In this document: one piece after another, positions 1 through 64,000 of the stretch
How positions within the stretch are numbered: position 1 is the first letter of the stretch
How the letters are laid out: each line of letters begins with the position of its first letter
Source: an uncultured Eubacteriales bacterium
GTDB lineage: Bacteria > Bacillota > Clostridia > Christensenellales > Aristaeellaceae
Direction of reading: 5' to 3'
NCBI GenBank assembly: GCA_900318145.1
Contig: ONJM01000003.1
Span: forward strand, 96,512 to 160,511
DNA length: 64,000 nucleotides
Position numbers and translations under genes: made by a program
The notes under the pieces: model-generated
Databases searched by the model: none
Seen by the model: the letters and a program-made list of their open reading frames with translations, nothing else
What the model was told of the DNA's origin: nothing

Positions 1-1
1 G

Positions 2-811
2 ATCAAGCCGGAAGCTGAAGAGCCTCAGATTGAGGAAGAGCTGATGACGATGATCGATGAAGCCCAGACAGAAGGCGATATCGAGGAGGAAGAAGGCGAA
101 CTGATCCGCTCCGCCATTGAGTTCAACGATCAGAACGCCGCCGATATCATGACGCCGCGGGTGGACGTGACCGCCATAGAGGACACGGCCAGCCTGGAGG
201 AGGCGGCGGACCTGTTCCGCAGGACATGGTACAGCCGGATTCCCGTGTATCATGAGGATCTGGATCATATTGTGGGAATTCTGAACGAGAAGGATTTCTA
301 CAAAATGACCCATGACGGATGCAGCCGGATTACGGATATCATGAAGGAGCCTGTTTTCGCTCCTTCCAGCCTTTCCATCAACAATCTGCTGAAGCAGTTC
401 CAGACGGCCAAGACCCATCTGGTTATTCTGCTGGACGAATTCGGCGGGACAGAAGGAATCGTGACGCTGGAAGACGTGCTGGAAGAGCTGGTGGGCGAGA
501 TTTACGATGAGCATGACGAAGTGAACGAGGAAATTGTCGAGCAGGAAGACGGCACGCTGATTGTGGACGGGAACATGCAGCTGCAGGAGCTGCTGGACAA
601 ATATGAAATCGGGAACGAGTACAACGCGGACACTGTCGGCGGATGGGCCGGCGAGATGCTGGAGAAGGTGCCGGAGGTCGGGGACGCGTTTGAGCTTGAA
701 CACCGCCGGTTTACGGTGACCGAAATGGACGGATTCCGCGTAACGCGGATACAGGTGACGGAGATACCGGAGGAAGAGGAAAAGCCGGAAACCGAAGAGG
801 AACCGTCCTGA
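2..811 (+). CDS. CorC/HlyC-type CBS-domain protein, 5' truncated by window edge
   Basis: The reading frame is open from base 2, so the true start and the N-terminal part lie outside the window. The visible ~269 residues hold a paired CBS region (from about ITPRVDVTAIE to the LLDEFGGTEGIVTLEDVLEELVGEI stretch) and then the C-terminal CorC_HlyC domain (DGTLIVDGNMQLQEL ... GFRVTRIQV). Family members usually carry an N-terminal DUF21 membrane domain, presumably the missing part, and are linked to magnesium/cobalt efflux or membrane-associated regulation. The acidic Glu-rich tail is typical. A strong terminator follows 14 bases after the stop. Family assignment is secure; the transported ion is not known. 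Confidence 0.9.
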   Translation: MKPEAEEPQIEEELMTMIDEAQTEGDIEEEEGELIRSAIEFNDQNAADIMTPRVDVTAIEDTASLEEAADLFRRTWYSRIPVYHEDLDHIVGILNEKDFYKMTHDGCSRITDIMKEPVFAPSSLSINNLLKQFQTAKTHLVILLDEFGGTEGIVTLEDVLEELVGEIYDEHDEVNEEIVEQEDGTLIVDGNMQLQELLDKYEIGNEYNADTVGGWAGEMLEKVPEVGDAFELEHRRFTVTEMDGFRVTRIQVTEIPEEEEKPETEEEPS

Positions 812-824
812 GAGAAACAAAAGG

Positions 825-856
825 AAAAGGCAGGGACAGATGCGCCCCTGCCTTTT
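825..856 (+). terminator. Rho-independent terminator after the CBS gene
   Basis: A perfect 11-base stem AAAAGGCAGGG / CCCTGCCTTTT encloses a short loop and ends in a T run. It closes the CBS-domain gene and separates it from the LRR gene promoter at 912. Confidence 0.85.
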
Positions 857-911
857 ATGATACCGGCGCCGGGCCGGGGAACAGATGGTCAGTTTTCCTG
901 GAAAACAGGCG

Positions 912-940
912 TTTTCATCTTCCGGCAAAAAGTGTATAAT
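912..940 (+). promoter_or_regulatory. Sigma-A type promoter of the LRR gene
   Basis: TTTTCA at 912-917 and a perfect TATAAT at 935-940 are separated by 17 bases. The predicted start falls about 35 bases before the ATG at 983, with GGGGAGGG as ribosome site. Confidence 0.7.
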
Positions 941-982
941 GAATCCAGACAAAACAGAATCTGACCGGGGAGGGAACAGCAT

Positions 983-3079
983 ATGGCGAAGAAGCTTCCT
1001 GTGATGTTTGCAATTATTCTGCTGCTTGCGCTGGCGTGCGGGACGGCAGCGGCATCCGGCGGAAAATGCGGCGAGAATGTGTCCTGGGAACTGGACAGCA
1101 GCGGTACGCTGACCATTTCCGGCAGCGGCGCAATGTATGACTACGAAACATACGGGGAAACACCCTCGCCGTTTTATAACGATGAAACCATTCAGCAGGT
1201 GATCGTGGAGGAAGGTGTTACCCATGTCGGAAAAAGCGCTTTTGAAGACTGCGACGGTATTACCTCTGTAACGCTTGCGCCAAGCGTGAGCAGTATCGGA
1301 GAATGGGCTTTCTATTACTGCAGTTCCCTGAAATCCTTCACAATCCTGGGCACTTACGTTTCCGTGGGAGAAGGTGCTGTCCAGGCCTGTAATCCGGAGC
1401 TGATCCTGTACGGATTGACCGCGTCGACGATCAGGGACTACGCGGCGGAAAACGATATCGAATTCAGCAACCCGAAGTGCGGAGCGGACACGACCTACGA
1501 CATTACGGGCGCCGGTAAAAAAGCAATTATCTCCGGCAGCGGAGCGACCTGGGATTATGGTATAACCAATAATCCTTCCCCTATCGGGAAGTATTTTCCC
1601 GGAATTGACAGAGCCGAGATCGGGGAAGGCGTGACGGAGATCGGGAACAGGCTCTTCGGGGGATGTGAAGCCCTGTATGATGTTCACCTGCCGCTGAGCC
1701 TCAAAACGATCGGGGCCGGCGCGTTTATCGGCTGTCTGATTTCCCGGATCGATATCCCGGAAAGCGTAATATCCATCTCCGCGAACGCGTTCGCATACTG
1801 CAGCAGGCTGAACAGCGCAACGATTCTGAATCCTTCCGTATCCATTGCTTCCAGCGCATTCCATGACTGCTCCGATTATCTGGTGATCAGCGGTTGGAGC
1901 GGCTCCACCGCCCAGACCTATGCCGGGGAGCAGGGCATTTACTTTTCAGTGATGAAAAAAACCGGTAAATGCGGTGACAATCTGACGTGGAAGCTGGACA
2001 CCGCAACCGGTACTGTAACGATCTCCGGAACAGGAGCGATGACGGATTACGACATTGGGACGCTGGATTCCAGACTTGCCCTGAATCCGGCCATCCGGAA
2101 AGCGGTGATCGGAAGCGGCGTGACGAGCGTCGGCAGCTATGCTTTCTACGAATGCACGTACCTGACTGAGATTACGCTTCCGGATACCCTGAAACACATC
2201 GGCGGCAACGCTTTCTGCGGATCCGCCCTGACAAAAGTGAGCATTCCGGAAGGAACTGCCTCTGTCGGCGAATCCGCTTTCAGGAATTGCTGGCAGCTGT
2301 CCTATGTTACGATTCCCTCCGGCGTCACTTCCCTCGGCGATTATGTTTTCCACAACTGCCCGAAGCTGAAGAGTATCAGCATTCCCGGCAGCGTAAAGGC
2401 TGTCCCGGACTATGCGTTTGGTTTCTGCACGCAGCTTGCAAAGGTGACCATCCGGGAAGGAACAAAATCTGTCGGAGATTCCGCTTTCACCAGCTGCGGG
2501 AATCTGAAAATCGCGGAACTGCCTTCCACGATGGAGTCCATTGGAAACAGCGCATTCTACTACTGTTCCTCCCTGCCGGAAATGATTCTTCCCGCGAAGA
2601 CGGCTTCCGTGGGCAGCGGCGCCTTCCAGTACTGCCGGAAACTGACACGTTTCTATGCTTACAACGACGGTCTGTCCTTCGGAAGTGACGTCTTTTACTA
2701 CCATGGGACCGGCCTGGTTCTGCACGCGGCGGAAGGTTCAACGACTGAAGCGCTGGCGAACGCAAACAACATTCCGTTTGTTCCGCTGATGATGACTCCG
2801 GCTTTCACCCTTCCCGCCAAAATCGGTGAAATATGGGATGAAGCGTTCTCCGGGATCAGCGCCAAAGCGGTCTATATACCGAACGGCGCGACCCGGATCA
2901 GGACAAAGGCGTTCGCGAACTGTACGGCGCTGCAGCAGATCCGCATTCCCCATTCAGTCGATACCATCGCCGCGGACGCTTTTTCAGGCTGCCCGGCTTC
3001 CCTGATCATCTACGGCGAAGCAGGGAGCACCGCGGAGGAATTTGCGGACAGCAAAGGTTACACCTTCCGGGCTGAATGA
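983..3079 (+). CDS. Secreted leucine-rich repeat (BspA/LRR_5) protein
   Basis: A 698-residue protein with a cleavable signal peptide (KK then a hydrophobic run ending at about AAASG). Three modules begin with a conserved header KCGxxxxW-L...TISGSGAMxDY at residues ~28, 165 and 329. Each is followed by LRR_5 units of the type 'IGxxAFxxCxxLxxVxIPxSV'. BspA-like proteins are secreted or surface proteins implicated in adhesion. No LPXTG, SLH or dockerin anchor is visible at the C-terminus, so it looks freely secreted. The gene is monocistronic, with its own promoter at 912 and a terminator just after the stop. The ligand is unknown. Confidence 0.88.
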   Translation: MAKKLPVMFAIILLLALACGTAAASGGKCGENVSWELDSSGTLTISGSGAMYDYETYGETPSPFYNDETIQQVIVEEGVTHVGKSAFEDCDGITSVTLAPSVSSIGEWAFYYCSSLKSFTILGTYVSVGEGAVQACNPELILYGLTASTIRDYAAENDIEFSNPKCGADTTYDITGAGKKAIISGSGATWDYGITNNPSPIGKYFPGIDRAEIGEGVTEIGNRLFGGCEALYDVHLPLSLKTIGAGAFIGCLISRIDIPESVISISANAFAYCSRLNSATILNPSVSIASSAFHDCSDYLVISGWSGSTAQTYAGEQGIYFSVMKKTGKCGDNLTWKLDTATGTVTISGTGAMTDYDIGTLDSRLALNPAIRKAVIGSGVTSVGSYAFYECTYLTEITLPDTLKHIGGNAFCGSALTKVSIPEGTASVGESAFRNCWQLSYVTIPSGVTSLGDYVFHNCPKLKSISIPGSVKAVPDYAFGFCTQLAKVTIREGTKSVGDSAFTSCGNLKIAELPSTMESIGNSAFYYCSSLPEMILPAKTASVGSGAFQYCRKLTRFYAYNDGLSFGSDVFYYHGTGLVLHAAEGSTTEALANANNIPFVPLMMTPAFTLPAKIGEIWDEAFSGISAKAVYIPNGATRIRTKAFANCTALQQIRIPHSVDTIAADAFSGCPASLIIYGEAGSTAEEFADSKGYTFRAE

Positions 3080-3102
3080 GATGAAAACGGAGCAGGAACC
3101 GT

Positions 3103-3132
3103 AAAAGGCAGGGGTGTCGGCCCCTGCCTTTT
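3103..3132. terminator. Bidirectional terminator between the LRR and MarR genes
   Basis: A 12-base perfect stem AAAAGGCAGGGG / CCCCTGCCTTTT lies between two convergent genes, with A and T tails on both sides, so it can end transcription from either strand. Its stem resembles that of the terminator at 825-856. Confidence 0.85.
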
Positions 3133-3134
3133 GA

Positions 3135-3752
3135 TCAGCAGCGAATGCGTTTTTCCGGGGGAATAATCCGGGGCTGCGGAGCTTCCGGCGCTTCCGGAGA
3201 TTTGCCGGCCCCGTCCTGTTCCGGCGGTTCCGGAAAACCGGGTTCCTGCGGGAAATCCGGCTCATGCGGAAAACCGGGTCTGGGAGGATGCTTCGGACCG
3301 CCGGGACCGGGACGGCCGAAAGGCCTGCGATCCGGAAAATCCAGGGATTCCAGATGACTGCAGAGCTTTTCGCAAAGGGCGCAGAACTGTTCCTTTTCCT
3401 CTTCCGTAAAACAGGCGGTCTTGCGGGCAAGATCCTTTTTCCTGGCTTCCTCCGCGCCGGACAGGAAGGCTTCCCCCTTCGGAGAGAGATCCACACGCAG
3501 GATACGGCGGTCTTCTTCGTCCACGGTGCGGGTGATCCAGCCCTCACTTTCCGCCCTGGCGAGCATTTCACTCAGGGAGGAGGGACGCAGGTCCAGCAGC
3601 TCGCACAGATCCCGCGAGGAAACGCCGCGGTTCTGCGATACGCAGGCCAGAAGGCGGCCGACTGCCGGGGGAAAGGGATGAACGTCCGGAGGAGGGGGAC
3701 AGCGGCGCATGGCGCGGGAGAGCTTCAGCGCGGCTAAAATAACGTTGTTCAT
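3135..3752 (-). CDS. MarR-family transcriptional regulator with proline-rich tail
   Basis: A 205-residue protein. Residues ~25-125 form a winged-helix MarR domain (SSRDLCELLDLRPSSLSEMLARAE, then the wing TRTVDEEDRRILRV, then LSPKGEAFL). After about residue 145 comes an unusual 60-residue Gly/Pro/Phe-rich tail with repeats of the type PGFP/PDFP, which ordinary MarR proteins lack. The promoter at 3811-3839 carries two copies of a CGGTACCG palindrome, which suggests autorepression. It diverges from the GNAT-YunG gene. The ligand is unknown; the DNA-binding role is well supported. Confidence 0.88.
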   Translation of the reverse strand: MNNVILAALKLSRAMRRCPPPPDVHPFPPAVGRLLACVSQNRGVSSRDLCELLDLRPSSLSEMLARAESEGWITRTVDEEDRRILRVDLSPKGEAFLSGAEEARKKDLARKTACFTEEEKEQFCALCEKLCSHLESLDFPDRRPFGRPGPGGPKHPPRPGFPHEPDFPQEPGFPEPPEQDGAGKSPEAPEAPQPRIIPPEKRIRC

Positions 3753-3791
3753 GTCTCAGACTCCTTTCAGAGAGTTATTCGGGATAAAAAG

Positions 3792-3839
3792 TTCGGTACC
3801 GTACAATGAAATTATAATTCGGTACCGTAATAATGTCAA
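3792..3839 (-). promoter_or_regulatory. marR promoter with two palindromic operators
   Basis: On the minus strand TTGACA (3839-3834), a 17-base spacer and TATAAT (3816-3811) form a perfect promoter. Two identical 12-mers TTCGGTACCGTA, each with the palindromic core CGGTACCG, lie at 3818-3829 (inside the spacer) and 3792-3803 (around the start site), 26 bases apart. This is the geometry expected for autorepression by the adjacent MarR protein; binding itself is inferred. Confidence 0.8.
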
Positions 3840-3865
3840 GAAAAAACGCGTCCGGAAGGCAAAAC

Positions 3866-3894
3866 TTGTTTTTTGCCGGAGAATCAAGTAAAAT
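3866..3894 (+). promoter_or_regulatory. Probable promoter of the GNAT-YunG gene
   Basis: TTGTTT at 3866-3871 and TAAAAT at 3889-3894 are spaced by 17 bases, upstream of the SD GGAGG at 3911 and the ATG at 3921. It is weaker than the divergent marR promoter, whose operators lie about 40 bases away. Confidence 0.5.
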
Positions 3895-3920
3895 TTCGGC
3901 GGACAATGAAGGAGGAACGT

Positions 3921-4805
3921 ATGGAAATTCTTTCTTATTTTGACCTGCCGCAGCCGGAATACTGGCTGAAAAAGATCGGTGAGTCCGACTGGAGGGCAGG
4001 GAAGTACCTGCACAGCTGCCTGGCGGACGGAACATTCCGGAGGCTGTACGGCGGGAAGGCACAGGTACTGCTGCTGGCGGACGGGGAAAACCTGGTGTCT
4101 TTCTGCACATACGCGGAAAGGGACGAAATACCGGATACGGACCTGACGCCATGGCTTGGATTTGCCTATACATTCCCGGAATACCGCGGGCAGCGGATGC
4201 TGGGTCGGCTGGCCGGCAAAGCGAAGGAGCTGGCCCGGGAGGATGGATCTGAAGCCCTGTATATTTCCACCGGGGAAACCGGCCTGTATGAGAAATACGG
4301 GGCGTCGTTCCAAACAGTAATGCAGAACGCGGACGGAGAAGATACCCGGATCTACAGGCTGGACACCTTCGGATTCGCGGGGTGGGAAGGCGCGCTGGCG
4401 CCGGCACGGACAGAAGAATACCCGGGAATCCGGACGCCCCGGGATCTGTACAGCGCGCTGTGGCACGTGTGGACCGCGGAAACCTGCGCGCCAAGGATGC
4501 GGCAGGACTGGAGCGAAGAAAACCGGACCCTGGGGCAATGTTCCGTTACGGCGTTCCTTGCCCAGGATATATTCGGAGGGAAGGTGTACGGAATTCCGCT
4601 GAAGGACGGAGGATTCCACTGTTACAACGCTGCCGGGGAATGCGTTTTTGACCTGACAAGCGAACAGTTTCCGGGACAGGAACTGAAGTATGAAGGAAAT
4701 CCGGAGCAGAAGCGGGAGGAACACTTCCGGAAGGATGAGAAACGTGTTCGTTACGGGCTTCTGAAGGCTGCCCTGAAAAGCCGCTGCGCTGCCCGGCAAG
4801 GTTGA
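3921..4805 (+). CDS. GNAT acetyltransferase fused to a YunG-like domain
   Basis: A 294-residue protein; the ATG at 3921 is chosen because GGAGG sits 5 bases upstream, although the frame is open earlier. Residues ~30-155 look like a GNAT fold (acetyl-CoA-loop-like FPEYRGQRMLGRLAG, then YEKYGASFQ). Residues ~170-285 resemble the YunG family (LYSALWHVWTAETCAP, SEENRTLGQCSVTAFLAQDIFGG, then a short beta-rich end). YunG function is undefined, so the substrate cannot be stated. Divergent from marR, hence possibly part of the same response. The domain split is my reading from recognised motifs. Confidence 0.65.
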   Translation: MEILSYFDLPQPEYWLKKIGESDWRAGKYLHSCLADGTFRRLYGGKAQVLLLADGENLVSFCTYAERDEIPDTDLTPWLGFAYTFPEYRGQRMLGRLAGKAKELAREDGSEALYISTGETGLYEKYGASFQTVMQNADGEDTRIYRLDTFGFAGWEGALAPARTEEYPGIRTPRDLYSALWHVWTAETCAPRMRQDWSEENRTLGQCSVTAFLAQDIFGGKVYGIPLKDGGFHCYNAAGECVFDLTSEQFPGQELKYEGNPEQKREEHFRKDEKRVRYGLLKAALKSRCAARQG

Positions 4806-4831
4806 CAATCCCGCGGGATGAAAAGTAAAAT
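4802..4831 (+). promoter_or_regulatory. Promoter of the O-acetylation operon
   Basis: TTGACA at 4802-4807 overlaps the stop codon of the preceding gene. TAAAAT at 4826-4831 follows after 18 bases. The ATG of the first operon gene is 38 bases downstream of the -10 box. Confidence 0.65.
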
Positions 4832-4868
4832 AGGCGGTGGCAGAAACCACTTGATTTGAGGCGATCGG

Positions 4869-5708
4869 ATGAAGTTGCGGACAGCGGTATTGCTGTGGAG
4901 TTTACTGGTATGCATGGGTCTCGGACTGTGCGCGGGAGCCGGGGCGGAAGATCTTCCGGAAGAGCCCGCGGAGGAAACCGTCGCGCGGCTTCCGGATGAT
5001 GTGCTGATGACCTATTATGACGGAACGATGTTTGTCGGGGATTCCCAGGTGCGGAAATTCCAGAACTATGTGAAGAAGACACAGAAGAAGGTCCCCGGGT
5101 ACTTCGCGAACATCGACTTCCGGGCGGAAAACAGCTACAAGTTCCGGTTTGTTGCCTACCGGACAATCCCGTCCGGGGAGCTGAAATACGCCCACCTGAA
5201 GATGAAAGGGAAAAAAGTCACGCTGTTTGACATCGTGAAGGAGCAGAAACCGAAGCGGGTCATGATCCTGGCGGGTATCAACGACGCGCTGACGACGGAC
5301 TACAAAAACGAGAACGGCGTCGAGCGTGCGATGCGGTATGTACGGGGCGGGACGGAGCTGATCCGGGAGGCCTCGCCGGAGACGGAGATTTTCTTTATCA
5401 CCCAGATGCCGGTAACAAGCCGGTTCGTACAGGGAAGCAACCGCGCCCCGGCTGTGAAGGAACGATGGGACGAAATCAACAGCGCGATCCGCTCGGAGAG
5501 CGAAGCACTGGGTATCAGGCTGATGGACCTGACGTCCGGACTTACGGATGAGAAGGGTTTCCTGCCGGGAAAACTCTGCGAGGACGGGAAATGCCACCTG
5601 AACGACGCCGGGTACGCGGTCTTCGGGCAGAACCTGCTGGATTTTGCCCAGGCTGAATATGAGGCGGGGAGATGGACTCCCGAAGGAACGGCTGAAACGG
5701 AAGAATGA
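4869..5708 (+). CDS. Secreted SGNH/GDSL-family hydrolase of the O-acetylation operon
   Basis: A 279-residue exported protein: signal peptide (LWSLLVCMGLGLCAGAGAE), nucleophile motif FVGDSQ with Ser near residue 59, a GIND block (LAGINDALT), and CHLNDAGY with His near residue 243. SGNH enzymes of this kind transfer or remove O-linked acyl groups on cell-envelope polymers. It overlaps the next gene's upstream region and is the first of four genes (SGNH, lipoprotein, MBOAT, DHHW) in tight succession, a layout known for alginate-like or secondary cell-wall polymer acetylation. The polymer itself cannot be read from the sequence. Confidence 0.85.
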   Translation: MKLRTAVLLWSLLVCMGLGLCAGAGAEDLPEEPAEETVARLPDDVLMTYYDGTMFVGDSQVRKFQNYVKKTQKKVPGYFANIDFRAENSYKFRFVAYRTIPSGELKYAHLKMKGKKVTLFDIVKEQKPKRVMILAGINDALTTDYKNENGVERAMRYVRGGTELIREASPETEIFFITQMPVTSRFVQGSNRAPAVKERWDEINSAIRSESEALGIRLMDLTSGLTDEKGFLPGKLCEDGKCHLNDAGYAVFGQNLLDFAQAEYEAGRWTPEGTAETEE

Positions 5709-5725
5709 GACGGGAGATAAACACG

Positions 5726-6331
5726 ATGAAAAAGTGGAGTCTGATCCTGGCGCTGGCGCTGGCAGCGGCGCTTCTGACCGCCTGCGGAAACGGCGGACCG
5801 GCCGCGACGGAAGCCCCGGCAGTGACCGGGGAATCCGCTCCGGCACCCGAGAACACGGCAGCGCCTGAGGTGACGCCGACCCCGGAACCCCCGGCGGAAA
5901 CGGAAACGCCGGAGATCACGCCGGCGCCTGAAGCGGGACAGCCGGGAGAAACCTCCGGCAGCAGTCTGGAGGAAAAGGTGACCGCCGCGGTGCCTGCCGT
6001 GGCAGACCTGGCCTGGTTCTCCGCGGAGGAACTGGAGGATATGTCGGGCATTTCGCCGGAGGACTGTGAAGCGTTTCTTTTCGCTCAGGGAAACGGGATG
6101 GACGGCCGGGAGATCCTGGTGATCCGGGCAAAGGATAGAGACGCCGCGGACCGGGCGGAAGCGCAGATGAAGGAATACCTGGAGCAGCGACGGGAGGAAC
6201 ACCGGGATTACGCGCCGGACGCCTATAAACTGCTCAGCGAAGCCAAAGTGCAGCGCAGGGGTCTGCTGCTTGTGATGGTTTCCGGAGAGAACGCCGCGGC
6301 GGAAAGCGCGGCGCTGCTGGCTGGAGAATAA
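5726..6331 (+). CDS. DUF4358-like lipoprotein of the O-acetylation operon
   Basis: A 201-residue lipoprotein with signal sequence and lipobox LLTAC near residue 21. A Pro/Thr/Glu-rich linker (~residues 25-80) follows, then a small domain (AAVPAVADLAWFSAEELEDMSGI ... EILVIRAKD ... LEQRREEHRDYAPDAYKLL). The C-terminal domain has the look of DUF4358 proteins, which are often found beside MBOAT/DHHW genes in Firmicutes. The start at 5726 is preferred over an in-frame ATG at 5705 because it gives the signal peptide and has GGGAGA upstream. It ends 1 base before the MBOAT gene, so it is very likely cotranscribed. Precise role unknown. Confidence 0.7.
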   Translation: MKKWSLILALALAAALLTACGNGGPAATEAPAVTGESAPAPENTAAPEVTPTPEPPAETETPEITPAPEAGQPGETSGSSLEEKVTAAVPAVADLAWFSAEELEDMSGISPEDCEAFLFAQGNGMDGREILVIRAKDRDAADRAEAQMKEYLEQRREEHRDYAPDAYKLLSEAKVQRRGLLLVMVSGENAAAESAALLAGE

Positions 6332-6332
6332 A

Positions 6333-7685
6333 ATGATTTTTTCGTCCTTTACTTTTCTGCTCCTGTTCATGCCGTGCGTGCTCCTGCTGTACAGGGTCAT
6401 GCCGCGCAGGGCGCGGATGCCGTTCCTTCTGGCGGCATCCCTGCTTTTTTATGGGTGGGGGAATCCGGCGTGGCTGCTGCTGATCCTCTTTTCCATGCTC
6501 CTGAACTGGGGCGGCGTGCTCGTGATGACCCGGGGCGGGAGGAAACCTTCCCGGGCGGCGCTGGCCGGGATGATCGTCCTGAATCTGCTGCCGCTGCTGT
6601 GGTTCAAGTACGCCGGGTTCCTGGCGGATACCTGGCGGCAGCTGACCGGAACCGGATTTGAGTTCAGCGGTCCCGGACTGCCGGCGGGGATCTCCTTCTT
6701 CACTTTCCAGGCCATGAGCTATGTGATGGACGTGTACCGGGGCGAGGCGAAGCCCCAGAAAAGCTTTATCACTTTCAGCGTTTACCTGTCCCTGTTTCCC
6801 CAGCTGGTGGCGGGCCCTATCGTCCGCTACACGGATCTGGAAGCGCAGCTCATCGCTCACCCGAAACCTGAGTACCCGGAGATGCGGGAAGGCTTGCGCA
6901 GGTTCTGCACAGGCCTGGCAAAGAAGGTGCTTCTGGCGGATGCCATGGGCCGGCTGTGGGGCAGCATGAACGGCAATTTCGCGGAAGCGGGGACGCTGGG
7001 GGCCTGGACAGGCCTGCTGGCCTTCTCCTTCCAGATCTTCTTCGATTTCTCGGGGTATTCGGACATGGCTATCGGCCTTTGCCGGGGCATGGGATTCCGG
7101 ATCCCGGAGAACTTCGACCGGCCGTACCGGGCGCGGAGCCTGACGGAATTCTGGAGAAGATGGCACATGACGCTGACGGACTGGTTCAAGGCGTATGTGT
7201 ATATCCCGCTGGGCGGGAGCCGGAAAGGCCGGGTGCGCCGGGACCTGAATGTGCTGGTGGTCTGGGCACTGACTGGCCTGTGGCACGGCGCGGGATGGAA
7301 TTTCGTGCTGTGGGGGCTGTATTTCGCGGTGCTGCTGATCCTGGAGAAACGGTTCCTGCTGGGGAAACCCCGGTGGGAAAGGATTCCCGGATGGATCCGG
7401 CAGGCATTTACGTTCTTTGCGGTGCTGCTGGGCTGGGGGCTGTTCTCCGGGTTCGGGACCGAGCTGTGGAAAGCCCTGCTGGGAGGATACGGCGCCGCGT
7501 CGCCGGCGGCGCTGCTGAAGTGTGCCGCCTACGCGCCGATGCTGCTTGTGTGCGCGGGGATCAGCTTCCTGCCGGCACCGAAAAAGGAGCCGTGGGCACG
7601 GTTCGCCGCGCCGGTGCTGATGGTCCTGTGTTTCGCCGCGCTGGCGGCCCAGGGTTACGCGCCTTTTGTATATTTCCAGTTCTGA
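6333..7685 (+). CDS. MBOAT family O-acyltransferase (AlgI/PatB-like)
   Basis: A 450-residue polytopic membrane protein with about ten hydrophobic segments. Diagnostic MBOAT features are LPAGISFFTFQAMSYVMDVYR, FPQLVAGPIVRY, FWRRWHMTLTDWFKAYVYIPLGG, and the catalytic His near residue 318 in TGLWHGAGWNF. The family moves acyl groups across the membrane onto extracellular polymers, with a partner SGNH/DHHW protein completing transfer. Genes on both sides supply such partners. Length and motifs are complete, so it is probably functional. Confidence 0.93.
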   Translation: MIFSSFTFLLLFMPCVLLLYRVMPRRARMPFLLAASLLFYGWGNPAWLLLILFSMLLNWGGVLVMTRGGRKPSRAALAGMIVLNLLPLLWFKYAGFLADTWRQLTGTGFEFSGPGLPAGISFFTFQAMSYVMDVYRGEAKPQKSFITFSVYLSLFPQLVAGPIVRYTDLEAQLIAHPKPEYPEMREGLRRFCTGLAKKVLLADAMGRLWGSMNGNFAEAGTLGAWTGLLAFSFQIFFDFSGYSDMAIGLCRGMGFRIPENFDRPYRARSLTEFWRRWHMTLTDWFKAYVYIPLGGSRKGRVRRDLNVLVVWALTGLWHGAGWNFVLWGLYFAVLLILEKRFLLGKPRWERIPGWIRQAFTFFAVLLGWGLFSGFGTELWKALLGGYGAASPAALLKCAAYAPMLLVCAGISFLPAPKKEPWARFAAPVLMVLCFAALAAQGYAPFVYFQF

Positions 7686-7700
7686 CGGGGGAGGAACGGC

Positions 7701-8807
7701 ATGAAAACGGGAAAGAGCATTCCGGACCGGATCGCCGTGATCGGCGGCCTGTGCCTGCTGCTGGGCATGGGCATGTTCGCGCTGCTCTGGCCGCAGAAGG
7801 ACTTTTCTGACGCAGAACGGCGCTACCTGGCGTCAGCGCCGCAGGCGCCCTCCCTCACGGAATGGAAGACGGATCAGGAGACGGAAAGCTACCTGGCGGA
7901 CCGGATTCCCCTGCGGAACATTTGGGTGGGGATTGACAGCTGCGCACAGGTTGTCACGGGACGGCGGACAACGCTGGGATCCTGGCCGGCGGCCGGAGCG
8001 ATCCTGGAGCTTCCGGTGAAAAGCAGCGGGGAAAAGGCTGCCCGGCGGCTGCGGCAGTTTGCCGCGCTCGCGGAAAAAGCCGGAGCGGAGTGGCAGGTAA
8101 TCGTGCCGCGGAGCCACGGATATCTGCTGCGGGAGAAAATGAACGGCCTGCTGCGGACGCAGTATGAGCAGGAAACGGAAATCTATAAAGTACTGGAAGA
8201 AGATCCGCACTTTGCGGACGTTCTGCCGGACGGTACGGCGGCGGAGGAAGTATATTACCGGACAGACCATCACTGGACGCTGCAGGGCGCCTGGCTGGCC
8301 TACGCGGCCGTCTGCCGCGCGGACGGGCTGCCGGTCTTTGAGCTGGACGAGTTCGAACGGACGTCATATCCCGGTTTTTGCGGAACGACCCGCAGCCGCA
8401 GCGGACTGCCGGTTTTTTCAGGCGATACCATCGAATGCGCGGAACCGAAAGCAGGCGTGACCATGAACGCGGACGGAGCGGTGTATGACCGCCTGATTTT
8501 TCCGGAACGGGCGGAGACATATGACGGATACGCGGTGTATCTGGACGGGAATCACGGAATGACGGAAATTCTGAATCCGGACGCGCCGGGGGGAACGCTG
8601 CTCGTATACAAGGATTCCTTTGCCAACTGCCTGCTGCCGCTGCTGGCCGCGGATTACCGCCGGATTGCCGCGGTGGACGCCAGATATTACGCGGGAACAT
8701 TCTCGCAGGCCCTGGAAGCAGTCGGGACAGTGGACAGGGTGCTGTTTGTGTATTCCGCGGACAGCCTGGTGAACGATACTTCGGTTGCCGGCAAGGCCGC
8801 GCGGTAA
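7701..8807 (+). CDS. DHHW-family (AlgJ/AlgX-like) acetylation protein
   Basis: A 368-residue protein with one N-terminal membrane anchor (IAVIGGLCLLLGMGMFALLW), so the rest is extracytoplasmic. The family signature DHHW is at residues 189-192 in YYRTDHHWTLQGAW, and a KDSFANCLLPLL block near residue 310 matches the SGNH-like Ser region. DHHW proteins act with MBOAT acyltransferases in O-acetylating envelope polysaccharides. Last gene of the operon, 15 bases after the MBOAT stop with SD GGGAGG, followed by a terminator at 8832. Confidence 0.88.
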   Translation: MKTGKSIPDRIAVIGGLCLLLGMGMFALLWPQKDFSDAERRYLASAPQAPSLTEWKTDQETESYLADRIPLRNIWVGIDSCAQVVTGRRTTLGSWPAAGAILELPVKSSGEKAARRLRQFAALAEKAGAEWQVIVPRSHGYLLREKMNGLLRTQYEQETEIYKVLEEDPHFADVLPDGTAAEEVYYRTDHHWTLQGAWLAYAAVCRADGLPVFELDEFERTSYPGFCGTTRSRSGLPVFSGDTIECAEPKAGVTMNADGAVYDRLIFPERAETYDGYAVYLDGNHGMTEILNPDAPGGTLLVYKDSFANCLLPLLAADYRRIAAVDARYYAGTFSQALEAVGTVDRVLFVYSADSLVNDTSVAGKAAR

Positions 8808-8831
8808 AGCTTCCGGATGAGCGAAAAAGAA

Positions 8832-8860
8832 AAGCCTGCTTTGAACAGCAGACTTTTTTT
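8832..8860 (+). terminator. Terminator of the O-acetylation operon
   Basis: The stem AAGCCTGCT / AGCAGACTT (one mismatch) with loop TTGAAC is followed by seven T residues. Confidence 0.8.
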
Positions 8861-8871
8861 GTGAGTGGAAA

Positions 8872-9948
8872 TCAGAAGAGCCGCGGCAGGAAGGAACGGA
8901 TACAGCGGCGCCAGACGGTCCAGTCGTGGCCGCCGGGGAAGGTTTCCCGGATAATGTTCAGGCCGCGTCCTTCCAGCCATTCATCGTCCTTTTCAAACGC
9001 GTTGAAATACTGGTCTTCGGTGCCCATGGCGCGGTAGAAGACCCTGAAAGCCCGGTTGAATTCCTCAGGCTTTTCAGCAAGAGCCATATGCGCCTGCGCG
9101 TCATCAGTGGGCCAGGGCGCGCGCATGAAGCCGCTGAAGAGACCGGCGTAGCCGAAGAGATCCGGATGGGTCAGAGTGGTAATGCTGGTCTGGAAGCTTC
9201 CCATGGAAAGGCCGGCCATCGCCCGGTTCCACTTGTCCTTCAGCACATTGTAGCGGGACTCGATAAAGGGAATCAGGTCTTCCACAACGATGCGGGGGAA
9301 GAGCATCCGGTCCGAGGGATCGCCGGTTTTCCGGGTCATGCCGTTGCCCATGACGATGATCATTTCCTTCATTCCGCCTTCCGCCAGAAGACGGTCGGCG
9401 ATCCGGCCGGCGTGACCCTGGTAAATCCAGCCTGTTTCATTTTCGCCGTAGCCATGCTGCAGATAGAGTACAGGATATGCTTTTGCGGGATCCCAGGCCG
9501 GCGGGGTGTAGACCAGGCAGATTTCATGCTTTCCGGTGACGGAGGAAAGGAAGTAGTGCCGGGTCACGGCGCCGTGCGGAACGCCTTCCAGATCGTCCCA
9601 TCCGGCCATATCCGGCACCGGAACATCCACAAAGTTCATGGGACGGCAGCAGCCGTAGCCGATCGGCAGATAGGGACAGAGAACGTCCGCCCCGTCGATT
9701 TTCAGGAAAAAATAAAGGAAACCGGTGCCCATATCAAAGGTGCCCTCCCAGGCGCCGCCTTCCGCGGGAGCAAGGGGGAAGATCGTTCCGAAACGGTCCA
9801 CTGCCACTTCCTTCGCGTCCTTCGCGATGATGCGGAAATGTACTTTCCCGTCCGGCAGGGCTTCGGCAAACTGCTCCCCGTCCCGGTTCGGCTCCCCGGC
9901 GTAAGGATCAAAGGATACGGATACATCCAGCGGCCATTGCTGCTTCAT
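8872..9948 (-). CDS. CE1-like alpha/beta-hydrolase esterase with N-terminal E-set domain
   Basis: A 358-residue cytoplasmic-looking protein (no signal peptide). Residues ~1-110 form an E-set/CBM48-like domain. Residues ~125-358 are an esterase of the feruloyl-esterase/enterochelin-esterase type: YLQHGYGENETGW, nucleophile Ser248 in GLSMGS, probable Asp312, and His341 in GGHDW. This layout fits intracellular esterases releasing acyl or phenolic groups from plant oligosaccharides, although siderophore esterases share the fold. The start at 9948 is preferred over 9990 because GGGAGGGG precedes it. Monocistronic, with its own promoter and an inverted-repeat operator. Confidence 0.82.
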   Translation of the reverse strand: MKQQWPLDVSVSFDPYAGEPNRDGEQFAEALPDGKVHFRIIAKDAKEVAVDRFGTIFPLAPAEGGAWEGTFDMGTGFLYFFLKIDGADVLCPYLPIGYGCCRPMNFVDVPVPDMAGWDDLEGVPHGAVTRHYFLSSVTGKHEICLVYTPPAWDPAKAYPVLYLQHGYGENETGWIYQGHAGRIADRLLAEGGMKEMIIVMGNGMTRKTGDPSDRMLFPRIVVEDLIPFIESRYNVLKDKWNRAMAGLSMGSFQTSITTLTHPDLFGYAGLFSGFMRAPWPTDDAQAHMALAEKPEEFNRAFRVFYRAMGTEDQYFNAFEKDDEWLEGRGLNIIRETFPGGHDWTVWRRCIRSFLPRLF

Positions 9949-9978
9949 GATAAAACCCCTCCCATTCGCAGTATGTGA

Positions 9979-10030
9979 TTGTACGCACATTGTCCGTACA
10001 AATTGTAGGAGATCCGGCGGGAAAAGTCAA
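9979..10030 (-). promoter_or_regulatory. Esterase promoter with inverted-repeat operator
   Basis: On the minus strand TTGACT (10030-10025), 17 bases, and TACAAT (10007-10002) form a promoter. Immediately downstream lies the inverted repeat TTGTACG (9979-9985) / CGTACAA (9995-10001) with a 9-base gap. The half-sites resemble AraR-type operator halves (TTGTnCG), but the gap differs from the contiguous AraR site, so the cognate regulator is open. Confidence 0.7.
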
Positions 10031-10043
10031 GAGCGGCAAAGAC

Positions 10044-10074
10044 AAAAAGCGGCCCGTGACTGCTGTCACGGGCC
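10044..10074 (-). terminator. Terminator of the cystatin-like gene
   Basis: A perfect 10-base stem GGCCCGTGAC / GTCACGGGCC with loop TGCT. On the minus strand it is followed by GCTTTTTG. Confidence 0.85.
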
Positions 10075-10091
10075 GGATTTGAAACGGTGAA

Positions 10092-10517
10092 TTATTCCGC
10101 GGTTTCCGCGCCGGCGCCATAGTCATACAGGGCGCCGAAATCGAAATCGACGATGTTGTTGACTTTGGCGCTGCCTTCCGGATCCCTGTAGATGTAAACG
10201 ATTTTCCAGGAGGGCGCCGCGCCGGGAGCGACTACGGTACCCTGGCACAGGAAAGCGTAATTCGCGCCTGCCACAACCTGGGTGCCCAGGAGTACCACCG
10301 GGACGTAATTCACACCCAGCAAGCCTTCCATTGCCTTGTCAAAGACAGCTTTTGCCTCGTCCGTGATCCCGGGTGTTTCCGGAACGGCCCAGCCGCCGGT
10401 CATCATACCGCCGACCTGCGCTCCTTCTGGATTCTGATTTTCCGTGTTTTCCGCCAGCGCCGCGCAGGCAGTGAACAGCAGGCATACCGCCAGCAGGATT
10501 CCAAACAGTTTCTTCAT
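10092..10517 (-). CDS. Secreted cystatin/stefin-like protein
   Basis: A 141-residue exported protein: signal peptide residues 1-22 (LLAVCLLFTACAALA), with either signal peptidase I cleavage after ALA or a possible lipobox at FTAC. The mature part shows cystatin hallmarks in order: a Gly pair near the N-terminus (MTGGW, residues 41-42), a helix (TDEAKAVFDKAMEGLL), QVVAG at 80-84 in GTQVVAGANYAF, and APSWK (102-105) in the place of the second hairpin Pro-Trp. Cystatins inhibit papain-like cysteine proteases. Inhibitory activity here is inferred only. The start at 10517 is chosen for the SD GAAAGGAAGG. It lies upstream-adjacent to another secreted protein on the same strand. Confidence 0.7.
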   Translation of the reverse strand: MKKLFGILLAVCLLFTACAALAENTENQNPEGAQVGGMMTGGWAVPETPGITDEAKAVFDKAMEGLLGVNYVPVVLLGTQVVAGANYAFLCQGTVVAPGAAPSWKIVYIYRDPEGSAKVNNIVDFDFGALYDYGAGAETAE

Positions 10518-10640
10518 AATAATCCTTCCTTTCTTTACCCATCGCTTATATTTGATTTCAGCGGTTTTCCGTTTTTCCGCGGGGGCGTTTTTCCGCTCCC
10601 GCAATCATTGATACGGAGCGAAAGACAGGATGGCAGTTTG

Positions 10641-11438
10641 TCAGCCGTTGGTGATCATAAAGGCTAGGCCGTCACCGGCGTTTTCCAGATTATCGGTCCA
10701 GATCAGGCTGCCTTCCTCATTCCAGGAGAAGACGGCCGGATATTTTCCTTCTTCTTCGATGACAGCGTCGTAAACGCTGTCGATGGCTTCCGCGCCTGCT
10801 TCCTGGATCTCCTTGCAGGCGGTAAACGCTTCAAGCGTATTATTTTCGGGATTGTAACCGCAGGAGTAGAGCCAGGTGATGTCGGAGGCCTCGCCGCTCT
10901 GCTCGATCACCAGTTTGTAGCCGGAAAAGACGCCGTCTTCAACAACTTCCACATCCCAGTTAACGATCAGCAGATAATTATCACAGACAAAGGTTCCCTC
11001 AAACCAGCCGGTTTTCTCGAATTCCATACCGGCGCCGGCGTCTTCGGCTTCATCCTTCCAGATCAGCTTTCCTTTTTCATTCAGGGAGAAGGAAGCTTTC
11101 GCGTCGGCGGACAGGACGGTGCGGTCAATTTCGACACCGTTTTCATCACGGGTGACGGCTATTTTCTGGCTTTCAACGGAACTGTCGGAAACCAGGGCGT
11201 CCTGCTCTGCGCTGTAAACGCAGAAATAATGCCAGATGCGGGTATCCCCCTCGAGAGAGACTTCCACATCCCAGTACCCGTCCATGCAGTTGATTTCCAC
11301 AGTATCAAACCCGTTCCGCCAGATGCTGTCGAACCGGTCACGGACTGGGTCGTTTATTCTGTCCGTGTTTTCCGCCGAAACGGAAGCACACAGCAGCACC
11401 ATGCTCAGCACCAGAAGCGCGGCTATTTTTTTCTTCAT
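10641..11438 (-). CDS. Secreted protein of unknown function with internally duplicated domain
   Basis: A 265-residue exported protein with signal peptide (KKKIAALLVLSMVLLCASVSA, cleavage before EN) and SD GAGGAGGT. The mature part is two related ~120-residue halves: each has a 'D-x-Y/N...W-D-V-E-V' segment and ends with 'FSxNExGxLIWxDxxExAGxGxxF' (around residues 125-145 and 240-262). I do not recognise the family. It is strongly acidic with few Cys. It has its own promoter with an AT-rich palindrome over the -10 box, so it is likely specifically regulated. The 123-base gap to the cystatin-like gene allows cotranscription. Confidence 0.65.
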   Translation of the reverse strand: MKKKIAALLVLSMVLLCASVSAENTDRINDPVRDRFDSIWRNGFDTVEINCMDGYWDVEVSLEGDTRIWHYFCVYSAEQDALVSDSSVESQKIAVTRDENGVEIDRTVLSADAKASFSLNEKGKLIWKDEAEDAGAGMEFEKTGWFEGTFVCDNYLLIVNWDVEVVEDGVFSGYKLVIEQSGEASDITWLYSCGYNPENNTLEAFTACKEIQEAGAEAIDSVYDAVIEEEGKYPAVFSWNEEGSLIWTDNLENAGDGLAFMITNG

Positions 11439-11513
11439 AAAAGTATACCTCCTCAAATAGTCCTGAATACGCCGTTTCACCGGGATAACGCTGCGCGGCG
11501 TTTTTCTTCATAC

Positions 11514-11549
11514 ATATAACGTTATATAACGGAAAAAAAATCCTGTCAA
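11514..11549 (-). promoter_or_regulatory. Promoter with 14-base palindrome at the -10 box
   Basis: On the minus strand TTGACA (11549-11544), a 17-base spacer and TATAAC (11526-11521). The perfect palindrome ATATAACGTTATAT (11514-11527) covers the -10 box and start region, a likely repressor site. It drives the duplicated-domain secreted protein. Confidence 0.7.
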
Positions 11550-11595
11550 CAAATTGTAACAATTTTGAGCAGGGAATGTCACAAAACGGGGAACC

Positions 11596-11624
11596 TTGAC
11601 GGCCAGTCTCCCCCACGATAGAAT
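11596..11624 (+). promoter_or_regulatory. Promoter of larC
   Basis: TTGACG at 11596-11601 and TAGAAT at 11619-11624 are separated by 17 bases. A second TATAAT at 11629-11634 lacks a good -35. It is back to back with the promoter of the secreted protein gene. Confidence 0.6.
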
Positions 11625-11707
11625 AAGCTATAATTTCAGCAAAAAAGAACTGTAGCGAAACCTGAACCGGAGAAACCGGGAAATAAGATTTCAGGAGGAA
11701 CACAGAG

Positions 11708-12958
11708 ATGAAAACACTTTATATCGAATGCGGCATGGGCGCGGCGGGGGACATGCTGACGGCGGCGCTGCTGGAACTGATTCCGGACCGTCAGGCATTT
11801 ATCGGACGGATGAACAGCCTTGGACTGCCGGGGGTCCGGGTGGAAGCGGAACCTTCCGTGAAATGCGGGATTACCGGAACGCATATGAAGGTTACGGTAA
11901 ACGGGGAGGAAGAGGAATCGCATGACGATCACGGGCATGACCATGAACACGATCACGAACACGAACATGATCATGAACATGGGCATGCGCACGGCCATGA
12001 TCATCCGCACCATCACGCTTCCGCGGCAGACATCAGTGCGGTGATTGACGGGCTGGAGATTCCGGACAAGGTAAAGGAGGACGCGAAAGCGGTATACAGG
12101 ATCATCGCCGGCGCGGAAAGCAAGGTACACGGGCGGCCGGTGGAGGAGATCCACTTTCACGAGGTGGGGACGATGGACGCGGTGGCGGATGTGGTCGGCG
12201 TTTGCCTGCTGATGCATGAAATCGCCCCGGAACAGGTTGTCGTCTCGCCGGTGCACGTGGGATCCGGGCGTGTGCGCTGCGCCCACGGCATTCTGCCGGT
12301 GCCGGCGCCGGCGACCGCGCTGATTCTTACCGGGATTCCCACTTACGGCGGGCAGGTGCGGGGAGAACTGTGCACGCTCACAGGCGCCGCGCTGCTGAAA
12401 TACTTCGCCGACCGCTTCGGCGACCGCCCGGTGATGGCGGTAAATCTGATCGGCTACGGCATGGGGAAAAAGGATTTTGAGCAGGCCAACTGTGTGCGGG
12501 TTTTCCTGGGGGAAAGCGAAGGAGAACGGGAAATCGCCGTAAAGCTGGAATGCAATTTGGACGACATGACAGCGGAGGATATCGGTTACGCCATGGAGCA
12601 GCTGTTTGCGGCCGGAGCGCGGGATGTCTATACGCAGCCCGCGGGCATGAAAAAAAGCAGGCCGGGAATCCTGCTGAGCGTGGTATGCGCACGGGAAGAC
12701 GCGGACCGGCTGGCTGAAGAGATCATGCGGCATACGACGACCCTTGGAATCCGCCGGATGGAGATCAGCCGGTATGTGCTGAGGAGGGAAATCAGGCCTG
12801 TAGCCACCGAATTCGGAGAAGTGCGGGTGAAATACGCCTCCGGCATGGGGACGGAAAAAGCGAAACCGGAGTATGAGGACATTGCTGCCATCGCACGCAA
12901 AAACGGCATTCCGGTCAGAACTGTCCGGGAAGCGGTGCAAAAAGCAATAAGGAAATAG
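11708..12958 (+). CDS. larC: LarC, nickel insertion protein for the nickel-pincer nucleotide cofactor
   Basis: A 416-residue cytoplasmic protein of the LarC (DUF111) family: N-terminal YIECGMGAAGDMLTAALLEL, then a very His/Asp-rich metal-binding stretch (~residues 75-105), then KVHGRPVEEIHFHEVGTMDAVADVVGVC and LECNLDDMTAEDIGYAMEQLFAAGARDVYTQPAGMKKSRPG. LarC inserts nickel into the pincer cofactor used by lactate racemase-type enzymes. In Lactobacillus larC is read through a programmed frameshift; here it is one continuous frame. larA, larB and larE are not in this window, so the consuming enzyme is elsewhere. Own promoter; SD AGGAGG. Confidence 0.93.
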   Translation: MKTLYIECGMGAAGDMLTAALLELIPDRQAFIGRMNSLGLPGVRVEAEPSVKCGITGTHMKVTVNGEEEESHDDHGHDHEHDHEHEHDHEHGHAHGHDHPHHHASAADISAVIDGLEIPDKVKEDAKAVYRIIAGAESKVHGRPVEEIHFHEVGTMDAVADVVGVCLLMHEIAPEQVVVSPVHVGSGRVRCAHGILPVPAPATALILTGIPTYGGQVRGELCTLTGAALLKYFADRFGDRPVMAVNLIGYGMGKKDFEQANCVRVFLGESEGEREIAVKLECNLDDMTAEDIGYAMEQLFAAGARDVYTQPAGMKKSRPGILLSVVCAREDADRLAEEIMRHTTTLGIRRMEISRYVLRREIRPVATEFGEVRVKYASGMGTEKAKPEYEDIAAIARKNGIPVRTVREAVQKAIRK

Positions 12959-12979
12959 CGGTTTTTTGTTTCCGCGGTC

Positions 12980-14053
12980 TCAACGGATCCCATCCTTCAA
13001 CAGTTGAATGACAGCGTCTCCCACCTCACGGGTGGAGGCTGTACCGCCGATATCGGGCGTCAGTACCCGCTTTTCGGCCAACAGGCACCCGACTGCGGTC
13101 AGTACGCGGGTTCCCCATTCCTTATACCCGAAGAAATCCAGCATCTGGGAAGCGGACCAGATGGAGGCCAGGGGATTGGCGATCCCTTTTCCCGCGATAT
13201 CCGGCGCGGATCCGTGGATCGGTTCAAACATGGAAGGGTATTTCCGCTCCGGATTCAGATTGGCACCGGCTGCCAGGCCAAGTCCGCCGGCAATCGCGGC
13301 GCCCAGGTCTGTGAGGATATCCCCGAACAGATTTGAGGTCACTACGATTTCAAAACGTTTCGGATCGCGCACCATGAACATGGCTGCCGCGTCCACCAGC
13401 AGGGTGCAGGTATGGACGTCCGGATATTCCCTGCCGATCTCAGCGAAGATCTGATCCCAGAAAACCATGGAATAATTCAGCGCGTTGCCTTTGCTGACGC
13501 TGGTCAGCGTTTTATGCTCCTTCCGGGCCAGTTCATAGGCATAGCGGATAACGCGTTCGCAGCCGCGGCGGGAAAACACGCTGTTCTGGATCACTACTTC
13601 GCCGGGTTGATTCCTGTACAGCCATGCGCCGCTTCCCGCGTATTCCCCCTCGCTGTTTTCACGGATAAAAACCATATCAATATCTTCAGGAGCCGCGCTT
13701 TTCAGGGGACACGGCGCGCCCCGCAGCAGTTTTACGGGACGAAGATTGATATACTGGTCAAAGCTTTTTCGGATGGCCAGAAGGAGCCCACGGAGGGAAA
13801 CATGGTCCGGTACCCCCGGCGCGCCAACGGCGCCGAGATAGATTGCGTCAAAGGCTTTCAGCTGATCGATGCCGTCGTCATCCATCATTTTTCCATGCTT
13901 CAGATAATAATCGCATCCCCAGGGGAAACGCGTCCATTCGAAACGGAACCTGCCGTCCAGTTCTGCGGCGGCATTGAGTATCCGGATTCCTTCCGCGGTC
14001 ACTTCCGGACCGATTCCATCCCCGGGGATATAGGCTATCCTGCAGATATTCAT
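12980..14053 (-). CDS. Tartrate/D-malate dehydrogenase (isocitrate/isopropylmalate dehydrogenase family)
   Basis: A 357-residue NAD-dependent beta-decarboxylating dehydrogenase. Visible motifs: IPGDGIGPEVTAEG at the start, VSLRGLLLAIRKSFDQYINLRPVKLL (substrate-binding Arg region), IRENSEGEYAG, NLFGDILTDLGAAIAGGLGLA with metal-binding Asp residues, and EPIHGSAPDIAGKG. The spacing and 'LRGLLL.IRK.FDQY.NLRP' match the TtuC/DmlA subgroup better than LeuB, so tartrate or D-malate is likely; exact substrate is unproven. SD GAAGGAGGAAG precedes the ATG. Convergent with larC. Confidence 0.85.
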   Translation of the reverse strand: MNICRIAYIPGDGIGPEVTAEGIRILNAAAELDGRFRFEWTRFPWGCDYYLKHGKMMDDDGIDQLKAFDAIYLGAVGAPGVPDHVSLRGLLLAIRKSFDQYINLRPVKLLRGAPCPLKSAAPEDIDMVFIRENSEGEYAGSGAWLYRNQPGEVVIQNSVFSRRGCERVIRYAYELARKEHKTLTSVSKGNALNYSMVFWDQIFAEIGREYPDVHTCTLLVDAAAMFMVRDPKRFEIVVTSNLFGDILTDLGAAIAGGLGLAAGANLNPERKYPSMFEPIHGSAPDIAGKGIANPLASIWSASQMLDFFGYKEWGTRVLTAVGCLLAEKRVLTPDIGGTASTREVGDAVIQLLKDGIR

Positions 14054-14141
14054 GAGCTTCCTCCTTCAACGGTTTCCACTGTGTCAGACTGAACAGAAAC
14101 AAATAGCCTTCCATACGCGGCCGGACGAAAAAGAAGCCGGT

Positions 14142-15563
14142 TTATGCAAGCGTGTCGCTTTCGCGGATCCGGGTCCGGTCCGGTTTCCACCCAAGCAGGG
14201 CCTGCTGCCCTTCCGGGGTAACAGGACGGATCCATTTTCCGCGGAAAAGATGGATCTGCATGAGTACATAACGGATCGGCTCATCCGCGTAACAAAGCGC
14301 AAAGACTGCCAGCGTCGGCCATTTCAGAACCAGGCCGGATACGCAGACCAGCGGCAGTACCATTGCCCACATAAAGACGATTTCCAGGACGGTTCCGCGG
14401 GTGGCGTCCCCGGCTGCGCGGAATGTGTCATTCTGCGTCCAGTTGCCCATCCGGATGACACCGAAGGAAAGATAGATACACATCATCCCGAAAACCAGGC
14501 GGAAGCTTTCCCCCCGCATTCCCATGAGGCGCAGGATGGGCGTATGGAGGGAGATCAGAACGATGCCGAGCAGCGCGATAAAGCTCTGGCACAAATAAAC
14601 CAGCCGCCACGCCCTTCCGTAGGCTGTGTCCGGCCGGCCCGCGCCGACTTCGGTGCCGACAAGGACGGAGGCAGCGTTGGAGAAACCGGCGAAGAAGCCG
14701 ATGACCAGGCCTTCCAGCGTGCGGAATACCGCGAGAGCCGCGATGGCTTCCTCCGGCTGGCGGCCGAGAACAACATTGATCACCATGTTGCCGACGCCGA
14801 TCAGCACTTCATTGCAGAGAATCGGGAAGCATTTCTTCAGATAGGTTTTCACGAAAAGACGGCTCCAGCGGAAGTGGCGCCGGAACGCCAGGAGATATGC
14901 GTGGCCGCTCCTGCGGGCGGCGGTCAGAATGACGGCGCAGTTGACCGTCTGCGCGATGACAGTAGCCGCTGCCGCGCCCCGTACACCCATTGCCGGAGCG
15001 CCGAGGTTGCCGAAGATCAGCACCCAGTTCAGGAAAATATTGGTTACAACGCCCGCGACGGATCCCCACAGCGGAATCCGGACCCGGTCCGTACAGCGCA
15101 GAAGGGATGACATCGCCATGGAAAAAACGATCAGCGGGTAGCCGAAACCGGCGATCCGGAGATATTCCACGCCGATCCGCTGAATGTGCTCCTTGTCCGT
15201 GTACAGGCGCATGACCGTTTCGGGGAAGCACGCTGCCAGCAGGAAAAACAGGAACCCGACTGACATCATGCAGGTCAGTGTCAGCCCGTAGGAACGGTTG
15301 ATGCCGTCGTCATCCTTCGCGCCCCAGTATTGGGAAAAGAAGAGCATACCGCCGCCGACAAAGCCCCAGTACCCTGAAAACATCAGGGAGGAAAACTGCG
15401 CGCAAAGACCTACTGCCCCGATTTCCGTACTGCCGAGGGAGGCGATCATCATCGTATCCACCATGGATCCGGTTGTGGTCAGCAGATTCTGCAGTGCTAC
15501 AGGTATGGCGATAACAGCGATTTTTTTCAGAAAAGCGCGCCAGGGATAGCGCAGAACCGGCAT
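14142..15563 (-). CDS. MATE family efflux transporter
   Basis: A 473-residue membrane protein with about twelve hydrophobic segments in two related halves, beginning with the MATE pattern IAIPVALQNLLTTTGSMVDTMMIASLGSTEIGAVGL and containing FSGYWGFVGGGMLFFSQYWGAKD. MATE proteins export cationic drugs or metabolites using Na+ or H+ gradients. It is transcribed in the same direction as the dehydrogenase, 88 bases upstream of it, possibly cotranscribed. SD GGAGAGAGGG. Substrate unknown. Confidence 0.9.
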   Translation of the reverse strand: MPVLRYPWRAFLKKIAVIAIPVALQNLLTTTGSMVDTMMIASLGSTEIGAVGLCAQFSSLMFSGYWGFVGGGMLFFSQYWGAKDDDGINRSYGLTLTCMMSVGFLFFLLAACFPETVMRLYTDKEHIQRIGVEYLRIAGFGYPLIVFSMAMSSLLRCTDRVRIPLWGSVAGVVTNIFLNWVLIFGNLGAPAMGVRGAAAATVIAQTVNCAVILTAARRSGHAYLLAFRRHFRWSRLFVKTYLKKCFPILCNEVLIGVGNMVINVVLGRQPEEAIAALAVFRTLEGLVIGFFAGFSNAASVLVGTEVGAGRPDTAYGRAWRLVYLCQSFIALLGIVLISLHTPILRLMGMRGESFRLVFGMMCIYLSFGVIRMGNWTQNDTFRAAGDATRGTVLEIVFMWAMVLPLVCVSGLVLKWPTLAVFALCYADEPIRYVLMQIHLFRGKWIRPVTPEGQQALLGWKPDRTRIRESDTLA

Positions 15564-15718
15564 CCGGACACCCTCTCTCCGTTTTCCGGGAATCAGTTCC
15601 CGGATTGTTTTACAGTCTCAACCGCAGAATCATTTCCGTTTTTATACAAAACCGAAATCCGTATACAGCAGCATACCCGGATCAGACACAGCAGGTTTTC
15701 CGCAGGTGATGCTCATAA

Positions 15719-16270
15719 TCATTCCGGACACTCTGTTCCGTCAATAATCCTTACGATTTCATCCCAGGTGCGCACCCGGATCATGCCGTTGGCCTCCGCG
15801 TCATAATCTTTGTTGTAGGGGGCGGTGAACAGGATTTTCCGGTAATCCCCGCCTTCCAGATTGTGAATCCCGTCGTCAATCAGCACATCGCCCCGGATCA
15901 TCTGCTTCCGGCTGGTGATGATGACCTGTTCCCAGGAAAGGAAGGGGAAATACCTGAAAAGGACATTTTTGATTTTTCCTTCCACATGTTCTGATTCGGT
16001 GGCGGTGACGATATATACTTCATGCCCCTCATCCATAAAATGCTTCAGGGCTTCCGCCGCGCCGGGAATGGGCTTCACCCCTTCCCAGAAACCGGGTTCG
16101 CACATGAAGTCAAGGATTTCCCTTTTGGCGATGCCCGGGAAAGCGCATACGATGCTCCAATCGGTGACATCATCCACAGACGCGTTCCGGTGAAACTGCT
16201 CGTTGGCTTTTTTTACCAGCGCTTCAAGCAGCTTTTCAATGGTATCGTCCATATCCACGAGGATCGTCAT
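15719..16270 (-). CDS. 5'(3')-deoxyribonucleotidase-like HAD phosphatase
   Basis: A 183-residue HAD-superfamily protein of the NT5C type: catalytic VDMDDTIEKLLEAL at residues ~5-12, small cap (HRNASVDDVTDW), TATES, and motif VLIDDGIHNLEGG. These enzymes dephosphorylate pyrimidine (deoxy)nucleotides or related small phosphates. SD GGAAGGAAAC lies upstream of the ATG. A 155-base gap separates its stop from the MATE gene on the same strand; no terminator is obvious there. Confidence 0.85.
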   Translation of the reverse strand: MTILVDMDDTIEKLLEALVKKANEQFHRNASVDDVTDWSIVCAFPGIAKREILDFMCEPGFWEGVKPIPGAAEALKHFMDEGHEVYIVTATESEHVEGKIKNVLFRYFPFLSWEQVIITSRKQMIRGDVLIDDGIHNLEGGDYRKILFTAPYNKDYDAEANGMIRVRTWDEIVRIIDGTECPE

Positions 16271-16399
16271 ATCGCTGTTTCCTTCCGTAATGCATCATGA
16301 CTTCGCTGATATTATCCATGATAACGCATCCGATTTCAAGGAGAAAAGATTCAGCCGGACAGACGACTTGCTTCCGGGTGGCACGCGCTCCGGTCCCCA

Positions 16400-16428
16400 T
16401 TGGATTTATCATTCCGATATGCTACAAT
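16400..16428 (+). promoter_or_regulatory. Probable promoter of the GNAT-kinase pair
   Basis: TTGGAT at 16400-16405 and TACAAT at 16423-16428 are separated by 17 bases. They are followed by a GC-rich ~125-base leader before the ATG at 16558. Confidence 0.5.
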
Positions 16429-16557
16429 AAACGGGATTTTCGGGCAGAATAACAGAAAAAAACGGCGCCGCGGCATGAACTGCATGAAAACCCGCCGAAA
16501 TGTACCGGGGCAGAATGAAAATGCCGGGCGGAAAGAGTACCGGGGACGGAGGGCCGG

Positions 16558-17130
16558 ATGAGGATTGAAACGGAGAGACTGATCATCACGGAATTTTCCA
16601 TGGACATGGCGCGGGATGTTCATCTGAATTCACTGGATGAGGATACCAGGAAATTTGTTCCGGACGAAGTGTTTGAAACAGAGGAAGAAGCACGGGAAGC
16701 CATCAGCTTTCTGATGTCGCAGTACGGGAAGCCTGACGGGCCCCAGGCATACCCTGTGCTTACAGGGAACGGCGGAGAAAACATCGGATATGTTCAGATG
16801 GTTCCGCTGGAGGACGGAAGCTGGGAAATCGGCTATCATATCGCTGAAAAATACACCGGAAACGGATACGCGACAGAAGCCGTCAAAGCTTTTCTGCCGG
16901 CGGCGGCGGACGCAGTCGGAATTGATGCGGTATACGGTATCTGCCTGAGCGGCAACGCGGCATCAAAAAAGGTCCTGCTGAAATGCGGATTTGATCCTGT
17001 TTCTGAAGGCATCGGTGAATACCAGGGCGCGAAACGTGAAATCTTCAGGAGCGTCTGGAAGAGGCCGCTGAAAACCTGCCCGGAGGCAATGAACGACCGG
17101 GAAAAGCCAAAGGGAGGAGACGAAACGTGA
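16558..17130 (+). CDS. GNAT N-acetyltransferase (RimJ/RimL-like)
   Basis: A 190-residue acetyltransferase starting MRIETERLIITEFSMD, with the RimJ/RimL layout: IGYHIAEKYTGNGYATEAVKAFL (acetyl-CoA loop) near residues 90-115 and GNAASKKVLLKCGFDPVSEG near 135-150. The substrate may be a protein N-terminus or a small amine. The last bases overlap the GTG of the next gene (GTGA), so the two are translationally coupled. Confidence 0.85.
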   Translation: MRIETERLIITEFSMDMARDVHLNSLDEDTRKFVPDEVFETEEEAREAISFLMSQYGKPDGPQAYPVLTGNGGENIGYVQMVPLEDGSWEIGYHIAEKYTGNGYATEAVKAFLPAAADAVGIDAVYGICLSGNAASKKVLLKCGFDPVSEGIGEYQGAKREIFRSVWKRPLKTCPEAMNDREKPKGGDET

Positions 17131-17771
17131 ACCTGAGCAATGTATATTTTGTGATCGGAACATCCTATGCGGGGAAATCCACCGTGGTGAAGAACCTGGC
17201 AAAAAAGCACAGTGGGATCGCGCTGGAGGAAAACTACCATGACGCGAAGCTGCCGGAACTGGACAGCCGGGAGTTTCCGAACCTGACCTATACCCGGGAT
17301 CTGCGGGACTGGCATGAGTTTATCCGGCGTACACCGGATGAATACGTTACCTGGCTGGAAAATGTAAAGAAAGAGTGCGAGATTGTCGAATTTCAGATGA
17401 TCGAAGAGCTTCTGGGAAAGCCGGAAGCACAGGGAAAGAAAATATTTGTGGATACCAATATCTGCATTGAGACGCTGCGCCGCATCTCGGATACGCGGCA
17501 TGTGCTTGTGATGCTGGCTGATCCGGAAATCGGGATACACCGTTTCTTTGACCGTCCGGATCCGGAAAAGCAGTTTCTGTACCGGCTGATGCTGGAGGAG
17601 CCGGATCCGCAGGCTGCCCTGGATAATTACAGGGAAATTCTTACGCGGGTTATGTCAAAGGAAAGCTATGAGGAGCTTCTTCATTCCGGCTTCCGGGTGC
17701 TTTTCCGGGAGGAAGAGAGAAGCCAGGAAGAAACGGTCCGGCTGGCTGAAGAAATCTTCGGGCTGGAATAG
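17127..17771 (+). CDS. P-loop NTPase, AAA/shikimate-kinase-like small-molecule kinase
   Basis: A 214-residue protein with Walker [10 protein letters not shown] at residues ~11-19, then [15 protein letters not shown] and a lid-like segment [19 protein letters not shown]. It looks like a small nucleoside- or metabolite-type kinase; no specific family signature tells the substrate. It starts with GTG (SD GGGAGGAG) overlapping the GNAT stop, so a two-gene operon is likely. Its 3' end abuts the broken end of the debranching-enzyme pseudogene, only ~45 bases away. Confidence 0.65.
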
Positions 17772-17814
17772 CCCCGGAGCCCGGCAGGTTTTTGCGGAGA
17801 AGTGTTCCGGCAGA

Positions 17815-18693
17815 ATGCTTCGTTATCCTGGCAGTAAGCGTTGTTGTTGCCAAACTGCGTATTGGCAAACTCATCCCCGGAAAGGAGCATGGGAACGCCC
17901 CAGATTGTCAGGAGCAGCGCTATCATGTTTTTCATCTGGCGGAAACGGAGATCCAGCACTTCCCGGTCTTCAGTGGCTCCTTCCCGGCCGCAGTTCCAGG
18001 AGTAATTATCGCTGCAGCCGTCCCGGTTGTCTTCCCCGTTGGCGTCATTGTGTTTTTCATTATAGGAAACCAGGTCATACAGCGTGAATCCGTCATGGCA
18101 GGTGATAAATTGATGGAGGAAACAGGCTGTCTGCCGGCATAGAGATCGGGGGAGCCGCTGATCCGCTGCAGCAGTTCCGCCGCCATCCACGCGTCGCCTT
18201 TGATAAAACGGCGTACGCAGTCCCTGTACCGCCCGTTCCATTCAGACCAGCGCTGCCAGGAGGGAAAGCTTCCGACCTGATACAGTTCGCCCGCGTCCCA
18301 GGCTTCCGCAATCAGTTTGGTTTTTCCCAGAACCGGATCTCTCGCAAGGGATTCCAGCAGCGGCGGCGCCAGCATCGGGGCACCGGTTTCATCCCTGGTC
18401 AGGATAGAAGCCAGGTCAAAGCGGTAGCCGTATTCCACCGTCTCGATATTCAGGCCGAAAACAAGCATTGTGAACACATTTCCGATGCGGAAACTGTCCG
18501 GAAACGGAATTTCCGCAAAAGGCTTCGGCTGGCTGTGATGAAACAGCACCAGGGTACATCCGACAGCATCCTTGGAGTAGACGCTGAAGTTCACCCCTCC
18601 GTCCACGATGGAAGCGCCGAAGGGGAAAACCTGACCGGCGCGGTAGCTCAATTCCCCGATTTTATGGGTGGGGAAGGTATCGATCCGACGCAT
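17815..18693 (-). pseudogene. Decayed glycogen-debranching enzyme (GlgX/isoamylase type)
   Basis: Three lesions are visible. (1) The CBM48 part (MRRIDTFPTHKIGELSYRAGQVFPFGASI ... VEYGYR) runs straight into late catalytic sequence (FDLASILTRDETGAPMLAPPLLESLA ... AEAWDAG), so roughly 200 residues are missing; the junction is near 18411-18430, where GYR-x-D and GFRFD-type sequences would be similar. (2) A one-base loss at the AAA run 18107-18109 shifts the frame within SSIN(F)ITCHDGF. (3) Homology stops after [12 protein letters not shown] near 17815, so the C-terminal third is gone. The start codon and SD GGAAGGA survive. Clearly non-functional. Confidence 0.88.
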
Positions 18694-18797
18694 AGGCAAT
18701 CCTTCCGATCCCTGCGGTATATCCTGTTTTGTCCGGGATTTATTTTAGCATGGAATACAGCGCGAATCAAACCGCCGTGATTTATCGGGACGCGCAA

Positions 18798-18826
18798 TTG
18801 ACAGGGGATATGCCGCATGTTAGAAT
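18798..18826 (+). promoter_or_regulatory. Promoter of the DUF3842-ECF-kinase operon
   Basis: Perfect TTGACA (18798-18803) and TAGAAT (18821-18826) with a 17-base spacer. The predicted transcript begins near 18833, giving a ~170-base leader before the first ATG at 19002. The 302-base interval 18700-19001 holds this promoter, the leader and its stem-loop, but no gene. Confidence 0.78.
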
Positions 18827-18915
18827 AATCGCCGTCAGCACAAGCTGGCGAAGGCACGCACAAGCGGGTTGTCCTTTGTTTATTCCAGGCTGAAGATTCC
18901 GGTGTCATGAAGGTG

Positions 18916-18954
18916 CCGATGATCCTCCGAAGAGGATTGTCGGTTTATATTTTT
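18916..18954 (+). terminator. Leader attenuator (terminator inside the 5' leader)
   Basis: The 12-base stem CCGATGATCCTC (18916-18927), tetraloop CGAA, and GAGGATTGTCGG (18932-18943, with two GU pairs) is followed by TTTATATTTTT. It lies between the promoter and the first ORF, so it would stop transcription unless an upstream RNA structure prevents it. The ~80 bases before it (18833-18915) may hold a sensor; I could not match them to a known riboswitch. Confidence 0.65.
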
Positions 18955-19001
18955 CCGGAGCCAGAAGGCGCGAAACGAAACAGGAATCAGGGAGGGCCTT
19001 G

Positions 19002-19424
19002 ATGAAAATTCTGGTAATCGACGGGCAGGGAGGCCGGCTTGGCCGCAGACTGCTGGAGAATATACGGAAAACATGTCCGGAAGCGGAGATTTCCGCTGTC
19101 GGCACGAACAGCATCGCGACACAGAACATGATGAACAGCAGCTGCGCCGATCATCTCGCGACCGGCGAAAACGCCGTAATCGTTGCATGCCGTACGGCGC
19201 AGATCATCGTCGGCCCCTTCGGCATCGCCACGGCCGACGCCATGATGGGTGAGATTTCTCCCGCCATGGCCAACGCGGTGGCTTCGAGTCCGGCCTACCG
19301 TGTACTGATTCCCATGAATCTGTGCAACACATATATCGCCGGAGTGGCATCGGGCTCCGCCGCGATTCTGGAGGACGCGATGCGGCAGATTCAGAAATTC
19401 ATGAGCGGAGAAAAGGAAAAATGA
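19002..19424 (+). CDS. DUF3842 family protein
   Basis: A 140-residue small protein starting MKILVIDGQGGRLGRRLLENI, with a Rossmann-like beta-alpha start and a Gly-rich loop, followed by SAVGTNSIATQNMM and GPFGIATADAMMGEISPAMA. This is the DUF3842 pattern, function unknown; a nucleotide- or ligand-binding regulatory role is plausible. The ATG at 19002 is preferred over TTG at 18999 (SD GGGAGGG). It overlaps the ECF component gene by ATGA. Confidence 0.8.
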   Translation: MKILVIDGQGGRLGRRLLENIRKTCPEAEISAVGTNSIATQNMMNSSCADHLATGENAVIVACRTAQIIVGPFGIATADAMMGEISPAMANAVASSPAYRVLIPMNLCNTYIAGVASGSAAILEDAMRQIQKFMSGEKEK

Positions 19425-19963
19425 GTTCACTTCAGGTGCGCAAGCTGACTTACGCGGCGCTTTTTCTGGCGCTTGCCATGGTACTTCCTTTTGTCACCGG
19501 CCAGATTCCCGAGATCGGTTCCATGCTGTGCCCCATGCATATTCCCGCGCTGCTGTGCGGTTTCATGTGCGGCTGGCCCTGGGGGCTTGCGGTCGGGTTC
19601 ATCGCGCCGCTGCTGCGCTCTGTGATTTTCGGTATGCCCGCGATGTTTCCCGGCGCGGTTGCCATGGCGTTTGAACTGGCTGTTTACGGAGCAACGGCCG
19701 GATTGCTGTACCGTATGCTGCCAAGGAAGAAATGGATCATTTATATCGTGCTGATCGTATCCATGATTGCCGGACGCGTGGTATGGGGAATTGTCCGAAT
19801 GATTCTGGCAGGCCTGTCCGGCGGTGGCTTTACCTGGGCGCTGTTTATCGCCGGCGCGGTGACCAACGCGATTCCCGGGATCATTATGCATCTCGTACTG
19901 ATTCCCTTGCTGGTGATTGTAATGGACCGGGCCGGACTGACGCTCAACAAACAACAGGACTGA
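19421..19963 (+). CDS. ECF transporter S component
   Basis: A 180-residue membrane protein with about six hydrophobic segments and the S-component look: LTYAALFLALAMVLPFVTGQIPEIGSMLCPMHIPALLCGFMCGWPWG, then AFELAVYGATAGLLYRML and AGAVTNAIPGIIMHLVLIP. S components bind vitamins or other micronutrients with high affinity and pair with a shared EcfA/A'/T energising module, which is absent here. The start is fixed by the ATGA overlap with the DUF3842 gene. A kinase follows 13 bases later, suggesting uptake with phosphorylation of the same compound. Substrate not readable. Confidence 0.85.
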   Translation: MSSLQVRKLTYAALFLALAMVLPFVTGQIPEIGSMLCPMHIPALLCGFMCGWPWGLAVGFIAPLLRSVIFGMPAMFPGAVAMAFELAVYGATAGLLYRMLPRKKWIIYIVLIVSMIAGRVVWGIVRMILAGLSGGGFTWALFIAGAVTNAIPGIIMHLVLIPLLVIVMDRAGLTLNKQQD

Positions 19964-19976
19964 TAGGGACTGAAAA

Positions 19977-20636
19977 ATGGCCGGGAAAGATTTTGACCGG
20001 GAGAGTATGCTCCATCGCGAAGCGCAGGAATCCGGAAAGCGGCAGGAGACTGTCAGATCCGTTTTTCAGGCGGTGGAAATCATCGGCAGGACAGCCGGCC
20101 GGCAGCCGGGACGGATTCTCGTTACGATTGACGGGCCGTGCGCGTCCGGGAAAACGACGCTGGCGGAAAAGCTGGCGGCGATCCTTGACGCCGCTGTGGT
20201 GCATACGGACGATTTCGTGATCCCGCACGCGCAGAAAACCCCGGAGCGGCTGGCGGTTCCGGGCGGCAACTGTGACGCGGACCGGCTGGTCCGGGAGGTT
20301 GCCGCTCCGTGGAAACAGGGCGATCCGGTGATATACAGGAAGTATGACTTCAGAAAGGACCGGCTGCTTCCGGCGGAGAAGCTGCCGGACTGCCGTATCC
20401 TGATTCTGGAAGGAAGCTACTGCAGTCTCCCGGCGATCCGGATATACGCCGATGTTCCGATGTTCGTGAAAACACCGTGGAAAACCCGGCTGGAACGGCT
20501 GGAACGGCGGGAATCCGCGCAGTCGCTGCAGATGTTCCATGACCGGTGGATTCCCCTGGAAGACCGGTATTTCGAAGCATTCGGACTTCCTGACGGGGAG
20601 TGTATTCTTTACGAACAGGGCGGGGAAGCAGACTGA
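19977..20636 (+). CDS. Uridine-kinase-like P-loop kinase
   Basis: A 219-residue protein: N-terminal helical ~45 residues, then RILVTIDGPCASGKTTLAEKLA (Walker A near residue 52), HTDDFVIPHAQKT, DPVIYRKYDFRKD, ILILEGSYCSLPAIR (Walker B-like region), and a final DRWIPLEDRYFEAF. It belongs to the uridine kinase/phosphoribulokinase-like fold. Third gene of the DUF3842-ECF operon, so trapping of the imported compound by phosphorylation is a reasonable inference. No strong SD is seen. Confidence 0.78.
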   Translation: MAGKDFDRESMLHREAQESGKRQETVRSVFQAVEIIGRTAGRQPGRILVTIDGPCASGKTTLAEKLAAILDAAVVHTDDFVIPHAQKTPERLAVPGGNCDADRLVREVAAPWKQGDPVIYRKYDFRKDRLLPAEKLPDCRILILEGSYCSLPAIRIYADVPMFVKTPWKTRLERLERRESAQSLQMFHDRWIPLEDRYFEAFGLPDGECILYEQGGEAD

Positions 20637-20684
20637 ATCGCGGAAGCTGAAACGTATCTGAAGCCGGGTGCGGAATATTGACAC

Positions 20685-20715
20685 TTGACTTGGCGTAAAA
20701 TTCGGAATATATAAT
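20685..20715 (+). promoter_or_regulatory. Promoter of the rubredoxin/rubrerythrin pair
   Basis: TTGACT (20685-20690) with TATATA (20708-20713, 17-base spacer) or TATAAT (20710-20715, 19-base spacer). A second TTGACA at 20678 lies 7 bases upstream. SD GGAGG at 20741 follows. Confidence 0.65.
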
Positions 20716-20751
20716 AGTCAAAGAAACAAAAGAAAAGAAAGGAGGATGTGG

Positions 20752-21381
20752 ATGCGATACGTTTGTTCAATTTGCGGTTATGTGTACGACGAAGCGGAGA
20801 ACGTTCCTTTTGCTGAACTTCCGGAGGACTGGAAATGTCCGCTGTGCGGTGCTTCCAAGGGGGATTTTGTTCCGGAAGGGGCAGCTCAGCCGTCCGCTCG
20901 TCCGGTACATGAGGCTCCCGCGGAAACGGACCTGAAGCCGCTGACAGCGGCCGAAACCAGCGCGCTTTGTTCCAGCCTGGCCAAAGGATGCGAAAAGCAG
21001 TACCAGCCCGAACAGGCCGCGGCATTCCGGAAACTGGCGGCGTGGTTCGCGGCGCGAAGCGGGGCGGAGGCCGGACCTTCATTTGAAAAGCTCCTGGAAC
21101 GGGTCAACGCCGATCTTGCCGACGGCTACCCTGCCGCAAACGCGGCGGCGCAGGAGCGGCATGACCGCGGCGCGCTGCGCAGCCTGGTGTGGAGCGAGAA
21201 AGTGACACGCATCCTTAAATCCCTTCTGGCCCGGTACGCGCAGGAGGGAGACGCGATGCTGAAAAACACCGGGGTTTATGTCTGCACGATATGCGGTTTC
21301 GTTTATATCGGGAATGAACTGCCGGAAGTCTGCCCGGTGTGCAAAGTACCGAACCGTAAATTTGAAAGGATCGGAGGATAA
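20752..21381 (+). CDS. Double-rubredoxin protein with helical linker
   Basis: A 209-residue protein. Residues ~3-45 are a rubredoxin ([13 protein letters not shown] ... [11 protein letters not shown]). Residues ~60-165 are an Ala/Glu-rich helical region unlike a standard electron-transfer domain. Residues ~170-209 are a shorter rubredoxin-like domain of the rubrerythrin type ([23 protein letters not shown]). It presumably carries two Fe(Cys)4 centres and hands electrons to peroxide- or superoxide-reducing proteins. The start at 20752 is chosen since GGAGG is directly adjacent to the alternative ATG at 20746. It sits 4 bases before the rubrerythrin fusion gene. Confidence 0.85.
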
Positions 21382-21385
21382 GCAT

Positions 21386-22549
21386 ATGAGCGGGAAAACA
21401 GCGGTCCGGAATGTCCGGAAGTGTGAAAAAGACTGCCTGTGTCTCTATGTATGTCCTACCGGCGCGTCGGACACGGAGAACAGTGTGATCGATCCGGAAA
21501 AGTGCATCGGCTGCGGCGCGTGCGCGGAAGCCTGCCCTGCCGGGGCGATCAGCCTTGTGCCGAAGGAATACCCGCCGCAGCAGGTAAAATCCGCGGAAGT
21601 AACAGCGGCTTTGCGGCGTCTGGTCAGCAGCAAAGCCTGTCAGGAAATGATTGCCGCCGGGCTGGAAAATCCGCTGGCGGAGGCTGCGGCGAAATCCAGC
21701 CGGATCATGGCGGAGGATCTGCTGCGTGAATCCGGTTACATGCTGCCCCAGAGCGGGAATGTTTATCAGCTACTGAAAGGAATGCTTGCTTACGCGCGGG
21801 AACCCGGATTTCCGGCGGAAGCCGTGGAGCAGCTGCTCGCTTCGATCCGGTTTAATGAGGATACAGAAAAAAAGGAGGAGAAACCTATGGAATCCTGGAA
21901 ATGCTCAGTCTGCGGTTATGTTCACGAAGGCCCTCTGCCTGAAGATTTCAAATGCCCGGTCTGCAAACAGCCTGCTTCAAAATTTGTGAAGGTTGAAGCG
22001 GAAGCGCCGAAGAAAAATCCCTATGCCGGGACACAGACGGAAAAGAACCTGGAAGCGGCGTTTGCCGGAGAATCACAGGCCCGGAACAAGTATACCTATT
22101 TTGCGTCCAGAGCGAAAAAGGACGGTTTCGAGCAGATTGCGGCCCTGTTCCTGAAAACCGCCGACAACGAAAAGGAACACGCAAAGCTCTGGTTCAAGGA
22201 GCTGAACGGCATCGGCACCACCACCGAAAACCTTGAGGCGGCAGCGGACGGGGAAAACTACGAATGGACGGATATGTACGAAGGCTTTGCCGTAACCGCG
22301 GAGAAGGAGGGCTTCCCGGAGCTGGCAGCCAAATTCCGTATGGTGGGCGCAATTGAAAAGCACCATGAGGAACGCTACCGCGCGCTGCTGAAAAATGTGG
22401 AAATGCAGCAGGTGTTCGAGAAGAGCGAGGTCAAGGTATGGGAATGCCGGAACTGCGGCCATATCGTCGTCGGGACGAAGGCTCCGGAAATCTGCCCTGT
22501 CTGCGCGCATCCCCAGAGTTATTTTGAAGTGAACGCGGAGAACTACTGA
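21386..22549 (+). CDS. Ferredoxin-rubredoxin-rubrerythrin fusion protein
   Basis: A 387-residue redox chain in one polypeptide. Residues ~1-60: ferredoxin-like, with [10 protein letters not shown] and [14 protein letters not shown] (Cys40 onward). Residues ~70-165: helical linker resembling the linker in the preceding double rubredoxin. Residues ~168-205: rubredoxin ([10 protein letters not shown] ... CPVCKQ). Residues ~215-350: rubrerythrin di-iron domain ([35 protein letters not shown]). C-terminal rubredoxin (CRNCGH ... CPVCAHP). Rubrerythrins reduce hydrogen peroxide in anaerobes; the ferredoxin could deliver electrons directly. ATG168 has its own SD (21872-21878), so a shorter 220-residue rubrerythrin may also be made. 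Confidence 0.85.
21872..21889 (+). promoter_or_regulatory. Internal ribosome-binding site and start inside the rubrerythrin fusion
   Basis: AAGGAGG at 21872-21878 stands 8 bases before an in-frame ATG at 21887, exactly at the boundary where the reverse-type rubrerythrin ([11 protein letters not shown]) begins. It could give a separate 220-residue protein from the same message. Confidence 0.6.
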
Positions 22550-22587
22550 AACGGTACCGCGAAATAAAACAGAGACGGTATTGCAAA

Positions 22588-22611
22588 TCCCCTGCCAGCC
22601 GTGGCAGGGGA
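22588..22611 (+). terminator. Stem-loop after the rubrerythrin gene
   Basis: The stem TCCCCTGCCA / TGGCAGGGGA with loop GCCG is followed by a modest T-rich tail (ATATTATTT). A likely terminator. Confidence 0.75.
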
Positions 22612-22668
22612 ATATTATTTCCGCTTTTCGGCAGCGGCACGGAGGACGCGCGGGGAGTATTCCGCCTG

Positions 22669-23550
22669 TCAGGACTGCGGTTCGTCCTTCGGGTTGACAT
22701 GGATCATCACGTGCTTTACGTTGGGGAATTCCCGTTCGACGGCGCTGTGTACGCGTTCCGCGATCCGGTGGGCGTCGATCAGCGAAATATCCGTTTTCAC
22801 CGCAATCTCAAGATCCACATAAATCCTGTTGCCGAACTGCCGTGTGCGCAGGAGATCAATCCGCTCGACACCGTCCTGCTTTCCGATGAAATCGCGCAGT
22901 CTCTGCTCAAACGCGTTTCCGCAGGAAGTGTCGAGCATTCTGTTCATCGCGTCGCGGGAAATATCGAAAGCGACCTTGAGAATCAGGGCACAGATGACCA
23001 GGCTGGCGATGGGATCCATTACCGGAAATCCCAGCTTTGCCATGCCGATGCCGATAAAAGAACCGACGGAAGAGATCGCGTCTGAGCGGTGATGCCACGC
23101 GTCCGCCCGGAACGCCGCGGAATCGAGTATCCTGGCATAATGCATTGTATACCGGTACATGCCTTCCTTGACGGCGATGGACACAACCGCCGCAATCAGA
23201 GGAAGCATTGTGGGGATCTCAATGCTCCCGTGTTCTCCGAAGAGCTTGCGGATTCCGCTCCAGCCGATTCCGGCTCCGGTACCGGCAAGGATCAGCCCGA
23301 GAAGCAGTGACGCGACGCATTCCAGCCGTTCGTGCCCGTAAGGATGTTCCGCGTCTTCCGCCTGCTTTGAAAGGCGTACGCCGATCCAGGCGATGAAGGT
23401 TGCAAAAACGTCGGAGAGTGAATGCACGGCGTCGGAAACCATCGCGCCGGACCGGCCGAGGATTCCGGCAATCAGCTTAAACGCCGCGAGCAGGATGTTC
23501 CCGAAAATTCCGACACGGGACAGGCGGCTGAAGATCCTTTTTTCATCCAT
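22669..23550 (-). CDS. Cation diffusion facilitator (CDF) metal exporter under NiCo riboswitch control
   Basis: A 293-residue CDF protein: six membrane segments beginning GNILLAAFKLIAGILGRSGAMVSDAVHSLSDVFATF, with metal-site residues in SDAVHSLSD (TM2) and ADAWHHRSDAISS (TM5), then a cytoplasmic ferredoxin-like C-terminal domain (DVDLEIAVKTDISLIDAHRIAERVH ... KHVMIHVNP). CDF proteins export divalent metals by proton antiport. The leader carries a NiCo-type riboswitch, which argues for Ni2+/Co2+ (or Fe2+) as cargo. SD GGAGGAA precedes the ATG. Confidence 0.92.
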   Translation of the reverse strand: MDEKRIFSRLSRVGIFGNILLAAFKLIAGILGRSGAMVSDAVHSLSDVFATFIAWIGVRLSKQAEDAEHPYGHERLECVASLLLGLILAGTGAGIGWSGIRKLFGEHGSIEIPTMLPLIAAVVSIAVKEGMYRYTMHYARILDSAAFRADAWHHRSDAISSVGSFIGIGMAKLGFPVMDPIASLVICALILKVAFDISRDAMNRMLDTSCGNAFEQRLRDFIGKQDGVERIDLLRTRQFGNRIYVDLEIAVKTDISLIDAHRIAERVHSAVEREFPNVKHVMIHVNPKDEPQS

Positions 23551-23597
23551 AACGGTTCCTCCATCGGGAAGGCGGGATCAGGCGCGCGATACGGTTT

Positions 23598-23735
23598 AAA
23601 AAGAGCGCACCCGGGGACATGCTCCTGTCCCGCAGATGCGCTTCGCGCTTTTTCTGCTGCTGTTTTCACAGCCCAGCCACGTAGATCTCCGTGACGGAGA
23701 AATACTGCCTGTTCAGTCTGCCCTGCGGACCGCGC
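23598..23735 (-). promoter_or_regulatory. NiCo (czcD) riboswitch upstream of the CDF gene
   Basis: Read on the minus strand, the leader shows the conserved NiCo elements in order: ACTGAACAGGCA (about 23718-23707), GGCTGGGCTGTGAAAACAGC, a variable hairpin GCGCGAAGCGC, and GCGGGACAGG. An alternative hairpin (GAGC...GCTC, 23603-23624) follows, running into TTTTT (23602-23598), the expected terminator of the expression platform. Ligand binding would favour read-through into the metal exporter gene. Matched from memory of the family consensus, not by a covariance search. Confidence 0.85.
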
Positions 23736-23791
23736 CCGGTGCGCGGCCGCGGTGCCGCAATGACGGCGCCTTGCCTGAAATATACAACAGC

Positions 23792-23820
23792 ATATTACTT
23801 TACAACGGCCGGAAAATCAA
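23792..23820 (-). promoter_or_regulatory. Promoter of the NiCo riboswitch/CDF transcript
   Basis: On the minus strand TTGATT (23820-23815), 17 bases, and TAATAT (23797-23792). Transcription would start near 23785, about 50 bases before the aptamer. The 466-base interval 23551-24016 holds this promoter, the riboswitch and the divergent thpR promoter; no further gene is seen. Confidence 0.65.
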
Positions 23821-23916
23821 TAGTAATCTTTTTTTTCATGCCGTACCGCTGACGATCCGGCTGTGCGTGAAACAGGCGGCGGACCCGGGACCGGCGCCGG
23901 ATCTGACGGCAAAGGA

Positions 23917-23945
23917 TTGAAACAGCAGCGGTACTCTGGTATGAT
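23917..23945 (+). promoter_or_regulatory. Promoter of thpR
   Basis: TTGAAA (23917-23922) and TATGAT (23940-23945) separated by 17 bases, about 70 bases before the ATG. Confidence 0.6.
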
Positions 23946-24016
23946 CGCAGGGAGACAGGATAACGGTGAAGCCGGTTTGTGTGCCGGCGGAGAGCATCTG
24001 TACAGGGAGGGTCTGC

Positions 24017-24556
24017 ATGCGGCTGTTTATCGGGCTGCGCCCGTCTGAAGAATTCAGGGCTGCCTTATCGGTTCTGCAGGACCGGCTTCGTTCCGCAGGT
24101 GTGGAAGGGCGGTATCTTGATCCGTCCAATCTGCATATGACGCTTGCCTTCATCGGGGAATGGCAGGAAGATGTTATGCCCGCTCTGCCCTCGGTCGGCC
24201 GTTCTTTTTCCATAACGCTGTCACATCCCGGCCTTTTTCCGGAGGCAAAAGTGCTCTGGGCCGGCGTGATGCCGTCCGAAGCGCTGGACAGCCTGGCCGC
24301 GAAGGTCCGGAACAGTCTTGCCGGACACGGTATACCATTTGATGCCAGGCGGTTCTGCCCGCATATTACGCTGGCGCGGAGGCCGTCAGTACCTGCCGGA
24401 ATGAAGCTTTGCGATATTGAGGTGCCGCCTGTTTCCATGACGGTGGATGAGGTCTGCCTTTACCGGTCTGATCACGGAACGGCAGGAATGGTTTACTCAG
24501 TCATCGGGAGCCGGACCTTCCGTTGCGGCAAACGGGCGGAAGAACAGGAGAAATGA
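24017..24556 (+). CDS. thpR: RNA 2',3'-cyclic phosphodiesterase (2'-5' RNA ligase family)
   Basis: A 179-residue 2H-phosphoesterase with both catalytic tetrapeptides: HMTLAFIG near residue 44 and HITLARR near residue 115. It begins with MRLFIGLRPSEEFRAAL, the usual ThpR/LigT start. The family hydrolyses 2',3'-cyclic phosphate ends of RNA. The start at 24017 is preferred over an upstream in-frame ATG because GGGAGGG precedes it and the family begins there. Monocistronic, convergent with the nitroreductase genes. Confidence 0.88.
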   Translation: MRLFIGLRPSEEFRAALSVLQDRLRSAGVEGRYLDPSNLHMTLAFIGEWQEDVMPALPSVGRSFSITLSHPGLFPEAKVLWAGVMPSEALDSLAAKVRNSLAGHGIPFDARRFCPHITLARRPSVPAGMKLCDIEVPPVSMTVDEVCLYRSDHGTAGMVYSVIGSRTFRCGKRAEEQEK

Positions 24557-24578
24557 GCAGGCGGGTATTTTTCACATG

Positions 24579-24612
24579 AAAAAACGCCGCCGATCCGGGG
24601 TGGATCAGCGGC
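24579..24612 (-). terminator. Terminator of the dtxR-nitroreductase operon
   Basis: An 11-base stem with one mismatch (GCCGCTGATCC / GGATCGGCGGC on the minus strand) is followed by GTTTTTT. It ends transcripts coming from 26149 leftward. Confidence 0.8.
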
Positions 24613-24618
24613 AGACCG

Positions 24619-25146
24619 TCAGAAGAACCTGACAACTTCTTCAAAAGGCTTTCTGGGACGCGGGGAAGGCGCTTCGCCGCCCTTGCCGACAGCGATCACG
24701 GACATGATTTCCTCGCTGCCGGGGATGCCGAGCATGGCCCGGATGGCGTCCGCGTCACGGATGCCCATAATCAGGGTATCACAGCCTGCGTTTTTTGCGG
24801 CAAGGATCAGCAATGCGTCATGCAGACCGAGATCATACGCGCCCCACCCGTTTCCGATTTCGTTTACGGGCGTTCTGTCGCTGAAGCCGACGGTATTCCG
24901 GACATAAGTGGTAACAATAAGCGCCGCTTTTGCGGAACTGTTCCGGTTGAAGGAAGGGAGAACAGCCGCGCGGAACGCTTCCAGCGTTTCCGGTGTTTCG
25001 ACGACATAGCAGCGGGATGTCTGCTGATTTTTCCAGGAGGGAGCCTGCTGCGCTTCCCGCAGGATTTGCACCAGCGTTTCATGGTCAACGGTGTCCTCGT
25101 ATTTTCTGACGCTCCGGCGCGCATGGATCAGCTCCTGAAATTCCAT
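24619..25146 (-). CDS. Nitroreductase family protein
   Basis: A 175-residue FMN-dependent nitroreductase-fold protein: HARRSVRKYEDTVDHETLVQILREAQQAPSWKNQQTSRCYVV (FMN phosphate-binding Arg cluster and N-terminal dimer helix), then GWGAYDLGLHDALLILAAKNAGCDTLIMG and a C-terminal Arg/Lys-rich end. The in-frame ATG at 25146 sits 8 bases from GGAGG, a better spacing than 25152. It is the last gene of a three-gene unit with a second nitroreductase and a DtxR-family repressor, so its expression is probably metal-linked. Electron acceptor unknown. Confidence 0.86.
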   Translation of the reverse strand: MEFQELIHARRSVRKYEDTVDHETLVQILREAQQAPSWKNQQTSRCYVVETPETLEAFRAAVLPSFNRNSSAKAALIVTTYVRNTVGFSDRTPVNEIGNGWGAYDLGLHDALLILAAKNAGCDTLIMGIRDADAIRAMLGIPGSEEIMSVIAVGKGGEAPSPRPRKPFEEVVRFF

Positions 25147-25182
25147 AAACATATCCTCCTTCAGTGTGATTGAAAACGCGCT

Positions 25183-25725
25183 TTACACAATCCGGCTGAT
25201 TTTTTCCTCCCGCAGATCATGCGGTTCCTTGGTGTCGGATGCGTATCCCAATGCCAGCGCGATCACAAAATCATAGCCTTCCGGGCACGCCAGGCGGGCT
25301 TTCAGTTCATCCGCCCTGTTCCCCGCAAACGCGGGTTTCGGCAGACCGAGAATTACACTTCCCACGCCGAGGCCTTCAGCGGCGAGCGCCATGTTTTCGA
25401 CAGCGATTCCGCAGTCCACCTGCGACCATGGAAAATCCTTCTCCCCGAACAGGAAGATGACCGTAGGGGCATGATAGAAAATCTGGAAATCCGGATCGGA
25501 AAACCGGGGGCTCCCGCTCTTTCCCATTACTTTCGCGGCCTCGTCGTGAATCTCCTGAATCAGTTCCGCGTTCTGAACAACGGAAAAATGCCACGGCTGC
25601 CTGTTCCGGGCGCTGGGGGATTCAAGCCCGGCCCGGAGGATGGAGGAAAGAACCTCCTCCGGCAGCTGCTCTTTCCTGTACGCACGATGCGATCTGCGGT
25701 TTGAAATAGCCTGCAATACGTCCAT
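25183..25725 (-). CDS. Nitroreductase family protein
   Basis: A 180-residue FMN-binding protein: AISNRRSHRAYRKEQLPEEVLSSILRAGLESPSARNRQPWHFSVV at the start, VDCGIAVENMALAAEGLGVGSVILG in the middle. The frame is open further upstream to 25827, but AAAGGAGAAGG before the ATG at 25725 fixes the start. It lies 36 bases upstream of the other nitroreductase and 64 bases downstream of dtxR, all on one strand. The two paralogues share only the fold, so they are not a recent duplication. Confidence 0.87.
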   Translation of the reverse strand: MDVLQAISNRRSHRAYRKEQLPEEVLSSILRAGLESPSARNRQPWHFSVVQNAELIQEIHDEAAKVMGKSGSPRFSDPDFQIFYHAPTVIFLFGEKDFPWSQVDCGIAVENMALAAEGLGVGSVILGLPKPAFAGNRADELKARLACPEGYDFVIALALGYASDTKEPHDLREEKISRIV

Positions 25726-25789
25726 TGTGCCTTCTCCTTTCCGGTTTGCCTGATGCTGTTCCTTTGACAAGCCTTCCGGACGGACCGGA

Positions 25790-26149
25790 TTATCTGATCT
25801 GACTGCAGATTGCCGCAAAGGACTCATCCGAAAGATCGTGCTCTATTTTGCAGGCGTCCTCTCTGGCAATCTCTTCGGGGACGCCGATCTGAACCAGGTA
25901 TTTTGTCAGCGCCTTATGCCGGTCATATATTTTCCGCGCAATGGCGTATCCCTTGTCTGTCAGGGAAATCATGCTGTCGGAGCTCATGGTGATGTATCCG
26001 TTCTCTCTCAGCTTTTTCATCGCGACGCTGACCGACGGCTTGGAGACGTTCAGTCCCATGGCAATATCGATCGAACGGGCATGGCCTTTCTTTTCCAGCA
26101 GCATCAAAATCTGCTCCAGATAATCTTCTGACGATTCATAAATCTGCAT
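25790..26149 (-). CDS. DtxR/MntR-family metal-dependent repressor, short form
   Basis: A 119-residue regulator: winged helix (residues ~8-62: EDYLEQILMLLEKKGHARSIDIA, then SKPSVSVAMKKL) and dimerisation/metal domain (residues ~65-119); no SH3-like third domain. Predicted metal ligands: Asp9 and Glu12 (MntR-like), His78, then Cys100-x-x-Glu103-His104, where the Cys is as in DtxR/IdeR rather than MntR's Glu. Iron or manganese cannot be decided from this mix. SD AAGGAGAA fixes the ATG at 26149. First gene of the operon with two nitroreductases; its own promoter carries the operator GTTAG-N6-CTAAC. Confidence 0.88.
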   Translation of the reverse strand: MQIYESSEDYLEQILMLLEKKGHARSIDIAMGLNVSKPSVSVAMKKLRENGYITMSSDSMISLTDKGYAIARKIYDRHKALTKYLVQIGVPEEIAREDACKIEHDLSDESFAAICSQIR

Positions 26150-26288
26150 TTCGGTTCTCCTTCTCTGCAAACCAATAACATTTTCGTTTCGATATGCCGT
26201 CTGACTGCAGGAAGCGGGATGCCACAGCAAGCAGACATCCCGTTTCCCTGAGGTATTGTATTGCCCGGCAGGCTGATCCGATTCTTTT

Positions 26289-26340
26289 GTTAGCAACTCC
26301 TAACCTGAAAAAGTATAACAGATTGCCGCCTGCCCGTCAA
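26289..26340 (-). promoter_or_regulatory. dtxR promoter and operator
   Basis: On the minus strand TTGACG (26340-26335), 17 bases, TATACT (26317-26312). Just downstream is the inverted repeat GTTAG-N6-CTAAC (26289-26304), over the start region. The same 16-base pattern occurs at the ABC exporter promoter (29476-29491), which points to autoregulation plus a shared regulon. Confidence 0.82.
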
Positions 26341-26381
26341 CTGAACCGCGTATGCCGCGGCGCATAACTTCAGCCGTTTTT

Positions 26382-28676
26382 TCATTCGGCTGTTTTCAGC
26401 GCGGCCACCATATCAATATTCCTGTTTTTGCGGGCAACCATCAGACCGACAGCCAGTGAAACGCCGAAAGTCAGGGGAATACTGACCAGCCAGGTGGAAA
26501 GGCCCAGAACCAGTTTCAGTTCATATTCGGACGCCAGGGCGGTCAGCAGATACTGCAGCACGCCCGCGCCGGCAGGTATGCCGATCAGGACACCGAGCAC
26601 TGTCAGCCACAGGTTCTGGCTGATCAGCAGCCGCCCGATTCTGGAATCCTTGAATCCGATTACTTTCAGGGTTGCCATTTCCCGATAGCGTTCCGTGTAG
26701 CTCATGACGCCAAGATTATACAGCACTACAATGCCCAGGATCACAGCGGCAATCACCAGCAGCCAGATCATTTTGTTCATCAGATCCATGAAGATATCAA
26801 ACGAATCCATGATCGACTGCTTGCTCTGCCTGTTCAGGATATGCGGATTGTCCGGGATCTCCGCGGCGTCCGTGAACACGGAAGATATATTGTATGTGAT
26901 GCCGGCTTTATCCGCGAAGGTATCCGTCATGAAGATACCTTCCGTCATGGAGTCCAGCACTCCGGCAACAGGAACGGTATAATGCTCACTGCTGTCATAG
27001 GGAGAGAAGGACAGTTTGTCCCCGGCTTTCAGGCGAAAATCCCGGGCAATCCGTGAGCAGATATATACTCCGTCATCTGTCAGCGGGATGATCCGCATTT
27101 CGGTATCCGCAAAACGGACCTTGTCATGCGTGACGGAATAAATCTCCAGGGAATAGCCTTTATCGCCGATCTGAACTGCCCTGGACGCTGCCCAGTCGCC
27201 GTTCAGGGACGCGGCCAGCGCTTTTCCTTCCTCCGGAGTCGTATTGTCTTCGTCCAGATTGATCCGGGTGGTGTAATTGATCGACTGTTCGTAGAAAATA
27301 TCCAGGAACGCGTCCATTGTATCCTTCATGCCAAGTCCGCCGACCAGCAGTACCATGCATCCGATGATGCCGAAGAGGGTCATGAAGCTCCGGGCTTTAT
27401 GGCGGATACAGTCCCGCAGGTTCCATTTTGTACCGAAGCCGAGCCGCTTGAACCGCTTTGTTTCCTCAAAGCGCAGATGCTTCATTCTTTTCGGGGAGTA
27501 AGGCCGCAAGGCGTCGGCCGCGGTGCCCTGCAGCATTTTCCGCACGGAAAGATAGCCGATAAAGGTAAGAAACGCGATGATTCCGAGGATGACAATCCAT
27601 GTGAACGCCGGGGCGTGAAGCGTCCAGGAGGGCACATCGATATAAGTTGCCATCGCGCTGTCCGGATTCATTATGAACCATCCAAGTCCATAACCGACAG
27701 CGATCCCGAGAACTGTTCCGAGCAGGCCGATGATCATCGCGTAGGCGGAGTAGTGGATCAGGATCTGCCGGTCCCTGAATCCCAGCGCCTTCAGGGTGCC
27801 GATCTGCGTTTTTTCGCTGGCGCAGATCCGGTGCATGGTAGTGACCATTGTCAGGATGGCAATAGCCAGGAAGAGAACCGGCAGGATAGAGGCCATGGTT
27901 TTCCCTTCATTTACTTCGCCCTGCGCTTCCGACCAGGAGATTGTCTCATCCCTGGACAGAATCAGGCGGGTCGTTCCCAGCGCGTGATCGGCCGATTCCA
28001 CAAAAGAGGGCTTGTCCAGGGAGGATTTCACATTGATCTGATGATACAGGGAACCGGCAAAAGCCTTGTATATCGCCGGAACAGCATTGTCCAGCATAAC
28101 CGGTGAGATATATACAAATCCGTAAGTTGAATAATCCGGCATCATCTGTGTGGAATCCGGCAGGCAGATCAGGTATTCACCGGACTTGATCAGGCCTTTC
28201 ACCGTTCCGGCGACCGTGATTGTCTGATAGGTCAGGGTCAGCGGATCCCCCAGGGCGATTCCGTTGGCGGCGGCATAGGAATCCGAAAGCCAGAAACCAT
28301 CCGGATCCTCCGCGCTGTATGGTTCGCCTTTCATGACAAGCATACCGGAAACATTTATGTTTTCACTGACGGTCAGCGCCAGTGTGTCCGTACTGCCCTT
28401 CACCGAAACATTCAGTGAAAGAAACCGGGTCGCATCCTCCACGCCGCTGATCGCCTTTACCTTTTCCAGATCTTCGGGACTGAAGCCCTTGTCACTGTAA
28501 ATCCTGTAATCAGCGAAACCTGTCGCTTCATAGATCTCCCCGGTATTTACTTCCAGCGAGTACCATTCAACATTGAATCCCAGAAAGACGCCGATCCCCA
28601 GCGCCACCATGATCACCATGGAAATGAACTGTGCTTTGTATTGCCAAAGCGTCCGGAAAAGTTTTTTCAGAAGCAT
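26382..28676 (-). CDS. MacB/FtsX-type ABC transporter permease
   Basis: A 764-residue membrane protein with the double-FtsX layout: N-terminal TM (LWQYKAQFISMVIMVALGIGVFLG), a large extracytoplasmic domain, three TMs (~residues 265-385, including ICASEKTQIGTLKALGFRDRQI), another TM and extracytoplasmic domain, and three C-terminal TMs with YTERYREMATLKVIGFKDSRIGRLL. Such permeases export lipids, peptides or toxins, or act mechanically on the envelope. The start overlaps the ATPase stop by one base (TAATG), so the pair forms one transporter. Its promoter bears DtxR-type operators. Confidence 0.9.
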   Translation of the reverse strand: MLLKKLFRTLWQYKAQFISMVIMVALGIGVFLGFNVEWYSLEVNTGEIYEATGFADYRIYSDKGFSPEDLEKVKAISGVEDATRFLSLNVSVKGSTDTLALTVSENINVSGMLVMKGEPYSAEDPDGFWLSDSYAAANGIALGDPLTLTYQTITVAGTVKGLIKSGEYLICLPDSTQMMPDYSTYGFVYISPVMLDNAVPAIYKAFAGSLYHQINVKSSLDKPSFVESADHALGTTRLILSRDETISWSEAQGEVNEGKTMASILPVLFLAIAILTMVTTMHRICASEKTQIGTLKALGFRDRQILIHYSAYAMIIGLLGTVLGIAVGYGLGWFIMNPDSAMATYIDVPSWTLHAPAFTWIVILGIIAFLTFIGYLSVRKMLQGTAADALRPYSPKRMKHLRFEETKRFKRLGFGTKWNLRDCIRHKARSFMTLFGIIGCMVLLVGGLGMKDTMDAFLDIFYEQSINYTTRINLDEDNTTPEEGKALAASLNGDWAASRAVQIGDKGYSLEIYSVTHDKVRFADTEMRIIPLTDDGVYICSRIARDFRLKAGDKLSFSPYDSSEHYTVPVAGVLDSMTEGIFMTDTFADKAGITYNISSVFTDAAEIPDNPHILNRQSKQSIMDSFDIFMDLMNKMIWLLVIAAVILGIVVLYNLGVMSYTERYREMATLKVIGFKDSRIGRLLISQNLWLTVLGVLIGIPAGAGVLQYLLTALASEYELKLVLGLSTWLVSIPLTFGVSLAVGLMVARKNRNIDMVAALKTAE

Positions 28677-29377
28677 TACCAGTCCACCTCTTCCACAGAC
28701 AGGGGATTTTTCTGTTCCTCACAGGATTTTATTTTTCCGTTCTTTACCCGGATGACCAAATCAGCCATTTTCGCGATGTTCTGATTATGGGTCACGATAA
28801 TGATTGTTTTCCCCATATCCCGTGCCATGGAAAGCAGGAGTCTGAGCACCATGACGCCGGTTTCGGAGTCGAGCGCGCCTGTCGGCTCGTCACACAGCAG
28901 TATGTGCGGGTTTTTTGCCAGCGCCCGGGCTATGGAAACGCGCTGCTGCTCCCCGCCCGACAATTCGGAAGGGAACTGGTGGATATGGTCTTCCAGGCCG
29001 ACGGCTTTCAGCATGTCGTGGCTGCTGAGCGGATCCGGCGCGATTTCCTTTACCAGCGCCACGTTTTCGATCACTGTCAGTGTCGGGATCAGGTTATAAC
29101 TCTGGAAAACAAAACCGACGGACGCGGCGCGGTAATCGGCCAGTTCATTGGGCGTCAGCGTGGATATATCCCGTCCGTTCACGATGATTGTGCCTTCCGT
29201 GGGACTGTCCAGTCCGCCGAGCATATTCAGCAGGGTACTCTTTCCGGCGCCGCTTGGACCAAGAACCACAATGAATTTCCCTTCTTCCAGGCTCAGGTTC
29301 ACATGATCCAGCGCGCGCTGCTCATGGTCTCCGTTCCGGTAGATTCTCGTTACATCCCTGAATTCAACAATGGCCAT
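28676..29377 (-). CDS. ABC transporter ATP-binding protein (MacB/LolD type)
   Basis: A 233-residue ATPase with Walker [10 protein letters not shown] near residue 42, Q-loop [17 protein letters not shown], signature [15 protein letters not shown] near 142-155, Walker [13 protein letters not shown], and the H-loop THNQN. These are features of the LolD/MacB subfamily that pairs with FtsX-like permeases. It is first in a two-gene operon with the permease gene. SD for the ATG is AAAGGAGAAAG. The strong promoter 120 bases upstream is covered by two GTTA(G/A)-N6-CTAAC sites. Confidence 0.93.
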
Positions 29378-29474
29378 AACAATCTTTCTCCTTTGTTCTT
29401 CGGGTCCGCTGTTCCGGATGATTCTTCCAGGGGAGCGGAACGTGACCGCGGCCGCGTTCCCTCCGTCCGCTTGA

Positions 29475-29529
29475 GGTTAGTGACGACTAACCACTAACGC
29501 AGTATAGTTAAACTCAACTAACATGTCAA
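29475..29529 (-). promoter_or_regulatory. ABC exporter promoter with two DtxR-type operators
   Basis: On the minus strand TTGACA (29529-29524), 17 bases, TATACT (29506-29501). One operator GTTAG-N6-CTAAC is at 29476-29491, extended by outer G/C pairs at 29475 and 29492. A near copy GTTAA-N6-CTAAC fills the spacer at 29507-29522. A further half-site CTAAC lies at 29494-29498. The interval 29378-29840 otherwise contains the divergent promoter of the pcp fusion gene and no ORF. Confidence 0.82.
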
Positions 29530-29681
29530 GCGGTTTTTCAAAGAATCAGAATATATTCGGGCCGCCGGGCCGGTGCTGCGCGGCAGAGAGGCTAAAGAAC
29601 CGCCGAGGATAAACCGTCGTTTATTCACTGAAAAGGCGCGCGGACCGGACTGGACCGGGAAGGGAAAGCGGTGCTTTTCCT

Positions 29682-29711
29682 TTGACGGGGGCTTTTTCAG
29701 TGTGCTATGAT
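29682..29711 (+). promoter_or_regulatory. Promoter of the pyroglutamyl-peptidase fusion gene
   Basis: TTGACG (29682-29687) and TATGAT (29706-29711) separated by 18 bases; leader of about 120 bases to the ATG at 29841. Confidence 0.55.
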
Positions 29712-29840
29712 TAAAACAGTGCAAAGCGCGGAATGCGGACCGGCCGGGAATACTGTCATGCGGGGCATTTCAGCAATGATATCGGAAACAGGAAGGAAAA
29801 CGCTGCCGGCTTCCGGAAAACTGCCGCAGGGAGTCCAAAT

Positions 29841-30887
29841 ATGATTCTTGTAACTGCTTTTGAACCGTTTGGCGGGGAAAAACTGAATCCGGCAGAGATG
29901 ATCCTTAACCTTCTGCCGGACAGGATCGGGGGAACCCGGATCCGGAAACTGCTCCTGCCGGTTGAATTCAAACGGGCGCGGGAACTCGCGGCCGCTGAAT
30001 ACGACCGGATTTCTCCTGCCGCTGTAATTATGCTCGGACAGGCCGGCGGCCGCGGCACCATCACGCCGGAAGCAGCCGGCCGGAACATGATGAACGGCCG
30101 TATTCCGGATAACGCGGGCTGTCAGCCGGATCATATTCCGGTGGTTGACGGCGGTCCTGACCTGCTTTGGTCCACGCTGCCTGTTGACAGGATTATCCGC
30201 GGGGTCAGGGCGCTCGGCATCCCGTGCGAAAGATCCGAAAACGCGGGGGAGTATGTCTGCAACGCCCTGCTGTACGGGATGCTCGCGCATAACGGGGGAG
30301 CTGTTCCGACCGGCTTCATTCATGTCCCGTATATCCGGGAGCAGGGACATGAAGAACAGCCTTTCATGGAGCTGGAAGCAGTCTGCCGGGGAATTACAGC
30401 CGCGATAGAAACAGTGGCGGATGAAATTGCGGAGAAAAGGGCGGTGTGCCTGGAACCGGTTACCGCGGAGAACCTTGAAGCGGTGCTCGCGCTGCGCGTG
30501 GATGACGCCCAGAAGCACTTTGTTTCCACTGCCGCCGAATCACTGGCCCAGGCCTATGTCTACGCGAAGACGGCATTTCCGTTTGCCGTCCGCAGCGGTC
30601 CGGAAACAGTCGGTTTTATTATGATGGGGTACTATGAAAAAAAGAAATACTATACCCTGTGGAAACTGATGATTGACCGAAAGTACCAGCACAGGGGATA
30701 CGGAAGAGCGGCGCTGGAGCAGGGGATTGCGTTCCTGCGGGAAAAGCACGGCGCGCGGGAGATTTATACCGGCGTACTGCCGGAGAATTATGCCGCCAAA
30801 GGCCTGTACCGCTCTGCGGGCTTTGAGGAAACGGGAGTTTTTGAAAACGGCATGCAGGAAATGCGCCTGATCTGCGGACAGGCGTGA
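29841..30887 (+). CDS. Pyroglutamyl-peptidase I fused to a GNAT acetyltransferase
   Basis: A 348-residue two-domain protein. Residues 1-~205 are pyroglutamyl-peptidase I (peptidase C15): MILVTAFEPFGGEKLNPAE, Glu77 in ITPEAAGRN, Cys140 in GEYVCNALLYG, and His161 in GFIHVPY, i.e. a complete Glu-Cys-His triad. Residues ~206-348 are a GNAT domain of the spermidine/BltD-like type (VTAENLEAVLALRVDDAQ, KLMIDRKYQHRGYGRAALEQGIAF, YRSAGFEETG). The peptidase would release N-terminal pyroglutamate; acetylation of the product or of an unrelated amine is inference. The ATG at 29841 is taken over an earlier in-frame ATG because GGGAG precedes it and the family starts there. Confidence 0.88.
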   Translation: MILVTAFEPFGGEKLNPAEMILNLLPDRIGGTRIRKLLLPVEFKRARELAAAEYDRISPAAVIMLGQAGGRGTITPEAAGRNMMNGRIPDNAGCQPDHIPVVDGGPDLLWSTLPVDRIIRGVRALGIPCERSENAGEYVCNALLYGMLAHNGGAVPTGFIHVPYIREQGHEEQPFMELEAVCRGITAAIETVADEIAEKRAVCLEPVTAENLEAVLALRVDDAQKHFVSTAAESLAQAYVYAKTAFPFAVRSGPETVGFIMMGYYEKKKYYTLWKLMIDRKYQHRGYGRAALEQGIAFLREKHGAREIYTGVLPENYAAKGLYRSAGFEETGVFENGMQEMRLICGQA

Positions 30888-30932
30888 AGACCGCACGGAT
30901 CATGCGTCAACAGCAACGGGAGGAGATAGAAG

Positions 30933-31295
30933 TTGAAAAAGTGGTATGACGAGGAATATGAGTTCAGCGTGGAAGTAACCGGCTTCCTGCACGGCGATCA
31001 TACGGAGCGGTACTGCCGTAACGGAGAAGAGATCGGCGATCGGTACACCTGCACATACGGATGCCCCGTCAACAGGGACGGGTACGGAATCTGTTCAAAA
31101 ACGATGATGATTCTCTTTCCCCTGATGGATGCCGTGCGGAGCGGAGGCGACCTTGAAAACCTCGGCGGTGACAGCAGGTATACAAAAACGGTCGTATGCC
31201 CGGACGGATGCGTGATCTTCAGGCTGACCGCAAGACCGCTGGGAAATGAGAATTTTCATAAAGGCGGCTTTTATGATTATCCTGACCAGACCTGA
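30933..31295 (+). CDS. TIGR04076 family protein
   Basis: A 120-residue protein with TTG start (SD GGGAGGAG, 7-base spacing). It has YEFSVEVTGFLHGDH, then a Cys-containing middle (YTCTYGCPVNRDGYGICSKTMMILFPLMDAVRSGGDL) and CPDGCVIFRLTARP near residues 88-101. It matches my recollection of the TIGR04076 small family, found in anaerobes, function unknown. The conserved Cys residues hint at metal or redox chemistry. It follows the pcp-GNAT gene by 45 bases. Confidence 0.72.
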   Translation: MKKWYDEEYEFSVEVTGFLHGDHTERYCRNGEEIGDRYTCTYGCPVNRDGYGICSKTMMILFPLMDAVRSGGDLENLGGDSRYTKTVVCPDGCVIFRLTARPLGNENFHKGGFYDYPDQT

Positions 31296-31374
31296 ACCGG
31301 AGCCTTGCCGAAACGCAGGAAGCTGCCCGCAGGGATGAATACCGCGGCGTGTCCTGACTGCCAGGAGGAGAATG

Positions 31375-32034
31375 ATGAATATGCTTAGGATTGCTGTTCC
31401 GACAAACAGGCCGCAGGCGGTTGCCAATTATCTTGACGCGCTGGCACAGCTAGGTGCTCACGGAGAAGCGGGAAGAAGCTTTTGCCCTTCTGATTACAGC
31501 GGGCTCCTGCTGCCGGGCGGCTGCGACGTCAATCCCTCCCGTTACGGCAGGGACAGAATCGCGCAGGAAACGACAGACGACGATCTGGACGCGCTTCAGT
31601 TTGACGCGCTGGACCGGTTTCTGGCGGCGGGCAGGCCTGTGTTCGGAATCTGCAGAGGGCATCAGCTGCTGAATGTTGCTTTCGGCGGAACGCTGATACA
31701 GCATCTTCAAAATGCTGAAAACCATATGAGCCTGCCTTCGGGAGAGGATAATACTCACCGGGCGGTCATCGAACGGAAGTCTTTTGTGTACCGGATCTAC
31801 GGTGATGAATGCGCGGTAAATTCTTCCCACCATCAGGGCGTGGAGATTCCGGGAAAGGGCCTGAGAGCGGTAATGCGGTCTGAGGATGGCGTGATCGAAG
31901 CCCTGGAGCACGAGTCTCTGCCTGTCTGGAGCGTCCAGTGGCATCCGGAACGGATGTGCTTCAGGCACAGAAGGAACGATACCGCGGACGGAAGTTCCGT
32001 GATTCGCTTTTTTCTTGAAAACTGCCTGAAATGA
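31375..32034 (+). CDS. Class I glutamine-amidotransferase-like gamma-glutamyl hydrolase (PuuD-like)
   Basis: A 219-residue protein of the peptidase C26 type: LLLPGGCDVNPSRYGRD (oxyanion region), nucleophile Cys in FGICRGHQLLNVAFGGTLIQHL near residue 95, His/Glu in VQWHPERM near residue 187. The family cleaves gamma-glutamyl bonds of small amides such as gamma-glutamyl-GABA. The protein is shorter than typical PuuD (~250), mostly at the N-terminus. Two ATGs at 31372 and 31375 follow AGGAGG closely; the second has better spacing. Confidence 0.85.
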   Translation: MNMLRIAVPTNRPQAVANYLDALAQLGAHGEAGRSFCPSDYSGLLLPGGCDVNPSRYGRDRIAQETTDDDLDALQFDALDRFLAAGRPVFGICRGHQLLNVAFGGTLIQHLQNAENHMSLPSGEDNTHRAVIERKSFVYRIYGDECAVNSSHHQGVEIPGKGLRAVMRSEDGVIEALEHESLPVWSVQWHPERMCFRHRRNDTADGSSVIRFFLENCLK

Positions 32035-32077
32035 AGCCTTCGGGGCTGAACGGCGGATTGGATGTGTATCGGCTGTG

Positions 32078-32398
32078 ATGATTGGATTTGTGATCTGGAG
32101 CGTTATTTTTCTGGTTTTGCTGGGAATCGGTGTCTGGACCTGGAAATCAGACAAAGCCGCAACCTTTTTCACCGGAACAAAACCGCCCAGTGTTACGGAT
32201 GTACGGAAATACAACCGCGCGGTGGCTGTCCTGTGGTTTGTCTACGCAGGCCTGTTCGAGCTTCTGGGGATTCCGTTCCTTTTCCTGAAGCAGAACGCAC
32301 CGGGCTTCCTGTGGTCCATCGCGGGCGTGCCGGTGATTTCGGTCGCGCTGATGATTGCATACAATCGGGTGCTCCGGAAATATGAGCGGGTCAGATGA
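32078..32398 (+). CDS. DUF3784-like small membrane protein
   Basis: A 106-residue protein with three hydrophobic segments (IGFVIWSVIFLVLLGIGVW, AVAVLWFVYAGLFELLGIPFLFL, GFLWSIAGVPVISVALMIAY) and the segment WKSDKAATFFTGTKPPSVTDVRKYNRA, typical of DUF3784 proteins. Function unknown. No clear SD; GTG at 32075 is an alternative start. Confidence 0.7.
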   Translation: MIGFVIWSVIFLVLLGIGVWTWKSDKAATFFTGTKPPSVTDVRKYNRAVAVLWFVYAGLFELLGIPFLFLKQNAPGFLWSIAGVPVISVALMIAYNRVLRKYERVR

Positions 32399-32444
32399 AC
32401 CATGATCAGCGGGAACCGGAGGGGACATGCGCGTCAAACACGAA

Positions 32445-32473
32445 TTGACGTTCATTTCTCCGGATAATATAAT
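32445..32473 (+). promoter_or_regulatory. Promoter of the cobalamin riboswitch/btu operon
   Basis: TTGACG (32445-32450) and perfect TATAAT (32468-32473) with a 17-base spacer. Predicted start near 32480, a few bases before the aptamer. Confidence 0.78.
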
Positions 32474-32493
32474 ATCTCCGACAAATGAATAGC

Positions 32494-32674
32494 CGGTGTA
32501 TCTGCGCAGCGATGCGCGGCGCGGTTCCGTAAAAACCGCGTCATAGGAACACGGATGAGAGTTCCGGGCTATCCCAGTAACCGTGAAGCGGACGAACGCA
32601 CGTGATGAAGCCACTGCGTAAGCGGGAAGGTGTGCCAGTAGGATGAGGCAAAGCCGGGAGACTTGTTTACACCG
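32494..32674 (+). promoter_or_regulatory. Cobalamin riboswitch aptamer
   Basis: P1 is formed by CGGTGTA (32494-32500) and TACACCG (32668-32674). Between them lie the family elements in order: GTAACCGTGA, GAAGCCACTG, GCGGGAAGG, AGTAGGATGA, and the B12-box-like AAGCCGGGAGACTTG. It precedes a corrinoid-type ABC transporter, the classical target. Cobalamin binding should lower btuFCD expression. Recognised by consensus, not by a covariance model. Confidence 0.92.
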
Positions 32675-32711
32675 TGAATTTATCATTCCCCTGGGGGTGG
32701 GATATGCTATG

Positions 32712-32738
32712 AAACTTGCGGATTGATCCGCAGGTTTT
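32712..32738 (+). terminator. Expression-platform terminator of the cobalamin riboswitch
   Basis: A 12-base stem AAACTTGCGGAT / ATCCGCAGGTTT with a 2-base apical spacer and T-rich tail (TTTTGTT), placed between aptamer and gene. Confidence 0.7.
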
Positions 32739-32752
32739 GTTGGCGTGCCTCG

Positions 32753-32818
32753 GGGAGGGACGCTTTTCTGTATGCAGCAACCCTCCCGCTGATTCATTTG
32801 ATCATTTTATGAGGAGGG
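32753..32818 (+). promoter_or_regulatory. Possible SD-masking switch before btuF
   Basis: CCCTCCC (32781-32787) can pair either with upstream GGGAGGG (32753-32759) or with the ribosome site GGAGGG (32813-32818). Mutually exclusive pairings of this sort could add translational control to the terminator at 32712. Confidence 0.45.
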
Positions 32819-32825
32819 ACAGACA

Positions 32826-33770
32826 ATGTCCAAGAAACTGGTTTCCCTGTTCCTGGCAGTGCTGATGGTTTTCAGCGCTGCTTCCGTCCTGGCTGAAGGC
32901 TCCGCCGTTACGGTGACCGACATGCACGGCCGTGAAATCACACTGGCCGCTCCGGCGGAAAAAATCGTTGTTCTGATGCCGGCTGATGCTGAAATTCTCT
33001 GGAGCCTTGGCGTGTCAGAATCTATCGTCGGTGTGGGCATGTACTGTGTCACAACGGAAGAGACCGCCGTTATGCCCGGAATTGACGGGAAGGAAGTTGT
33101 AAACTCAGGTTATGTTCTGAACGTGGAACAGATCCTGGCGCTTGCTCCCCAGGTTGTCATCATGACCGAAATGGGCCATGATCCGGATCAGGTCGCGGCG
33201 CTCACCGAGGGCGGCGTGCAGGTCGTCATCACCAACGCCCAGAATCTGGAAGACGTATATACCGATATTGCCCTGCTCGGCGCGGTTACCGGTAAAAACG
33301 CTGAAGCGGAAACGCTTATCACCGATATGAAGGCCAGGTTTGCCGCAATCGGGGAAAAGGCCGGCGAAACGGACAAAACGCTGTACATTGAAGAAAGCCC
33401 GATCTATGACGGTACCGTATGGACCGCCGGAAAAGGCACCTATATGGATGACGTCGCTGCACTCTGTGGCCTGAAGAATATCTTTGCTGATCTCGACGGC
33501 CATCAGGGGGTCTCTGACGAGCAGGTTGTGGCCCGGAATCCCGATCTCATCATCACCACCACCTCCTATGATCCTTCCTGGATGTCCGAAATGCCGGATG
33601 CCGAAATCAAAAACCGCAGCGGCTGGGAAGGCGTTACCGCCGTCATCAACGGCGACGTGATCTACGATCCCACCAATGCCGTGGCGCTCCCCGGCCCGCG
33701 CCTGACGGATGTTGCCGAAATGCTGCTGAACTATATCCAGTCCGAGGAAGCGGCTGATCCCGCTGCCTGA
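32826..33770 (+). CDS. btuF: Corrinoid ABC transporter substrate-binding protein (BtuF-like)
   Basis: A 314-residue exported protein: signal peptide (KKLVSLFLAVLMVFSAASVLAEG) and a periplasmic-binding TroA-like fold (VTVTDMHGREITLAAPAEKIVVLMPADAEILWSLG ... LAPQVVIMTEM ... NPDLIITT). No lipobox Cys is obvious, which is unusual for a Gram-positive binding protein. The cobalamin riboswitch upstream identifies the cargo as a corrinoid more firmly than the protein itself, since iron-siderophore proteins share the fold. First gene of btuFCD. Confidence 0.87.
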   Translation: MSKKLVSLFLAVLMVFSAASVLAEGSAVTVTDMHGREITLAAPAEKIVVLMPADAEILWSLGVSESIVGVGMYCVTTEETAVMPGIDGKEVVNSGYVLNVEQILALAPQVVIMTEMGHDPDQVAALTEGGVQVVITNAQNLEDVYTDIALLGAVTGKNAEAETLITDMKARFAAIGEKAGETDKTLYIEESPIYDGTVWTAGKGTYMDDVAALCGLKNIFADLDGHQGVSDEQVVARNPDLIITTTSYDPSWMSEMPDAEIKNRSGWEGVTAVINGDVIYDPTNAVALPGPRLTDVAEMLLNYIQSEEAADPAA

Positions 33771-33777
33771 CCCGGTT

Positions 33778-33812
33778 CCGGAGCGGACGGCCCGGTTTGC
33801 TGTCCGCTCCGG
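33778..33812 (+). promoter_or_regulatory. Intercistronic stem-loop between btuF and btuC
   Basis: A perfect 11-base stem CCGGAGCGGAC / GTCCGCTCCGG with a 13-base loop, without a proper T run. It may stabilise the btuF message or partially attenuate the downstream genes. Confidence 0.6.
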
Positions 33813-33825
33813 CTTGCTTTGATTT

Positions 33826-34857
33826 ATGATGAATACCCGAAATAAGATTCTCCTTTTCTTTGCGCTGGCCGTTCTTTTTTTGGCGGTCCTGGCTTTGTGC
33901 GTCTGCCTTGGCAGCGTGCAGGTGCCGTTGCGGGAGTCCGTTTCCCTGCTGTGGCACGGAATGCTCGGGAACGCGCTGCCGGAGAGCGTAAACCGGTCCA
34001 TCGTGCTGTCCATTCGCGTGCCGCGCGTCCTCTGCGCGGCGCTGATGGGTGCCGCCCTGAGCCTGTGCGGCGCGGCGATGCAGGGACTGCTCAGGAATCC
34101 GCTGGCCGACGGCTCGACACTGGGCGTTTCTTCCGGAGCGGCGCTGGGCGCAGCCCTGTCCATTGCGCTGGGAATCACCATACCCGGGCTGCCGATTGCC
34201 GGCTCCGCGGTAATGGCGATGATCTTTGCCTTTGGCAGCCTTCTCGTGATTCTGGGACTTACCTGGGGTATTGACCGCAGCTTTGCGACGCACAATATCA
34301 TCCTGATCGGCGTAGTCTTTACCATGCTGATTTCAGCGATGCTGAGCATTCTTATCGCTTTTTCCGGGGAAAAGCTGCGTTCCATTACTTACTGGACAAT
34401 GGGCTCCCTCAGCGGCAAAAGCTATGAGCAGGCCGCGGTTCTCCTGGGCGGACTGATCCTTTTCGGCACGCCCCTGTTCATGCAGAGCCGGGAGCTGAAT
34501 GCCTTTGCCGTAGGAGAGGAAAACGCCGTACATATCGGCGTGCCGGTGCGGCGGGTCAAACTGACGGTTCTGATCTGTGCTTCCGCGCTGATCGGCATCT
34601 GTGTATCCATCGGGGGAAGCATCGCCTTTGTCGGTCTGATCATCCCGCATACGGTGCGTCTGGCGGCCGGGCCCAACCACAGCCGGCTGCTGCCGCTGTC
34701 GGCTTTTGCCGGGGCTGTTTTCCTGATGCTGGCGGATCTGGCGGCCCGGAGTATCCTGAGTCCGATAGAACTGCCCATCGGCGTCATCACTTCCCTGATC
34801 GGCGCGCTGGTTTTTATCGCAATCTTTTACCGGAGCCGGAAAGGAGGAGTGCGCTGA
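33826..34857 (+). CDS. btuC: Corrinoid ABC transporter permease (BtuC/FecCD family)
   Basis: A 343-residue permease with about ten TM segments and FecCD signatures: RVPRVLCAALMGAALSLCGAAMQGLLRNPLADGSTLGVSSGAALGAAL near residues 60-110 and GGSIAFVGLIIPHTVRLAAGPNHSRLLP near 260-290. It overlaps btuD by one base (TGATG). Its own SD is poor, so translation may depend on coupling; ATGs at 33826 and 33829 are both possible. Confidence 0.92.
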   Translation: MMNTRNKILLFFALAVLFLAVLALCVCLGSVQVPLRESVSLLWHGMLGNALPESVNRSIVLSIRVPRVLCAALMGAALSLCGAAMQGLLRNPLADGSTLGVSSGAALGAALSIALGITIPGLPIAGSAVMAMIFAFGSLLVILGLTWGIDRSFATHNIILIGVVFTMLISAMLSILIAFSGEKLRSITYWTMGSLSGKSYEQAAVLLGGLILFGTPLFMQSRELNAFAVGEENAVHIGVPVRRVKLTVLICASALIGICVSIGGSIAFVGLIIPHTVRLAAGPNHSRLLPLSAFAGAVFLMLADLAARSILSPIELPIGVITSLIGALVFIAIFYRSRKGGVR

Positions 34858-35615
34858 TGCTGAAAGCAGAGCACCTTTCAGTCCGCTACGGAGAGAAGCC
34901 TGTCCTGCGGGATCTGTCCCTGCATCTGAACGAAGGCGAATGGTGGGTTGTCGTAGGTCCGAACGGTGCCGGGAAATCCACCCTGGCCGGCGCGCTGGGC
35001 AAAACGGTGCCCTATACAGGCAGAATCACCCTGGAAGGCCGGGATATCCGGGAGATTCCGGCGCGGGAATACGCCAGGAAAGCAGGGATCCTGAGCCAGA
35101 CACATACCGCGGTCTACGGGTTTACCGTGGAAGAAGTAGTCAGCCTCGGCCGCTATGCCAGGACGGCCGGTTTCCTGCGCAAAAGCGATACCGGCGGGGC
35201 GGAGGAGATCGATACGGCGCTGGCGCTGACCGGACTGACCGATATGCGCGGACGAAATATGCTGACGCTTTCAGGCGGTGAAACACAGCGTGTTTTTCTG
35301 GCCCAGGTATTCGCCCAGAATCCGCGGGTGCTGATTCTGGATGAGCCGGCAAACCACCTGGACCTGAAATACCAGCAGCATATTTTTTCACTGATCCGGG
35401 AATGGCTGAAAGCGCCGGGGCGCGCGGTCCTGTCCGTTGTGCATGACCTGAGCCTTGCCGGAAAATACGGGACGCACGCGATTCTGATGGATCACGGGGA
35501 AAGCGTTTCACAGGGCATCATCGGCGAAGTGATGACCCCGGAAAACCTGCGGCGAGTGTACGGTATGGATGTATACGCATGGATGCGGGAAATGCTGTCA
35601 CAATGGAAGGAATAA
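34857..35615 (+). CDS. btuD: Corrinoid ABC transporter ATP-binding protein (BtuD/FepC-like)
   Basis: A 252-residue ATPase: Walker A GPNGAGKST near residue 39, Q-loop LSQTHTAVYGFTVEEVVSLGRY, signature LSGGETQRVFLAQVFAQ, Walker B VLILDEPANHLD, H-loop VVHDLS. Third gene of the riboswitch-controlled operon, SD AAGGAGGAG within the end of btuC. No cobalamin salvage genes follow. Confidence 0.92.
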   Translation: MLKAEHLSVRYGEKPVLRDLSLHLNEGEWWVVVGPNGAGKSTLAGALGKTVPYTGRITLEGRDIREIPAREYARKAGILSQTHTAVYGFTVEEVVSLGRYARTAGFLRKSDTGGAEEIDTALALTGLTDMRGRNMLTLSGGETQRVFLAQVFAQNPRVLILDEPANHLDLKYQQHIFSLIREWLKAPGRAVLSVVHDLSLAGKYGTHAILMDHGESVSQGIIGEVMTPENLRRVYGMDVYAWMREMLSQWKE

Positions 35616-35715
35616 ACAGATTCTGAAGGAACAACCCTAACCCTGCCCGCAGGGCGCCGGTAAGGCACAGGTTCCGGCCGGCGCTGCGATCATGACTGAC
35701 AGAGGAAGGATGAAG

Positions 35716-36528
35716 ATGATGGGCGGTAAACGGCCAGGAAACATTGATCAGGTGCCGGCTTCGATCGCTGCAGTTCTCGGCAGCCGGACGGGGAAAACAG
35801 ACGGTCTTGGAAAATCCGGGGCGCAGGTATTGCTTTTTGATGATTATGTGCTGAAAATCCGGCCCGCGGATGACTGGGATACAGCAGACGTGCGGATTCT
35901 GCAGTGGCTTGAAGGAAAAGCTCCTGCTCCGCGGGTGGCCGCCCATGAGGTGCTGAACGGACAGGACTGGCTGCTGATGACGCGCGTTCAGGGAAAAGAA
36001 CTGTGCAAACCCGATGTGATGAACAATCCCGCACTTCTGCTGGACTGCATGGCTGAAGCGCTGCATATACTGTGGTCAATTCCCGTGGGGGACTGCCCGT
36101 TTGAAAGGACGGTGGCGGACAACCTTTCTCACGCGGAGGCCGGAATCCTGGCCGGGCATTTCGATTCTTCCGGCTGCGAGCCGGAAACGTTCGGCCCGGG
36201 AGGGTTTGAAAATCCGAAGGCGCTGCTGGACTGGCTGAAAAGTCACCTGCCGCAGCAGGACCGCGTGGTGACACACGGCGATTTTTGCCTGCCGAACCTC
36301 TTCACGGACGGGACGCGGTTTACGGGATTTATTGATGTGGGCAATGTCGGGGCCGGGGACCGCTGGACGGATCTGGCCCTGGGCTGGCGGAGCCTGAAGC
36401 ACAACAGCGACGGGCACTACGGAAAAACCTATCCGAATATTGATCCGGATGATTTGTTCCGGGCGTCCGGGGTTCCGAAAGATGAAGAGAAACTCCGTTA
36501 CTATATTCTGCTTGATGAACTGAACTGA
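35716..36528 (+). CDS. APH(3')-like aminoglycoside phosphotransferase family protein
   Basis: A ~270-residue protein-kinase-like phosphotransferase: LGKSGAQVLLFDDYVLKIRP (ATP-binding Lys), VVTHGDFCLPNLF (catalytic HGD...N), GFIDVGNVGAGDRWTDLALGWRSL (metal-binding Asp). The sequence order matches APH(3')-type enzymes closely. Whether it phosphorylates aminoglycosides or another hydroxyl compound cannot be read. The frame is open to 35692; GAGGAAGG supports a start at 35716 or 35719. Confidence 0.85.
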   Translation: MMGGKRPGNIDQVPASIAAVLGSRTGKTDGLGKSGAQVLLFDDYVLKIRPADDWDTADVRILQWLEGKAPAPRVAAHEVLNGQDWLLMTRVQGKELCKPDVMNNPALLLDCMAEALHILWSIPVGDCPFERTVADNLSHAEAGILAGHFDSSGCEPETFGPGGFENPKALLDWLKSHLPQQDRVVTHGDFCLPNLFTDGTRFTGFIDVGNVGAGDRWTDLALGWRSLKHNSDGHYGKTYPNIDPDDLFRASGVPKDEEKLRYYILLDELN

Positions 36529-36585
36529 GGGCGGAGAACGGCGGTCCGGTCAGCGCGGGGCTCTGTAAACCTGACGAAAATTAAC

Positions 36586-36614
36586 CTGAAAAATGCCCGA
36601 ATATATGCTATGAT
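36586..36614 (+). promoter_or_regulatory. Possible promoter of the flavodoxin gene
   Basis: CTGAAA (36586-36591) and TATGAT (36609-36614) with a 17-base spacer; the -35 is weak. Confidence 0.4.
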
Positions 36615-36722
36615 AATAATTGGGAGTTGATCAGGTTTTTTGGTTTCTTCAGAATGCGGCATACCGGCTGAAACGGGGCAAAATGCTGACAGCCGGACCT
36701 ATGAAAGAGGAGCGTGAATGAA

Positions 36723-37151
36723 ATGAAAATCGCGGTCAGATATTACACAAAGACGGGCAACACAAAACGGCTGGCCGAGGCAATTGCGAAAGCGGTCGGC
36801 GCGGAGGCGCTTCCGATCAGCACGCCGGTTACGGAGCCGGTCGATATTCTTTTCCTGGGGAATTCGTACTATGCTTTCACAATTGATCCGGAGGTGCGGC
36901 AGTTTGTTGCGTCACTGGAACGGGAAAAGGTCGGGAAGATTGTCAATTTCGGATCGGCGGCAATGATGAATTCCACCTACAAAAAAGTCAAGGCAGTCGC
37001 GGACAAGGCAGGCATCCCGATGGACGAGCGGGAGTTCCACTGCAAAGGACAGTTTAAGGGTGTGCATAAAGGAAAGCCCGACGAATCCGACCTGAAAGCG
37101 GCGGCCGAGTTTGCCCTGAAGATTGTCGGACAGCGCCGGGACCGCTCATGA
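36723..37151 (+). CDS. Flavodoxin family protein
   Basis: A 142-residue flavodoxin: MKIAVRYYTKTGNTKRLAEAIAKAVGAEA, where YTKTGNTKRLA is the FMN phosphate loop, then LFLGNSYYAFTIDPEVRQFV and IVNFGSAAMMNS. It carries single electrons between redox partners. The start at 36723 is chosen over GTG at 36714 since GAGGAG lies too near the latter. It sits 25 bases upstream of an Fe-S aldo/keto reductase and may supply it with electrons (inference). Confidence 0.85.
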   Translation: MKIAVRYYTKTGNTKRLAEAIAKAVGAEALPISTPVTEPVDILFLGNSYYAFTIDPEVRQFVASLEREKVGKIVNFGSAAMMNSTYKKVKAVADKAGIPMDEREFHCKGQFKGVHKGKPDESDLKAAAEFALKIVGQRRDRS

Positions 37152-37176
37152 AGCAAAACGACACGGAGGAAGCAGC

Positions 37177-38328
37177 ATGAAATACAGGAATCTGGGAAAG
37201 ACCGGCCTGCGGGTCAGTGAAATCGGTTTCGGCGGCGAATGGCTGGAGCGCCATGAAGAGAGCGAATCCATCGCGCTGCTGAAATATGCCCGCAGCAGAG
37301 GGATCAATATTGTTGACTGCTGGATGCCGGACCCGAAATCCCGGGATATCATCGGACAGGCCATTGAAGAAGACCGTGCCGGATGGATTGTGCAGGGACA
37401 TATCGGCTCCACGTGGCAGGACGGTCAATATGTCCGCACCAGGGATCCTGAGAAGTGCCGCATCGCTTTTGAAGATCTGCTGACGCGGCTGAGAACGGAT
37501 TATATTGATCTGGGTATGATCCATTATGTGGACCGGGAAAGCGACTGGGAAACGGTTTCAAACCCGGGGCCCTACCTGGACTATGTCATGGAACTGAAGG
37601 AACAGGGGATAATCCGGCATATCGGATTATCCACACACAATCCGGTCATTGCCATCAGGGCAGCGGAAAGCGGACTGGCGGAGATGATTCTTTTCAGCGT
37701 GAATCCGGCTTTTGACCTGATGCCGCCGACGGACAATATTGATAACTATTTTGCGGATACCTACGCGGAAGGCCTGAACGGCATTGATCCTGTCCGGATC
37801 AGAATGTATAAAATCTGCGAGCAGCGGCATGTCGGCATCACCTGCATGAAACCCTTCGCCGGCGGGCGCCTGTTTGACGCGAAGCGCTCTCCCTTCGGAA
37901 CTGCCCTGACGCCGGTTCAGTGCATCCATTACGCGCTGACCAGGCCGGCGGTGGCGTCTGTTCTGTGCGGTTATGACACAACGGGTCAGGTCGACGCTGC
38001 CACAGCCTATGAAACAGCCGCGGACAGCGAAAAGGATTATGCCAGCGTACTGGCGAACGCGCCGAAGCATACTTTCTCCGGAGGAGAATGCACCTACTGC
38101 GGCCACTGCAGGCCCTGCCCCGCGGATATCGATATCGCCATGGTGAATAAACTGTATGACCTGGCGGTTATGCAGCCGGAGGTTCCGGCATCCCTGAAAC
38201 AGCACTATCTTTCCCTGGAACATCACGCGGAAGAATGCGTCGGCTGCCGGGGCTGTGAAAGCCGCTGCCCGTTCGGGGTCCGGGTGGCGGACAGAATGAC
38301 AAGAACAGCGGAACTGTTCGGGAAATGA
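37177..38328 (+). CDS. Aldo/keto reductase with C-terminal ferredoxin-type Fe-S domain
   Basis: A 383-residue protein: AKR barrel from MKYRNLGKTGLRVSEIGFGGEWL, with IDLGMIHYVD and GLSTHNPVIAIRAAESG, and a C-terminal domain with CTYCGHCRPCPADIDI near 315 and CVGCRGCESRCPFGV near 360, suited to two [4Fe-4S] clusters. This Fe-S AKR type is common in clostridia; physiological substrate unknown. SD GGAGGA before the ATG at 37177. Probably cotranscribed with the flavodoxin. Confidence 0.88.
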   Translation: MKYRNLGKTGLRVSEIGFGGEWLERHEESESIALLKYARSRGINIVDCWMPDPKSRDIIGQAIEEDRAGWIVQGHIGSTWQDGQYVRTRDPEKCRIAFEDLLTRLRTDYIDLGMIHYVDRESDWETVSNPGPYLDYVMELKEQGIIRHIGLSTHNPVIAIRAAESGLAEMILFSVNPAFDLMPPTDNIDNYFADTYAEGLNGIDPVRIRMYKICEQRHVGITCMKPFAGGRLFDAKRSPFGTALTPVQCIHYALTRPAVASVLCGYDTTGQVDAATAYETAADSEKDYASVLANAPKHTFSGGECTYCGHCRPCPADIDIAMVNKLYDLAVMQPEVPASLKQHYLSLEHHAEECVGCRGCESRCPFGVRVADRMTRTAELFGK

Positions 38329-38401
38329 TCCGCCGCGCCGGATTTGCCTTTTTCAGACGCGCGGCGTCGCGGTAAATCCGGGATGGACGGGGTGATGCTT
38401 T

Positions 38402-39127
38402 ATGATAGGACTTGGAACAATTATCAACAGCGCGGCGATTGCCGCAGGAGGACTGGTCGGGCATTTTACCGGCAAACTGTTCCGTCAGGATCAGCAGGAC
38501 GCGGTTAGCAAAGCGTGCGGTATAAGCGTCCTGTTTATTGCGATCGCGGGAGCGATGCAGGGAATGCTGCGCGCAGACAAGGGAGAGATCCTCAGCGGGA
38601 AATCCATGCTGGTTGTGCTCTGCCTCGCGCTGGGCACGATCATTGGCGAGCTCATCGGAATTGAGAAGGGGTTTGAACGCTTCGGCGAATGGCTGAAAGT
38701 AAAATCCGGCAACAGCGGTGACAGGCAGTTTGTGAATGCGTTTGTCACAGCTTCGCTGACAGTGTGCATAGGAGCGATGGCGATTGTCGGCGCGATACAG
38801 GACGGGATTTCAGGAGATTATTCCACGCTTGCCGTAAAAGCGGTTCTGGACTTTATCATCGTTGCCGTAATGACTTCCTCGCTCGGGAAGGGATGCATGT
38901 TTTCAGCGATTCCTGTTTTCATCTTCGAAGGAGCGATCACGGTGCTGGCCCGGCTGATATCCCCGGTCATGACAGAGACCGCCGTCGCGTATCTTTCGCT
39001 GATCGGTTCTGTCCTGATTTTCTGTGTCGGCGTGAATCTTGTGTGGGGAAAGAAAGTGCGTGTGGCAAATATGCTTCCGGCAGTCCTGTTCGCAGTACTG
39101 GCCGCCTATCTCCCCTGGACGTTCTGA
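38402..39127 (+). CDS. DUF554 family membrane protein
   Basis: A 241-residue protein with about seven TM segments and the DUF554 pattern: MIGLGTIINSAAIAAGGLVGHFTGKLF, then GISVLFIAIAGAMQGML, GTIIGELIGIEKGFERFGEWLK and FVTASLTVCIGAMAIVGAIQDGISGDYS. Predicted transporter-like membrane protein of unknown substrate. Separate from its neighbours; the following gene is convergent. Confidence 0.88.
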   Translation: MIGLGTIINSAAIAAGGLVGHFTGKLFRQDQQDAVSKACGISVLFIAIAGAMQGMLRADKGEILSGKSMLVVLCLALGTIIGELIGIEKGFERFGEWLKVKSGNSGDRQFVNAFVTASLTVCIGAMAIVGAIQDGISGDYSTLAVKAVLDFIIVAVMTSSLGKGCMFSAIPVFIFEGAITVLARLISPVMTETAVAYLSLIGSVLIFCVGVNLVWGKKVRVANMLPAVLFAVLAAYLPWTF

Positions 39128-39237
39128 AATAATCCCGTCTGAATGGTGTCCGGCTTCCGGATTATTCATGAAGGACAGTCCGACCGGAGCGCTCTGTTTT
39201 CATCAGTGTTTCCGGAATACTTTTCCCTCCGGAAAGG

Positions 39238-39819
39238 TCAGGAATCCTGCCGGGGAAGAAAGTCCCCGATACCGCCGAGCATTTTTCCGATGCTGTGATA
39301 TCTGCCGGAATAGACTACAGGATCCAGCACTGTCAGATCAACGTCAAAAGTGTCGCGGCACACAAGCCGTTCATCCATCTGAATATTCCGGATGCGGCAG
39401 AAAAAAGTTGTGGAGTCGCCGGTTTCCAGTGCCTTTTCCACTTCGCATTCATATACCCATCTGCTTGCATCCAGAACCGGTATATCCAGAACTTCACCGC
39501 GGCTTACGCCACAGGAAATGCCGTCCTTTTTTCCGTCCCTGGCATGGCGTGAACCAAAGTAATCCATCAGGGGAAGCATATCCGTGCTGACCAGATTCGC
39601 GCTGAATATGCCTGTCCGTATGACATTCTGCTTTGTCATTTTGGACCCGGACATGCTGATAACCAGCAGATAACCGTCGCCTTCCTCATGTGTGACGCTG
39701 ACCCATGTGATCGGGGCAAAATTCGCGGTGCCGTCTTCATTGCGGGTTCCGATGAGAAAAGAAGGCTGTACGCACATTGAATAAACCGGGTCAACGGATC
39801 TCCTTTTTATTTTCTCCAT
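39238..39819 (-). CDS. Flavin reductase-like (FMN-binding split barrel) protein
   Basis: A 193-residue FMN-binding split-barrel protein: VQPSFLIGTRNEDGTANFAPITWVSVTHEEGDGYLLVISMSGSKMTKQNVIRTGIFSANLVS, typical of flavin reductase/flavoredoxin-like proteins, then a beta-rich C-terminal half. SD GGAGGAAC precedes the ATG at 39819, so the longer frame to 39918 is rejected. Likely an NAD(P)H:flavin or flavin-linked electron carrier in the anaerobic redox pool. Confidence 0.82.
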   Translation of the reverse strand: MEKIKRRSVDPVYSMCVQPSFLIGTRNEDGTANFAPITWVSVTHEEGDGYLLVISMSGSKMTKQNVIRTGIFSANLVSTDMLPLMDYFGSRHARDGKKDGISCGVSRGEVLDIPVLDASRWVYECEVEKALETGDSTTFFCRIRNIQMDERLVCRDTFDVDLTVLDPVVYSGRYHSIGKMLGGIGDFLPRQDS

Positions 39820-39881
39820 ACCTGTTCCTCCGCAGTTTCTCTGATCATGGGCACCAACTCCGGTGACGAATCTTCCGGATG

Positions 39882-40376
39882 TCAGCTTTTTACATATCTG
39901 ATCTCCTGCTTGTTCCACCGCTTAAATATCTTTTCTTTCCCGTCGGGATGGTAGCTGTGCTTTTCGTAAAAACGCCGTCCCGCTTTGTTTTCTTCCAGAA
40001 CCCAGATCACAGATTCCGGACAGTTTTTCCCCCGGCCTTTCTCTTCAAAGAACCGCAGCAATTCGGAACCGATGCCCGTTCCTGCATAATCAGGATCAAC
40101 ATAAAGAAAATGCAGCTCAAAGGCTTCTTTTTTATCATTGTCTTCACACAGGCCGATCCCCATCATTCCCTTAATGATTCCTGTACCGGAATCTTCGTAT
40201 ACGTATATTCCGAATCGCTTTTCAGTGATCCAGCGTGTATAAACCGGAACGCGTTTCCCGGCGGACAAATCTTCCAGACATTCATCCGAAAGAATATTCC
40301 GATAAGCGTTTCGGCTGCTGTTTACCTCGATCTCCGCAATTCTGGCCGTATCCTTCAATGCTGCCTCACGAATCAT
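39882..40376 (-). CDS. GNAT N-acetyltransferase
   Basis: A 164-residue acetyltransferase: REAALKDTARIAEIEVNSSRNAYRNILSDECL, LHFLYVDPDYAGTGIGSELLRFFEEKGRG (acetyl-CoA loop near 100-115), WVLEENKAGRRFYEKHSYHPDGKEK. GTG at 40388 is an alternative start. The 296 bases between it and the next gene (40377-40672) show no gene; they may hold two divergent promoters, but none is clear. Confidence 0.85.
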   Translation of the reverse strand: MIREAALKDTARIAEIEVNSSRNAYRNILSDECLEDLSAGKRVPVYTRWITEKRFGIYVYEDSGTGIIKGMMGIGLCEDNDKKEAFELHFLYVDPDYAGTGIGSELLRFFEEKGRGKNCPESVIWVLEENKAGRRFYEKHSYHPDGKEKIFKRWNKQEIRYVKS

Positions 40377-40672
40377 TTTCGGTTTCACCCCGCGCTGAAA
40401 TACTTATGTGATCAGTCAGTACGGCTGCTTCGGAATATAATCCGGCGAGCCCTTGCTGCCTCAATCATAGCATACAATCCGGCTTTTGGGCAGTACCATT
40501 TACCGTTGCCGTTCACCGGCGAAAGAATTCCGCGGCGCTGCCGCATAAACAGCCGTCCGTTCATGGAAACGCGGAACGGATCCTGCGGATTCCCCGCACA
40601 GGATTCACTGTGACCGGCATCGAACTATAATGCAGCTGCTACTTTTATTCCATTCCATGGAGGTTTCCGGCA

Positions 40673-41212
40673 ATGAATGCTCTGATCATCAACTGCAGTC
40701 CGGTCCGAAACGGTGCGACAGCGGAAATTGTGAGGATTGTTTCGGAACAGCTGTGTTCCAGGTACGAAACAAAGGCCGTATGCATCGACGATTATCATTT
40801 TGCCTTCTGTACAGGCTGCAGAAGCTGTCACCGGACTGCTGAATGCGTTCAGAATGATGACGCGGGCGTTCTGATGGATGAACTGAGCCGGGCGGATATC
40901 ATTGTTTCGGTTTCCCCCTCCTACTGGGCGGACGTTCCCGGACAGTTCAAGGCCTTCATTGACAGATGCACACCGTGGTGCAATACCCATGAGCCGCATA
41001 AAACAATTCCTTCCGGCAAAAAAGGATATGCCATCGCACTGCGCACAGGTCCCGGAATGAAAGAATGCGAGAGAATCATCGGCAGTATTGAGCATTTTTA
41101 CGGTCATCTGGAAATTGAATGCTGCGGCCATCTCGGACTGTGCTCTGTCGAATACAGGGATGCCGTTAAGGACAGGACGGATGAGATCAAAGCATTCTGC
41201 AGGCTTATCTGA
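40673..41212 (+). CDS. NAD(P)H-dependent FMN reductase/iron-sulfur flavoprotein-like
   Basis: A 179-residue flavodoxin-fold protein: MNALIINCSPVRNGATAEIVRIVSEQL (FMN phosphate loop), a Cys-rich loop FCTGCRSCHRTAEC near residues 43-56, then SRADIIVSVSPSYWADVPGQFKAFIDRC and KKGYAIALRTGPG. The Cys spacing is as in multimeric flavodoxin/Fe-S flavoprotein relatives and could be redox-active. Weak SD. The tandem GNAT gene follows. Confidence 0.83.
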   Translation: MNALIINCSPVRNGATAEIVRIVSEQLCSRYETKAVCIDDYHFAFCTGCRSCHRTAECVQNDDAGVLMDELSRADIIVSVSPSYWADVPGQFKAFIDRCTPWCNTHEPHKTIPSGKKGYAIALRTGPGMKECERIIGSIEHFYGHLEIECCGHLGLCSVEYRDAVKDRTDEIKAFCRLI

Positions 41213-41266
41213 TGTTTACTGAAACTGTATATTTCTGAACGGCAAAAGAGCTTTGGCGAGGTGCGG

Positions 41267-42262
41267 ATGATGGAATTTTTCCCTGTGGACGATCTGAGGA
41301 ATGACGCAGTCTGCCTGCGGCTTGACAGCACACGTGAAGAACAGCCGGAGAAACGCTGGCTTCCGGCGTATTATTTCAGTATCTGCCTGCCGGACGGAAC
41401 AAAGATCGGAAACTGCGATCTTCGGATCGGACATAACGATAAAACATACATCGGCGGGAACATCGGATACGGTATTTATCCGCCGTACCGCGGGCATCAT
41501 TATGCCGCTGAAGCCTGTATGCTGCTGTTCCGGCAGGCCCGGAAGCATCATCTGGATTACCTCATTATCACCTGCGATCCCGGCAACAGGGCTTCCGCCA
41601 GAACCTGCGAGCTGGCAGGCGGACAGTATCTGGAAACGGTGCCGGTTCCGGAGGATAATGAGATGTATGCCGAAGGAAAACGGCAGGTTATGGTCTGGCG
41701 GTTCGGCCTTGCGGCGCCTGCCGTGCTGGAAGGGGAGCATATCCGTCTGCGCAGGGCAAAACCCGCAGACTGGAAATCCATGCTGGAAAATGTATGGGGA
41801 AATGAGGCGGTATACCGCTGGATGCTGTTTCCGCCTGCCCTGACGGAGGAAGCCGCCCGGGAGCGGTGTGCCAGAAGCATAGCTTATCAGCAGGCTCATC
41901 CGGCCTGGTTTGTCGCGCTGAAATCCACGGATGAAGCGATCGGCCTGTGCGCAATCAGGGACGATGGAGAGCGTCACTACGAAGAGGCCGGAATCTGCGT
42001 CGGTACAAAATACCAGGGCCTGGGCTACGGAAAGGAGATCGTTTCCCTTCTGCTGAAGCTTGTGTTTCTGGATCTGGGGGCGAAGGACGTCCGTTACGGT
42101 TACTTCCGGGAAAATGAGAAATCAAAAAAACTGGCGGAACACTTTGGCTTTCGGTATGATGGGACATATGAGCTGACACGGCCCTGGGACGGCGCGGTAA
42201 AAACGATTGATACCAGCCTTTTGACCCGTGAACAGTACATGAAGCAGGGTGAAAAAGGCTGA
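41267..42262 (+). CDS. Tandem GNAT protein (two acetyltransferase domains)
   Basis: A ~331-residue protein built from two GNAT domains. First, residues ~10-145: DGTKIGNCDLRIGHN, YGIYPPYRGHHYAAEACMLLFRQA, DPGNRASARTCELAGGQYL. Second, residues ~155-315: EGEHIRLRRAKPADWKSML, CVGTKYQGLGYGKEIVSLLLKLVF, RENEKSKKLAEHFGFRYDGTYEL. Both acetyl-CoA loops look intact (PYRGHHY and KYQGLGYG), so both halves may be active. ATG 41267 or 41270 follows GCGAGGTG. Substrates unknown. Confidence 0.85.
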   Translation: MMEFFPVDDLRNDAVCLRLDSTREEQPEKRWLPAYYFSICLPDGTKIGNCDLRIGHNDKTYIGGNIGYGIYPPYRGHHYAAEACMLLFRQARKHHLDYLIITCDPGNRASARTCELAGGQYLETVPVPEDNEMYAEGKRQVMVWRFGLAAPAVLEGEHIRLRRAKPADWKSMLENVWGNEAVYRWMLFPPALTEEAARERCARSIAYQQAHPAWFVALKSTDEAIGLCAIRDDGERHYEEAGICVGTKYQGLGYGKEIVSLLLKLVFLDLGAKDVRYGYFRENEKSKKLAEHFGFRYDGTYELTRPWDGAVKTIDTSLLTREQYMKQGEKG

Positions 42263-42434
42263 ACGGGCGGGGATTGCCATGGCTGAAACCGGATTACCGG
42301 TCTCAAAGCCCTGAGCCGGGATCATTCCGCGAATGCTTTCTCTATTATCCCGGGTCTGTTTACAGTAAGGTTTTGCGCATTGGAACAAGACAAATAAGTT
42401 CCTGTTTTTCCGCATACCTGTGATGGAATAACGC

Positions 42435-42475
42435 TTGACAGAAAAGGGAACTCCAAATATAATAACAGATGTTAT
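42435..42475 (+). promoter_or_regulatory. tetR promoter with inverted-repeat operator
   Basis: Perfect promoter TTGACA (42435-42440), 17 bases, TATAAT (42458-42463). The inverted repeat ATAACA-GA-TGTTAT (42462-42475) overlaps the end of the -10 box and the start site, suiting autorepression by the adjacent TetR protein. Confidence 0.82.
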
Positions 42476-42495
42476 AGAATATCGGAGGGGCAATC

Positions 42496-43068
42496 ATGCC
42501 AAGGAAACCGGCGACAACAAAGGAAGCCATGATAGAAGGCGCATTCCGGCTGATCCGGGACAGGGGACATGAGTTTCTGACCGCAAGGAATCTTGCCGCC
42601 TTCCTCGGCTGTTCCACACAGCCTGTCATGTATCAGTTTCCCAATCTCAATATGCTCAGGGAACTGGTTTACCGGAAGGCGGATGCATATCACAGCGAAT
42701 ACATCCTTTCGGACGGGGATCTGATCGGGATCGGACTGCGGTATATCCGATTTGCGGAAGAGGAACCGCGGCTGTTCCGGTTTCTCTTTCAGTCCGGACA
42801 CTTTTCCGGGTTCAGCCTGGAAGAGCTGATCCGGGCACCGGAGACCGCCGGCATACTTGCTGCGGTAAGCCAGGCGGGGGAATTGCCGGCAGAAAGCGCC
42901 GCCGCTTTTTTTGAGCCTTTGTTTGCGACCGTACACGGGTATGCCAGCCTGATCGCAAACAACGCGATGGAATATGATCCGGAAGCGATCCGAAAAGCTT
43001 TGATCACGATCGCTGAGGGGATGGAAAGAGGATGGAATCAAAATGACGAAACTGTACAGGAAAAATGA
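42496..43068 (+). CDS. TetR-family transcriptional regulator
   Basis: A 190-residue regulator: N-terminal HTH (TKEAMIEGAFRLIRDRGHEFLTARNLAAFLGCSTQPVMYQFPNLNMLRELVYRKADAY) within residues 1-60, then an all-helical ligand domain. SD GGAGGGG precedes the ATG. It overlaps the CPBP protease gene by 26 bases, so the two are coupled; the protease is the likely regulated partner. Ligand unknown. Confidence 0.9.
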   Translation: MPRKPATTKEAMIEGAFRLIRDRGHEFLTARNLAAFLGCSTQPVMYQFPNLNMLRELVYRKADAYHSEYILSDGDLIGIGLRYIRFAEEEPRLFRFLFQSGHFSGFSLEELIRAPETAGILAAVSQAGELPAESAAAFFEPLFATVHGYASLIANNAMEYDPEAIRKALITIAEGMERGWNQNDETVQEK

Positions 43069-43789
43069 AATCATTTTTGCGATCCTGTGGATCGCTGCCT
43101 ACGTTCTTCTGAGCGGTCTGGCGGACCAGCTTTCGGAGAACTTCGGTGTTGTGAAATCCGTGACCGCCGTGCTGCACGCCGTAATGTCTCTGATCCTGTA
43201 TTTCTGGATCCGGAATAATCACCTGAGCGAAAAATACGGATTCTGCCGGCCGTCCGTCCCGGCAAAGAGATTTTTGTATTACCTGCCGCTTGCGGTCATT
43301 GCTTCGACGGCTTTCTGGGGCGGGATTAAACTGCAGTACGGTTTTCCGGGTGCGATGATGTATGTTATCAGCATGCTTTGCGTCGGCTTCCTGGAGGAGG
43401 TTATTTTCCGCGGACTGCTGTTCAGGGCAATGGAGAAGGACAATCCGCGGACGGCAATCATTGTGTCTGCGCTGACTTTCGGTCTCGGCCATATTGTGAA
43501 TCTGTTCAACGGCAGCGGCAGGGATCCGGTTTCCTCCCTGATGCAGATTGCGTTTGCGGTGCTGGTCGGCTTTGTACTGGTGCTGATCTTTTACCACGGG
43601 GGCTCCCTGATCCCGTGTATCGTGTTCCACTCGGCAAACAACGCGCTCAAGGTGTTTGAAGCTGACGGCGCGATGAGTGCGCAGACGGAAATGATACTGA
43701 ACCTGGTGCTGATCGTTGTTGTTCTGGGAGGATATTTACTCTATCTTGTCAGGGCGTTTCCCGGGAAGGCTGTAAAGCCGTCGCTGTAA
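43043..43789 (+). CDS. CPBP family intramembrane metalloprotease
   Basis: A 248-residue membrane protein with seven to eight TM segments and all three CPBP (CAAX/Abi) motifs: EEVIFRGLLFR near residue 118 (glutamate pair), GLGHIVNLF near 150 (His), and FHSANNALKVF near 195 (His/Asn). The family cleaves within membranes and includes bacteriocin self-immunity and Rce1-like proteins. It starts inside the end of tetR, which indicates co-regulation. Confidence 0.9.
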   Translation: MTKLYRKNEIIFAILWIAAYVLLSGLADQLSENFGVVKSVTAVLHAVMSLILYFWIRNNHLSEKYGFCRPSVPAKRFLYYLPLAVIASTAFWGGIKLQYGFPGAMMYVISMLCVGFLEEVIFRGLLFRAMEKDNPRTAIIVSALTFGLGHIVNLFNGSGRDPVSSLMQIAFAVLVGFVLVLIFYHGGSLIPCIVFHSANNALKVFEADGAMSAQTEMILNLVLIVVVLGGYLLYLVRAFPGKAVKPSL

Positions 43790-43917
43790 AAAAACCGGAA
43801 TGCCGGGAAAGAACAGGTCAGACGAATTCCGGCTGCCGGGCAAATGTCGGAACAGTAACCGGGCGTTGCCGGAAACATCAGGCGACTGAACGGAAAAAGG
43901 GACTTGACGGGGTGTAT

Positions 43918-44472
43918 ATGGTGGAACTGCGGAAAATCAACACAAAGGATGCTTATGCCCAATGGCAGTATACAGCAGCACTTCCTGCTGATGAAAACGG
44001 GCTGACGAATCCGTATTACGGAGTGTCCTATGATGAATATATAAGCAAAGTGCTGCCGGAACTGATATCATATGAGCATCCTGTCCATATGCCGGACTGG
44101 TTTGTCCCTGAAACCTATTATTATCTCTGGGACGGAGAACGCCTGGTGGGCGAATTCCGGATCCGGCACTTTCTGACGGAGTCATTGCGCAGCGGCGCCG
44201 GGCATATCGGCTACAGCATCCGTAAGGATTTACGCGGCAAAGGGTACGGGACGGCCGGCCTGAAGCTCACACTGGAAATCGCCCGGAACATAGTCCCGGA
44301 AGAGGAAATATATCTGCGTGTCAACAAGGACAACATTGCATCGCAAAAGGTTATGCTGAAAAACGGCGCCCGGATGGCAGGAGAGGATGACAGACACTAT
44401 TTTATGCGAATTCCGAAATCAAAGCCTGCGTCTCCCTGCTTCCGCAAAGGCATAAGCGTCACTGATCCATGA
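43918..44472 (+). CDS. GNAT N-acetyltransferase
   Basis: A 184-residue protein: VELRKINTKDAYAQWQYTAALPADENGLTNPYYGVSYDEY, RLVGEFRIRHFLTESLRSGAGHIGYSIRKDLRGKGYGTAGLKLTLEIA (acetyl-CoA loop), NKDNIASQKVMLKNGARMAGED. This is the 'GHIGYSIRPSERGKGY' acetyltransferase group found widely in Firmicutes. Its last 54 bases overlap the convergent DUF5655 gene. GTG at 43912 is an alternative start. Confidence 0.86.
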   Translation: MVELRKINTKDAYAQWQYTAALPADENGLTNPYYGVSYDEYISKVLPELISYEHPVHMPDWFVPETYYYLWDGERLVGEFRIRHFLTESLRSGAGHIGYSIRKDLRGKGYGTAGLKLTLEIARNIVPEEEIYLRVNKDNIASQKVMLKNGARMAGEDDRHYFMRIPKSKPASPCFRKGISVTDP

Positions 44473-44817
44473 AAGCAGTTCCCTGTCCAGTTCTTCAGGT
44501 TTGCTGATAACAATATGGTGCGTCCATCTGTTTGGATAAGGCTCCGTTTTGACTGCAATACGATCCGAATTCAGCGGAGCGGGCAGTCCAAGCGTGACCA
44601 CTATATACCCTTTGGGAAGCCCGGACTTCCTTTTTACCCGCGCGAATGAGACACAGGCAAATACATACCGGTTTGAAAAAGTGATCTGAGTTTTCTGTAC
44701 ACGTTTGCTTACATTTGGAAAAGTGCTGTATAACAGGTCTTCAAAAACCTGATACAGTTTCAGCGCATCCTGATGATTATCAAAGAACATCAGTGTATCC
44801 GGATCAGTTTCCCGCAT
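44419..44817 (-). CDS. DUF5655-like protein
   Basis: A 132-residue protein: FDNHQDALKLYQVFEDLLYSTFPNVSKRVQKTQITFSNRYVFACVSFARVKRKSGLPKGYIVVTLGLPAPLNSDRIAVKTEPYPNRWTHHIVISKPEELDRELLSWI, which fits the DUF5655 pattern (often at the C-terminus of DUF4287 proteins or alone). Function unknown. It overlaps the end of the GNAT gene on the opposite strand, unusual but plausible given the solid conservation-like pattern in both frames. Confidence 0.72.
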   Translation of the reverse strand: MRETDPDTLMFFDNHQDALKLYQVFEDLLYSTFPNVSKRVQKTQITFSNRYVFACVSFARVKRKSGLPKGYIVVTLGLPAPLNSDRIAVKTEPYPNRWTHHIVISKPEELDRELLSWISDAYAFAEAGRRRL

Positions 44818-45308
44818 TTTCTGTCTCCTGTGCGTTTACCGGTTCTCATCAATCCGATCAACGGACAACCCGCAGATGCCGATGAAGGACCGGATCTTCT
44901 GAGAATTCCTGATCAGCTCACCGCGGACCAGGACGGTACACCTCCCGGTCCGCTGCTTTCCGCACGCTGATCAGATATTACCCGTTTTCGGCCGCTTCCG
45001 CAAGCAGTTTCAGAATACAGCGCATGGAATCATCCTCCGGGAGAGCCGGCCTGCGTTCCGGTCTTTCAAACGGGTATGGGTCAGTAAGGAAACGGTTATC
45101 CTGCATTTCCGGCCGGACAGGAATGGGTTTCGGATCCGGCGATCTGACGAATGGGCATCAGTCTGCGACGCGGGTAAATTTTTTTCTGAAAAAACTTCTG
45201 TGATATGCTATCATTGGAACAGCAGGAAGATACGGCGGATCCATCCCGATCCCGGATACTGCTGATCCGCGGAGCGCGGGGAAACCGCGGAAGCTTTAGG
45301 GGGACATT
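44818..45308 (+). other. Intergenic stretch with coding-like relics
   Basis: 491 bases without a recognised gene. On the minus strand a 42-codon ORF (45106-44978; MQDNRFLTDPYPF ... KLLAEAAENG) and a startless 44-codon frame ending near 44844 (RCTVLVRGELIRNSQKIRS ...) look coding-like but match nothing I recognise; they may be remnants. On the plus strand CTGAAA (45186-45191) and TATCAT (45209-45214, 17-base spacer) may be the promoter of the HAD gene at 45309. Confidence 0.35.
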
Positions 45309-46004
45309 ATGCTGGATATTCTCAGGGATAAAAAAGTCATTTTTTTTGATGTGGGCTATACGCTGGATATGCCTGCTTCCGGAGACTGGATGTTTACCAA
45401 TAAGTTCCTGGAACTGGCGGGTGAAAAACTGAAACAGAAAACCGAGACGGAGATTCAGCAGGCAAGAGACGCGGGCCTGCGCTTTCTGGTTCAGGATCAC
45501 CTGATTAAAACGGTTGAGGCGGAAATCAGGAACTTCTTTGACTATTATTCCATTGTTTCTGACCGGCTGGACCTTTGCCTGTCAGCGGATGAACGAAATC
45601 AGATTGCCCGGGACCGCGCCTGCAACATGAAAAACTATATACCATATCCCGGAATCAAAGAAGTGCTGAGCACGCTCAGTAAAACGCATAAACTCGGGAT
45701 CATCTCCGATACCTGGCCGAGTATTGAACCACAGCTGGAATATATCGGTGTTTCACAGTATCTGTCATTCTGTACGTTCAGCTGCTTTGTCGGCGTATTC
45801 AAACCCGATAAACGGATCTATTCCGACGCGCTGGACAAATGCGGTGTCCCCGCGGAGGAAACCGTATTTATCGATGACGCTGTGCGCAATCTGGACGGCG
45901 CGGCTGCTTCAGGCATTACGTCGATTCTGATCGCGGCCAATCCGGAATCGGACGTGGAAACAAATTATCTGAAAATACATGATATAAGGGAATTGATCCG
46001 CTGA
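45309..46004 (+). CDS. HAD-superfamily hydrolase
   Basis: A 231-residue HAD protein: nucleophile motif VIFFDVGYTLDM near residue 10 (general acid position occupied by Gly-Tyr-Thr as in DxGxT-type HADs), helical cap ~15-95, motif II KLGIISDTW, Lys in VGVFKPDKRIY, and motif IV ETVFIDDAVRNLDGA. It resembles 2-haloacid dehalogenase/phosphoglycolate phosphatase-like enzymes; substrate unknown. SD GGGGG is 6 bases before the ATG. Confidence 0.87.
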   Translation: MLDILRDKKVIFFDVGYTLDMPASGDWMFTNKFLELAGEKLKQKTETEIQQARDAGLRFLVQDHLIKTVEAEIRNFFDYYSIVSDRLDLCLSADERNQIARDRACNMKNYIPYPGIKEVLSTLSKTHKLGIISDTWPSIEPQLEYIGVSQYLSFCTFSCFVGVFKPDKRIYSDALDKCGVPAEETVFIDDAVRNLDGAAASGITSILIAANPESDVETNYLKIHDIRELIR

Positions 46005-46032
46005 CAGTGATACAGCACAGGGAGGTGCCTGC

Positions 46033-46542
46033 ATGGAAATCTGGGATTTGTATGATGAACAGGGAAATAAAACCGGGGAAACCTGGGAACGCTCCCGGGC
46101 GTATGAAATTCCGGCAGGAAGATATCATATTGTCTGCGATGTTCTGATTCGCCATCGGGACGGTGATTTTCTCCTGACGCTTCGGGATTCACGGAAGGAA
46201 ATGTATCCCGGCTGCTGGGAAGCCAGCGCGGGCGGCTCCGCTCTGGCCGGCGAGACACCGGAAGAAGGCGCCAGGAGGGAAATGCTGGAGGAAACAGGAC
46301 TGAAAGCGGAACAGCTGGAACTGATCGGAATCACACGGAAACCGGAAACCAGGTCGGCAGTTTATGCTTTTATTGCGGTTGCGGATTGCGAAAAGGAGGA
46401 CGTGAAGCTTCAGGAGGGAGAAACGGCTGATTATCAGTGGCTAGAACCTTCTTCTTTTCTTCGCCTGATTCGGGAGGAACCGGTGCTGGCCATACAGTAT
46501 CCAAGGTATAAGCCTTATCTTGATAAGCTGGATATCAGCTGA
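46033..46542 (+). CDS. NUDIX hydrolase
   Basis: A 169-residue protein starting MEIWDLYDEQGNKTGETWERS (Idi/YfcD-like opening), with a complete Nudix box G-SALAG-E-TPEEGAR-REMLEETGL near residues 72-95. Members hydrolyse nucleoside diphosphate derivatives; this opening is typical of the isopentenyl-diphosphate-isomerase-like group whose substrates are often unknown. SD GGGAGG. It lies 28 bases after the HAD gene. Confidence 0.88.
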   Translation: MEIWDLYDEQGNKTGETWERSRAYEIPAGRYHIVCDVLIRHRDGDFLLTLRDSRKEMYPGCWEASAGGSALAGETPEEGARREMLEETGLKAEQLELIGITRKPETRSAVYAFIAVADCEKEDVKLQEGETADYQWLEPSSFLRLIREEPVLAIQYPRYKPYLDKLDIS

Positions 46543-46613
46543 ATACAGAGCAGAGATCATATCACAGGAATATAAAACTGGCGTTCCGGGGCAGTCATAA
46601 ATTCGGAGGAAAA

Positions 46614-47090
46614 ATGATCATGGATACTGTTTCCTTAAAAGCCGCAGCCAGGGAAGACATTGAAACAATATGGAAAATGCAGCTGGAAGCTTTTGCGGAG
46701 CTTCTGGAAAGATACCGGGATGATGATATCAGCCCCGGAGCGGAGAGCCTCGGGAAAGTAATGGCAAGGTACGAGCAGCCCTGGACTACTTATTATTTTA
46801 TTACTGCCGGGAATCAGCATGTGGGTGTGATACGCATTGTTGACAGGAAAGACGGGAGCAGAAAAAGAATATCTCCCATCTGGATTATGCCGGAGTACAG
46901 AAACAGGGGATATGCCCAGGCGGCCATTGCGGCAGCGGAAGAAATCCATGGCGCTGATCACTGGTGCCTGGATACCATATTGCAGGAAACCGGCAATATA
47001 CACCTGTATGAAAAGCTGGGTTATCATCGTACTGGAAGAACCGAAAGAATCAATGACCGGATGGACATTGTTTATTTCGAAAAGGATTAA
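46614..47090 (+). CDS. GNAT N-acetyltransferase
   Basis: A 158-residue protein: LKAAAREDIETIWKMQLEAFAELLERYRDDDISPG, TYYFITAGNQHVGVIRIVDR, SPIWIMPEYRNRGYAQAAIAAAEEIHG (acetyl-CoA loop), ILQETGNIHLYEKLGYHRTGRTE. A typical small-molecule GNAT. ATG 46620 is an equally possible start (SD GGAGG). Confidence 0.86.
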   Translation: MIMDTVSLKAAAREDIETIWKMQLEAFAELLERYRDDDISPGAESLGKVMARYEQPWTTYYFITAGNQHVGVIRIVDRKDGSRKRISPIWIMPEYRNRGYAQAAIAAAEEIHGADHWCLDTILQETGNIHLYEKLGYHRTGRTERINDRMDIVYFEKD

Positions 47091-47197
47091 CAGCGCAGAT
47101 GTATATTATACTTTGCAATGACAACAGGACATTTGTATCCGACAATCCGGGGAAACGGAAATTTGCCGAGTGAAACCGTAACAGGAGATACTGGATT

Positions 47198-48478
47198 ATG
47201 ACAGACTTTTCAACCATCACCGCCTGCGGTGAATGCTGCGCTGGATGTCCGAAGAAGACGGACGGAAGATGTCCCGGCTGCATTGAAGCGGACGGACGCG
47301 TTCCGGAGTGGGCAGAGTCCGGCAGGTGTAAGGTGCACGCGTGCGCAAGGGATCATCATGTTCAGTTCTGCGGACTGTGCGCGGAATTTCCGTGCAGGGA
47401 ACTTCCGTCAATGGTCTCCTGGAATCCTGATATTGCTGAACAGATGACAGCGCTGCGGAATGAATACGGAAGAATCGTGAAAATCGTCGGTGAAAACTAT
47501 TTCGGGAAATGGGACAAGACCCGCACAGCATGCCGGGGGATCATTCTCCGTGACAACCGGCTTTTGCTGTCCTATGAAACGGCCACCGGGCAGTGGATGC
47601 TTCCGGGCGGCGGACTCGAAGCCGGTGAGGATGAACGTGAATGCTGTATCCGGGAGGTTGCTGAAGAAACGGGCTTCCTGATCCGCCCGACGGAAAGCGT
47701 ACTGGAAATCGATGAGTATTACGAGGATTTCAAGTGGGTAAACCGGTATTTCTTTGGTGAAGTGACCGGCGAAACCGCCATGCGCCTGACTGACCGGGAA
47801 AAAGAAGCAGGTATGGAACCCCGCTGGCTTCCCCTGAATGAGATCATCCATATCTTTTCAGAACACGCCGCTTATGCGGACAAGGATGAAATGCGGCGCG
47901 GCATGTATCTGCGGGAATATACAGCCCTGAGCAGACTGTGCGGCGGTGTTCCCTTTGGGAAACAGGTCATTTTGCTGAACGGGCCTTCCAGCAGCGGGAA
48001 ATCCACACTGGCAAAGGAACTGCAGGCGCTGATCAAAGAGCGGAGTGCCGAAAAGTACGAAGTGGTTTCCATTGATGATTTTATGAAAACAAATCCGATG
48101 GAAACCATTTATGAGGATGACGTCTACGCAGTGTCAGGCGATCTGTGTGAAAAGGTACTGGAGATTCTGGGAACAGGTTCGGGCGTTATTATCGATCATG
48201 TGATTACCAGTGAACGGATATTCAGGCAGCTGAAAGAAATGCTGTCCGCCTATCCATTGCGCATGGTCCGCATTACCTGTCCGCCGGAAGTTCTGCGAAA
48301 AAGAGAACAGGCGCGAGGTGACAGATGCGCCGGCTCCGCTGAGGCTTCAGCGGAATACCTGTATCCAAAGGACGGATATGATTTGACGATTGACACCGGG
48401 ATAAAGCCGCCGCGGGAACTTGCTTTGATACTATGTATTGCCCTGGACAAAAAATTCGAGGATGTTTTCCATTTCTGA
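47198..48478 (+). CDS. Three-domain fusion: DUF3795, NUDIX hydrolase and P-loop kinase (CPT-like)
   Basis: A 426-residue protein. Residues ~1-105: Cys-rich DUF3795-like domain (CGECCAGCPKKTDGRCPGC, then CKVHACARD and FCGLCAEFPC), a probable Fe-S or zinc module. Residues ~108-245: NUDIX domain with complete box from Gly137 (LEAGEDERECCIREVAEETGF). Residues ~255-426: kinase of the chloramphenicol-phosphotransferase type with Walker A GPSSSGKST at 262-270, VVSIDDFMKT and VIIDHVITSE. The combination suggests coupled metabolism of a nucleotide-like or drug-like compound; no known example comes to mind. The reading frame is uninterrupted. Confidence 0.85.
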   Translation: MTDFSTITACGECCAGCPKKTDGRCPGCIEADGRVPEWAESGRCKVHACARDHHVQFCGLCAEFPCRELPSMVSWNPDIAEQMTALRNEYGRIVKIVGENYFGKWDKTRTACRGIILRDNRLLLSYETATGQWMLPGGGLEAGEDERECCIREVAEETGFLIRPTESVLEIDEYYEDFKWVNRYFFGEVTGETAMRLTDREKEAGMEPRWLPLNEIIHIFSEHAAYADKDEMRRGMYLREYTALSRLCGGVPFGKQVILLNGPSSSGKSTLAKELQALIKERSAEKYEVVSIDDFMKTNPMETIYEDDVYAVSGDLCEKVLEILGTGSGVIIDHVITSERIFRQLKEMLSAYPLRMVRITCPPEVLRKREQARGDRCAGSAEASAEYLYPKDGYDLTIDTGIKPPRELALILCIALDKKFEDVFHF

Positions 48479-48559
48479 CGATACGGAAAACCGGAAGCCG
48501 CTCCGGCGAAAGCATCACGGTTTTGAACGCATGATTATACAGGCGGAGGGAAAAACCAT

Positions 48560-48979
48560 ATGAGCAAATATACTGATCTGGCAATGGAACGCCGCAGTCA
48601 TTTCACTCCGGAAGGCAGGCCCGCGTGGAACTGCTGCCAGGCAGTCGTGTCCGTTTTCGCAGAGGACGCCGGATATGATGAGGATGCCTGCATGAAGGCC
48701 GCAACCTATTTCCGCGGAGGAATGCAGATGGGTTCGGTTTGCGGCGCGGTAACCGGCAGCCTGATGGCCCTTGGACTGGCCGGCGTGGAGGATCCGCAGG
48801 CTGCCAGTGACCTGATCCGAAAGGTGCGGGATCATCATAACGGTATGATCAACTGCAGTGATCTGCTTCGGATTAACGCGGAAAACGGCGGTGGAAAGAT
48901 GCCGCACTGCAACGCAATGATCCGGGAATGCATCGGTTATGCTGAAGAAATCCTGCGGGCGAAAGGAAAACTGAAATGA
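48560..48979 (+). CDS. C_GCAxxG_C_C family redox protein
   Basis: A 139-residue protein: NCCQAVVSVFAEDAGYDEDACMKAATYFRGGMQMGSVCGAVTGSLMALGL with the CGAVTG core, then INCSDLLRIN and MPHCNAMIRECIGYAEEIL. This spacing of Cys residues defines the C_GCAxxG_C_C family, thought to be redox-active. SD GGAGGG. It overlaps the next gene by ATGA. Confidence 0.85.
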   Translation: MSKYTDLAMERRSHFTPEGRPAWNCCQAVVSVFAEDAGYDEDACMKAATYFRGGMQMGSVCGAVTGSLMALGLAGVEDPQAASDLIRKVRDHHNGMINCSDLLRINAENGGGKMPHCNAMIRECIGYAEEILRAKGKLK

Positions 48980-49308
48980 AATCATCTGAAGGAAAGGTTG
49001 CGGTTATTACGGGCGGAGCCCGCGGAATGAATATAGCAGCAATGACTTTCCGGCTGCGGGTGTCCCGGGTACACAGCCCGAAGAAAAAACGGATGATCGT
49101 TAAAAGCCTGACGGCACAGCCGCAGAACGGGTTCCATGTTTCTGCTGCTGAAATTGATGAACAGGATACGCATCAGATCATCGTGATCGGAGATGCGGCC
49201 ATTGTTCCGCACAATGCAATGGCGGACAGCCTGATGGAAAAGATCTCTCTGCTTGTAGACGAAAACTGTGAGGCGAAGATCCTGGAAGAAACACGGGAGA
49301 TCGGATGA
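48976..49308 (+). CDS. DUF503 (YlxP-like) protein with a short SDR-derived N-terminus
   Basis: A 110-residue ORF. Residues 1-17 (KSSEGKVAVITGGARG) are the beginning of a short-chain dehydrogenase (Rossmann motif TGGxxxG), which then switches to a DUF503 protein (MNIAAMTFRLRVSRVHSPKKKRMIVKSLTAQ ... VSAAEIDEQDTHQIIVIGDA ... AKILEETREI). It looks as if a deletion joined an SDR start to an existing DUF503 gene; the native DUF503 start would be ATG 49027. It overlaps the upstream gene by ATGA and the next frame begins at 49305. DUF503 function is unclear. Confidence 0.72.
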   Translation: MKSSEGKVAVITGGARGMNIAAMTFRLRVSRVHSPKKKRMIVKSLTAQPQNGFHVSAAEIDEQDTHQIIVIGDAAIVPHNAMADSLMEKISLLVDENCEAKILEETREIG

Positions 49309-49340
49309 AATGGCTGGTAAAATCAGGAGGTGCAGTGATC

Positions 49341-49559
49341 ATGAAATCTATTCTGATTAAGGACACAACCCGGGAAGAACGGATCAGGATTGTTCATCAG
49401 GCCCTTTGGGGAGCCTGCGGCATTGACTGTGAGTTTTGTTCCGGCTGCGATAACCGCGGCGGCGGCAGGATCGAAAGTATTTATCAGCCATATATAGACG
49501 GGGTGAAAGAAATCCGGGAAATCAATGCGGACTATACAGCGCCTTTTGTGAGAGGATAG
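49341..49559 (+). CDS. Small Cys-motif protein of unknown function
   Basis: A 72-residue protein with SD GGAGG 10 bases before the ATG at 49341 (frame open from ATG 49305). It contains TREERIRIVHQALWGACGIDCEFCSGCDNRGGGR, a CxxxxCxxC cluster probably binding metal, and ends YQPYIDGVKEIREINADYTAPFVRG. I recall similar uncharacterised proteins in gut Clostridia but no function. Confidence 0.62.
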   Translation: MKSILIKDTTREERIRIVHQALWGACGIDCEFCSGCDNRGGGRIESIYQPYIDGVKEIREINADYTAPFVRG

Positions 49560-49661
49560 TACAGAACCGGGGGAATACCTCTGACTCGTATATCTGTTCA
49601 GAGAGGCAATCTCCGGATTGTGATGAAACAGTAAACTGAAATGAAGGAGTGCTGATAAAAC

Positions 49662-50453
49662 ATGGAAGAAAAGAAACTGTTCATCAAAGAAGTAATACCC
49701 GGCATTTTTCTGATGGATGAAGCCCATGAAGCGACAGGATATCTGGTGGTTGGAACTGAACGGGCGTGTGTGATCGATACCATGAACGGGTATAACGATC
49801 TTTACCAGGCAGTCCGGGAGATCACCGACAGGCCGCTGACGGTGGTAAACACCCATGGGCATCCGGATCATATCTTCGGAAACATGTTTTTTCAGGAAGC
49901 GCATCTTCATCCGGCGGACCGGGAATTGGCCCGGATGTTCGTTGAAGACCCGGAATATCAGAAAATGCTGGAGGAGCGCAATGCTGTATTCCCGCCGTTT
50001 AAGGACATTCTTCCCGGCGATACGATTGATCTGGGAGGAAGGACGCTGGAAGTATTCGGCCTGCCGGGACACACACCGGGCGGTATTCTGCTTTTGCTTC
50101 GGGAAGACAGAATTCTGTTCACCGGGGACAGCATAAATCATCACCTGTGGATGCAGCTGGACGGCTGCCTGACGATGAAACAATTCCTGAATGAATTGGA
50201 TAAGGTGATGTTTTTGCAGGAACGGGCAGATATCATTTTGCACGGGCATGCTCAGGGCGCGGACGATATTTCTCTGCTGCGCTGTATGCGGGACGGTGTG
50301 GAGGAGATCTGCAGAGGGGTGACGGATCAGGATCTGCCCTATGAGTGGTTCGGCGGAACCGATCTGAAGCATCCTTTCCGTTGTGATCCGGATAAACATT
50401 ACCAGCAGGATGATCATGTGATTTGCTATCGCGCGTGTAATGTCGGACGGTGA
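49662..50453 (+). CDS. MBL-fold metallo-hydrolase
   Basis: A 263-residue metallo-beta-lactamase-fold protein: metal motif NTHGHPDHIFGN near residue 64, PGHTPGGILLLL near 140, FTGDS near 152, and HGHAQG near 197. It resembles glyoxalase-II-like hydrolases rather than true beta-lactamases. Substrate unknown. SD AAGGAG. Confidence 0.88.
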   Translation: MEEKKLFIKEVIPGIFLMDEAHEATGYLVVGTERACVIDTMNGYNDLYQAVREITDRPLTVVNTHGHPDHIFGNMFFQEAHLHPADRELARMFVEDPEYQKMLEERNAVFPPFKDILPGDTIDLGGRTLEVFGLPGHTPGGILLLLREDRILFTGDSINHHLWMQLDGCLTMKQFLNELDKVMFLQERADIILHGHAQGADDISLLRCMRDGVEEICRGVTDQDLPYEWFGGTDLKHPFRCDPDKHYQQDDHVICYRACNVGR

Positions 50454-50468
50454 AAAAACGGAAGATAT

Positions 50469-50639
50469 ATGCTTAGAGATGATTGTGTGGGCTTGCAAGG
50501 TATAAATAGTTGGGTAAATTTCAGTTGTAGGGATGCCAGCTACGAAGCCAAGCATCTGGTGATCGCCCAGCTGGTTGACCGGATCGAGATCCGGAAAAAC
50601 GACGGTTACGATATGATAGGTTGGGAATGGCTGCTGTGA
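50469..50639 (+). pseudogene. Possible C-terminal remnant of a serine recombinase
   Basis: A 56-codon frame whose second half (ASYEAKHLVIAQLVDRIEIRKNDGYDM) resembles the C-terminal part of large serine recombinases ('..LVxRIEIxxGYxI..'). No catalytic or zinc-ribbon parts are present. If right, it marks an old mobile-element insertion between 50453 and 50671. The match is from memory and short. Confidence 0.4.
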
Positions 50640-50670
50640 AAACAGCTGTTCTGCGGAAGGAAGTACAGAA

Positions 50671-51492
50671 ATGGGAAAAGTTTTCAGCGCTCAAGACAGG
50701 CAGGCCGCATTTGAATATATCCGGTCCGTTGCCGCGGAGTGCGGCAGGATTGTCGCGCTGGTACAGATAGGATCCGGGGTAAACGGGTATCATGACGAGT
50801 ATTCGGACCTGGATTTTGTGATCGCGCTGGATTCAGGAGAATCCATGCCTGAAGTCATGGAATATATGCATCGGAAGATTTCTGCGAGATATGAACTGGC
50901 ATTTTTCACGCAGAATGAATCCAGACATCTCCAGAATTACATCCTGGCCGATCTCCTGGAGATTGACATCGGATATGGCACGTATGAACACGCGGCGGCT
51001 TTGAAACCGGCTTTCAAGGTTCTGTTTGACCATTCCGGCACTGTGGAGGAAAAGATGGTACAGTCCCGGGAATGGATGGATGAAAGCGTATACGGCGAAA
51101 AGCAGAAGAAGGATATGGAACAGGCTCGCAATGTCGTCTGGTTTTTCCTGATGCATGCTGCGGTCGCGATTCACCGCGGAAACTGTTTCCGGGCTATCGG
51201 TGAGATGGAGGCTGCCAGGGCTTTGTATCTTGATCTGCTGGGTGACCGATACAGGCTGGAGAGCGCACGGAACCGAGAAATCGATAAGCTGCCCGAAGCT
51301 GAAAAGGCAGCGGTCCGCAGTACGTATGCAGCCGGTGAAAGCCCATCGGAGTTACGGACAGCTCTTTTAAACCTGACCGCATTGGTTTATAAAGAACTTG
51401 AAGGAGTCGATGTCCCTGTTACCCAGGAGATGCTTCATGATTACTATCATAACAGGAGGTCCCATAATGATTATAAGCAAAACAAAATATGA
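50671..51492 (+). CDS. Nucleotidyltransferase-domain protein (aminoglycoside adenylyltransferase-like)
   Basis: A 273-residue protein with a pol-beta-type nucleotidyltransferase site near residues 33-50 (QIGSGVNGYHDEYSDLDFVIAL, two catalytic Asp) and a helical C-terminal half with a conserved-looking ARNVVWFFLMHAAVAIHRGNCFRAIGEMEAAR. The layout is that of aminoglycoside 6-adenylyltransferase relatives; activity on drugs is not shown. It overlaps the next gene by 26 bases. Confidence 0.8.
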   Translation: MGKVFSAQDRQAAFEYIRSVAAECGRIVALVQIGSGVNGYHDEYSDLDFVIALDSGESMPEVMEYMHRKISARYELAFFTQNESRHLQNYILADLLEIDIGYGTYEHAAALKPAFKVLFDHSGTVEEKMVQSREWMDESVYGEKQKKDMEQARNVVWFFLMHAAVAIHRGNCFRAIGEMEAARALYLDLLGDRYRLESARNREIDKLPEAEKAAVRSTYAAGESPSELRTALLNLTALVYKELEGVDVPVTQEMLHDYYHNRRSHNDYKQNKI

Positions 51493-52447
51493 GGCTTCAG
51501 AAGATGAAATCAGGGAATTGTTTTCTTTTCACAAAGCGGGGAATGTGCTTGATATAGCCGCGCTTGGAAACGGAGAATTCAATGCGGCATACAAAATAAC
51601 ATGTGATAATGGTGTAAACTGCGTATTAAAGATAGCTCCCCCGGAGGATGCCAGGGTTCTCAGTTATGAAAAAAACATGATGAAATCAGAGGTCTTCTGG
51701 TATTCGAAAATGCATGAAAAGACTGACATCCTCTGCCCTGAAGTCTATGTTTCCGATTTTTCAAAAGAAATCATAAAAAGCGACTGTTTTATTATGGAGA
51801 TGATGCCGGGAGAACCATTGTGGGCGATGAACTTCTCCGGTGAGGAATACGAAACAGTTCAAAAGCAGAAAATCTGTATGCTCACGAAAATACACAGGAT
51901 CGCAAATGACAGGTACGGCTACATACAGACGGGACTTATGATTTCATGGTATGAGGCCTTAAAAAACATGGCGCTCAGTCTGGTCGCCGACTGTAAAAAC
52001 CTTGGCCATGACACACCTGACGGTGAGAAATTTATTCGTTTCATTGACAGGCATGAAAAGCTGCTTGGATCAATCCCCTGCAGAATGGTAAACTTTGACT
52101 TGTGGGACAGCAATGTGCTCTATAACGTAAGGACAGGGAAAATCTGCTGGATCGACCCGGAACGCGGCTTTTGGGGTGATCCGGTTGCGGATTTTTTAAC
52201 ACTTGGACCGGGGCCGAAAGCACCGCTTGCGGCAAAAAAGAAGGAACTCGATACTTATAATGAGATGGCTCAGGAAAAAATCTTCCTGACAGAGGAAACA
52301 GAGATCAGATACGCTCTCGCGGTTTGCTATCTGGCACTTATTGAAGAAGTTGAAAAGTATGTCCGATATGAACCAGATAATCCCACTTACATCAGAAACA
52401 CTGTTGATTCAAGAGAAATGTATGACATGGCATTCGGGCTTCTTTGA
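51467..52447 (+). CDS. APH-family phosphotransferase
   Basis: A 326-residue aminoglycoside-phosphotransferase-fold protein: LGNGEFNAAYKITCDNGVNCVLKIAPPEDA (ATP loop and Lys), CFIMEMMPGEPLWAM, catalytic loop MVNFDLWDSNVLYN (the usual His-Gly-Asp reads Asn-Phe-Asp, the Asp kept), and CWIDPERGFWGDPVADF. SD AGGAGG before ATG 51467 rejects the longer frame. The sequence is noticeably AT-richer than the genes before it, a sign of separate acquisition. Substrate unknown. Confidence 0.83.
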   Translation: MIISKTKYEASEDEIRELFSFHKAGNVLDIAALGNGEFNAAYKITCDNGVNCVLKIAPPEDARVLSYEKNMMKSEVFWYSKMHEKTDILCPEVYVSDFSKEIIKSDCFIMEMMPGEPLWAMNFSGEEYETVQKQKICMLTKIHRIANDRYGYIQTGLMISWYEALKNMALSLVADCKNLGHDTPDGEKFIRFIDRHEKLLGSIPCRMVNFDLWDSNVLYNVRTGKICWIDPERGFWGDPVADFLTLGPGPKAPLAAKKKELDTYNEMAQEKIFLTEETEIRYALAVCYLALIEEVEKYVRYEPDNPTYIRNTVDSREMYDMAFGLL

Positions 52448-52506
52448 CTGGTTCCGGGTTGCTGCCTTGAAAACCCTGTGCCTGAAATACGATGGAGTGA
52501 GTGATA

Positions 52507-53787
52507 ATGAAAGAACATGATATTCAGCAGCGCCTGGCTGCATTCATAGGACAGGAAACAGAATACTGGGATTTCTGGGGCGCCATTCGCATTGTAAAAG
52601 ACGGAAAGATTCTCTGGGAGACCAGCCGGGGATACTCCTGCGCTGAGTTCGGCGTGAAGAACACCATGTCCACCCGGTTTACCATCGCATCGGTGTCAAA
52701 GCAGTTTACCGCTTTTGCGGTAATGCTTCTGTATGACAGGGGACTTTTGTCGCTGGACGAAGACGCGAATGCCTTTCTCCCGGAAGACATGCATATTCCT
52801 GCCGGGATTACCGTTCATGATCTTCTTGCCCATACGTCCGGACTGTATAACTTCTACAACTTCGAAGATAATTTCTACATCGGGGAGGACAGGCTGCCCT
52901 ATGACCGGAAAGCCTTCCTCAGCAAATGGATCCTGAAACAGCCGGTGAACGTTCCGGGAGAATCATTCAATTACAACAATTCAAATTACAATCTGCTGGC
53001 CTGGATCATTGAATACGTATCAAAGCAGTCGTACGCGGAATTTCTGTGTGAGAATATATTCCTTCCTCTCGGGATGGTCAGCACGGTTTTTGACGACGGC
53101 GTGGCCGTCCACGAAAACAAAGCAAATAACTATATGCACGATTACGGGAAAACAGTTCGTGTACCGTATGTCAATAACCTGTTCCTGACGGGTGCCGGGG
53201 CGCTGGTCTCGGATTGTGACGATCTGCAGAAGTGGTATGAATGCCTGAAGCAGGGGAAACTGCTGTCCGCAAAAGCTTATAAACGATATTTCGCTGAAAA
53301 CATGAATCATTACTGCTACGGACTGGAACGGCATGACCGGAACGGCGTAACGATGTATGCCCATGGTGGTGATGCCAACGGGATTGCCGCGTATACACAG
53401 TATTTCTTTGAGGACGATATCTGCATCATCATTCTTTCCAACAACGAATCGCTGAACCAGTACCGGCTGGGAGAAGGCGTTGCTGGCATTCTGTACGGAA
53501 AAGAACCGAAACATGCGGTGCAACCGGAAGAGGTACCTGTTTCGGAGGAGGATCTCCGGAAGTTTACCGGCACATATCTTCCCGGCAAAATCCATATTGA
53601 AATGAAAAACGGGACCCTGTACCTGGTGCGGGTGAACCAGAACATCCATATTGAACTGTACTGTATCGGTCCCAATACATTTATCCGCAGGCACGAGGAG
53701 CAGAGCTATACGCACAATCTGCTGCCGGAAGGCGCTGAAAAGCCGGCTGTATGGGGATATGAACTGATCAGCAAGGCATTTATGTAA
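52507..53787 (+). CDS. Serine hydrolase of the class C beta-lactamase/penicillin-binding fold
   Basis: A 426-residue protein without a signal peptide: SxxK motif in FTIASVSKQFTAF near residue 62, Tyr motif FNYNNSNYNLLAW near 155, and the third motif region as AHGGDANG near 290 (HGG in place of KTG). C-terminal ~90 residues are a beta-rich lipocalin-like domain. Such proteins are usually esterases or D-amino peptidases, not drug-resistance enzymes. Predicted cytoplasmic location is a little odd for the fold. SD GGAGTG. Confidence 0.86.
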   Translation: MKEHDIQQRLAAFIGQETEYWDFWGAIRIVKDGKILWETSRGYSCAEFGVKNTMSTRFTIASVSKQFTAFAVMLLYDRGLLSLDEDANAFLPEDMHIPAGITVHDLLAHTSGLYNFYNFEDNFYIGEDRLPYDRKAFLSKWILKQPVNVPGESFNYNNSNYNLLAWIIEYVSKQSYAEFLCENIFLPLGMVSTVFDDGVAVHENKANNYMHDYGKTVRVPYVNNLFLTGAGALVSDCDDLQKWYECLKQGKLLSAKAYKRYFAENMNHYCYGLERHDRNGVTMYAHGGDANGIAAYTQYFFEDDICIIILSNNESLNQYRLGEGVAGILYGKEPKHAVQPEEVPVSEEDLRKFTGTYLPGKIHIEMKNGTLYLVRVNQNIHIELYCIGPNTFIRRHEEQSYTHNLLPEGAEKPAVWGYELISKAFM

Positions 53788-53933
53788 GTCTCCGCGGCGG
53801 ATCCGGACGCACAGCTCCCGCAAAGTGTCGTCGGATGCGTGTAAGGTTTGGCGAAATGATACGGGAAGGCCCTGAAAAGCAGTCGGTCGTTGGATCTGTT
53901 TGCTGCGACAGGTCAGGATTTGTGAGGTGGATA

Positions 53934-54140
53934 ATGAAAGCTGAATGGGTTGATGGTTTTGAAATCAGGGTAACAGCTGAAAAGGGCGAAACCGTAATAT
54001 CTGCAAACAGAGAAGGAATGCTCTCGCTGGCAAAGCAGCTCAGGATGCTTGCGGATAGAGTACCGGGAGATCATATTCATTATGATGAGAATAATTCTCT
54101 TGAAGAAGGTTCAGCAGTAATGATCATTGAAAGAATTTAA
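53934..54140 (+). CDS. Imm32-like small protein
   Basis: A 68-residue protein: VDGFEIRVTAEKGETVISANREGMLSLAKQLRMLADRVPGDHIHYDENNSLEEGSAVMIIERI. The pattern 'SANxEGLxSLAxxL..LA....GdHIHyDe...LEeGS' is that of the Imm32 immunity-protein family linked to polymorphic toxins. No toxin gene is seen nearby, so it may be an orphan immunity gene. The ATG at 53934 has GAGGTGG upstream. Confidence 0.7.
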   Translation: MKAEWVDGFEIRVTAEKGETVISANREGMLSLAKQLRMLADRVPGDHIHYDENNSLEEGSAVMIIERI

Positions 54141-54226
54141 CGATTCCGGTTTGTCCGGATAGCTGTTGGAAAGAAATATCGGAAAGCCCTTTTGAAATTC
54201 ACGACCGTGATGATGGAGAACCAGCC

Positions 54227-54369
54227 ATGAAAAGATGTGCACAGGGCGATCTGACCGGAATACTGGATTTTTATCAGCTGGTAATCAATGAAACGGAAGA
54301 CATGTCCGCCACTGGTATGCAGAGAACACCGGGTGGGTGGATTTTTATCTGTTTGAATTTCTTCTTTAA
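54227..54369 (+). pseudogene. Truncated, frameshifted GNAT acetyltransferase
   Basis: MKRCAQGDLTGILDFYQLVINETEDMS is the start of a GNAT protein. A frame change near 54305 is then needed to continue with RHWYAENTGWVDFYLFEFLL, which ends at TAA 54367-54369. The acetyl-CoA loop and everything after are missing. SD GGAG is still present. The interval 54141-54446 otherwise holds only the merR promoter. Confidence 0.65.
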
Positions 54370-54384
54370 AAACAGAATTTCCTG

Positions 54385-54415
54385 TTGACTCTCCCCTATG
54401 GGGATCCTCTACAGT
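54385..54415 (+). promoter_or_regulatory. MerR-type promoter with 19-base spacer and operator
   Basis: TTGACT (54385-54390) and TACAGT (54410-54415) are 19 bases apart, the stretched spacing that MerR activators correct by twisting DNA. The spacer contains the palindrome TCCCC-TAT-GGGGA (54392-54404). Confidence 0.82.
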
Positions 54416-54446
54416 GTGAAATGAAAGCGGAAAGGAGGGTATCGAA

Positions 54447-55238
54447 ATGCTGAAAATCGGCGATTTTTCCAGGCTGTCCCATCTGACAGTAAAGGCACTG
54501 AGGTTTTATGAGAAGGAAAAGATCCTGATTCCCGAGTCCGTTGACGAATGGACCGGCTACAGGTTCTATGAAACCAGCCAGCTTGAGGACGCGGCAAGGA
54601 TCAAAGCCTGCCGCCAGATGGATCTTTCGATTGACGAGATCCGGGCGATCATGTCAGGCGCCGACATGATGCAGGTGCTGTCCGATAAAGCAAAAGCGCT
54701 GTCTGATCAACGCGAAAAGATCGATGCCATCCTTTCCAGAATCCATCACATTCTGGAGGACAAAGAGATGAAGTATCAGGTAACAGAAAAAGTCATTCCG
54801 GCAGCGATTATTTTCTATTCGGAGACCGTGCTGGAAAACTACAGCGACATCATGCAGTGGATTCCTTCTCTGGGCGAGGAATGCAGAAAACTGAATCCGG
54901 ATCTCCGCTGTACGGAACCGGAATATGAATTCTGTGAGTACCCGGACGGCGAATACAAAGAGCATGATATCCAGATCCGGCATAACCAGGCTGTAACAGC
55001 CCGGGGCGTTGAGAATGATATTATCCGGTTCCGGGACATCCCGGAGACGAAGGTGCTGAGCATCTATCACAAAGGGCCTTACGATAACATCGGAGAAGCC
55101 TATGCCTTTATCATGAAATACGCGGAAGAGAACGGCTATCAGCCTGCCGGCCTGACCAGGGAATGCTATATTGACGGAATCTGGAACAAGGAAAGCGCCG
55201 ACGATTGGCTGACAGAAATTCAGCTGCCGGTTCGCTGA
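54447..55238 (+). CDS. MerR-family regulator with GyrI-like effector domain
   Basis: A 263-residue activator: MerR HTH in residues 1-70 (MLKIGDFSRLSHLTVKALRFYEKEKILIPESVDEWTGYRFY), coiled-coil linker ~75-110, then a GyrI/SOUL-like ligand domain to the end (PEYEFCEYPDGEYKEHDIQIRHNQAV ... KVLSIYHKGPYDNIGEAYAFIMKYAEENGYQPAG). BmrR-like architecture, sensing hydrophobic or cationic compounds. It sits behind a 19-base-spacer promoter with a palindrome, so it very likely controls itself and the following GyrI-like gene. SD AAAGGAGGG. Confidence 0.92.
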   Translation: MLKIGDFSRLSHLTVKALRFYEKEKILIPESVDEWTGYRFYETSQLEDAARIKACRQMDLSIDEIRAIMSGADMMQVLSDKAKALSDQREKIDAILSRIHHILEDKEMKYQVTEKVIPAAIIFYSETVLENYSDIMQWIPSLGEECRKLNPDLRCTEPEYEFCEYPDGEYKEHDIQIRHNQAVTARGVENDIIRFRDIPETKVLSIYHKGPYDNIGEAYAFIMKYAEENGYQPAGLTRECYIDGIWNKESADDWLTEIQLPVR

Positions 55239-55260
55239 GCGAAGAATCGGAGGACAGAAG

Positions 55261-55896
55261 ATGGCTTTCGATTTCAAAAAGGAATACAAGGAGTTTTATA
55301 TGCCGGCGGCCAGACCGTCCATTGTGACGGTTCCGCCCATGAACTACATTGCTGTCCGCGGCGAAGGGGATCCCAACGCAGAAGACGGCGCGTACAAACA
55401 GGCGATCGGCCTGCTCTATGGGATTGCCTTCACGATTAAGATGAGCAAAAAGGGTGATCACCGGATCGAAGGCTTTTTTGATTATGTGGTTCCTCCGCTG
55501 GAAGGTTTCTGGTGGCAGGATGGCGTTAAGTGGATCGACTATGCCCGTAAAGATCGGTTTCAGTGGATCTCCGTCATCCGGCTGCCGGATTTTGTGACAA
55601 AGAAGGATTTTGACTGGGCTGTGGCAGAAGCAACGCGCAAAAAGAAAACGGATTTTTCCAGGGCAGAGTTCCTGACCTGTGATGAAGGCCTGTGTGTACA
55701 GTGTCTGCACATCGGATCCTATGATGATGAACCGGCCACAGTGGAACAAATGCACCGGTATATGGAGGAACTGGGCTATGCGCTTGATATCACAGAGCAA
55801 CGTCTGCATCACGAGATCTATCTGAGCGATGTCCGAAAGGTCGCACCAGAGAAACTGAAAACAGTGATCCGCCATCCGATCAGGCTCAGACAATGA
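55261..55896 (+). CDS. GyrI-like small-molecule-binding domain protein
   Basis: A 211-residue stand-alone GyrI-like protein: PSIVTVPPMNYIAVRGEGDPNAEDGAYKQAIGLLYGIAFTIKMSKKGDHRIEGFFDYVVPPLEGFWWQDG, aromatic-rich as in ligand-binding members, and ATVEQMHRYMEELGYALDITEQRLHHEIYLSD. The family binds or hydrolyses small toxic compounds. It follows merR by 22 bases with SD GGAGG, so it is probably the regulated effector. Confidence 0.87.
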   Translation: MAFDFKKEYKEFYMPAARPSIVTVPPMNYIAVRGEGDPNAEDGAYKQAIGLLYGIAFTIKMSKKGDHRIEGFFDYVVPPLEGFWWQDGVKWIDYARKDRFQWISVIRLPDFVTKKDFDWAVAEATRKKKTDFSRAEFLTCDEGLCVQCLHIGSYDDEPATVEQMHRYMEELGYALDITEQRLHHEIYLSDVRKVAPEKLKTVIRHPIRLRQ

Positions 55897-56010
55897 TCAT
55901 CGCCCGTGACATATGATAATATTGAGCTCGGAAGCCAGCAAGCGCTTGTTAAAATATCTTATGATTTTGCTGACGAAGAAAGAATAGAGTATGTGGAGGA
56001 CGAGAAATGA
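55897..56010 (+). pseudogene. Short 3' remnant ORF upstream of purN
   Basis: After the stop at 55896 the same frame runs open to TGA 56008-56010: a possible GTG at 55906, then YDNIELGSQQALVKISYDFADEERIEYVEDEK. It overlaps the purN start as ATGA and looks like the C-terminal end of a lost gene once coupled to purN. I cannot name the parent family. Confidence 0.35.
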
Positions 56011-56600
56011 ACATAGCTGTATTTGCATCACACGGCGGAAGTGATCTGCAGGCAATTATAGACGGATGCAAAGACGGAAAAATAGATGCATGTGTCGCGG
56101 GTGTGATCAGTAACAACGGGGAGTCCATGGCATTGCAGCGCGCAAATGACGCGGGCATACCGAATTATCACATGAGTGCCAAAAAGTATGGAAGTGAAGA
56201 AACGCTTGCAAAAGAAATATTGAGTGTTTTGGATAAATACTCGATTAATATGATTTTTCTGGCCGGGTATATGCGAATGCTGCATATTTCAATACTTGAA
56301 AAGTATAACAATCGAATTTTCAATATTCATCCGGCGCTTCTTCCCAAATTTGGCGGTAAAGGAATGTATGGAATAAAAGTTCATACTGCAGTTATAGCAG
56401 CGAAAGAAAAAGAAACGGGGATTACAATCCATAGAGTGAATGCAGAGTATGACAGCGGTGAAATTGTTGCGCAGACAAAAGTCAGCGTTTACGAAAATGA
56501 TACCCCGGAAACATTGGCTGCCAGAGTGTTGGAACGGGAGCACGAATTCCTTGTAGAAGTCATATCCGATATTGTTTGCGGAAAGATCCCGATAGGATAA
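56007..56600 (+). CDS. purN: Phosphoribosylglycinamide formyltransferase-like protein
   Basis: A 197-residue formyltransferase: MNIAVFASHGGSDLQAIIDGCKDGKIDACVAGVISNN, catalytic NIHPALLPKFGGKGMYG with the Asn-x-His near residues 107-109, and the Asp in VNAEYDSGEIVAQTKV near 149. PurN transfers a formyl group from 10-formyl-THF to GAR in purine synthesis. It is clearly AT-richer than its neighbours, stands away from other pur genes, and follows a remnant ORF. A recruited paralogue acting on another amine is possible. Confidence 0.87.
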   Translation: MNIAVFASHGGSDLQAIIDGCKDGKIDACVAGVISNNGESMALQRANDAGIPNYHMSAKKYGSEETLAKEILSVLDKYSINMIFLAGYMRMLHISILEKYNNRIFNIHPALLPKFGGKGMYGIKVHTAVIAAKEKETGITIHRVNAEYDSGEIVAQTKVSVYENDTPETLAARVLEREHEFLVEVISDIVCGKIPIG

Positions 56601-56873
56601 ACAAATTCCTGTTTACCGGTGAACCCGTTAGCAAGGAATCTCGGAAGCTTATGCGGACTAACGGTCATTGGTTGATGTGAACGATGTGCTCTGCCGATGT
56701 GGTAGCTTGTATAGACCAACATTGCTGTAAAAGTTGCCTTATACTCTTCCCGGGTTCCTACATAGCGTACCCTATGAATGTCATTACGACGCCGGTAACT
56801 GCGAAAAAGCCATGCAGGAAACGGCCGACCATATCGTCAGAAAATAAAATTTTGTATACAATGGCCCATACTA

Positions 56874-56941
56874 TTGACAACGTTTCCAATCCGGATATAA
56901 TAAGCGTACAAAAATGACCGGTAACGTTTCCAGTGTTGAAA
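56874..56941 (+). promoter_or_regulatory. Sugar-operon promoter with two LacI-type operators
   Basis: TTGACA (56874-56879), 16 bases, TATAAT (56896-56901). AACGTTTCC occurs twice: 56879-56887 (from the -35 into the spacer) and 56933-56941 (in the leader), the second within GGTAACGTTTCC, a near palindrome of the LacI-family type. No LacI gene is in the window. The rest of 56601-56992 shows no named gene. Confidence 0.72.
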
Positions 56942-56992
56942 AACCTTGCATTTCGCTGAACGGTACCGCAAAGGATGAAAGGAGTCCCGCAT

Positions 56993-58264
56993 ATGAAAAA
57001 ACTGTTAACTGTCCTGCTGGCCGCCGCCCTGCTGCTGGGCATGGTCTCCCTTGCCTCCGCCGAAGAAACCGGCAAGGTCTACTACCTGAACTTCAAGCCC
57101 GAAGCCGACCAGGCCTGGCAGGATCTGGCCAAGGCCTATACTGAGCAGACCGGCGTGGAAGTGAAAGTGCTGACTGCCGCTTCCGGCACCTACAGCGACA
57201 CCCTGACCGCTGAAATGGAAAAGAAGGACGCCGCGCCCACCCTGTTCCAGATCGGTAACGCCGAAGGCGTCGTCACCTGGGGCGATTACGCGCTGCCGCT
57301 GGACGGCACCGACCTGATCAACGAGATGACCACCGCCGACTTCAACCTGAAGAACGCCAACGGCGAAACTGTCGCTGTTGGCTATTGCTACGAAGCCTAC
57401 GGCATCATCACCAACAAGGAACTGCTGGAGAAAGCCGGCCATTCCGTTGACGAGATCAAGGATTTCGCCAGCCTGAAGGCCGTGGCCGACGACATCCACG
57501 CCCGCGCTGAGGAGCTGGGCTTCGACGCCTTCACCTCCGCCGGCCTGGACGGTTCCTCCTCCTGGCGCTTCTCCGGCCACCTGACCAATATGCCGCTGTT
57601 CTATGAATTCCGCGACGACGGCATCACCGAGCAGCCCGCCACCGTCAAGGGCAGCTACCTGAACGCCTACAAGAACATCTGGGATCTGTACATCACCGAC
57701 TCCGCCGCGGATCCGGCCAAGCTTTCCACCTATACCGGCGGTGCCGCTGAGGAAGAGTTCATGACCGGCAAGGCCGTGTTCTTCCAGAACGGCACCTGGG
57801 AATACGCGACGCTGAGCGAGGCGGTCGATCCCGCGAACCTGACCATGCTGCCCATCTACTGCGGTGTGGAAGGCGAGGAGAACGCCGCGCTGTGCGCCGG
57901 CACTGAGAACTGCTGGGCTGTGAACTCCCAGGCTTCCGAAGCCGACCAGAAGGCTACCCTGGACTTCCTCAAGTGGGTTGTGACCAGCGAAGAAGGCACC
58001 AAGATGATGGCCGAGCAGTTCGGACCCATCCCCTTCAAGAGCGCCAAGGAGCCCGAAAATGTATTCTTCAAGGTGGCGAACGAGTACCTTGCCGCCGGCA
58101 AGTATGTTGTGACCTGGGCATTCAACTTCACGCCCGATGTGGACAACTGGCGCGCCGGTATCGTCTCCGCCCTGGAGCAGTACTCCGCCGGAACCGCCGA
58201 CTGGGGCGAAGTGGAATATGCATTTGTTGACGGCTGGGCCAAGTGCTACGAAGCTACGCACTGA
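56993..58264 (+). CDS. Sugar ABC transporter substrate-binding protein
   Basis: A 423-residue exported protein: signal peptide (KKLLTVLLAAALLLGMVSLASAEE) without lipobox Cys, and a type 1 extracellular solute-binding fold (WQDLAKAYTEQTGVEVKVLTA ... PTLFQIGNAEG ... GYCYEAYGIITNKELLEKAG ... FMTGKAVFFQNGTWEYATL ... FLKWVVTSEEGTKMMAEQFGPIPF). The codon use is strongly biased and uniform, suggesting high expression. A 10-base hairpin follows the stop. It partners with the two CUT1 permeases downstream; the ATPase is not here (probably a shared MsmK type). Confidence 0.9.
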   Translation: MKKLLTVLLAAALLLGMVSLASAEETGKVYYLNFKPEADQAWQDLAKAYTEQTGVEVKVLTAASGTYSDTLTAEMEKKDAAPTLFQIGNAEGVVTWGDYALPLDGTDLINEMTTADFNLKNANGETVAVGYCYEAYGIITNKELLEKAGHSVDEIKDFASLKAVADDIHARAEELGFDAFTSAGLDGSSSWRFSGHLTNMPLFYEFRDDGITEQPATVKGSYLNAYKNIWDLYITDSAADPAKLSTYTGGAAEEEFMTGKAVFFQNGTWEYATLSEAVDPANLTMLPIYCGVEGEENAALCAGTENCWAVNSQASEADQKATLDFLKWVVTSEEGTKMMAEQFGPIPFKSAKEPENVFFKVANEYLAAGKYVVTWAFNFTPDVDNWRAGIVSALEQYSAGTADWGEVEYAFVDGWAKCYEATH

Positions 58265-58281
58265 TCTGCCTGATCACCCAT

Positions 58282-58307
58282 GGGGAGCGGGACTGTACCC
58301 GCTCCCC
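58282..58307 (+). promoter_or_regulatory. Stem-loop after the binding-protein gene
   Basis: A perfect 10-base stem GGGGAGCGGG / CCCGCTCCCC with a 6-base loop and no long T run. Likely stabilises the abundant binding-protein message and lowers read-through to the permeases. Confidence 0.7.
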
Positions 58308-58336
58308 GTTTCAGTACTGAAGAGGAGTGATTCACT

Positions 58337-59227
58337 GTGAAGAAAAAAGGCAGAAAAGCTGCCGGAGCGGTTACTTCACCCCTGATCCGCCGCCCGATCC
58401 AGCGACAGTTCGCCATCTTCCTGCTGCCGACTTTCCTGTGTTTCTGTATCGGCTTTCTCTGGCCGTTTATCCAGGGTATTTACCTGTCTTTCAATAAGTT
58501 TTCGACCATCAGCAACACGAGCTGGGTGGGTTTTGGCAACTATGTGAAGGCTTTTCAGGATGACGGCTTCAGGCACGCTTTCGGCTTCACTGCTATGGTG
58601 GCGGTCACATCCCTGGTCCTGATCAACGTGCTGGCCTTTGCCGTGGCGTTTGCCCTGACCAAGAGTATCCGGGGCAGCAACCTGTTCCGGGGCGTGTTCT
58701 TCGTTCCGAACCTGATCGGCGGCATCGTGCTGGGCTATATCTGGAAAACCCTGATCAATTCCGTGCTGCCCGTCAGTATGTCCATCCAGGCGAATTACGG
58801 CTTCTGGGGCCTGATCGTGGTCATGTGCTGGCAGCAGATCGGCTATATGATGATTATCTATATCGCCGGATTGCAGGCGGTGCCGGAGGATATGCTGGAA
58901 GCGGCGAAGATTGACGGCGCCAGCGGATGGAAGACCCTGTGGCATATTATCCTGCCCAATGTGATGCCGTCCATCACGATCTGCACCTTCCTGAGCCTGA
59001 CCAACGGGTTCAAGCTGTATGACCAGAACCTGGTGCTGACCAACGGCGCGCCGGTGCGCCGGGGCGTCGGAATGACGGAGATGCTGGCGCTGAATATCGC
59101 CAACAACTTCACGACGGCCAACCAGCGGGGTGTTGCCCAGGCAAAAGCCGTGCTGTTCTTTATCCTGGTCACCACCATTGCCCTGGTCCAGCTCCGGCTG
59201 ACCCGCAGCAAGGAGGTGCAGCAGTAA
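58337..59227 (+). CDS. CUT1-type sugar ABC permease (MalF-like)
   Basis: A 296-residue permease with six TM segments and the cytoplasmic EAA loop near residues 185-210 (EDMLEAAKIDGASGWKTLWHIILPNVMPSI). GTG start with SD AGAGGAG. It overlaps the next permease by one base (TAATG), so the two form the transport channel for the binding protein upstream. Confidence 0.92.
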   Translation: MKKKGRKAAGAVTSPLIRRPIQRQFAIFLLPTFLCFCIGFLWPFIQGIYLSFNKFSTISNTSWVGFGNYVKAFQDDGFRHAFGFTAMVAVTSLVLINVLAFAVAFALTKSIRGSNLFRGVFFVPNLIGGIVLGYIWKTLINSVLPVSMSIQANYGFWGLIVVMCWQQIGYMMIIYIAGLQAVPEDMLEAAKIDGASGWKTLWHIILPNVMPSITICTFLSLTNGFKLYDQNLVLTNGAPVRRGVGMTEMLALNIANNFTTANQRGVAQAKAVLFFILVTTIALVQLRLTRSKEVQQ

Positions 59228-60099
59228 TGGAAATCCCGATGAAAAAACGCATCACCGATGAGCGGAACACCCCCGGCAAAAAAGCGCTGACGGTGTTCTT
59301 CGTGGTCATCAGCGTGCTGTGGATGATGCCGATTGTCATCGTACTGTACAACTCCCTGAAAACGAACGGCGCCGTGAACACCCAGCTGTTCGCGCTGCCC
59401 AATGCCGAAACCTTTGTGGGATTTGACAACTATATCAACGGCATGACCTTCGGCAATTACCCGTTCTACCTTTCCGCGGCATACAGCGTGTTTATTACGC
59501 TGGCGTCCACCTTCCTGATCCTCCTGTGCACCTCCATGGCGGCCTGGTACATCTCCCGGGTGAGTGATACGTTCTCCAAGGTGGTTTACTACCTGTGCGT
59601 GTTTTCCATGGTGGTGCCGTTCCAGATGGTGATGTTCACCCTGGCCAATACGGCCCGGGACCTGCACCTGGACACACCGTGGACGATACCCGTGGTATAT
59701 CTCGGCTTCGGCGCGGGCCTGGCGGTATTCATGTTCGTGGGCTTCGTGAAATCCATTCCGATCGATATTGAGGAGGCGGCGGCCATCGACGGCTGCGGCC
59801 CGCTGCGGACATTCTTCAGCGTGGTGCTGCCGATGATGAAGCCGACCCTGATCTCTGTGGGCGTACTGGAAATCATGTGGGTCTGGAATGACTACCTGCT
59901 GCCGTACCTGGTGCTGGATGTGACGAAATACAAGACGATTCCGATCCATATCCAGTATCTGCAGGGAAGCTACGGCAAGGTGGATCTGGGCGCCACGATG
60001 GCGCTGATTATCCTGAGCCTGCTGCCGATCGTGATTTTCTACCTGACCTGCCAGAAGCACATCATCAAGGGTGTGGCTGCCGGCGCGGTCAAAGGCTGA
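59227..60099 (+). CDS. CUT1-type sugar ABC permease (MalG-like)
   Basis: A 290-residue permease: N-terminal LTVFFVVISVLWMMPIVIVLYNSLKTNGAV, six TM segments, EAA loop IPIDIEEAAAIDGCGPLRTFFSVVLPMMKPTL near 178-208, and the typical end QKHIIKGVAAGAVKG. Third gene of the sugar operon; a strong terminator follows. Confidence 0.93.
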   Translation: MEIPMKKRITDERNTPGKKALTVFFVVISVLWMMPIVIVLYNSLKTNGAVNTQLFALPNAETFVGFDNYINGMTFGNYPFYLSAAYSVFITLASTFLILLCTSMAAWYISRVSDTFSKVVYYLCVFSMVVPFQMVMFTLANTARDLHLDTPWTIPVVYLGFGAGLAVFMFVGFVKSIPIDIEEAAAIDGCGPLRTFFSVVLPMMKPTLISVGVLEIMWVWNDYLLPYLVLDVTKYKTIPIHIQYLQGSYGKVDLGATMALIILSLLPIVIFYLTCQKHIIKGVAAGAVKG

Positions 60100-60112
60100 G
60101 ACCCTTGGCCAG

Positions 60113-60147
60113 ACGCCTTTCCGGAGCGTTCCGGGAAGGCGTTTTTT
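60113..60147 (+). terminator. Terminator of the sugar ABC operon
   Basis: A 13-base stem ACGCCTTTCCGGA / TCCGGGAAGGCGT (one GU) with loop GCGT, followed by six T residues. Confidence 0.88.
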
Positions 60148-60163
60148 ATTTGCCGGTTCCGGC

Positions 60164-60192
60164 TTGACAGGGTCCTGCCGGGATACAATAAT
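60164..60192 (+). promoter_or_regulatory. Probable promoter of the GH3 gene
   Basis: TTGACA (60164-60169) with AATAAT (60187-60192) at 17 bases; a better-looking TACAAT (60184-60189) is only 14 bases away. SD AAAGGAG and the ATG at 60261 follow. Confidence 0.5.
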
Positions 60193-60260
60193 GGATGCAC
60201 ACACCTGAGAACGCAGACTGAACACCCTCAAAACTGAACAGATAAAAGGAGAATGAGCAG

Positions 60261-62533
60261 ATGGATATCAAGGCCCTGATCGCACAGATGACCCTGGAGG
60301 AAAAGGCCGGCCTTTGTTCCGGCGACGATTTCTGGCACACCAAGGCGGTGGAGCGCCTCGGCATACCGCGTACCATGGTCAGCGACGGCCCCCACGGCCT
60401 GCGCAAACAGGACGAGGAGGCGGACCATCTCGGCATCAACGACAGCATCAAGGCGGTCTGTTTCTCCACGGCCTGCGCGACGGCGGCCTCCTTTGACCCG
60501 GACATGATCCGGGCCATGGGCGAGGCCATAGGCGACAGCTGCCAGCATGAGAAGCTCTCCGTGGTGCTGGGCCCGGCGGTGAACATCAAGCGCAGCCCGC
60601 TGTGCGGCCGGAATTTCGAATACTTCTCGGAGGATCCGTACCTGGCCGGCGCCATGGCCACGGCGATCATACGGGGCATCCAGAGCCGGAACGTCGGCAC
60701 CAGCATCAAGCTTTCGCGCTGAACAGCCAGGAGCACCGCCGGATGAGCAGCTCCTCCGAGTGTGACGAGCGCACCATGCGGGAGATCTATTTCCCGGCGT
60801 TCGAGCAGGCCGTGAAGGAGGCGAAGCCATGGACGGTCATGTGCTCCTACAACCGGATCAACGGCGTATACGCTTCGGAGAACCCCTGGCTGCTGACGGA
60901 CGTGCTGCGGAAGGAATGGGGCTTTGACGGTTATGTGGTCTCCGACTGGGGCGCCGTGTCCGACCGGGTGGCCGGTGTGGCCGCTGGCCTGGACCTGGAG
61001 ATGCCTTCCTCCGGCGGCGTGAACGACCGGAAGATCATCGAGGCCGTCCGGGCCGGCAGGCTGGACGAAAAGCTCGTGGACCTCGCCTGCGAGCGGATCC
61101 TGAACATCGTATTCCGCTACCTGGACAACGCCAAGCCGGAGACGCCCTGGGACAAGGAAGCCCAGCACAGGCAGGCGGCTGAGATCGCGGCGGAGTGCAT
61201 GGTGCTGCTGAAAAACGAAGGCGGCATCCTTCCGCTCGACAAAGCGGACGACATCGCGTTCATCGGCGAATTCGCCGAGAAACCCCGCTACCAGGGCGGC
61301 GGAAGCAGCCATATCAACAGTTTCCGGACGACCGGGGCGGCGGAGGCGGCGAAGGGCCTGAAGGTTACCTACACCCGCGGCTATGACGTGGCAGCGGACG
61401 ACGCGCCGGAGGCGCTGGTCGCGGAGGCCGTGGCCGCGGCGAAGCAGGCAAAGGCGGCCGTGGTGTTCGCCGGCTTGCCGGACTCCTATGAGTCCGAAGG
61501 CTACGACCGCAGCCATATGCGGATGCCCGACTGCCAGAACAGGCTGATCGAGGCTGTGGCGGAGGCCAATCCCAACACCGTGGTGGTGCTGTACAACGGT
61601 TCCCCGGTGGAGATGCCCTGGATCGGCAGGGTGAAGGCCGTGCTGGAAGCCTACCTGGGCGGCCAGGCAGTGGGCGAAGCGACGGTCCGCGTGCTCTTCG
61701 GCGACGTGAATCCGGGCGGCCGGCTGCCGGAGACCTTCCCGCTGAAGCTTGAGGATAATCCTTCCTATCTTTATTACGGCGGGGAAGGCGACGCGACTGA
61801 ATACCGCGAAGGCGTCTTCGTCGGTTACCGCTACTATGACAGGAAAAAGATGGACGTCCTGTTCCCCTTCGGATACGGCCTGTCCTACACTACGTTTGAG
61901 TTCAGCGGCCTGAGGCTGTCCGCGGAAAAGATAAAGGATACGGACACCCTGACGGTGAAGGCGACCGTGAAGAACACAGGCAGCCGTGCCGGCAAGGCCG
62001 TGGCCCAGCTGTACGTGGGCGATCCGGAAAGCACGCCGATCCGCCCCGTACGGGAACTGAAAGGCTTTGCGAAGGTCGCGCTGCAGCCCGGCGAGAGCAA
62101 AGAGGTCTCCTTTACGCTGGACAAGCGGTCCTTCGCGTACTGGAACGCGCAGATCCACGACTGGCACGTGGAGACCGGCGTATTCACCATCGAAGTCGGC
62201 GCCTCCAGCCGCGACCTGCCCCTGAAGGCGGAAGTGAGGGTGGAATCCACCGTGGAGCTGCCCCGGCACTATACGATGGACAGCATCTTCCTGGACATCC
62301 TGGCGGATCCGAAAGCCAAGGCGGCCATTATGCCCATGATCCGGAAAACGATGGAGATCTTCGGCAGCCAAGAACGGGACCAGGGCACGGAAGCGGCAAA
62401 GGAAGCCATCACGGAAGACATGACCATGGCGATGATGAACTACATGCCCCTGCGCGGTGCGTTCAGCTTCGGCACCGGCATTTCGGCGGAAGAGGCCGAG
62501 GCGCTTCTGAAGAAGCTGAACGGGGAAACCTGA
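60261..62533 (+). pseudogene. GH3 beta-glucosidase, interrupted by a one-base frameshift
   Basis: Frame 1 (60261-60722) encodes the start of a GH3 enzyme ([28 protein letters not shown] ... [15 protein letters not shown]). It then misreads as SIKLSR-stop. The next frame resumes [31 protein letters not shown] and runs to 62533 with the nucleophile region GYVVSDWGA, the alpha/beta sandwich domain and the C-terminal fibronectin-like domain. One missing base between 60711 and 60712 would restore K-H-F-A, the conserved Lys-His of GH3. Either a real inactivating mutation or a sequencing error; everything else looks intact. Adjacent to the sugar transporter. Confidence 0.87.
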
Positions 62534-62549
62534 GGTTCCGGAAGGGCCG

Positions 62550-63020
62550 GCGCGGCGGCAGCCCGGGCACCATTCCGATCCACCTCAATCTTTGCCTGGT
62601 GAACCATCTGATCTGCTACCAAAGGAATTGTAGACATAGAAGAAAAATCTGCTTCTTCCCCGCTAAAAGCTTTCTGGATTCCCAGAGATTTCATCATCTC
62701 ATTCAACTCAACCCGGAAAGAAAGCTTAAACTCAGGCATCTTAGAATGAAGAATAACATGCCGCTGCTGATCCATCAAACCAGAGAAATCCACTGAATTC
62801 ATAACCGCATGAAGAGCCTCCTGTCCTTTTGCCTTAGGAAGCAGTGCCATAAAAGAATACCCACATTGCTGGAATTCCTTCACGAAACCTATCGCTAGGT
62901 CATTTTCTACAAAGCTATCTCCTCCGCCATATAGCATGACAGCCTTGCTATCCGTACAATCAGCATTATGAAAAACGCCTTTCCTTATGGGCATCCGCCT
63001 ATTAGACACAAAAAAGGTCA
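62550..63020 (-). pseudogene. Serpin remnant, truncated at both ends
   Basis: Within a 224-codon minus-strand frame, the middle (GVFHNADCTDSKAVMLYGGGDSFVENDLAIGFVKEF ... YSFMALLPKAKGQEALHAVM ... MPEFKLSFRVELNEMMKSLGIQKAFSGEEADFSSMS ... AKIEVDRNGARAAAA) is the central and C-terminal part of a serpin. It ends inside the reactive-centre-loop hinge (Gly-Ala-Arg-Ala-Ala-Ala-Ala), after which the frame reads antisense GH3 sequence. The N-terminal half and the scissile bond are gone, so it cannot inhibit proteases. AT-richer than the GH3 gene. Confidence 0.78.
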
Positions 63021-63136
63021 CGGCAGCAAACCCATAACCTTTACTTTTTGCAGGATCAACACTTTTGAAGTTAAATTTTCTGAGAGTAATGCCTTCAGAG
63101 CAAAGAAAAATCAATGCTCACAGGCTTCATTTTATT

Positions 63137-63179
63137 CCCCAACGCACACCCCAACGCGTTCCCCAAAAGTGTCCCAAAA
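63137..63179 (+). repeat. Short direct repeats near the integration scar
   Basis: CCCCAACGC occurs at 63137-63145 and 63149-63157, then CCCAAAAG at 63162-63169 and 63173-63180. Clusters like this near an attachment site can be arm-type integrase sites, but no integrase gene is visible. Confidence 0.45.
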
Positions 63180-63285
63180 GGGATGTTTTGGTATAGTATT
63201 TCGTTTGCAGTCAAAAAGCTATGAGCATTGAAAAATATGACGATATGAGTATTTGTAAACGAAATTCAAAACTGCCCTTGCCTTG

Positions 63286-63308
63286 TTCAAATCCCGGCTT
63301 CTCCGCCA
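63286..63308 (+). other. 3' end of a tRNA-Ser-like gene: candidate attachment site
   Basis: The 23 bases read as T-loop TTCAAAT, T-stem CCCGG, acceptor CTTCTCC, discriminator G and CCA. The bases just upstream (CCTTG) cannot pair with CCCGG, so no tRNA precedes it. Acceptor GGAGAAG plus G73 fits tRNA-Ser. A displaced 3' tRNA end followed by a terminator is what an integrative element leaves at its distal end. Confidence 0.65.
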
Positions 63309-63314
63309 ATAAGA

Positions 63315-63346
63315 CCCTAGGAAAATCAACGTTCCTAGGGCTTTTT
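63315..63346 (+). terminator. Terminator after the tRNA 3' fragment
   Basis: A perfect 9-base stem CCCTAGGAA / TTCCTAGGG followed by CTTTTT, seven bases after the CCA. It probably served the original tRNA gene. Confidence 0.82.
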
Positions 63347-63546
63347 CTGTCAAAAAATGGCAATGCACCCTTTACTGTACCCTTTAGAGAAAATGACCAA
63401 ATTGTACAAATTATTACGCTTGAATAACAAAACCGCGCGGCGTTAGCGTTGTCAAACCGCTCGCACCGCGCTATATCATCCTATTGTTCCAAGCGAAATT
63501 TTAACCGGGAATAGATTTGTTGACTCGCAGATCCAATTTCAATCTA

Positions 63547-64000
63547 TTATTTCAAATCTGTCCGAATAATATATACCGTCTCTTCATCCATACCCTCCGG
63601 TTTGATCTTCCAGGCATTCAAAGCGCCCATCAGATCCTTTTCCATGAGCGGAAGCAGCTTCTCTGCCGCACTTTTTTCAGCGGTAAGGATACTGTCTTTC
63701 AACACTTTTGTTCCGGTTTCCTGCAGCGTTGACGCGCCGGCGGATACCAGCATTGCGCCTGCCGAAAGCGTTGACACGGCATCTGAAGCCTGGGCTACAC
63801 CGTCCGTATAATCTTTCAGTCCCGTTACGAACGTGTTCACCTGATCCAGCTGTTCTTTCAGGGCTTCCAGCTGCTCCCGGGCTGCTATTGCCTGGGCCAG
63901 TTTCGCGATAATTGTTTCGTCCTTCGACAGATAAGCTTCCGTGTTCTCCGTCACCAGTTTTTCAATCTGTTCCTGCACGGCTGCTTCGGTCTGAGCCAGT
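63547..64000 (-). CDS. C-terminal part of a coiled-coil (YhgE/Pip-like?) protein, cut by the window edge
   Basis: The frame is open from the window edge to the stop near 63547 (~150 residues visible); GTG at 63978 is unlikely to be the true start. The sequence is Ala/Leu/Glu-rich with heptad-like helices (AKLAQAIAAREQLEALKEQLDQVNTFVTGLKDYTDGVAQASDAVSTLSAGAMLVSAGASTLQETG), similar in style to the helical repeats of YhgE/Pip or MMPL-associated proteins, then a short end KIKPEGMDEETVYIIRTDLK. The family cannot be settled from this part. The 200 bases between it and the terminator at 63346 hold no gene. Confidence 0.55.
   Translation of the reverse strand, partial: LAQTEAAVQEQIEKLVTENTEAYLSKDETIIAKLAQAIAAREQLEALKEQLDQVNTFVTGLKDYTDGVAQASDAVSTLSAGAMLVSAGASTLQETGTKVLKDSILTAEKSAAEKLLPLMEKDLMGALNAWKIKPEGMDEETVYIIRTDLK

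Follow-up and report, generated by a model that had tools for sequence, protein, structure and literature searches.

The question raised by this locus is which protein reads the inverted repeat GTTAG-N6-CTAAC, and in answer to which signal. In the window (a stretch of 64,000 nucleotides from an uncultured member of the Clostridia), exact copies lie at 26289..26304, in the promoter of a dtxR gene, and at 29476..29491, in that of an ABC transporter, starting 7 and 9 nt after the –10 boxes, respectively, as the first-pass annotation had proposed in placing them just downstream of TATACT. Both promoters are on the reverse strand, were recognised from the sequence and a promoter scan, and have 17-bp spacers: that of dtxR (26312..26340) combines –35 TTGACG (26335-26340) with –10 TATACT (26312-26317), that of the transporter (29501..29529) –35 TTGACA (29524-29529) with –10 TATACT (29501-29506). 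The GTTAA-type near copy said to fill the transporter spacer is also there, as a second operator with one mismatch at 29507..29522, 31 bp from the first. Allowing up to one mismatch, the window holds four matches versus 0.56 expected, a number reached in 1 of 100 shuffles; the fourth (63442-63457) is probably due to chance, because no gene is called near it. The whole source genome (88% complete) contains five exact sites versus one of the reversed pattern. We consider it very probable that an iron-responsive DtxR-family repressor with two domains reads GTTAG-N6-CTAAC as its operator in Clostridia. The operator, its exact spacing, its promoter position, the gene content, the co-occurrence with DtxR and the covarying RNA behind the operator were computed here; we infer Fe(II) as the effector, repression as the mode of action, and the expression and targets of the RNA.

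Among 45 genomes of the genus, the operator occurs 217 times and its reversed control 49 times, in statistics that ignore kinship. At variable spacing, the reversed pattern (19–83 per genome) exceeds the true one (6–11 per genome), both GTTAG and CTAAC being uncommon words, and true half-sites at other spacings were therefore used as the control for spacing in place of the reversed pattern. Over spacings of 2 to 14 in eight genomes, N6 accounts for 62 sites versus two independent sites at other spacings, in a tally counted by hand. The operators coincide with transcription starts, 58 of the 152 unique sites beginning 7–17 nt past the initial base of a strong –10 box, compared with 23 of 4000 positions chosen at random. 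The relatives often have two sites together (81 pairs).

The scan of 243 genomes from the class yielded 671 operator sites and 471 reversed controls and, with the control being this substantial, the signal in the class set lies in how genomes that have a DtxR match differ from those that lack one. For the 242 genomes besides the source genome, again with kinship ignored, the mean number of sites is 4.04 where the DtxR match is strong (control 1.88, n=139), 1.22 where it is weak (control 2.27, n=51) and 0.83 where there is none (control 1.79, n=52). Operator number across the class thus follows the DtxR match; the exact site is absent from 14 of the 139 genomes with a strong match, five of these 14 belonging to a single family (f48). 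Almost half of the class dtxR loci (14/29) have feo next door, and sites with at most one mismatch are found in 13 of these 14 versus 3 of the 15 others. In distant clostridial families, the interval from dtxR to feoAB contains sites, as does the region before feoB. Conservation is partial at dtxR itself: of 25 close orthologues, just 11 retain the gene's own operator at one mismatch or fewer.

The operator could be read mainly by another protein, either a small AraC or a second, divergent DtxR, with the window's DtxR doing another job. The small AraC gene that often adjoins the sites and the two to four DtxR matches of some genomes fit such a reader, whereas the source genome has a single DtxR match, site number tracks that match across the class, the palindrome has the core and register of DtxR/IdeR sites, and AraC proteins usually read direct repeats. 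Taking these points together, we regard another main reader as quite unlikely, and DtxR remains our preferred one.

The repressor gene (25790..26149, reverse strand) encodes 119 aa with Pfam matches to Fe_dep_repress (51.7 bits, cut-off 26) and Fe_dep_repr_C (56.6 bits, cut-off 27), and the chain stops after the dimer domain, the C-terminal SH3-like domain being absent. Its ligand positions are D9, E12, H78, C100, E103 and H104, the last three answering to Cys102, Glu105 and His106 of the iron-sensing DtxR/IdeR group. The two-domain build, the Asp9, Glu12 and His78 positions and the best PDB matches are shared with MntR of B. subtilis and E. coli, MntR chains being the nearest solved structures, but Cys100 occupies the position of MntR Glu99, the targets are iron-uptake genes, and the NCBIfam MntR cut-offs are missed (99.9 vs 153 bits and 84.2 vs 138 bits). 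In the alignment with B. subtilis MntR, whose ligand identities are given in PMC4805248, Asp9 and Cys100 fall where MntR has a metal-binding Asp and Glu, respectively. The mixed metal site that had been read from the window, MntR-type at Asp9 and DtxR-type at Cys100, is borne out by the orthologues: C100, E103, H104 and H78 are present in 50 of 50 close ones, in which position 9 is Asp in 44, Asn in three and a gap in three. At the level of the class, C100, E103 and H104 are found in 38 of 38 sequences and position 9 is Asn in 25, Asp in five, Met in four and a gap in four; Cys100 is also present in 8 of 9 divergent orthologues.

With DtxR and IdeR of Actinobacteria, the protein shares a winged helix-turn-helix followed by a metal-binding dimer domain and the Cys, Glu and His primary ligands, and its operator shares with theirs the palindromic form, an identical TTAG-N6-CTAA core and spacing, and iron-uptake targets (PMC8464063). 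It differs from them in the missing SH3 domain and in a first ligand that is much more frequently Asp or Asn than Met, the window having Asp9 at the position of Met10. The half-site form given for IdeR in PMC8464063, TTAGG-N4-CCTAA, has an inner G/C that is unconserved in the clostridial operator, and the clostridial site of 16 bp presumably takes one dimer, in contrast to the 19-bp double site. IdeR is also described there as binding a site at the nuo genes (PMC8464063).

The operators of relatives precede feoA, feoB, FTR1, ZIP, DUF3793, dtxR and the transporter ATPase gene, with P19 (alongside FTR1) and FtrD-like as further iron systems among the targets, and this gene content, together with a small-RNA candidate described below, looks like an iron-limitation regulon. 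The source genome has operators before its FTR1 operon and ZIP; the only feoB found there has no site with two or fewer mismatches in the 500 bp upstream, and its predicted regulon is therefore without feo, comprising only dtxR, the transporter, the FTR1 operon, ZIP and the RNA candidate. The regulon of dtxR, exporter and flavoenzymes suggested by the first-pass annotation was supported as to dtxR and the exporter and unsupported as to the nitroreductases, and it was incomplete, with feoAB, FTR1/P19, ZIP, DUF3793 and the RNA candidate now added. Our literature search found no paper connecting DUF3793 with iron. Other genes were recognised by eye, and we take these to be IrtAB-like, NuoE-like, TetR, flavodoxin, enolase and phosphoglycerate mutase genes. 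A Fur-family match is absent from the source genome and from 9 of 13 high-quality genomes of the genus, and 15 of all 45 genus genomes have a Fur-family protein.

These targets bear on the metal that is sensed. If the repressor were an MntR-type manganese sensor or a mixed Mn/Fe sensor, the regulon would answer manganese or general divalent-metal shortage, in line with the MntR-like build and with the presence of ZIP, a transporter type whose substrates can include Mn or Zn. PgMntR of Porphyromonas gingivalis likewise uses Asp, Cys, Glu and His as its four ligands and binds both Mn and Fe (PMC4805248), and the mixed site is thus already precedented; PgMntR differs in having extra FeoA domains, in being Mn-responsive and in its link to the Mn transport gene feoB2. 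Against manganese stand the iron systems FeoAB, FTR1, P19 and FtrD-like among the targets, the invariance of Cys100 in close orthologues where MntR has Glu, and the Met9 of some copies, and we judge such a sensor unlikely. The iron reading has observations of its own to face: PgMntR was investigated as a regulator for manganese (PMC4805248), and a review holds that DtxR proteins lacking an SH3 domain do not respond to Fe in vivo (PMC7762939). A second review assigns iron to Fur and only manganese to DtxR in low-GC Gram-positives (PMC10317159). Both review statements become testable with a two-domain DtxR whose sites occupy feoAB promoters across several families of Clostridia, and the operator provides a ready rule for reading the iron regulons of uncultured gut Clostridia. 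Among the literature matches listed for the regulon, none concerned a clostridial iron DtxR, this operator or this RNA; most subscription journals and RegPrecise lay outside the scope of the search, and an earlier description is possible.

The transporter encoded upstream of dtxR consists of a 233-aa ATPase (28676..29377, reverse strand; Pfam ABC_tran) and a 764-aa FtsX-type permease (26382..28676, reverse strand) with eight predicted TM segments and two Pfam FtsX stretches, which form two homologous halves by hydropathy and by hhalign of the halves (probability 96.6). FtsX domains and a LolD/MacB-like ATPase are common to the FtsX-type (type VII) systems MacB, LolCDE, YtrF and SifBC, in contrast to which the window's permease fuses two FtsX units in one chain and all NCBIfam hits are below cut-off. 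SifBC of B. breve are iron-linked FtsX permeases (PMC5449479). The nearest models to the ATPase are LolD, DevA, MacB and FtsE, with MacB missed at 200.1 vs 966 bits; the permease has no MacB_PCD match, and ATPase and permease are separate genes, unlike the fused MacB. The labels MacB, LolC/E, YbbP and ADOP were rejected for the pair on scores under cut-off.

One operator linking dtxR and the exporter, as first suggested, is conserved in relatives: where an ATPase ORF could be recognised at a transporter locus, a site with at most one mismatch lies within 320 bp upstream in 31 of 41 cases. Of the ten others, four follow an araC gene that has sites (L164, L170, L172, L178), one has three sites 500–680 bp upstream (L171) and one follows feoB (L192). 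Counted by distinct regions, 43 of 65 have such a site ahead of the ATPase, versus 28 of 3250 shuffled regions and 295 of 5000 random windows of the same loci. On this evidence the transporter is a predicted member of the operator's regulon, and it may help iron acquisition or export a chelator.

Behind dtxR lie two genes of the nitroreductase fold (25183-25725 and 24619-25146, together 24619..25725, reverse strand; Pfam Nitroreductase), to which the first reading had extended the operator's control. The window scan found no exact or one-mismatch operator before either gene, and nitroreductases adjoin dtxR in 1 of 56 dtxR loci, that of the source genome alone (flanks of at most 1.5 kb); they were rejected as regulon members. 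The MacB-like ATPase and this adjacency would suit a drug or xenobiotic defence unit formed by exporter and nitroreductases, sharing a metal repressor by chance. With the adjacency confined to that one locus, no gene called between ATPase, permease and dtxR, and an iron-related neighbour at 26 of 47 transporter loci (flank up to 6 kb) or 15 of 44 (flank 1.5 kb), we find a defence unit highly improbable.

A number of operators that have no protein gene behind them, among them the fifth exact site of the source genome, precede a covarying RNA element of about 100 nt, laid out as a hairpin, an exposed UACCUCC (anti-Shine-Dalgarno) and a terminator made of a GC hairpin and a run of U; some protein-less sites (e.g., L130:11946 and L097:17669) are also without an RNA match. 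Rfam gave no match at gathering score in five RNA loci, and two sub-threshold hits (E≤1) in one locus. FsrA (Fur) and MrsI (IdeR) are iron-sparing small RNAs whose promoters are controlled by an iron repressor and which have an exposed pairing stretch and a terminator. The short RyhB, under Fur, is built in the same way (PMC7762939). The element, which differs from these in its ACCUCC core, is a candidate RyhB/FsrA-like small RNA.

In the mechanism that we propose, the metal-loaded DtxR dimer would occupy the transcription start and block RNA polymerase when Fe(II) is sufficient, and apo-DtxR would release the operator when iron drops. Release would switch on iron uptake (FeoAB, FTR1 with P19, or ZIP, depending on the species), the window's FtsX-type transporter and, in some species, dtxR itself. 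The small RNA would be derepressed from its own promoter, and its exposed ACCUCC would probably pair with Shine-Dalgarno sequences, sparing iron as RyhB and FsrA do. On balance, we lean towards the broader view that much of the class Clostridia runs iron control by a two-domain Cys-type DtxR at GTTAG-N6-CTAAC, and that one genus adds a stand-alone anti-Shine-Dalgarno small RNA, as a RyhB/FsrA counterpart, and a fused double-FtsX transporter, as a new iron-handling part. If this is true, the RNA would be a new iron-sparing small-RNA family in anaerobes dependent on iron-sulfur enzymes.

The RNA element could instead be a cis-acting leader or attenuator, a reading that we judge unlikely. A same-strand gene lies downstream of 4 of the 10 operator-linked copies, and four further copies stand behind other genes with no operator of their own within 130 nt. 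The other 6 of the 10 face a gene call of opposite orientation (in the source genome, only a 54-aa ORF), the genes downstream vary between most genomes, and the terminal GC hairpin with its U run and the exposed ACCUCC are kept, all of which argue against a leader. The remaining point for a leader is a faint likeness in dtxR itself: its leader (26203..26286, reverse strand) keeps a UACCUC stretch and a GC hairpin and has mostly lost the first hairpin. A riboswitch in this 5'-UTR was considered and rejected; Rfam finds none, and the leader folds no more strongly than shuffles (z –0.64). One further RNA match near a related dtxR (L146) falls within the end of a different gene, ahead of the operator, and was left uncounted. 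The RNA model gives the window's leader 22.4 bits, with an E value of 0.038 in 0.81 Mb; for two related dtxR genes, the leaders reach 31.7 bits (L140) and 22.9 bits (L144).

Sequence comparison points to the window carrying part of an iron-limitation regulon in which a two-domain DtxR, with Fe(II) as its guessed effector, controls a conserved FtsX-type transporter among other genes. By direct sequence check, the two exact palindromes GTTAG-N6-CTAAC, before dtxR (26289-26304) and before the transporter (29476-29491), and a one-mismatch near copy (29507-29522) lie where the first-pass annotation had placed them, and its promoter assignments also held: the exact copies begin 7 and 9 nt past TATACT boxes, and in the transporter promoter the 17-bp spacer is taken up by the near copy. 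The part of its interpretation that put DtxR (25790-26149, minus strand) and the transporter (permease 26382-28676, ATPase 28676-29377, both minus strand) under one operator stands. Its proposal that the nitroreductases (24619-25725, minus strand) are members was not borne out, these genes lying beside dtxR in 1/56 loci, that of this genome, within flanks of at most 1.5 kb.

In the whole genome, 88% complete, the exact pattern occurs 5 times and its reversed control once, and 40/45 genomes of the genus set have a match, with a table total of 217 sites versus 49 controls. When 2–14 inner bases were allowed in 8 genomes, 62 sites had six bases and two independent ones had another number (a tally counted by hand, in which two more ten-base matches and one two-base match overlap N6 sites). 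Among 152 unique sites, 58 have a strong –10 box whose first base lies 7–17 nt before the site, compared with 23/4000 random positions of the same loci; the operator sits on the transcription start, the position expected for a repressor. Close pairs of sites are common (81), many of them spaced 23–38, 75–77 or 125–127 bp. The available text of a study of IdeR describes a single dimer binding TTAGG-N4-CCTAA (PMC8464063), which has TTAG-N6-CTAA in common with the clostridial motif in identical register. The inner G/C of the IdeR operator is not conserved in the 152 clostridial sites, whose six inner bases are weakly A/T-biased; because the search pattern itself prescribed the ten fixed bases, this set says nothing on their conservation.

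The genes behind the operator form an iron-acquisition set. Exact sites of this genome precede dtxR, the ABC transporter, an FTR1 operon (by Pfam, FTR1, P19-type Iron_transport, FtrD-like and FtsX/MacB_PCD proteins) and a ZIP transporter, the fifth lying on contig C56 without an obvious iron gene. A survey of 61 stretches (the window and 60 others chosen because they contain sites or dtxR) found recurrent clusters just downstream of sites encoding DUF3793, a small AraC regulator, the transporter ATPase, FTR1, ABC half-transporters, FeoA, TetR, ZIP, a NuoE-like protein, FeoB and DtxR, where Pfam served to check FeoB, FTR1, ZIP, DUF3793 and the AraC domain and most other names were assigned by eye. 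Counting against the regulon reading, no site with up to 2 mismatches was found in the 500 bp upstream of this genome's feoB. The small AraC-type regulator (about 120–138 aa) adjoins the FTR1 operon, feoAB or the transporter in L089, L099, L164, L170 and L172, loci from relatives in which its promoter region carries two or three operators.

Sites follow the regulator across genomes. DtxR matches (E≤0.001) occur in 40/45 genus, 110/120 family and 191/243 class genomes. In the class set minus this genome, the mean per genome is 4.04 sites versus 1.88 controls where the match is strong (n=139, E<1e-20), 1.22 versus 2.27 where it is weak (n=51) and 0.83 versus 1.79 where there is none (n=52); for the sites a rank test over the class set, uncorrected for kinship, yields 2.6e-18, and for the control 0.84. 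Against this reading, 14/139 strong-match genomes have zero sites, five of them in one family (f48), and dtxR autoregulation is kept in only 11/25 close orthologues. At class level, feo genes adjoin dtxR in 14/29 loci, and 13/14 of these have sites versus 3/15 of the rest; among the first-listed class site loci, 8/29 have dtxR with feo, most others not being classifiable. That this DtxR reads this operator is best supported in distant families, where sites are placed between dtxR and feoA, then again directly before feoB. This extra operator behind feoA (L318, L320, L316, L314, L321) means that in these distant Clostridia iron may control feoB through a promoter of its own. Elsewhere, araC and the transporter or FTR1 operon have beside them a DtxR-like gene that diverges further and may encode a second metal regulator (L136:17968-18336, L188:4551-4907, L191:4557-4931).

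The closest solved chains to DtxR are MntR. Cys100, Glu103, His104 and His78 are present in 50/50 close orthologues, with Asp (44), Asn (3) or a gap (3) at position 9. Nine more divergent copies have Cys in 8/9 and Met9 in 4/9, and 38 class-level copies have Cys100 in 38/38, with Asn (25), Asp (5), Met (4) or a gap (4) at position 9. Sulfur ligands increase preference for Fe(II), according to the available portion of PMC10317159, and PgMntR, as described in the accessible text of PMC4805248, has an Asp/Cys/Glu/His ligand set in common with the window DtxR. A Fur-family match was found neither in this genome nor in 9/13 high-quality genus genomes, and is present in 15/45 genomes of the genus set. 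Cys100 conservation, the sulfur-ligand preference, the PgMntR ligand set and the lack of a Fur match in this genome and several others together make Fe(II) our best guess for the effector, though no more than a guess.

Transporter orthologues (E≤1e-100) occur in 25/45 genus and 23/120 family genomes. The proposed operator link to an FtsX-type ABC transporter was upheld when relatives were scanned: a site with at most one mismatch lies within 320 bp upstream in 31/41 loci with a recognisable ATPase ORF and, with named loci added, in 43/65 distinct upstream regions, 30 of them exact, compared with 28/3250 shuffled regions and 295/5000 random windows of the same loci, the latter including the true sites. 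Ten of the 41 loci lack such a site: L164, L170, L172 and L178 are preceded by an araC gene that has sites, L171 carries three at a greater distance upstream, and the L192 transporter comes after feoB. An iron-related neighbour was found in 26/47 named loci (flank up to 6 kb) and 15/44 (1.5 kb flank), and MAGs under the labels Ruminococcus and Ruminococcaceae hold feoAB-transporter clusters at 53–59% identity. The permease consists of two homologous halves, one FtsX domain apiece, with eight predicted TM segments; it reached no NCBIfam cut-off, and its nearest solved chains, at weak E-values, are YtrF, an ABC permease, MacB, LolC and LolF. The sensitivity of Bifidobacterium breve mutants in the FtsX-type SifBC to ferrous chelation, reported in the available part of PMC5449479, is a precedent for an FtsX-type role in iron uptake.

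Several operators without a protein gene behind them have a common non-coding stretch, a candidate iron small RNA whose locus elsewhere in this genome would place it in the same iron-limitation regulon. Conserved, covarying copies of ~100 nt lie behind exact operators at L092:5157-5256 (minus strand, on contig C56) and in L131, L124, L080, L100, L088, L090, L081, L127 and L327. An alignment (A2) and a search model (R1) were built from ten copies, and R1, run over 330 loci, recovered copies outside its building set (G010, 94.4 bits; G007, 93.1; G002, 87.2; G028, 73.2); L226 holds a further copy cut by the contig end. The best-scoring copy (105.4 bits, belonging to the model) is behind the fifth exact site of this genome, so every one of its five sites is assigned. 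The ten complete operator-linked copies have a common layout: TTGACG or TTGACA is followed after 17–18 bp by a TATAAT-like box and then by an exact operator, from whose start the RNA core is 22–24 nt away (64 in this genome). The structure has 25 pairs supported by thirteen sequences, with 99.4% of cells paired, compared with at most 46% for slid structures, and 6 pairs changed on both sides (18 such cells versus 4.1 shuffled, 0/500); by one covariation measure, further pair types did not exceed shuffles (459/500), and 7/11 pairs of the first hairpin are invariant. The stretch between the hairpins, a putative anti-Shine-Dalgarno, reads UACCUCC in 13/13 copies and UUACCUCC in 9/13, three copies having a second ACCUCC, and the 3' end is a GC hairpin plus U run. 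A gene on the opposite strand faces 6/10 operator-linked copies (the copy of this genome faces just a 54-aa ORF), which favours a free transcript; a same-strand gene lies downstream in 4/10. Four additional copies follow other genes and have no operator nearer than 130 nt, some orphan sites (e.g., L130:11946, L097:17669) lack an R1 match, and an Rfam search of five loci found no family at the gathering threshold.

The window dtxR leader matches R1 at 22.4 bits (E 0.038 over 0.81 Mb, 0.00029 over 6 kb), and related leaders reach 31.7 (L140) and 22.9 bits (L144). It keeps the UACCUC stretch and GC hairpin, its first hairpin is mostly lost and its fold is ordinary. The leader may be a decayed small-RNA copy, it may yield an RNA by cleavage, or the match may be chance.

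Beyond the iron genes, exact or one-mismatch sites precede phosphoglycerate mutase- and enolase-like genes in the genus (L077, L081, L102, L127), which suggests that iron is linked to glycolysis; the small RNA of L081 and L127 is located between operator and mutase gene. NuoE-like genes have a site 137–147 bp upstream (L079, L086, L091, L103, L125, L129), in 6/6 loci upstream of the predicted promoter and not on it, a position in which activation is possible. Across the C56 operator from the small RNA is a 95-aa peptide gene with a double-glycine type leader (L092:5512-5799, plus strand), and near the small RNA L092:3783-5137 holds four copies, one inverted, of a 29–36 nt interspersed repeat (TGAAACGGAGGGACGGTCTTTTTCGTTTCAC). 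The window also contains a NiCo riboswitch (23623-23726, minus strand, 51.4 bits) before a cation-diffusion-facilitator gene (22669-23550), about 2.1 kb away from dtxR, a fused ORF with pyroglutamyl-peptidase and GNAT acetyltransferase domains (29841-30887, plus strand), and a Cobalamin riboswitch (32507-32683, plus strand, 56.8 bits) preceding an apparent binding-protein ABC import operon (32826-35615).
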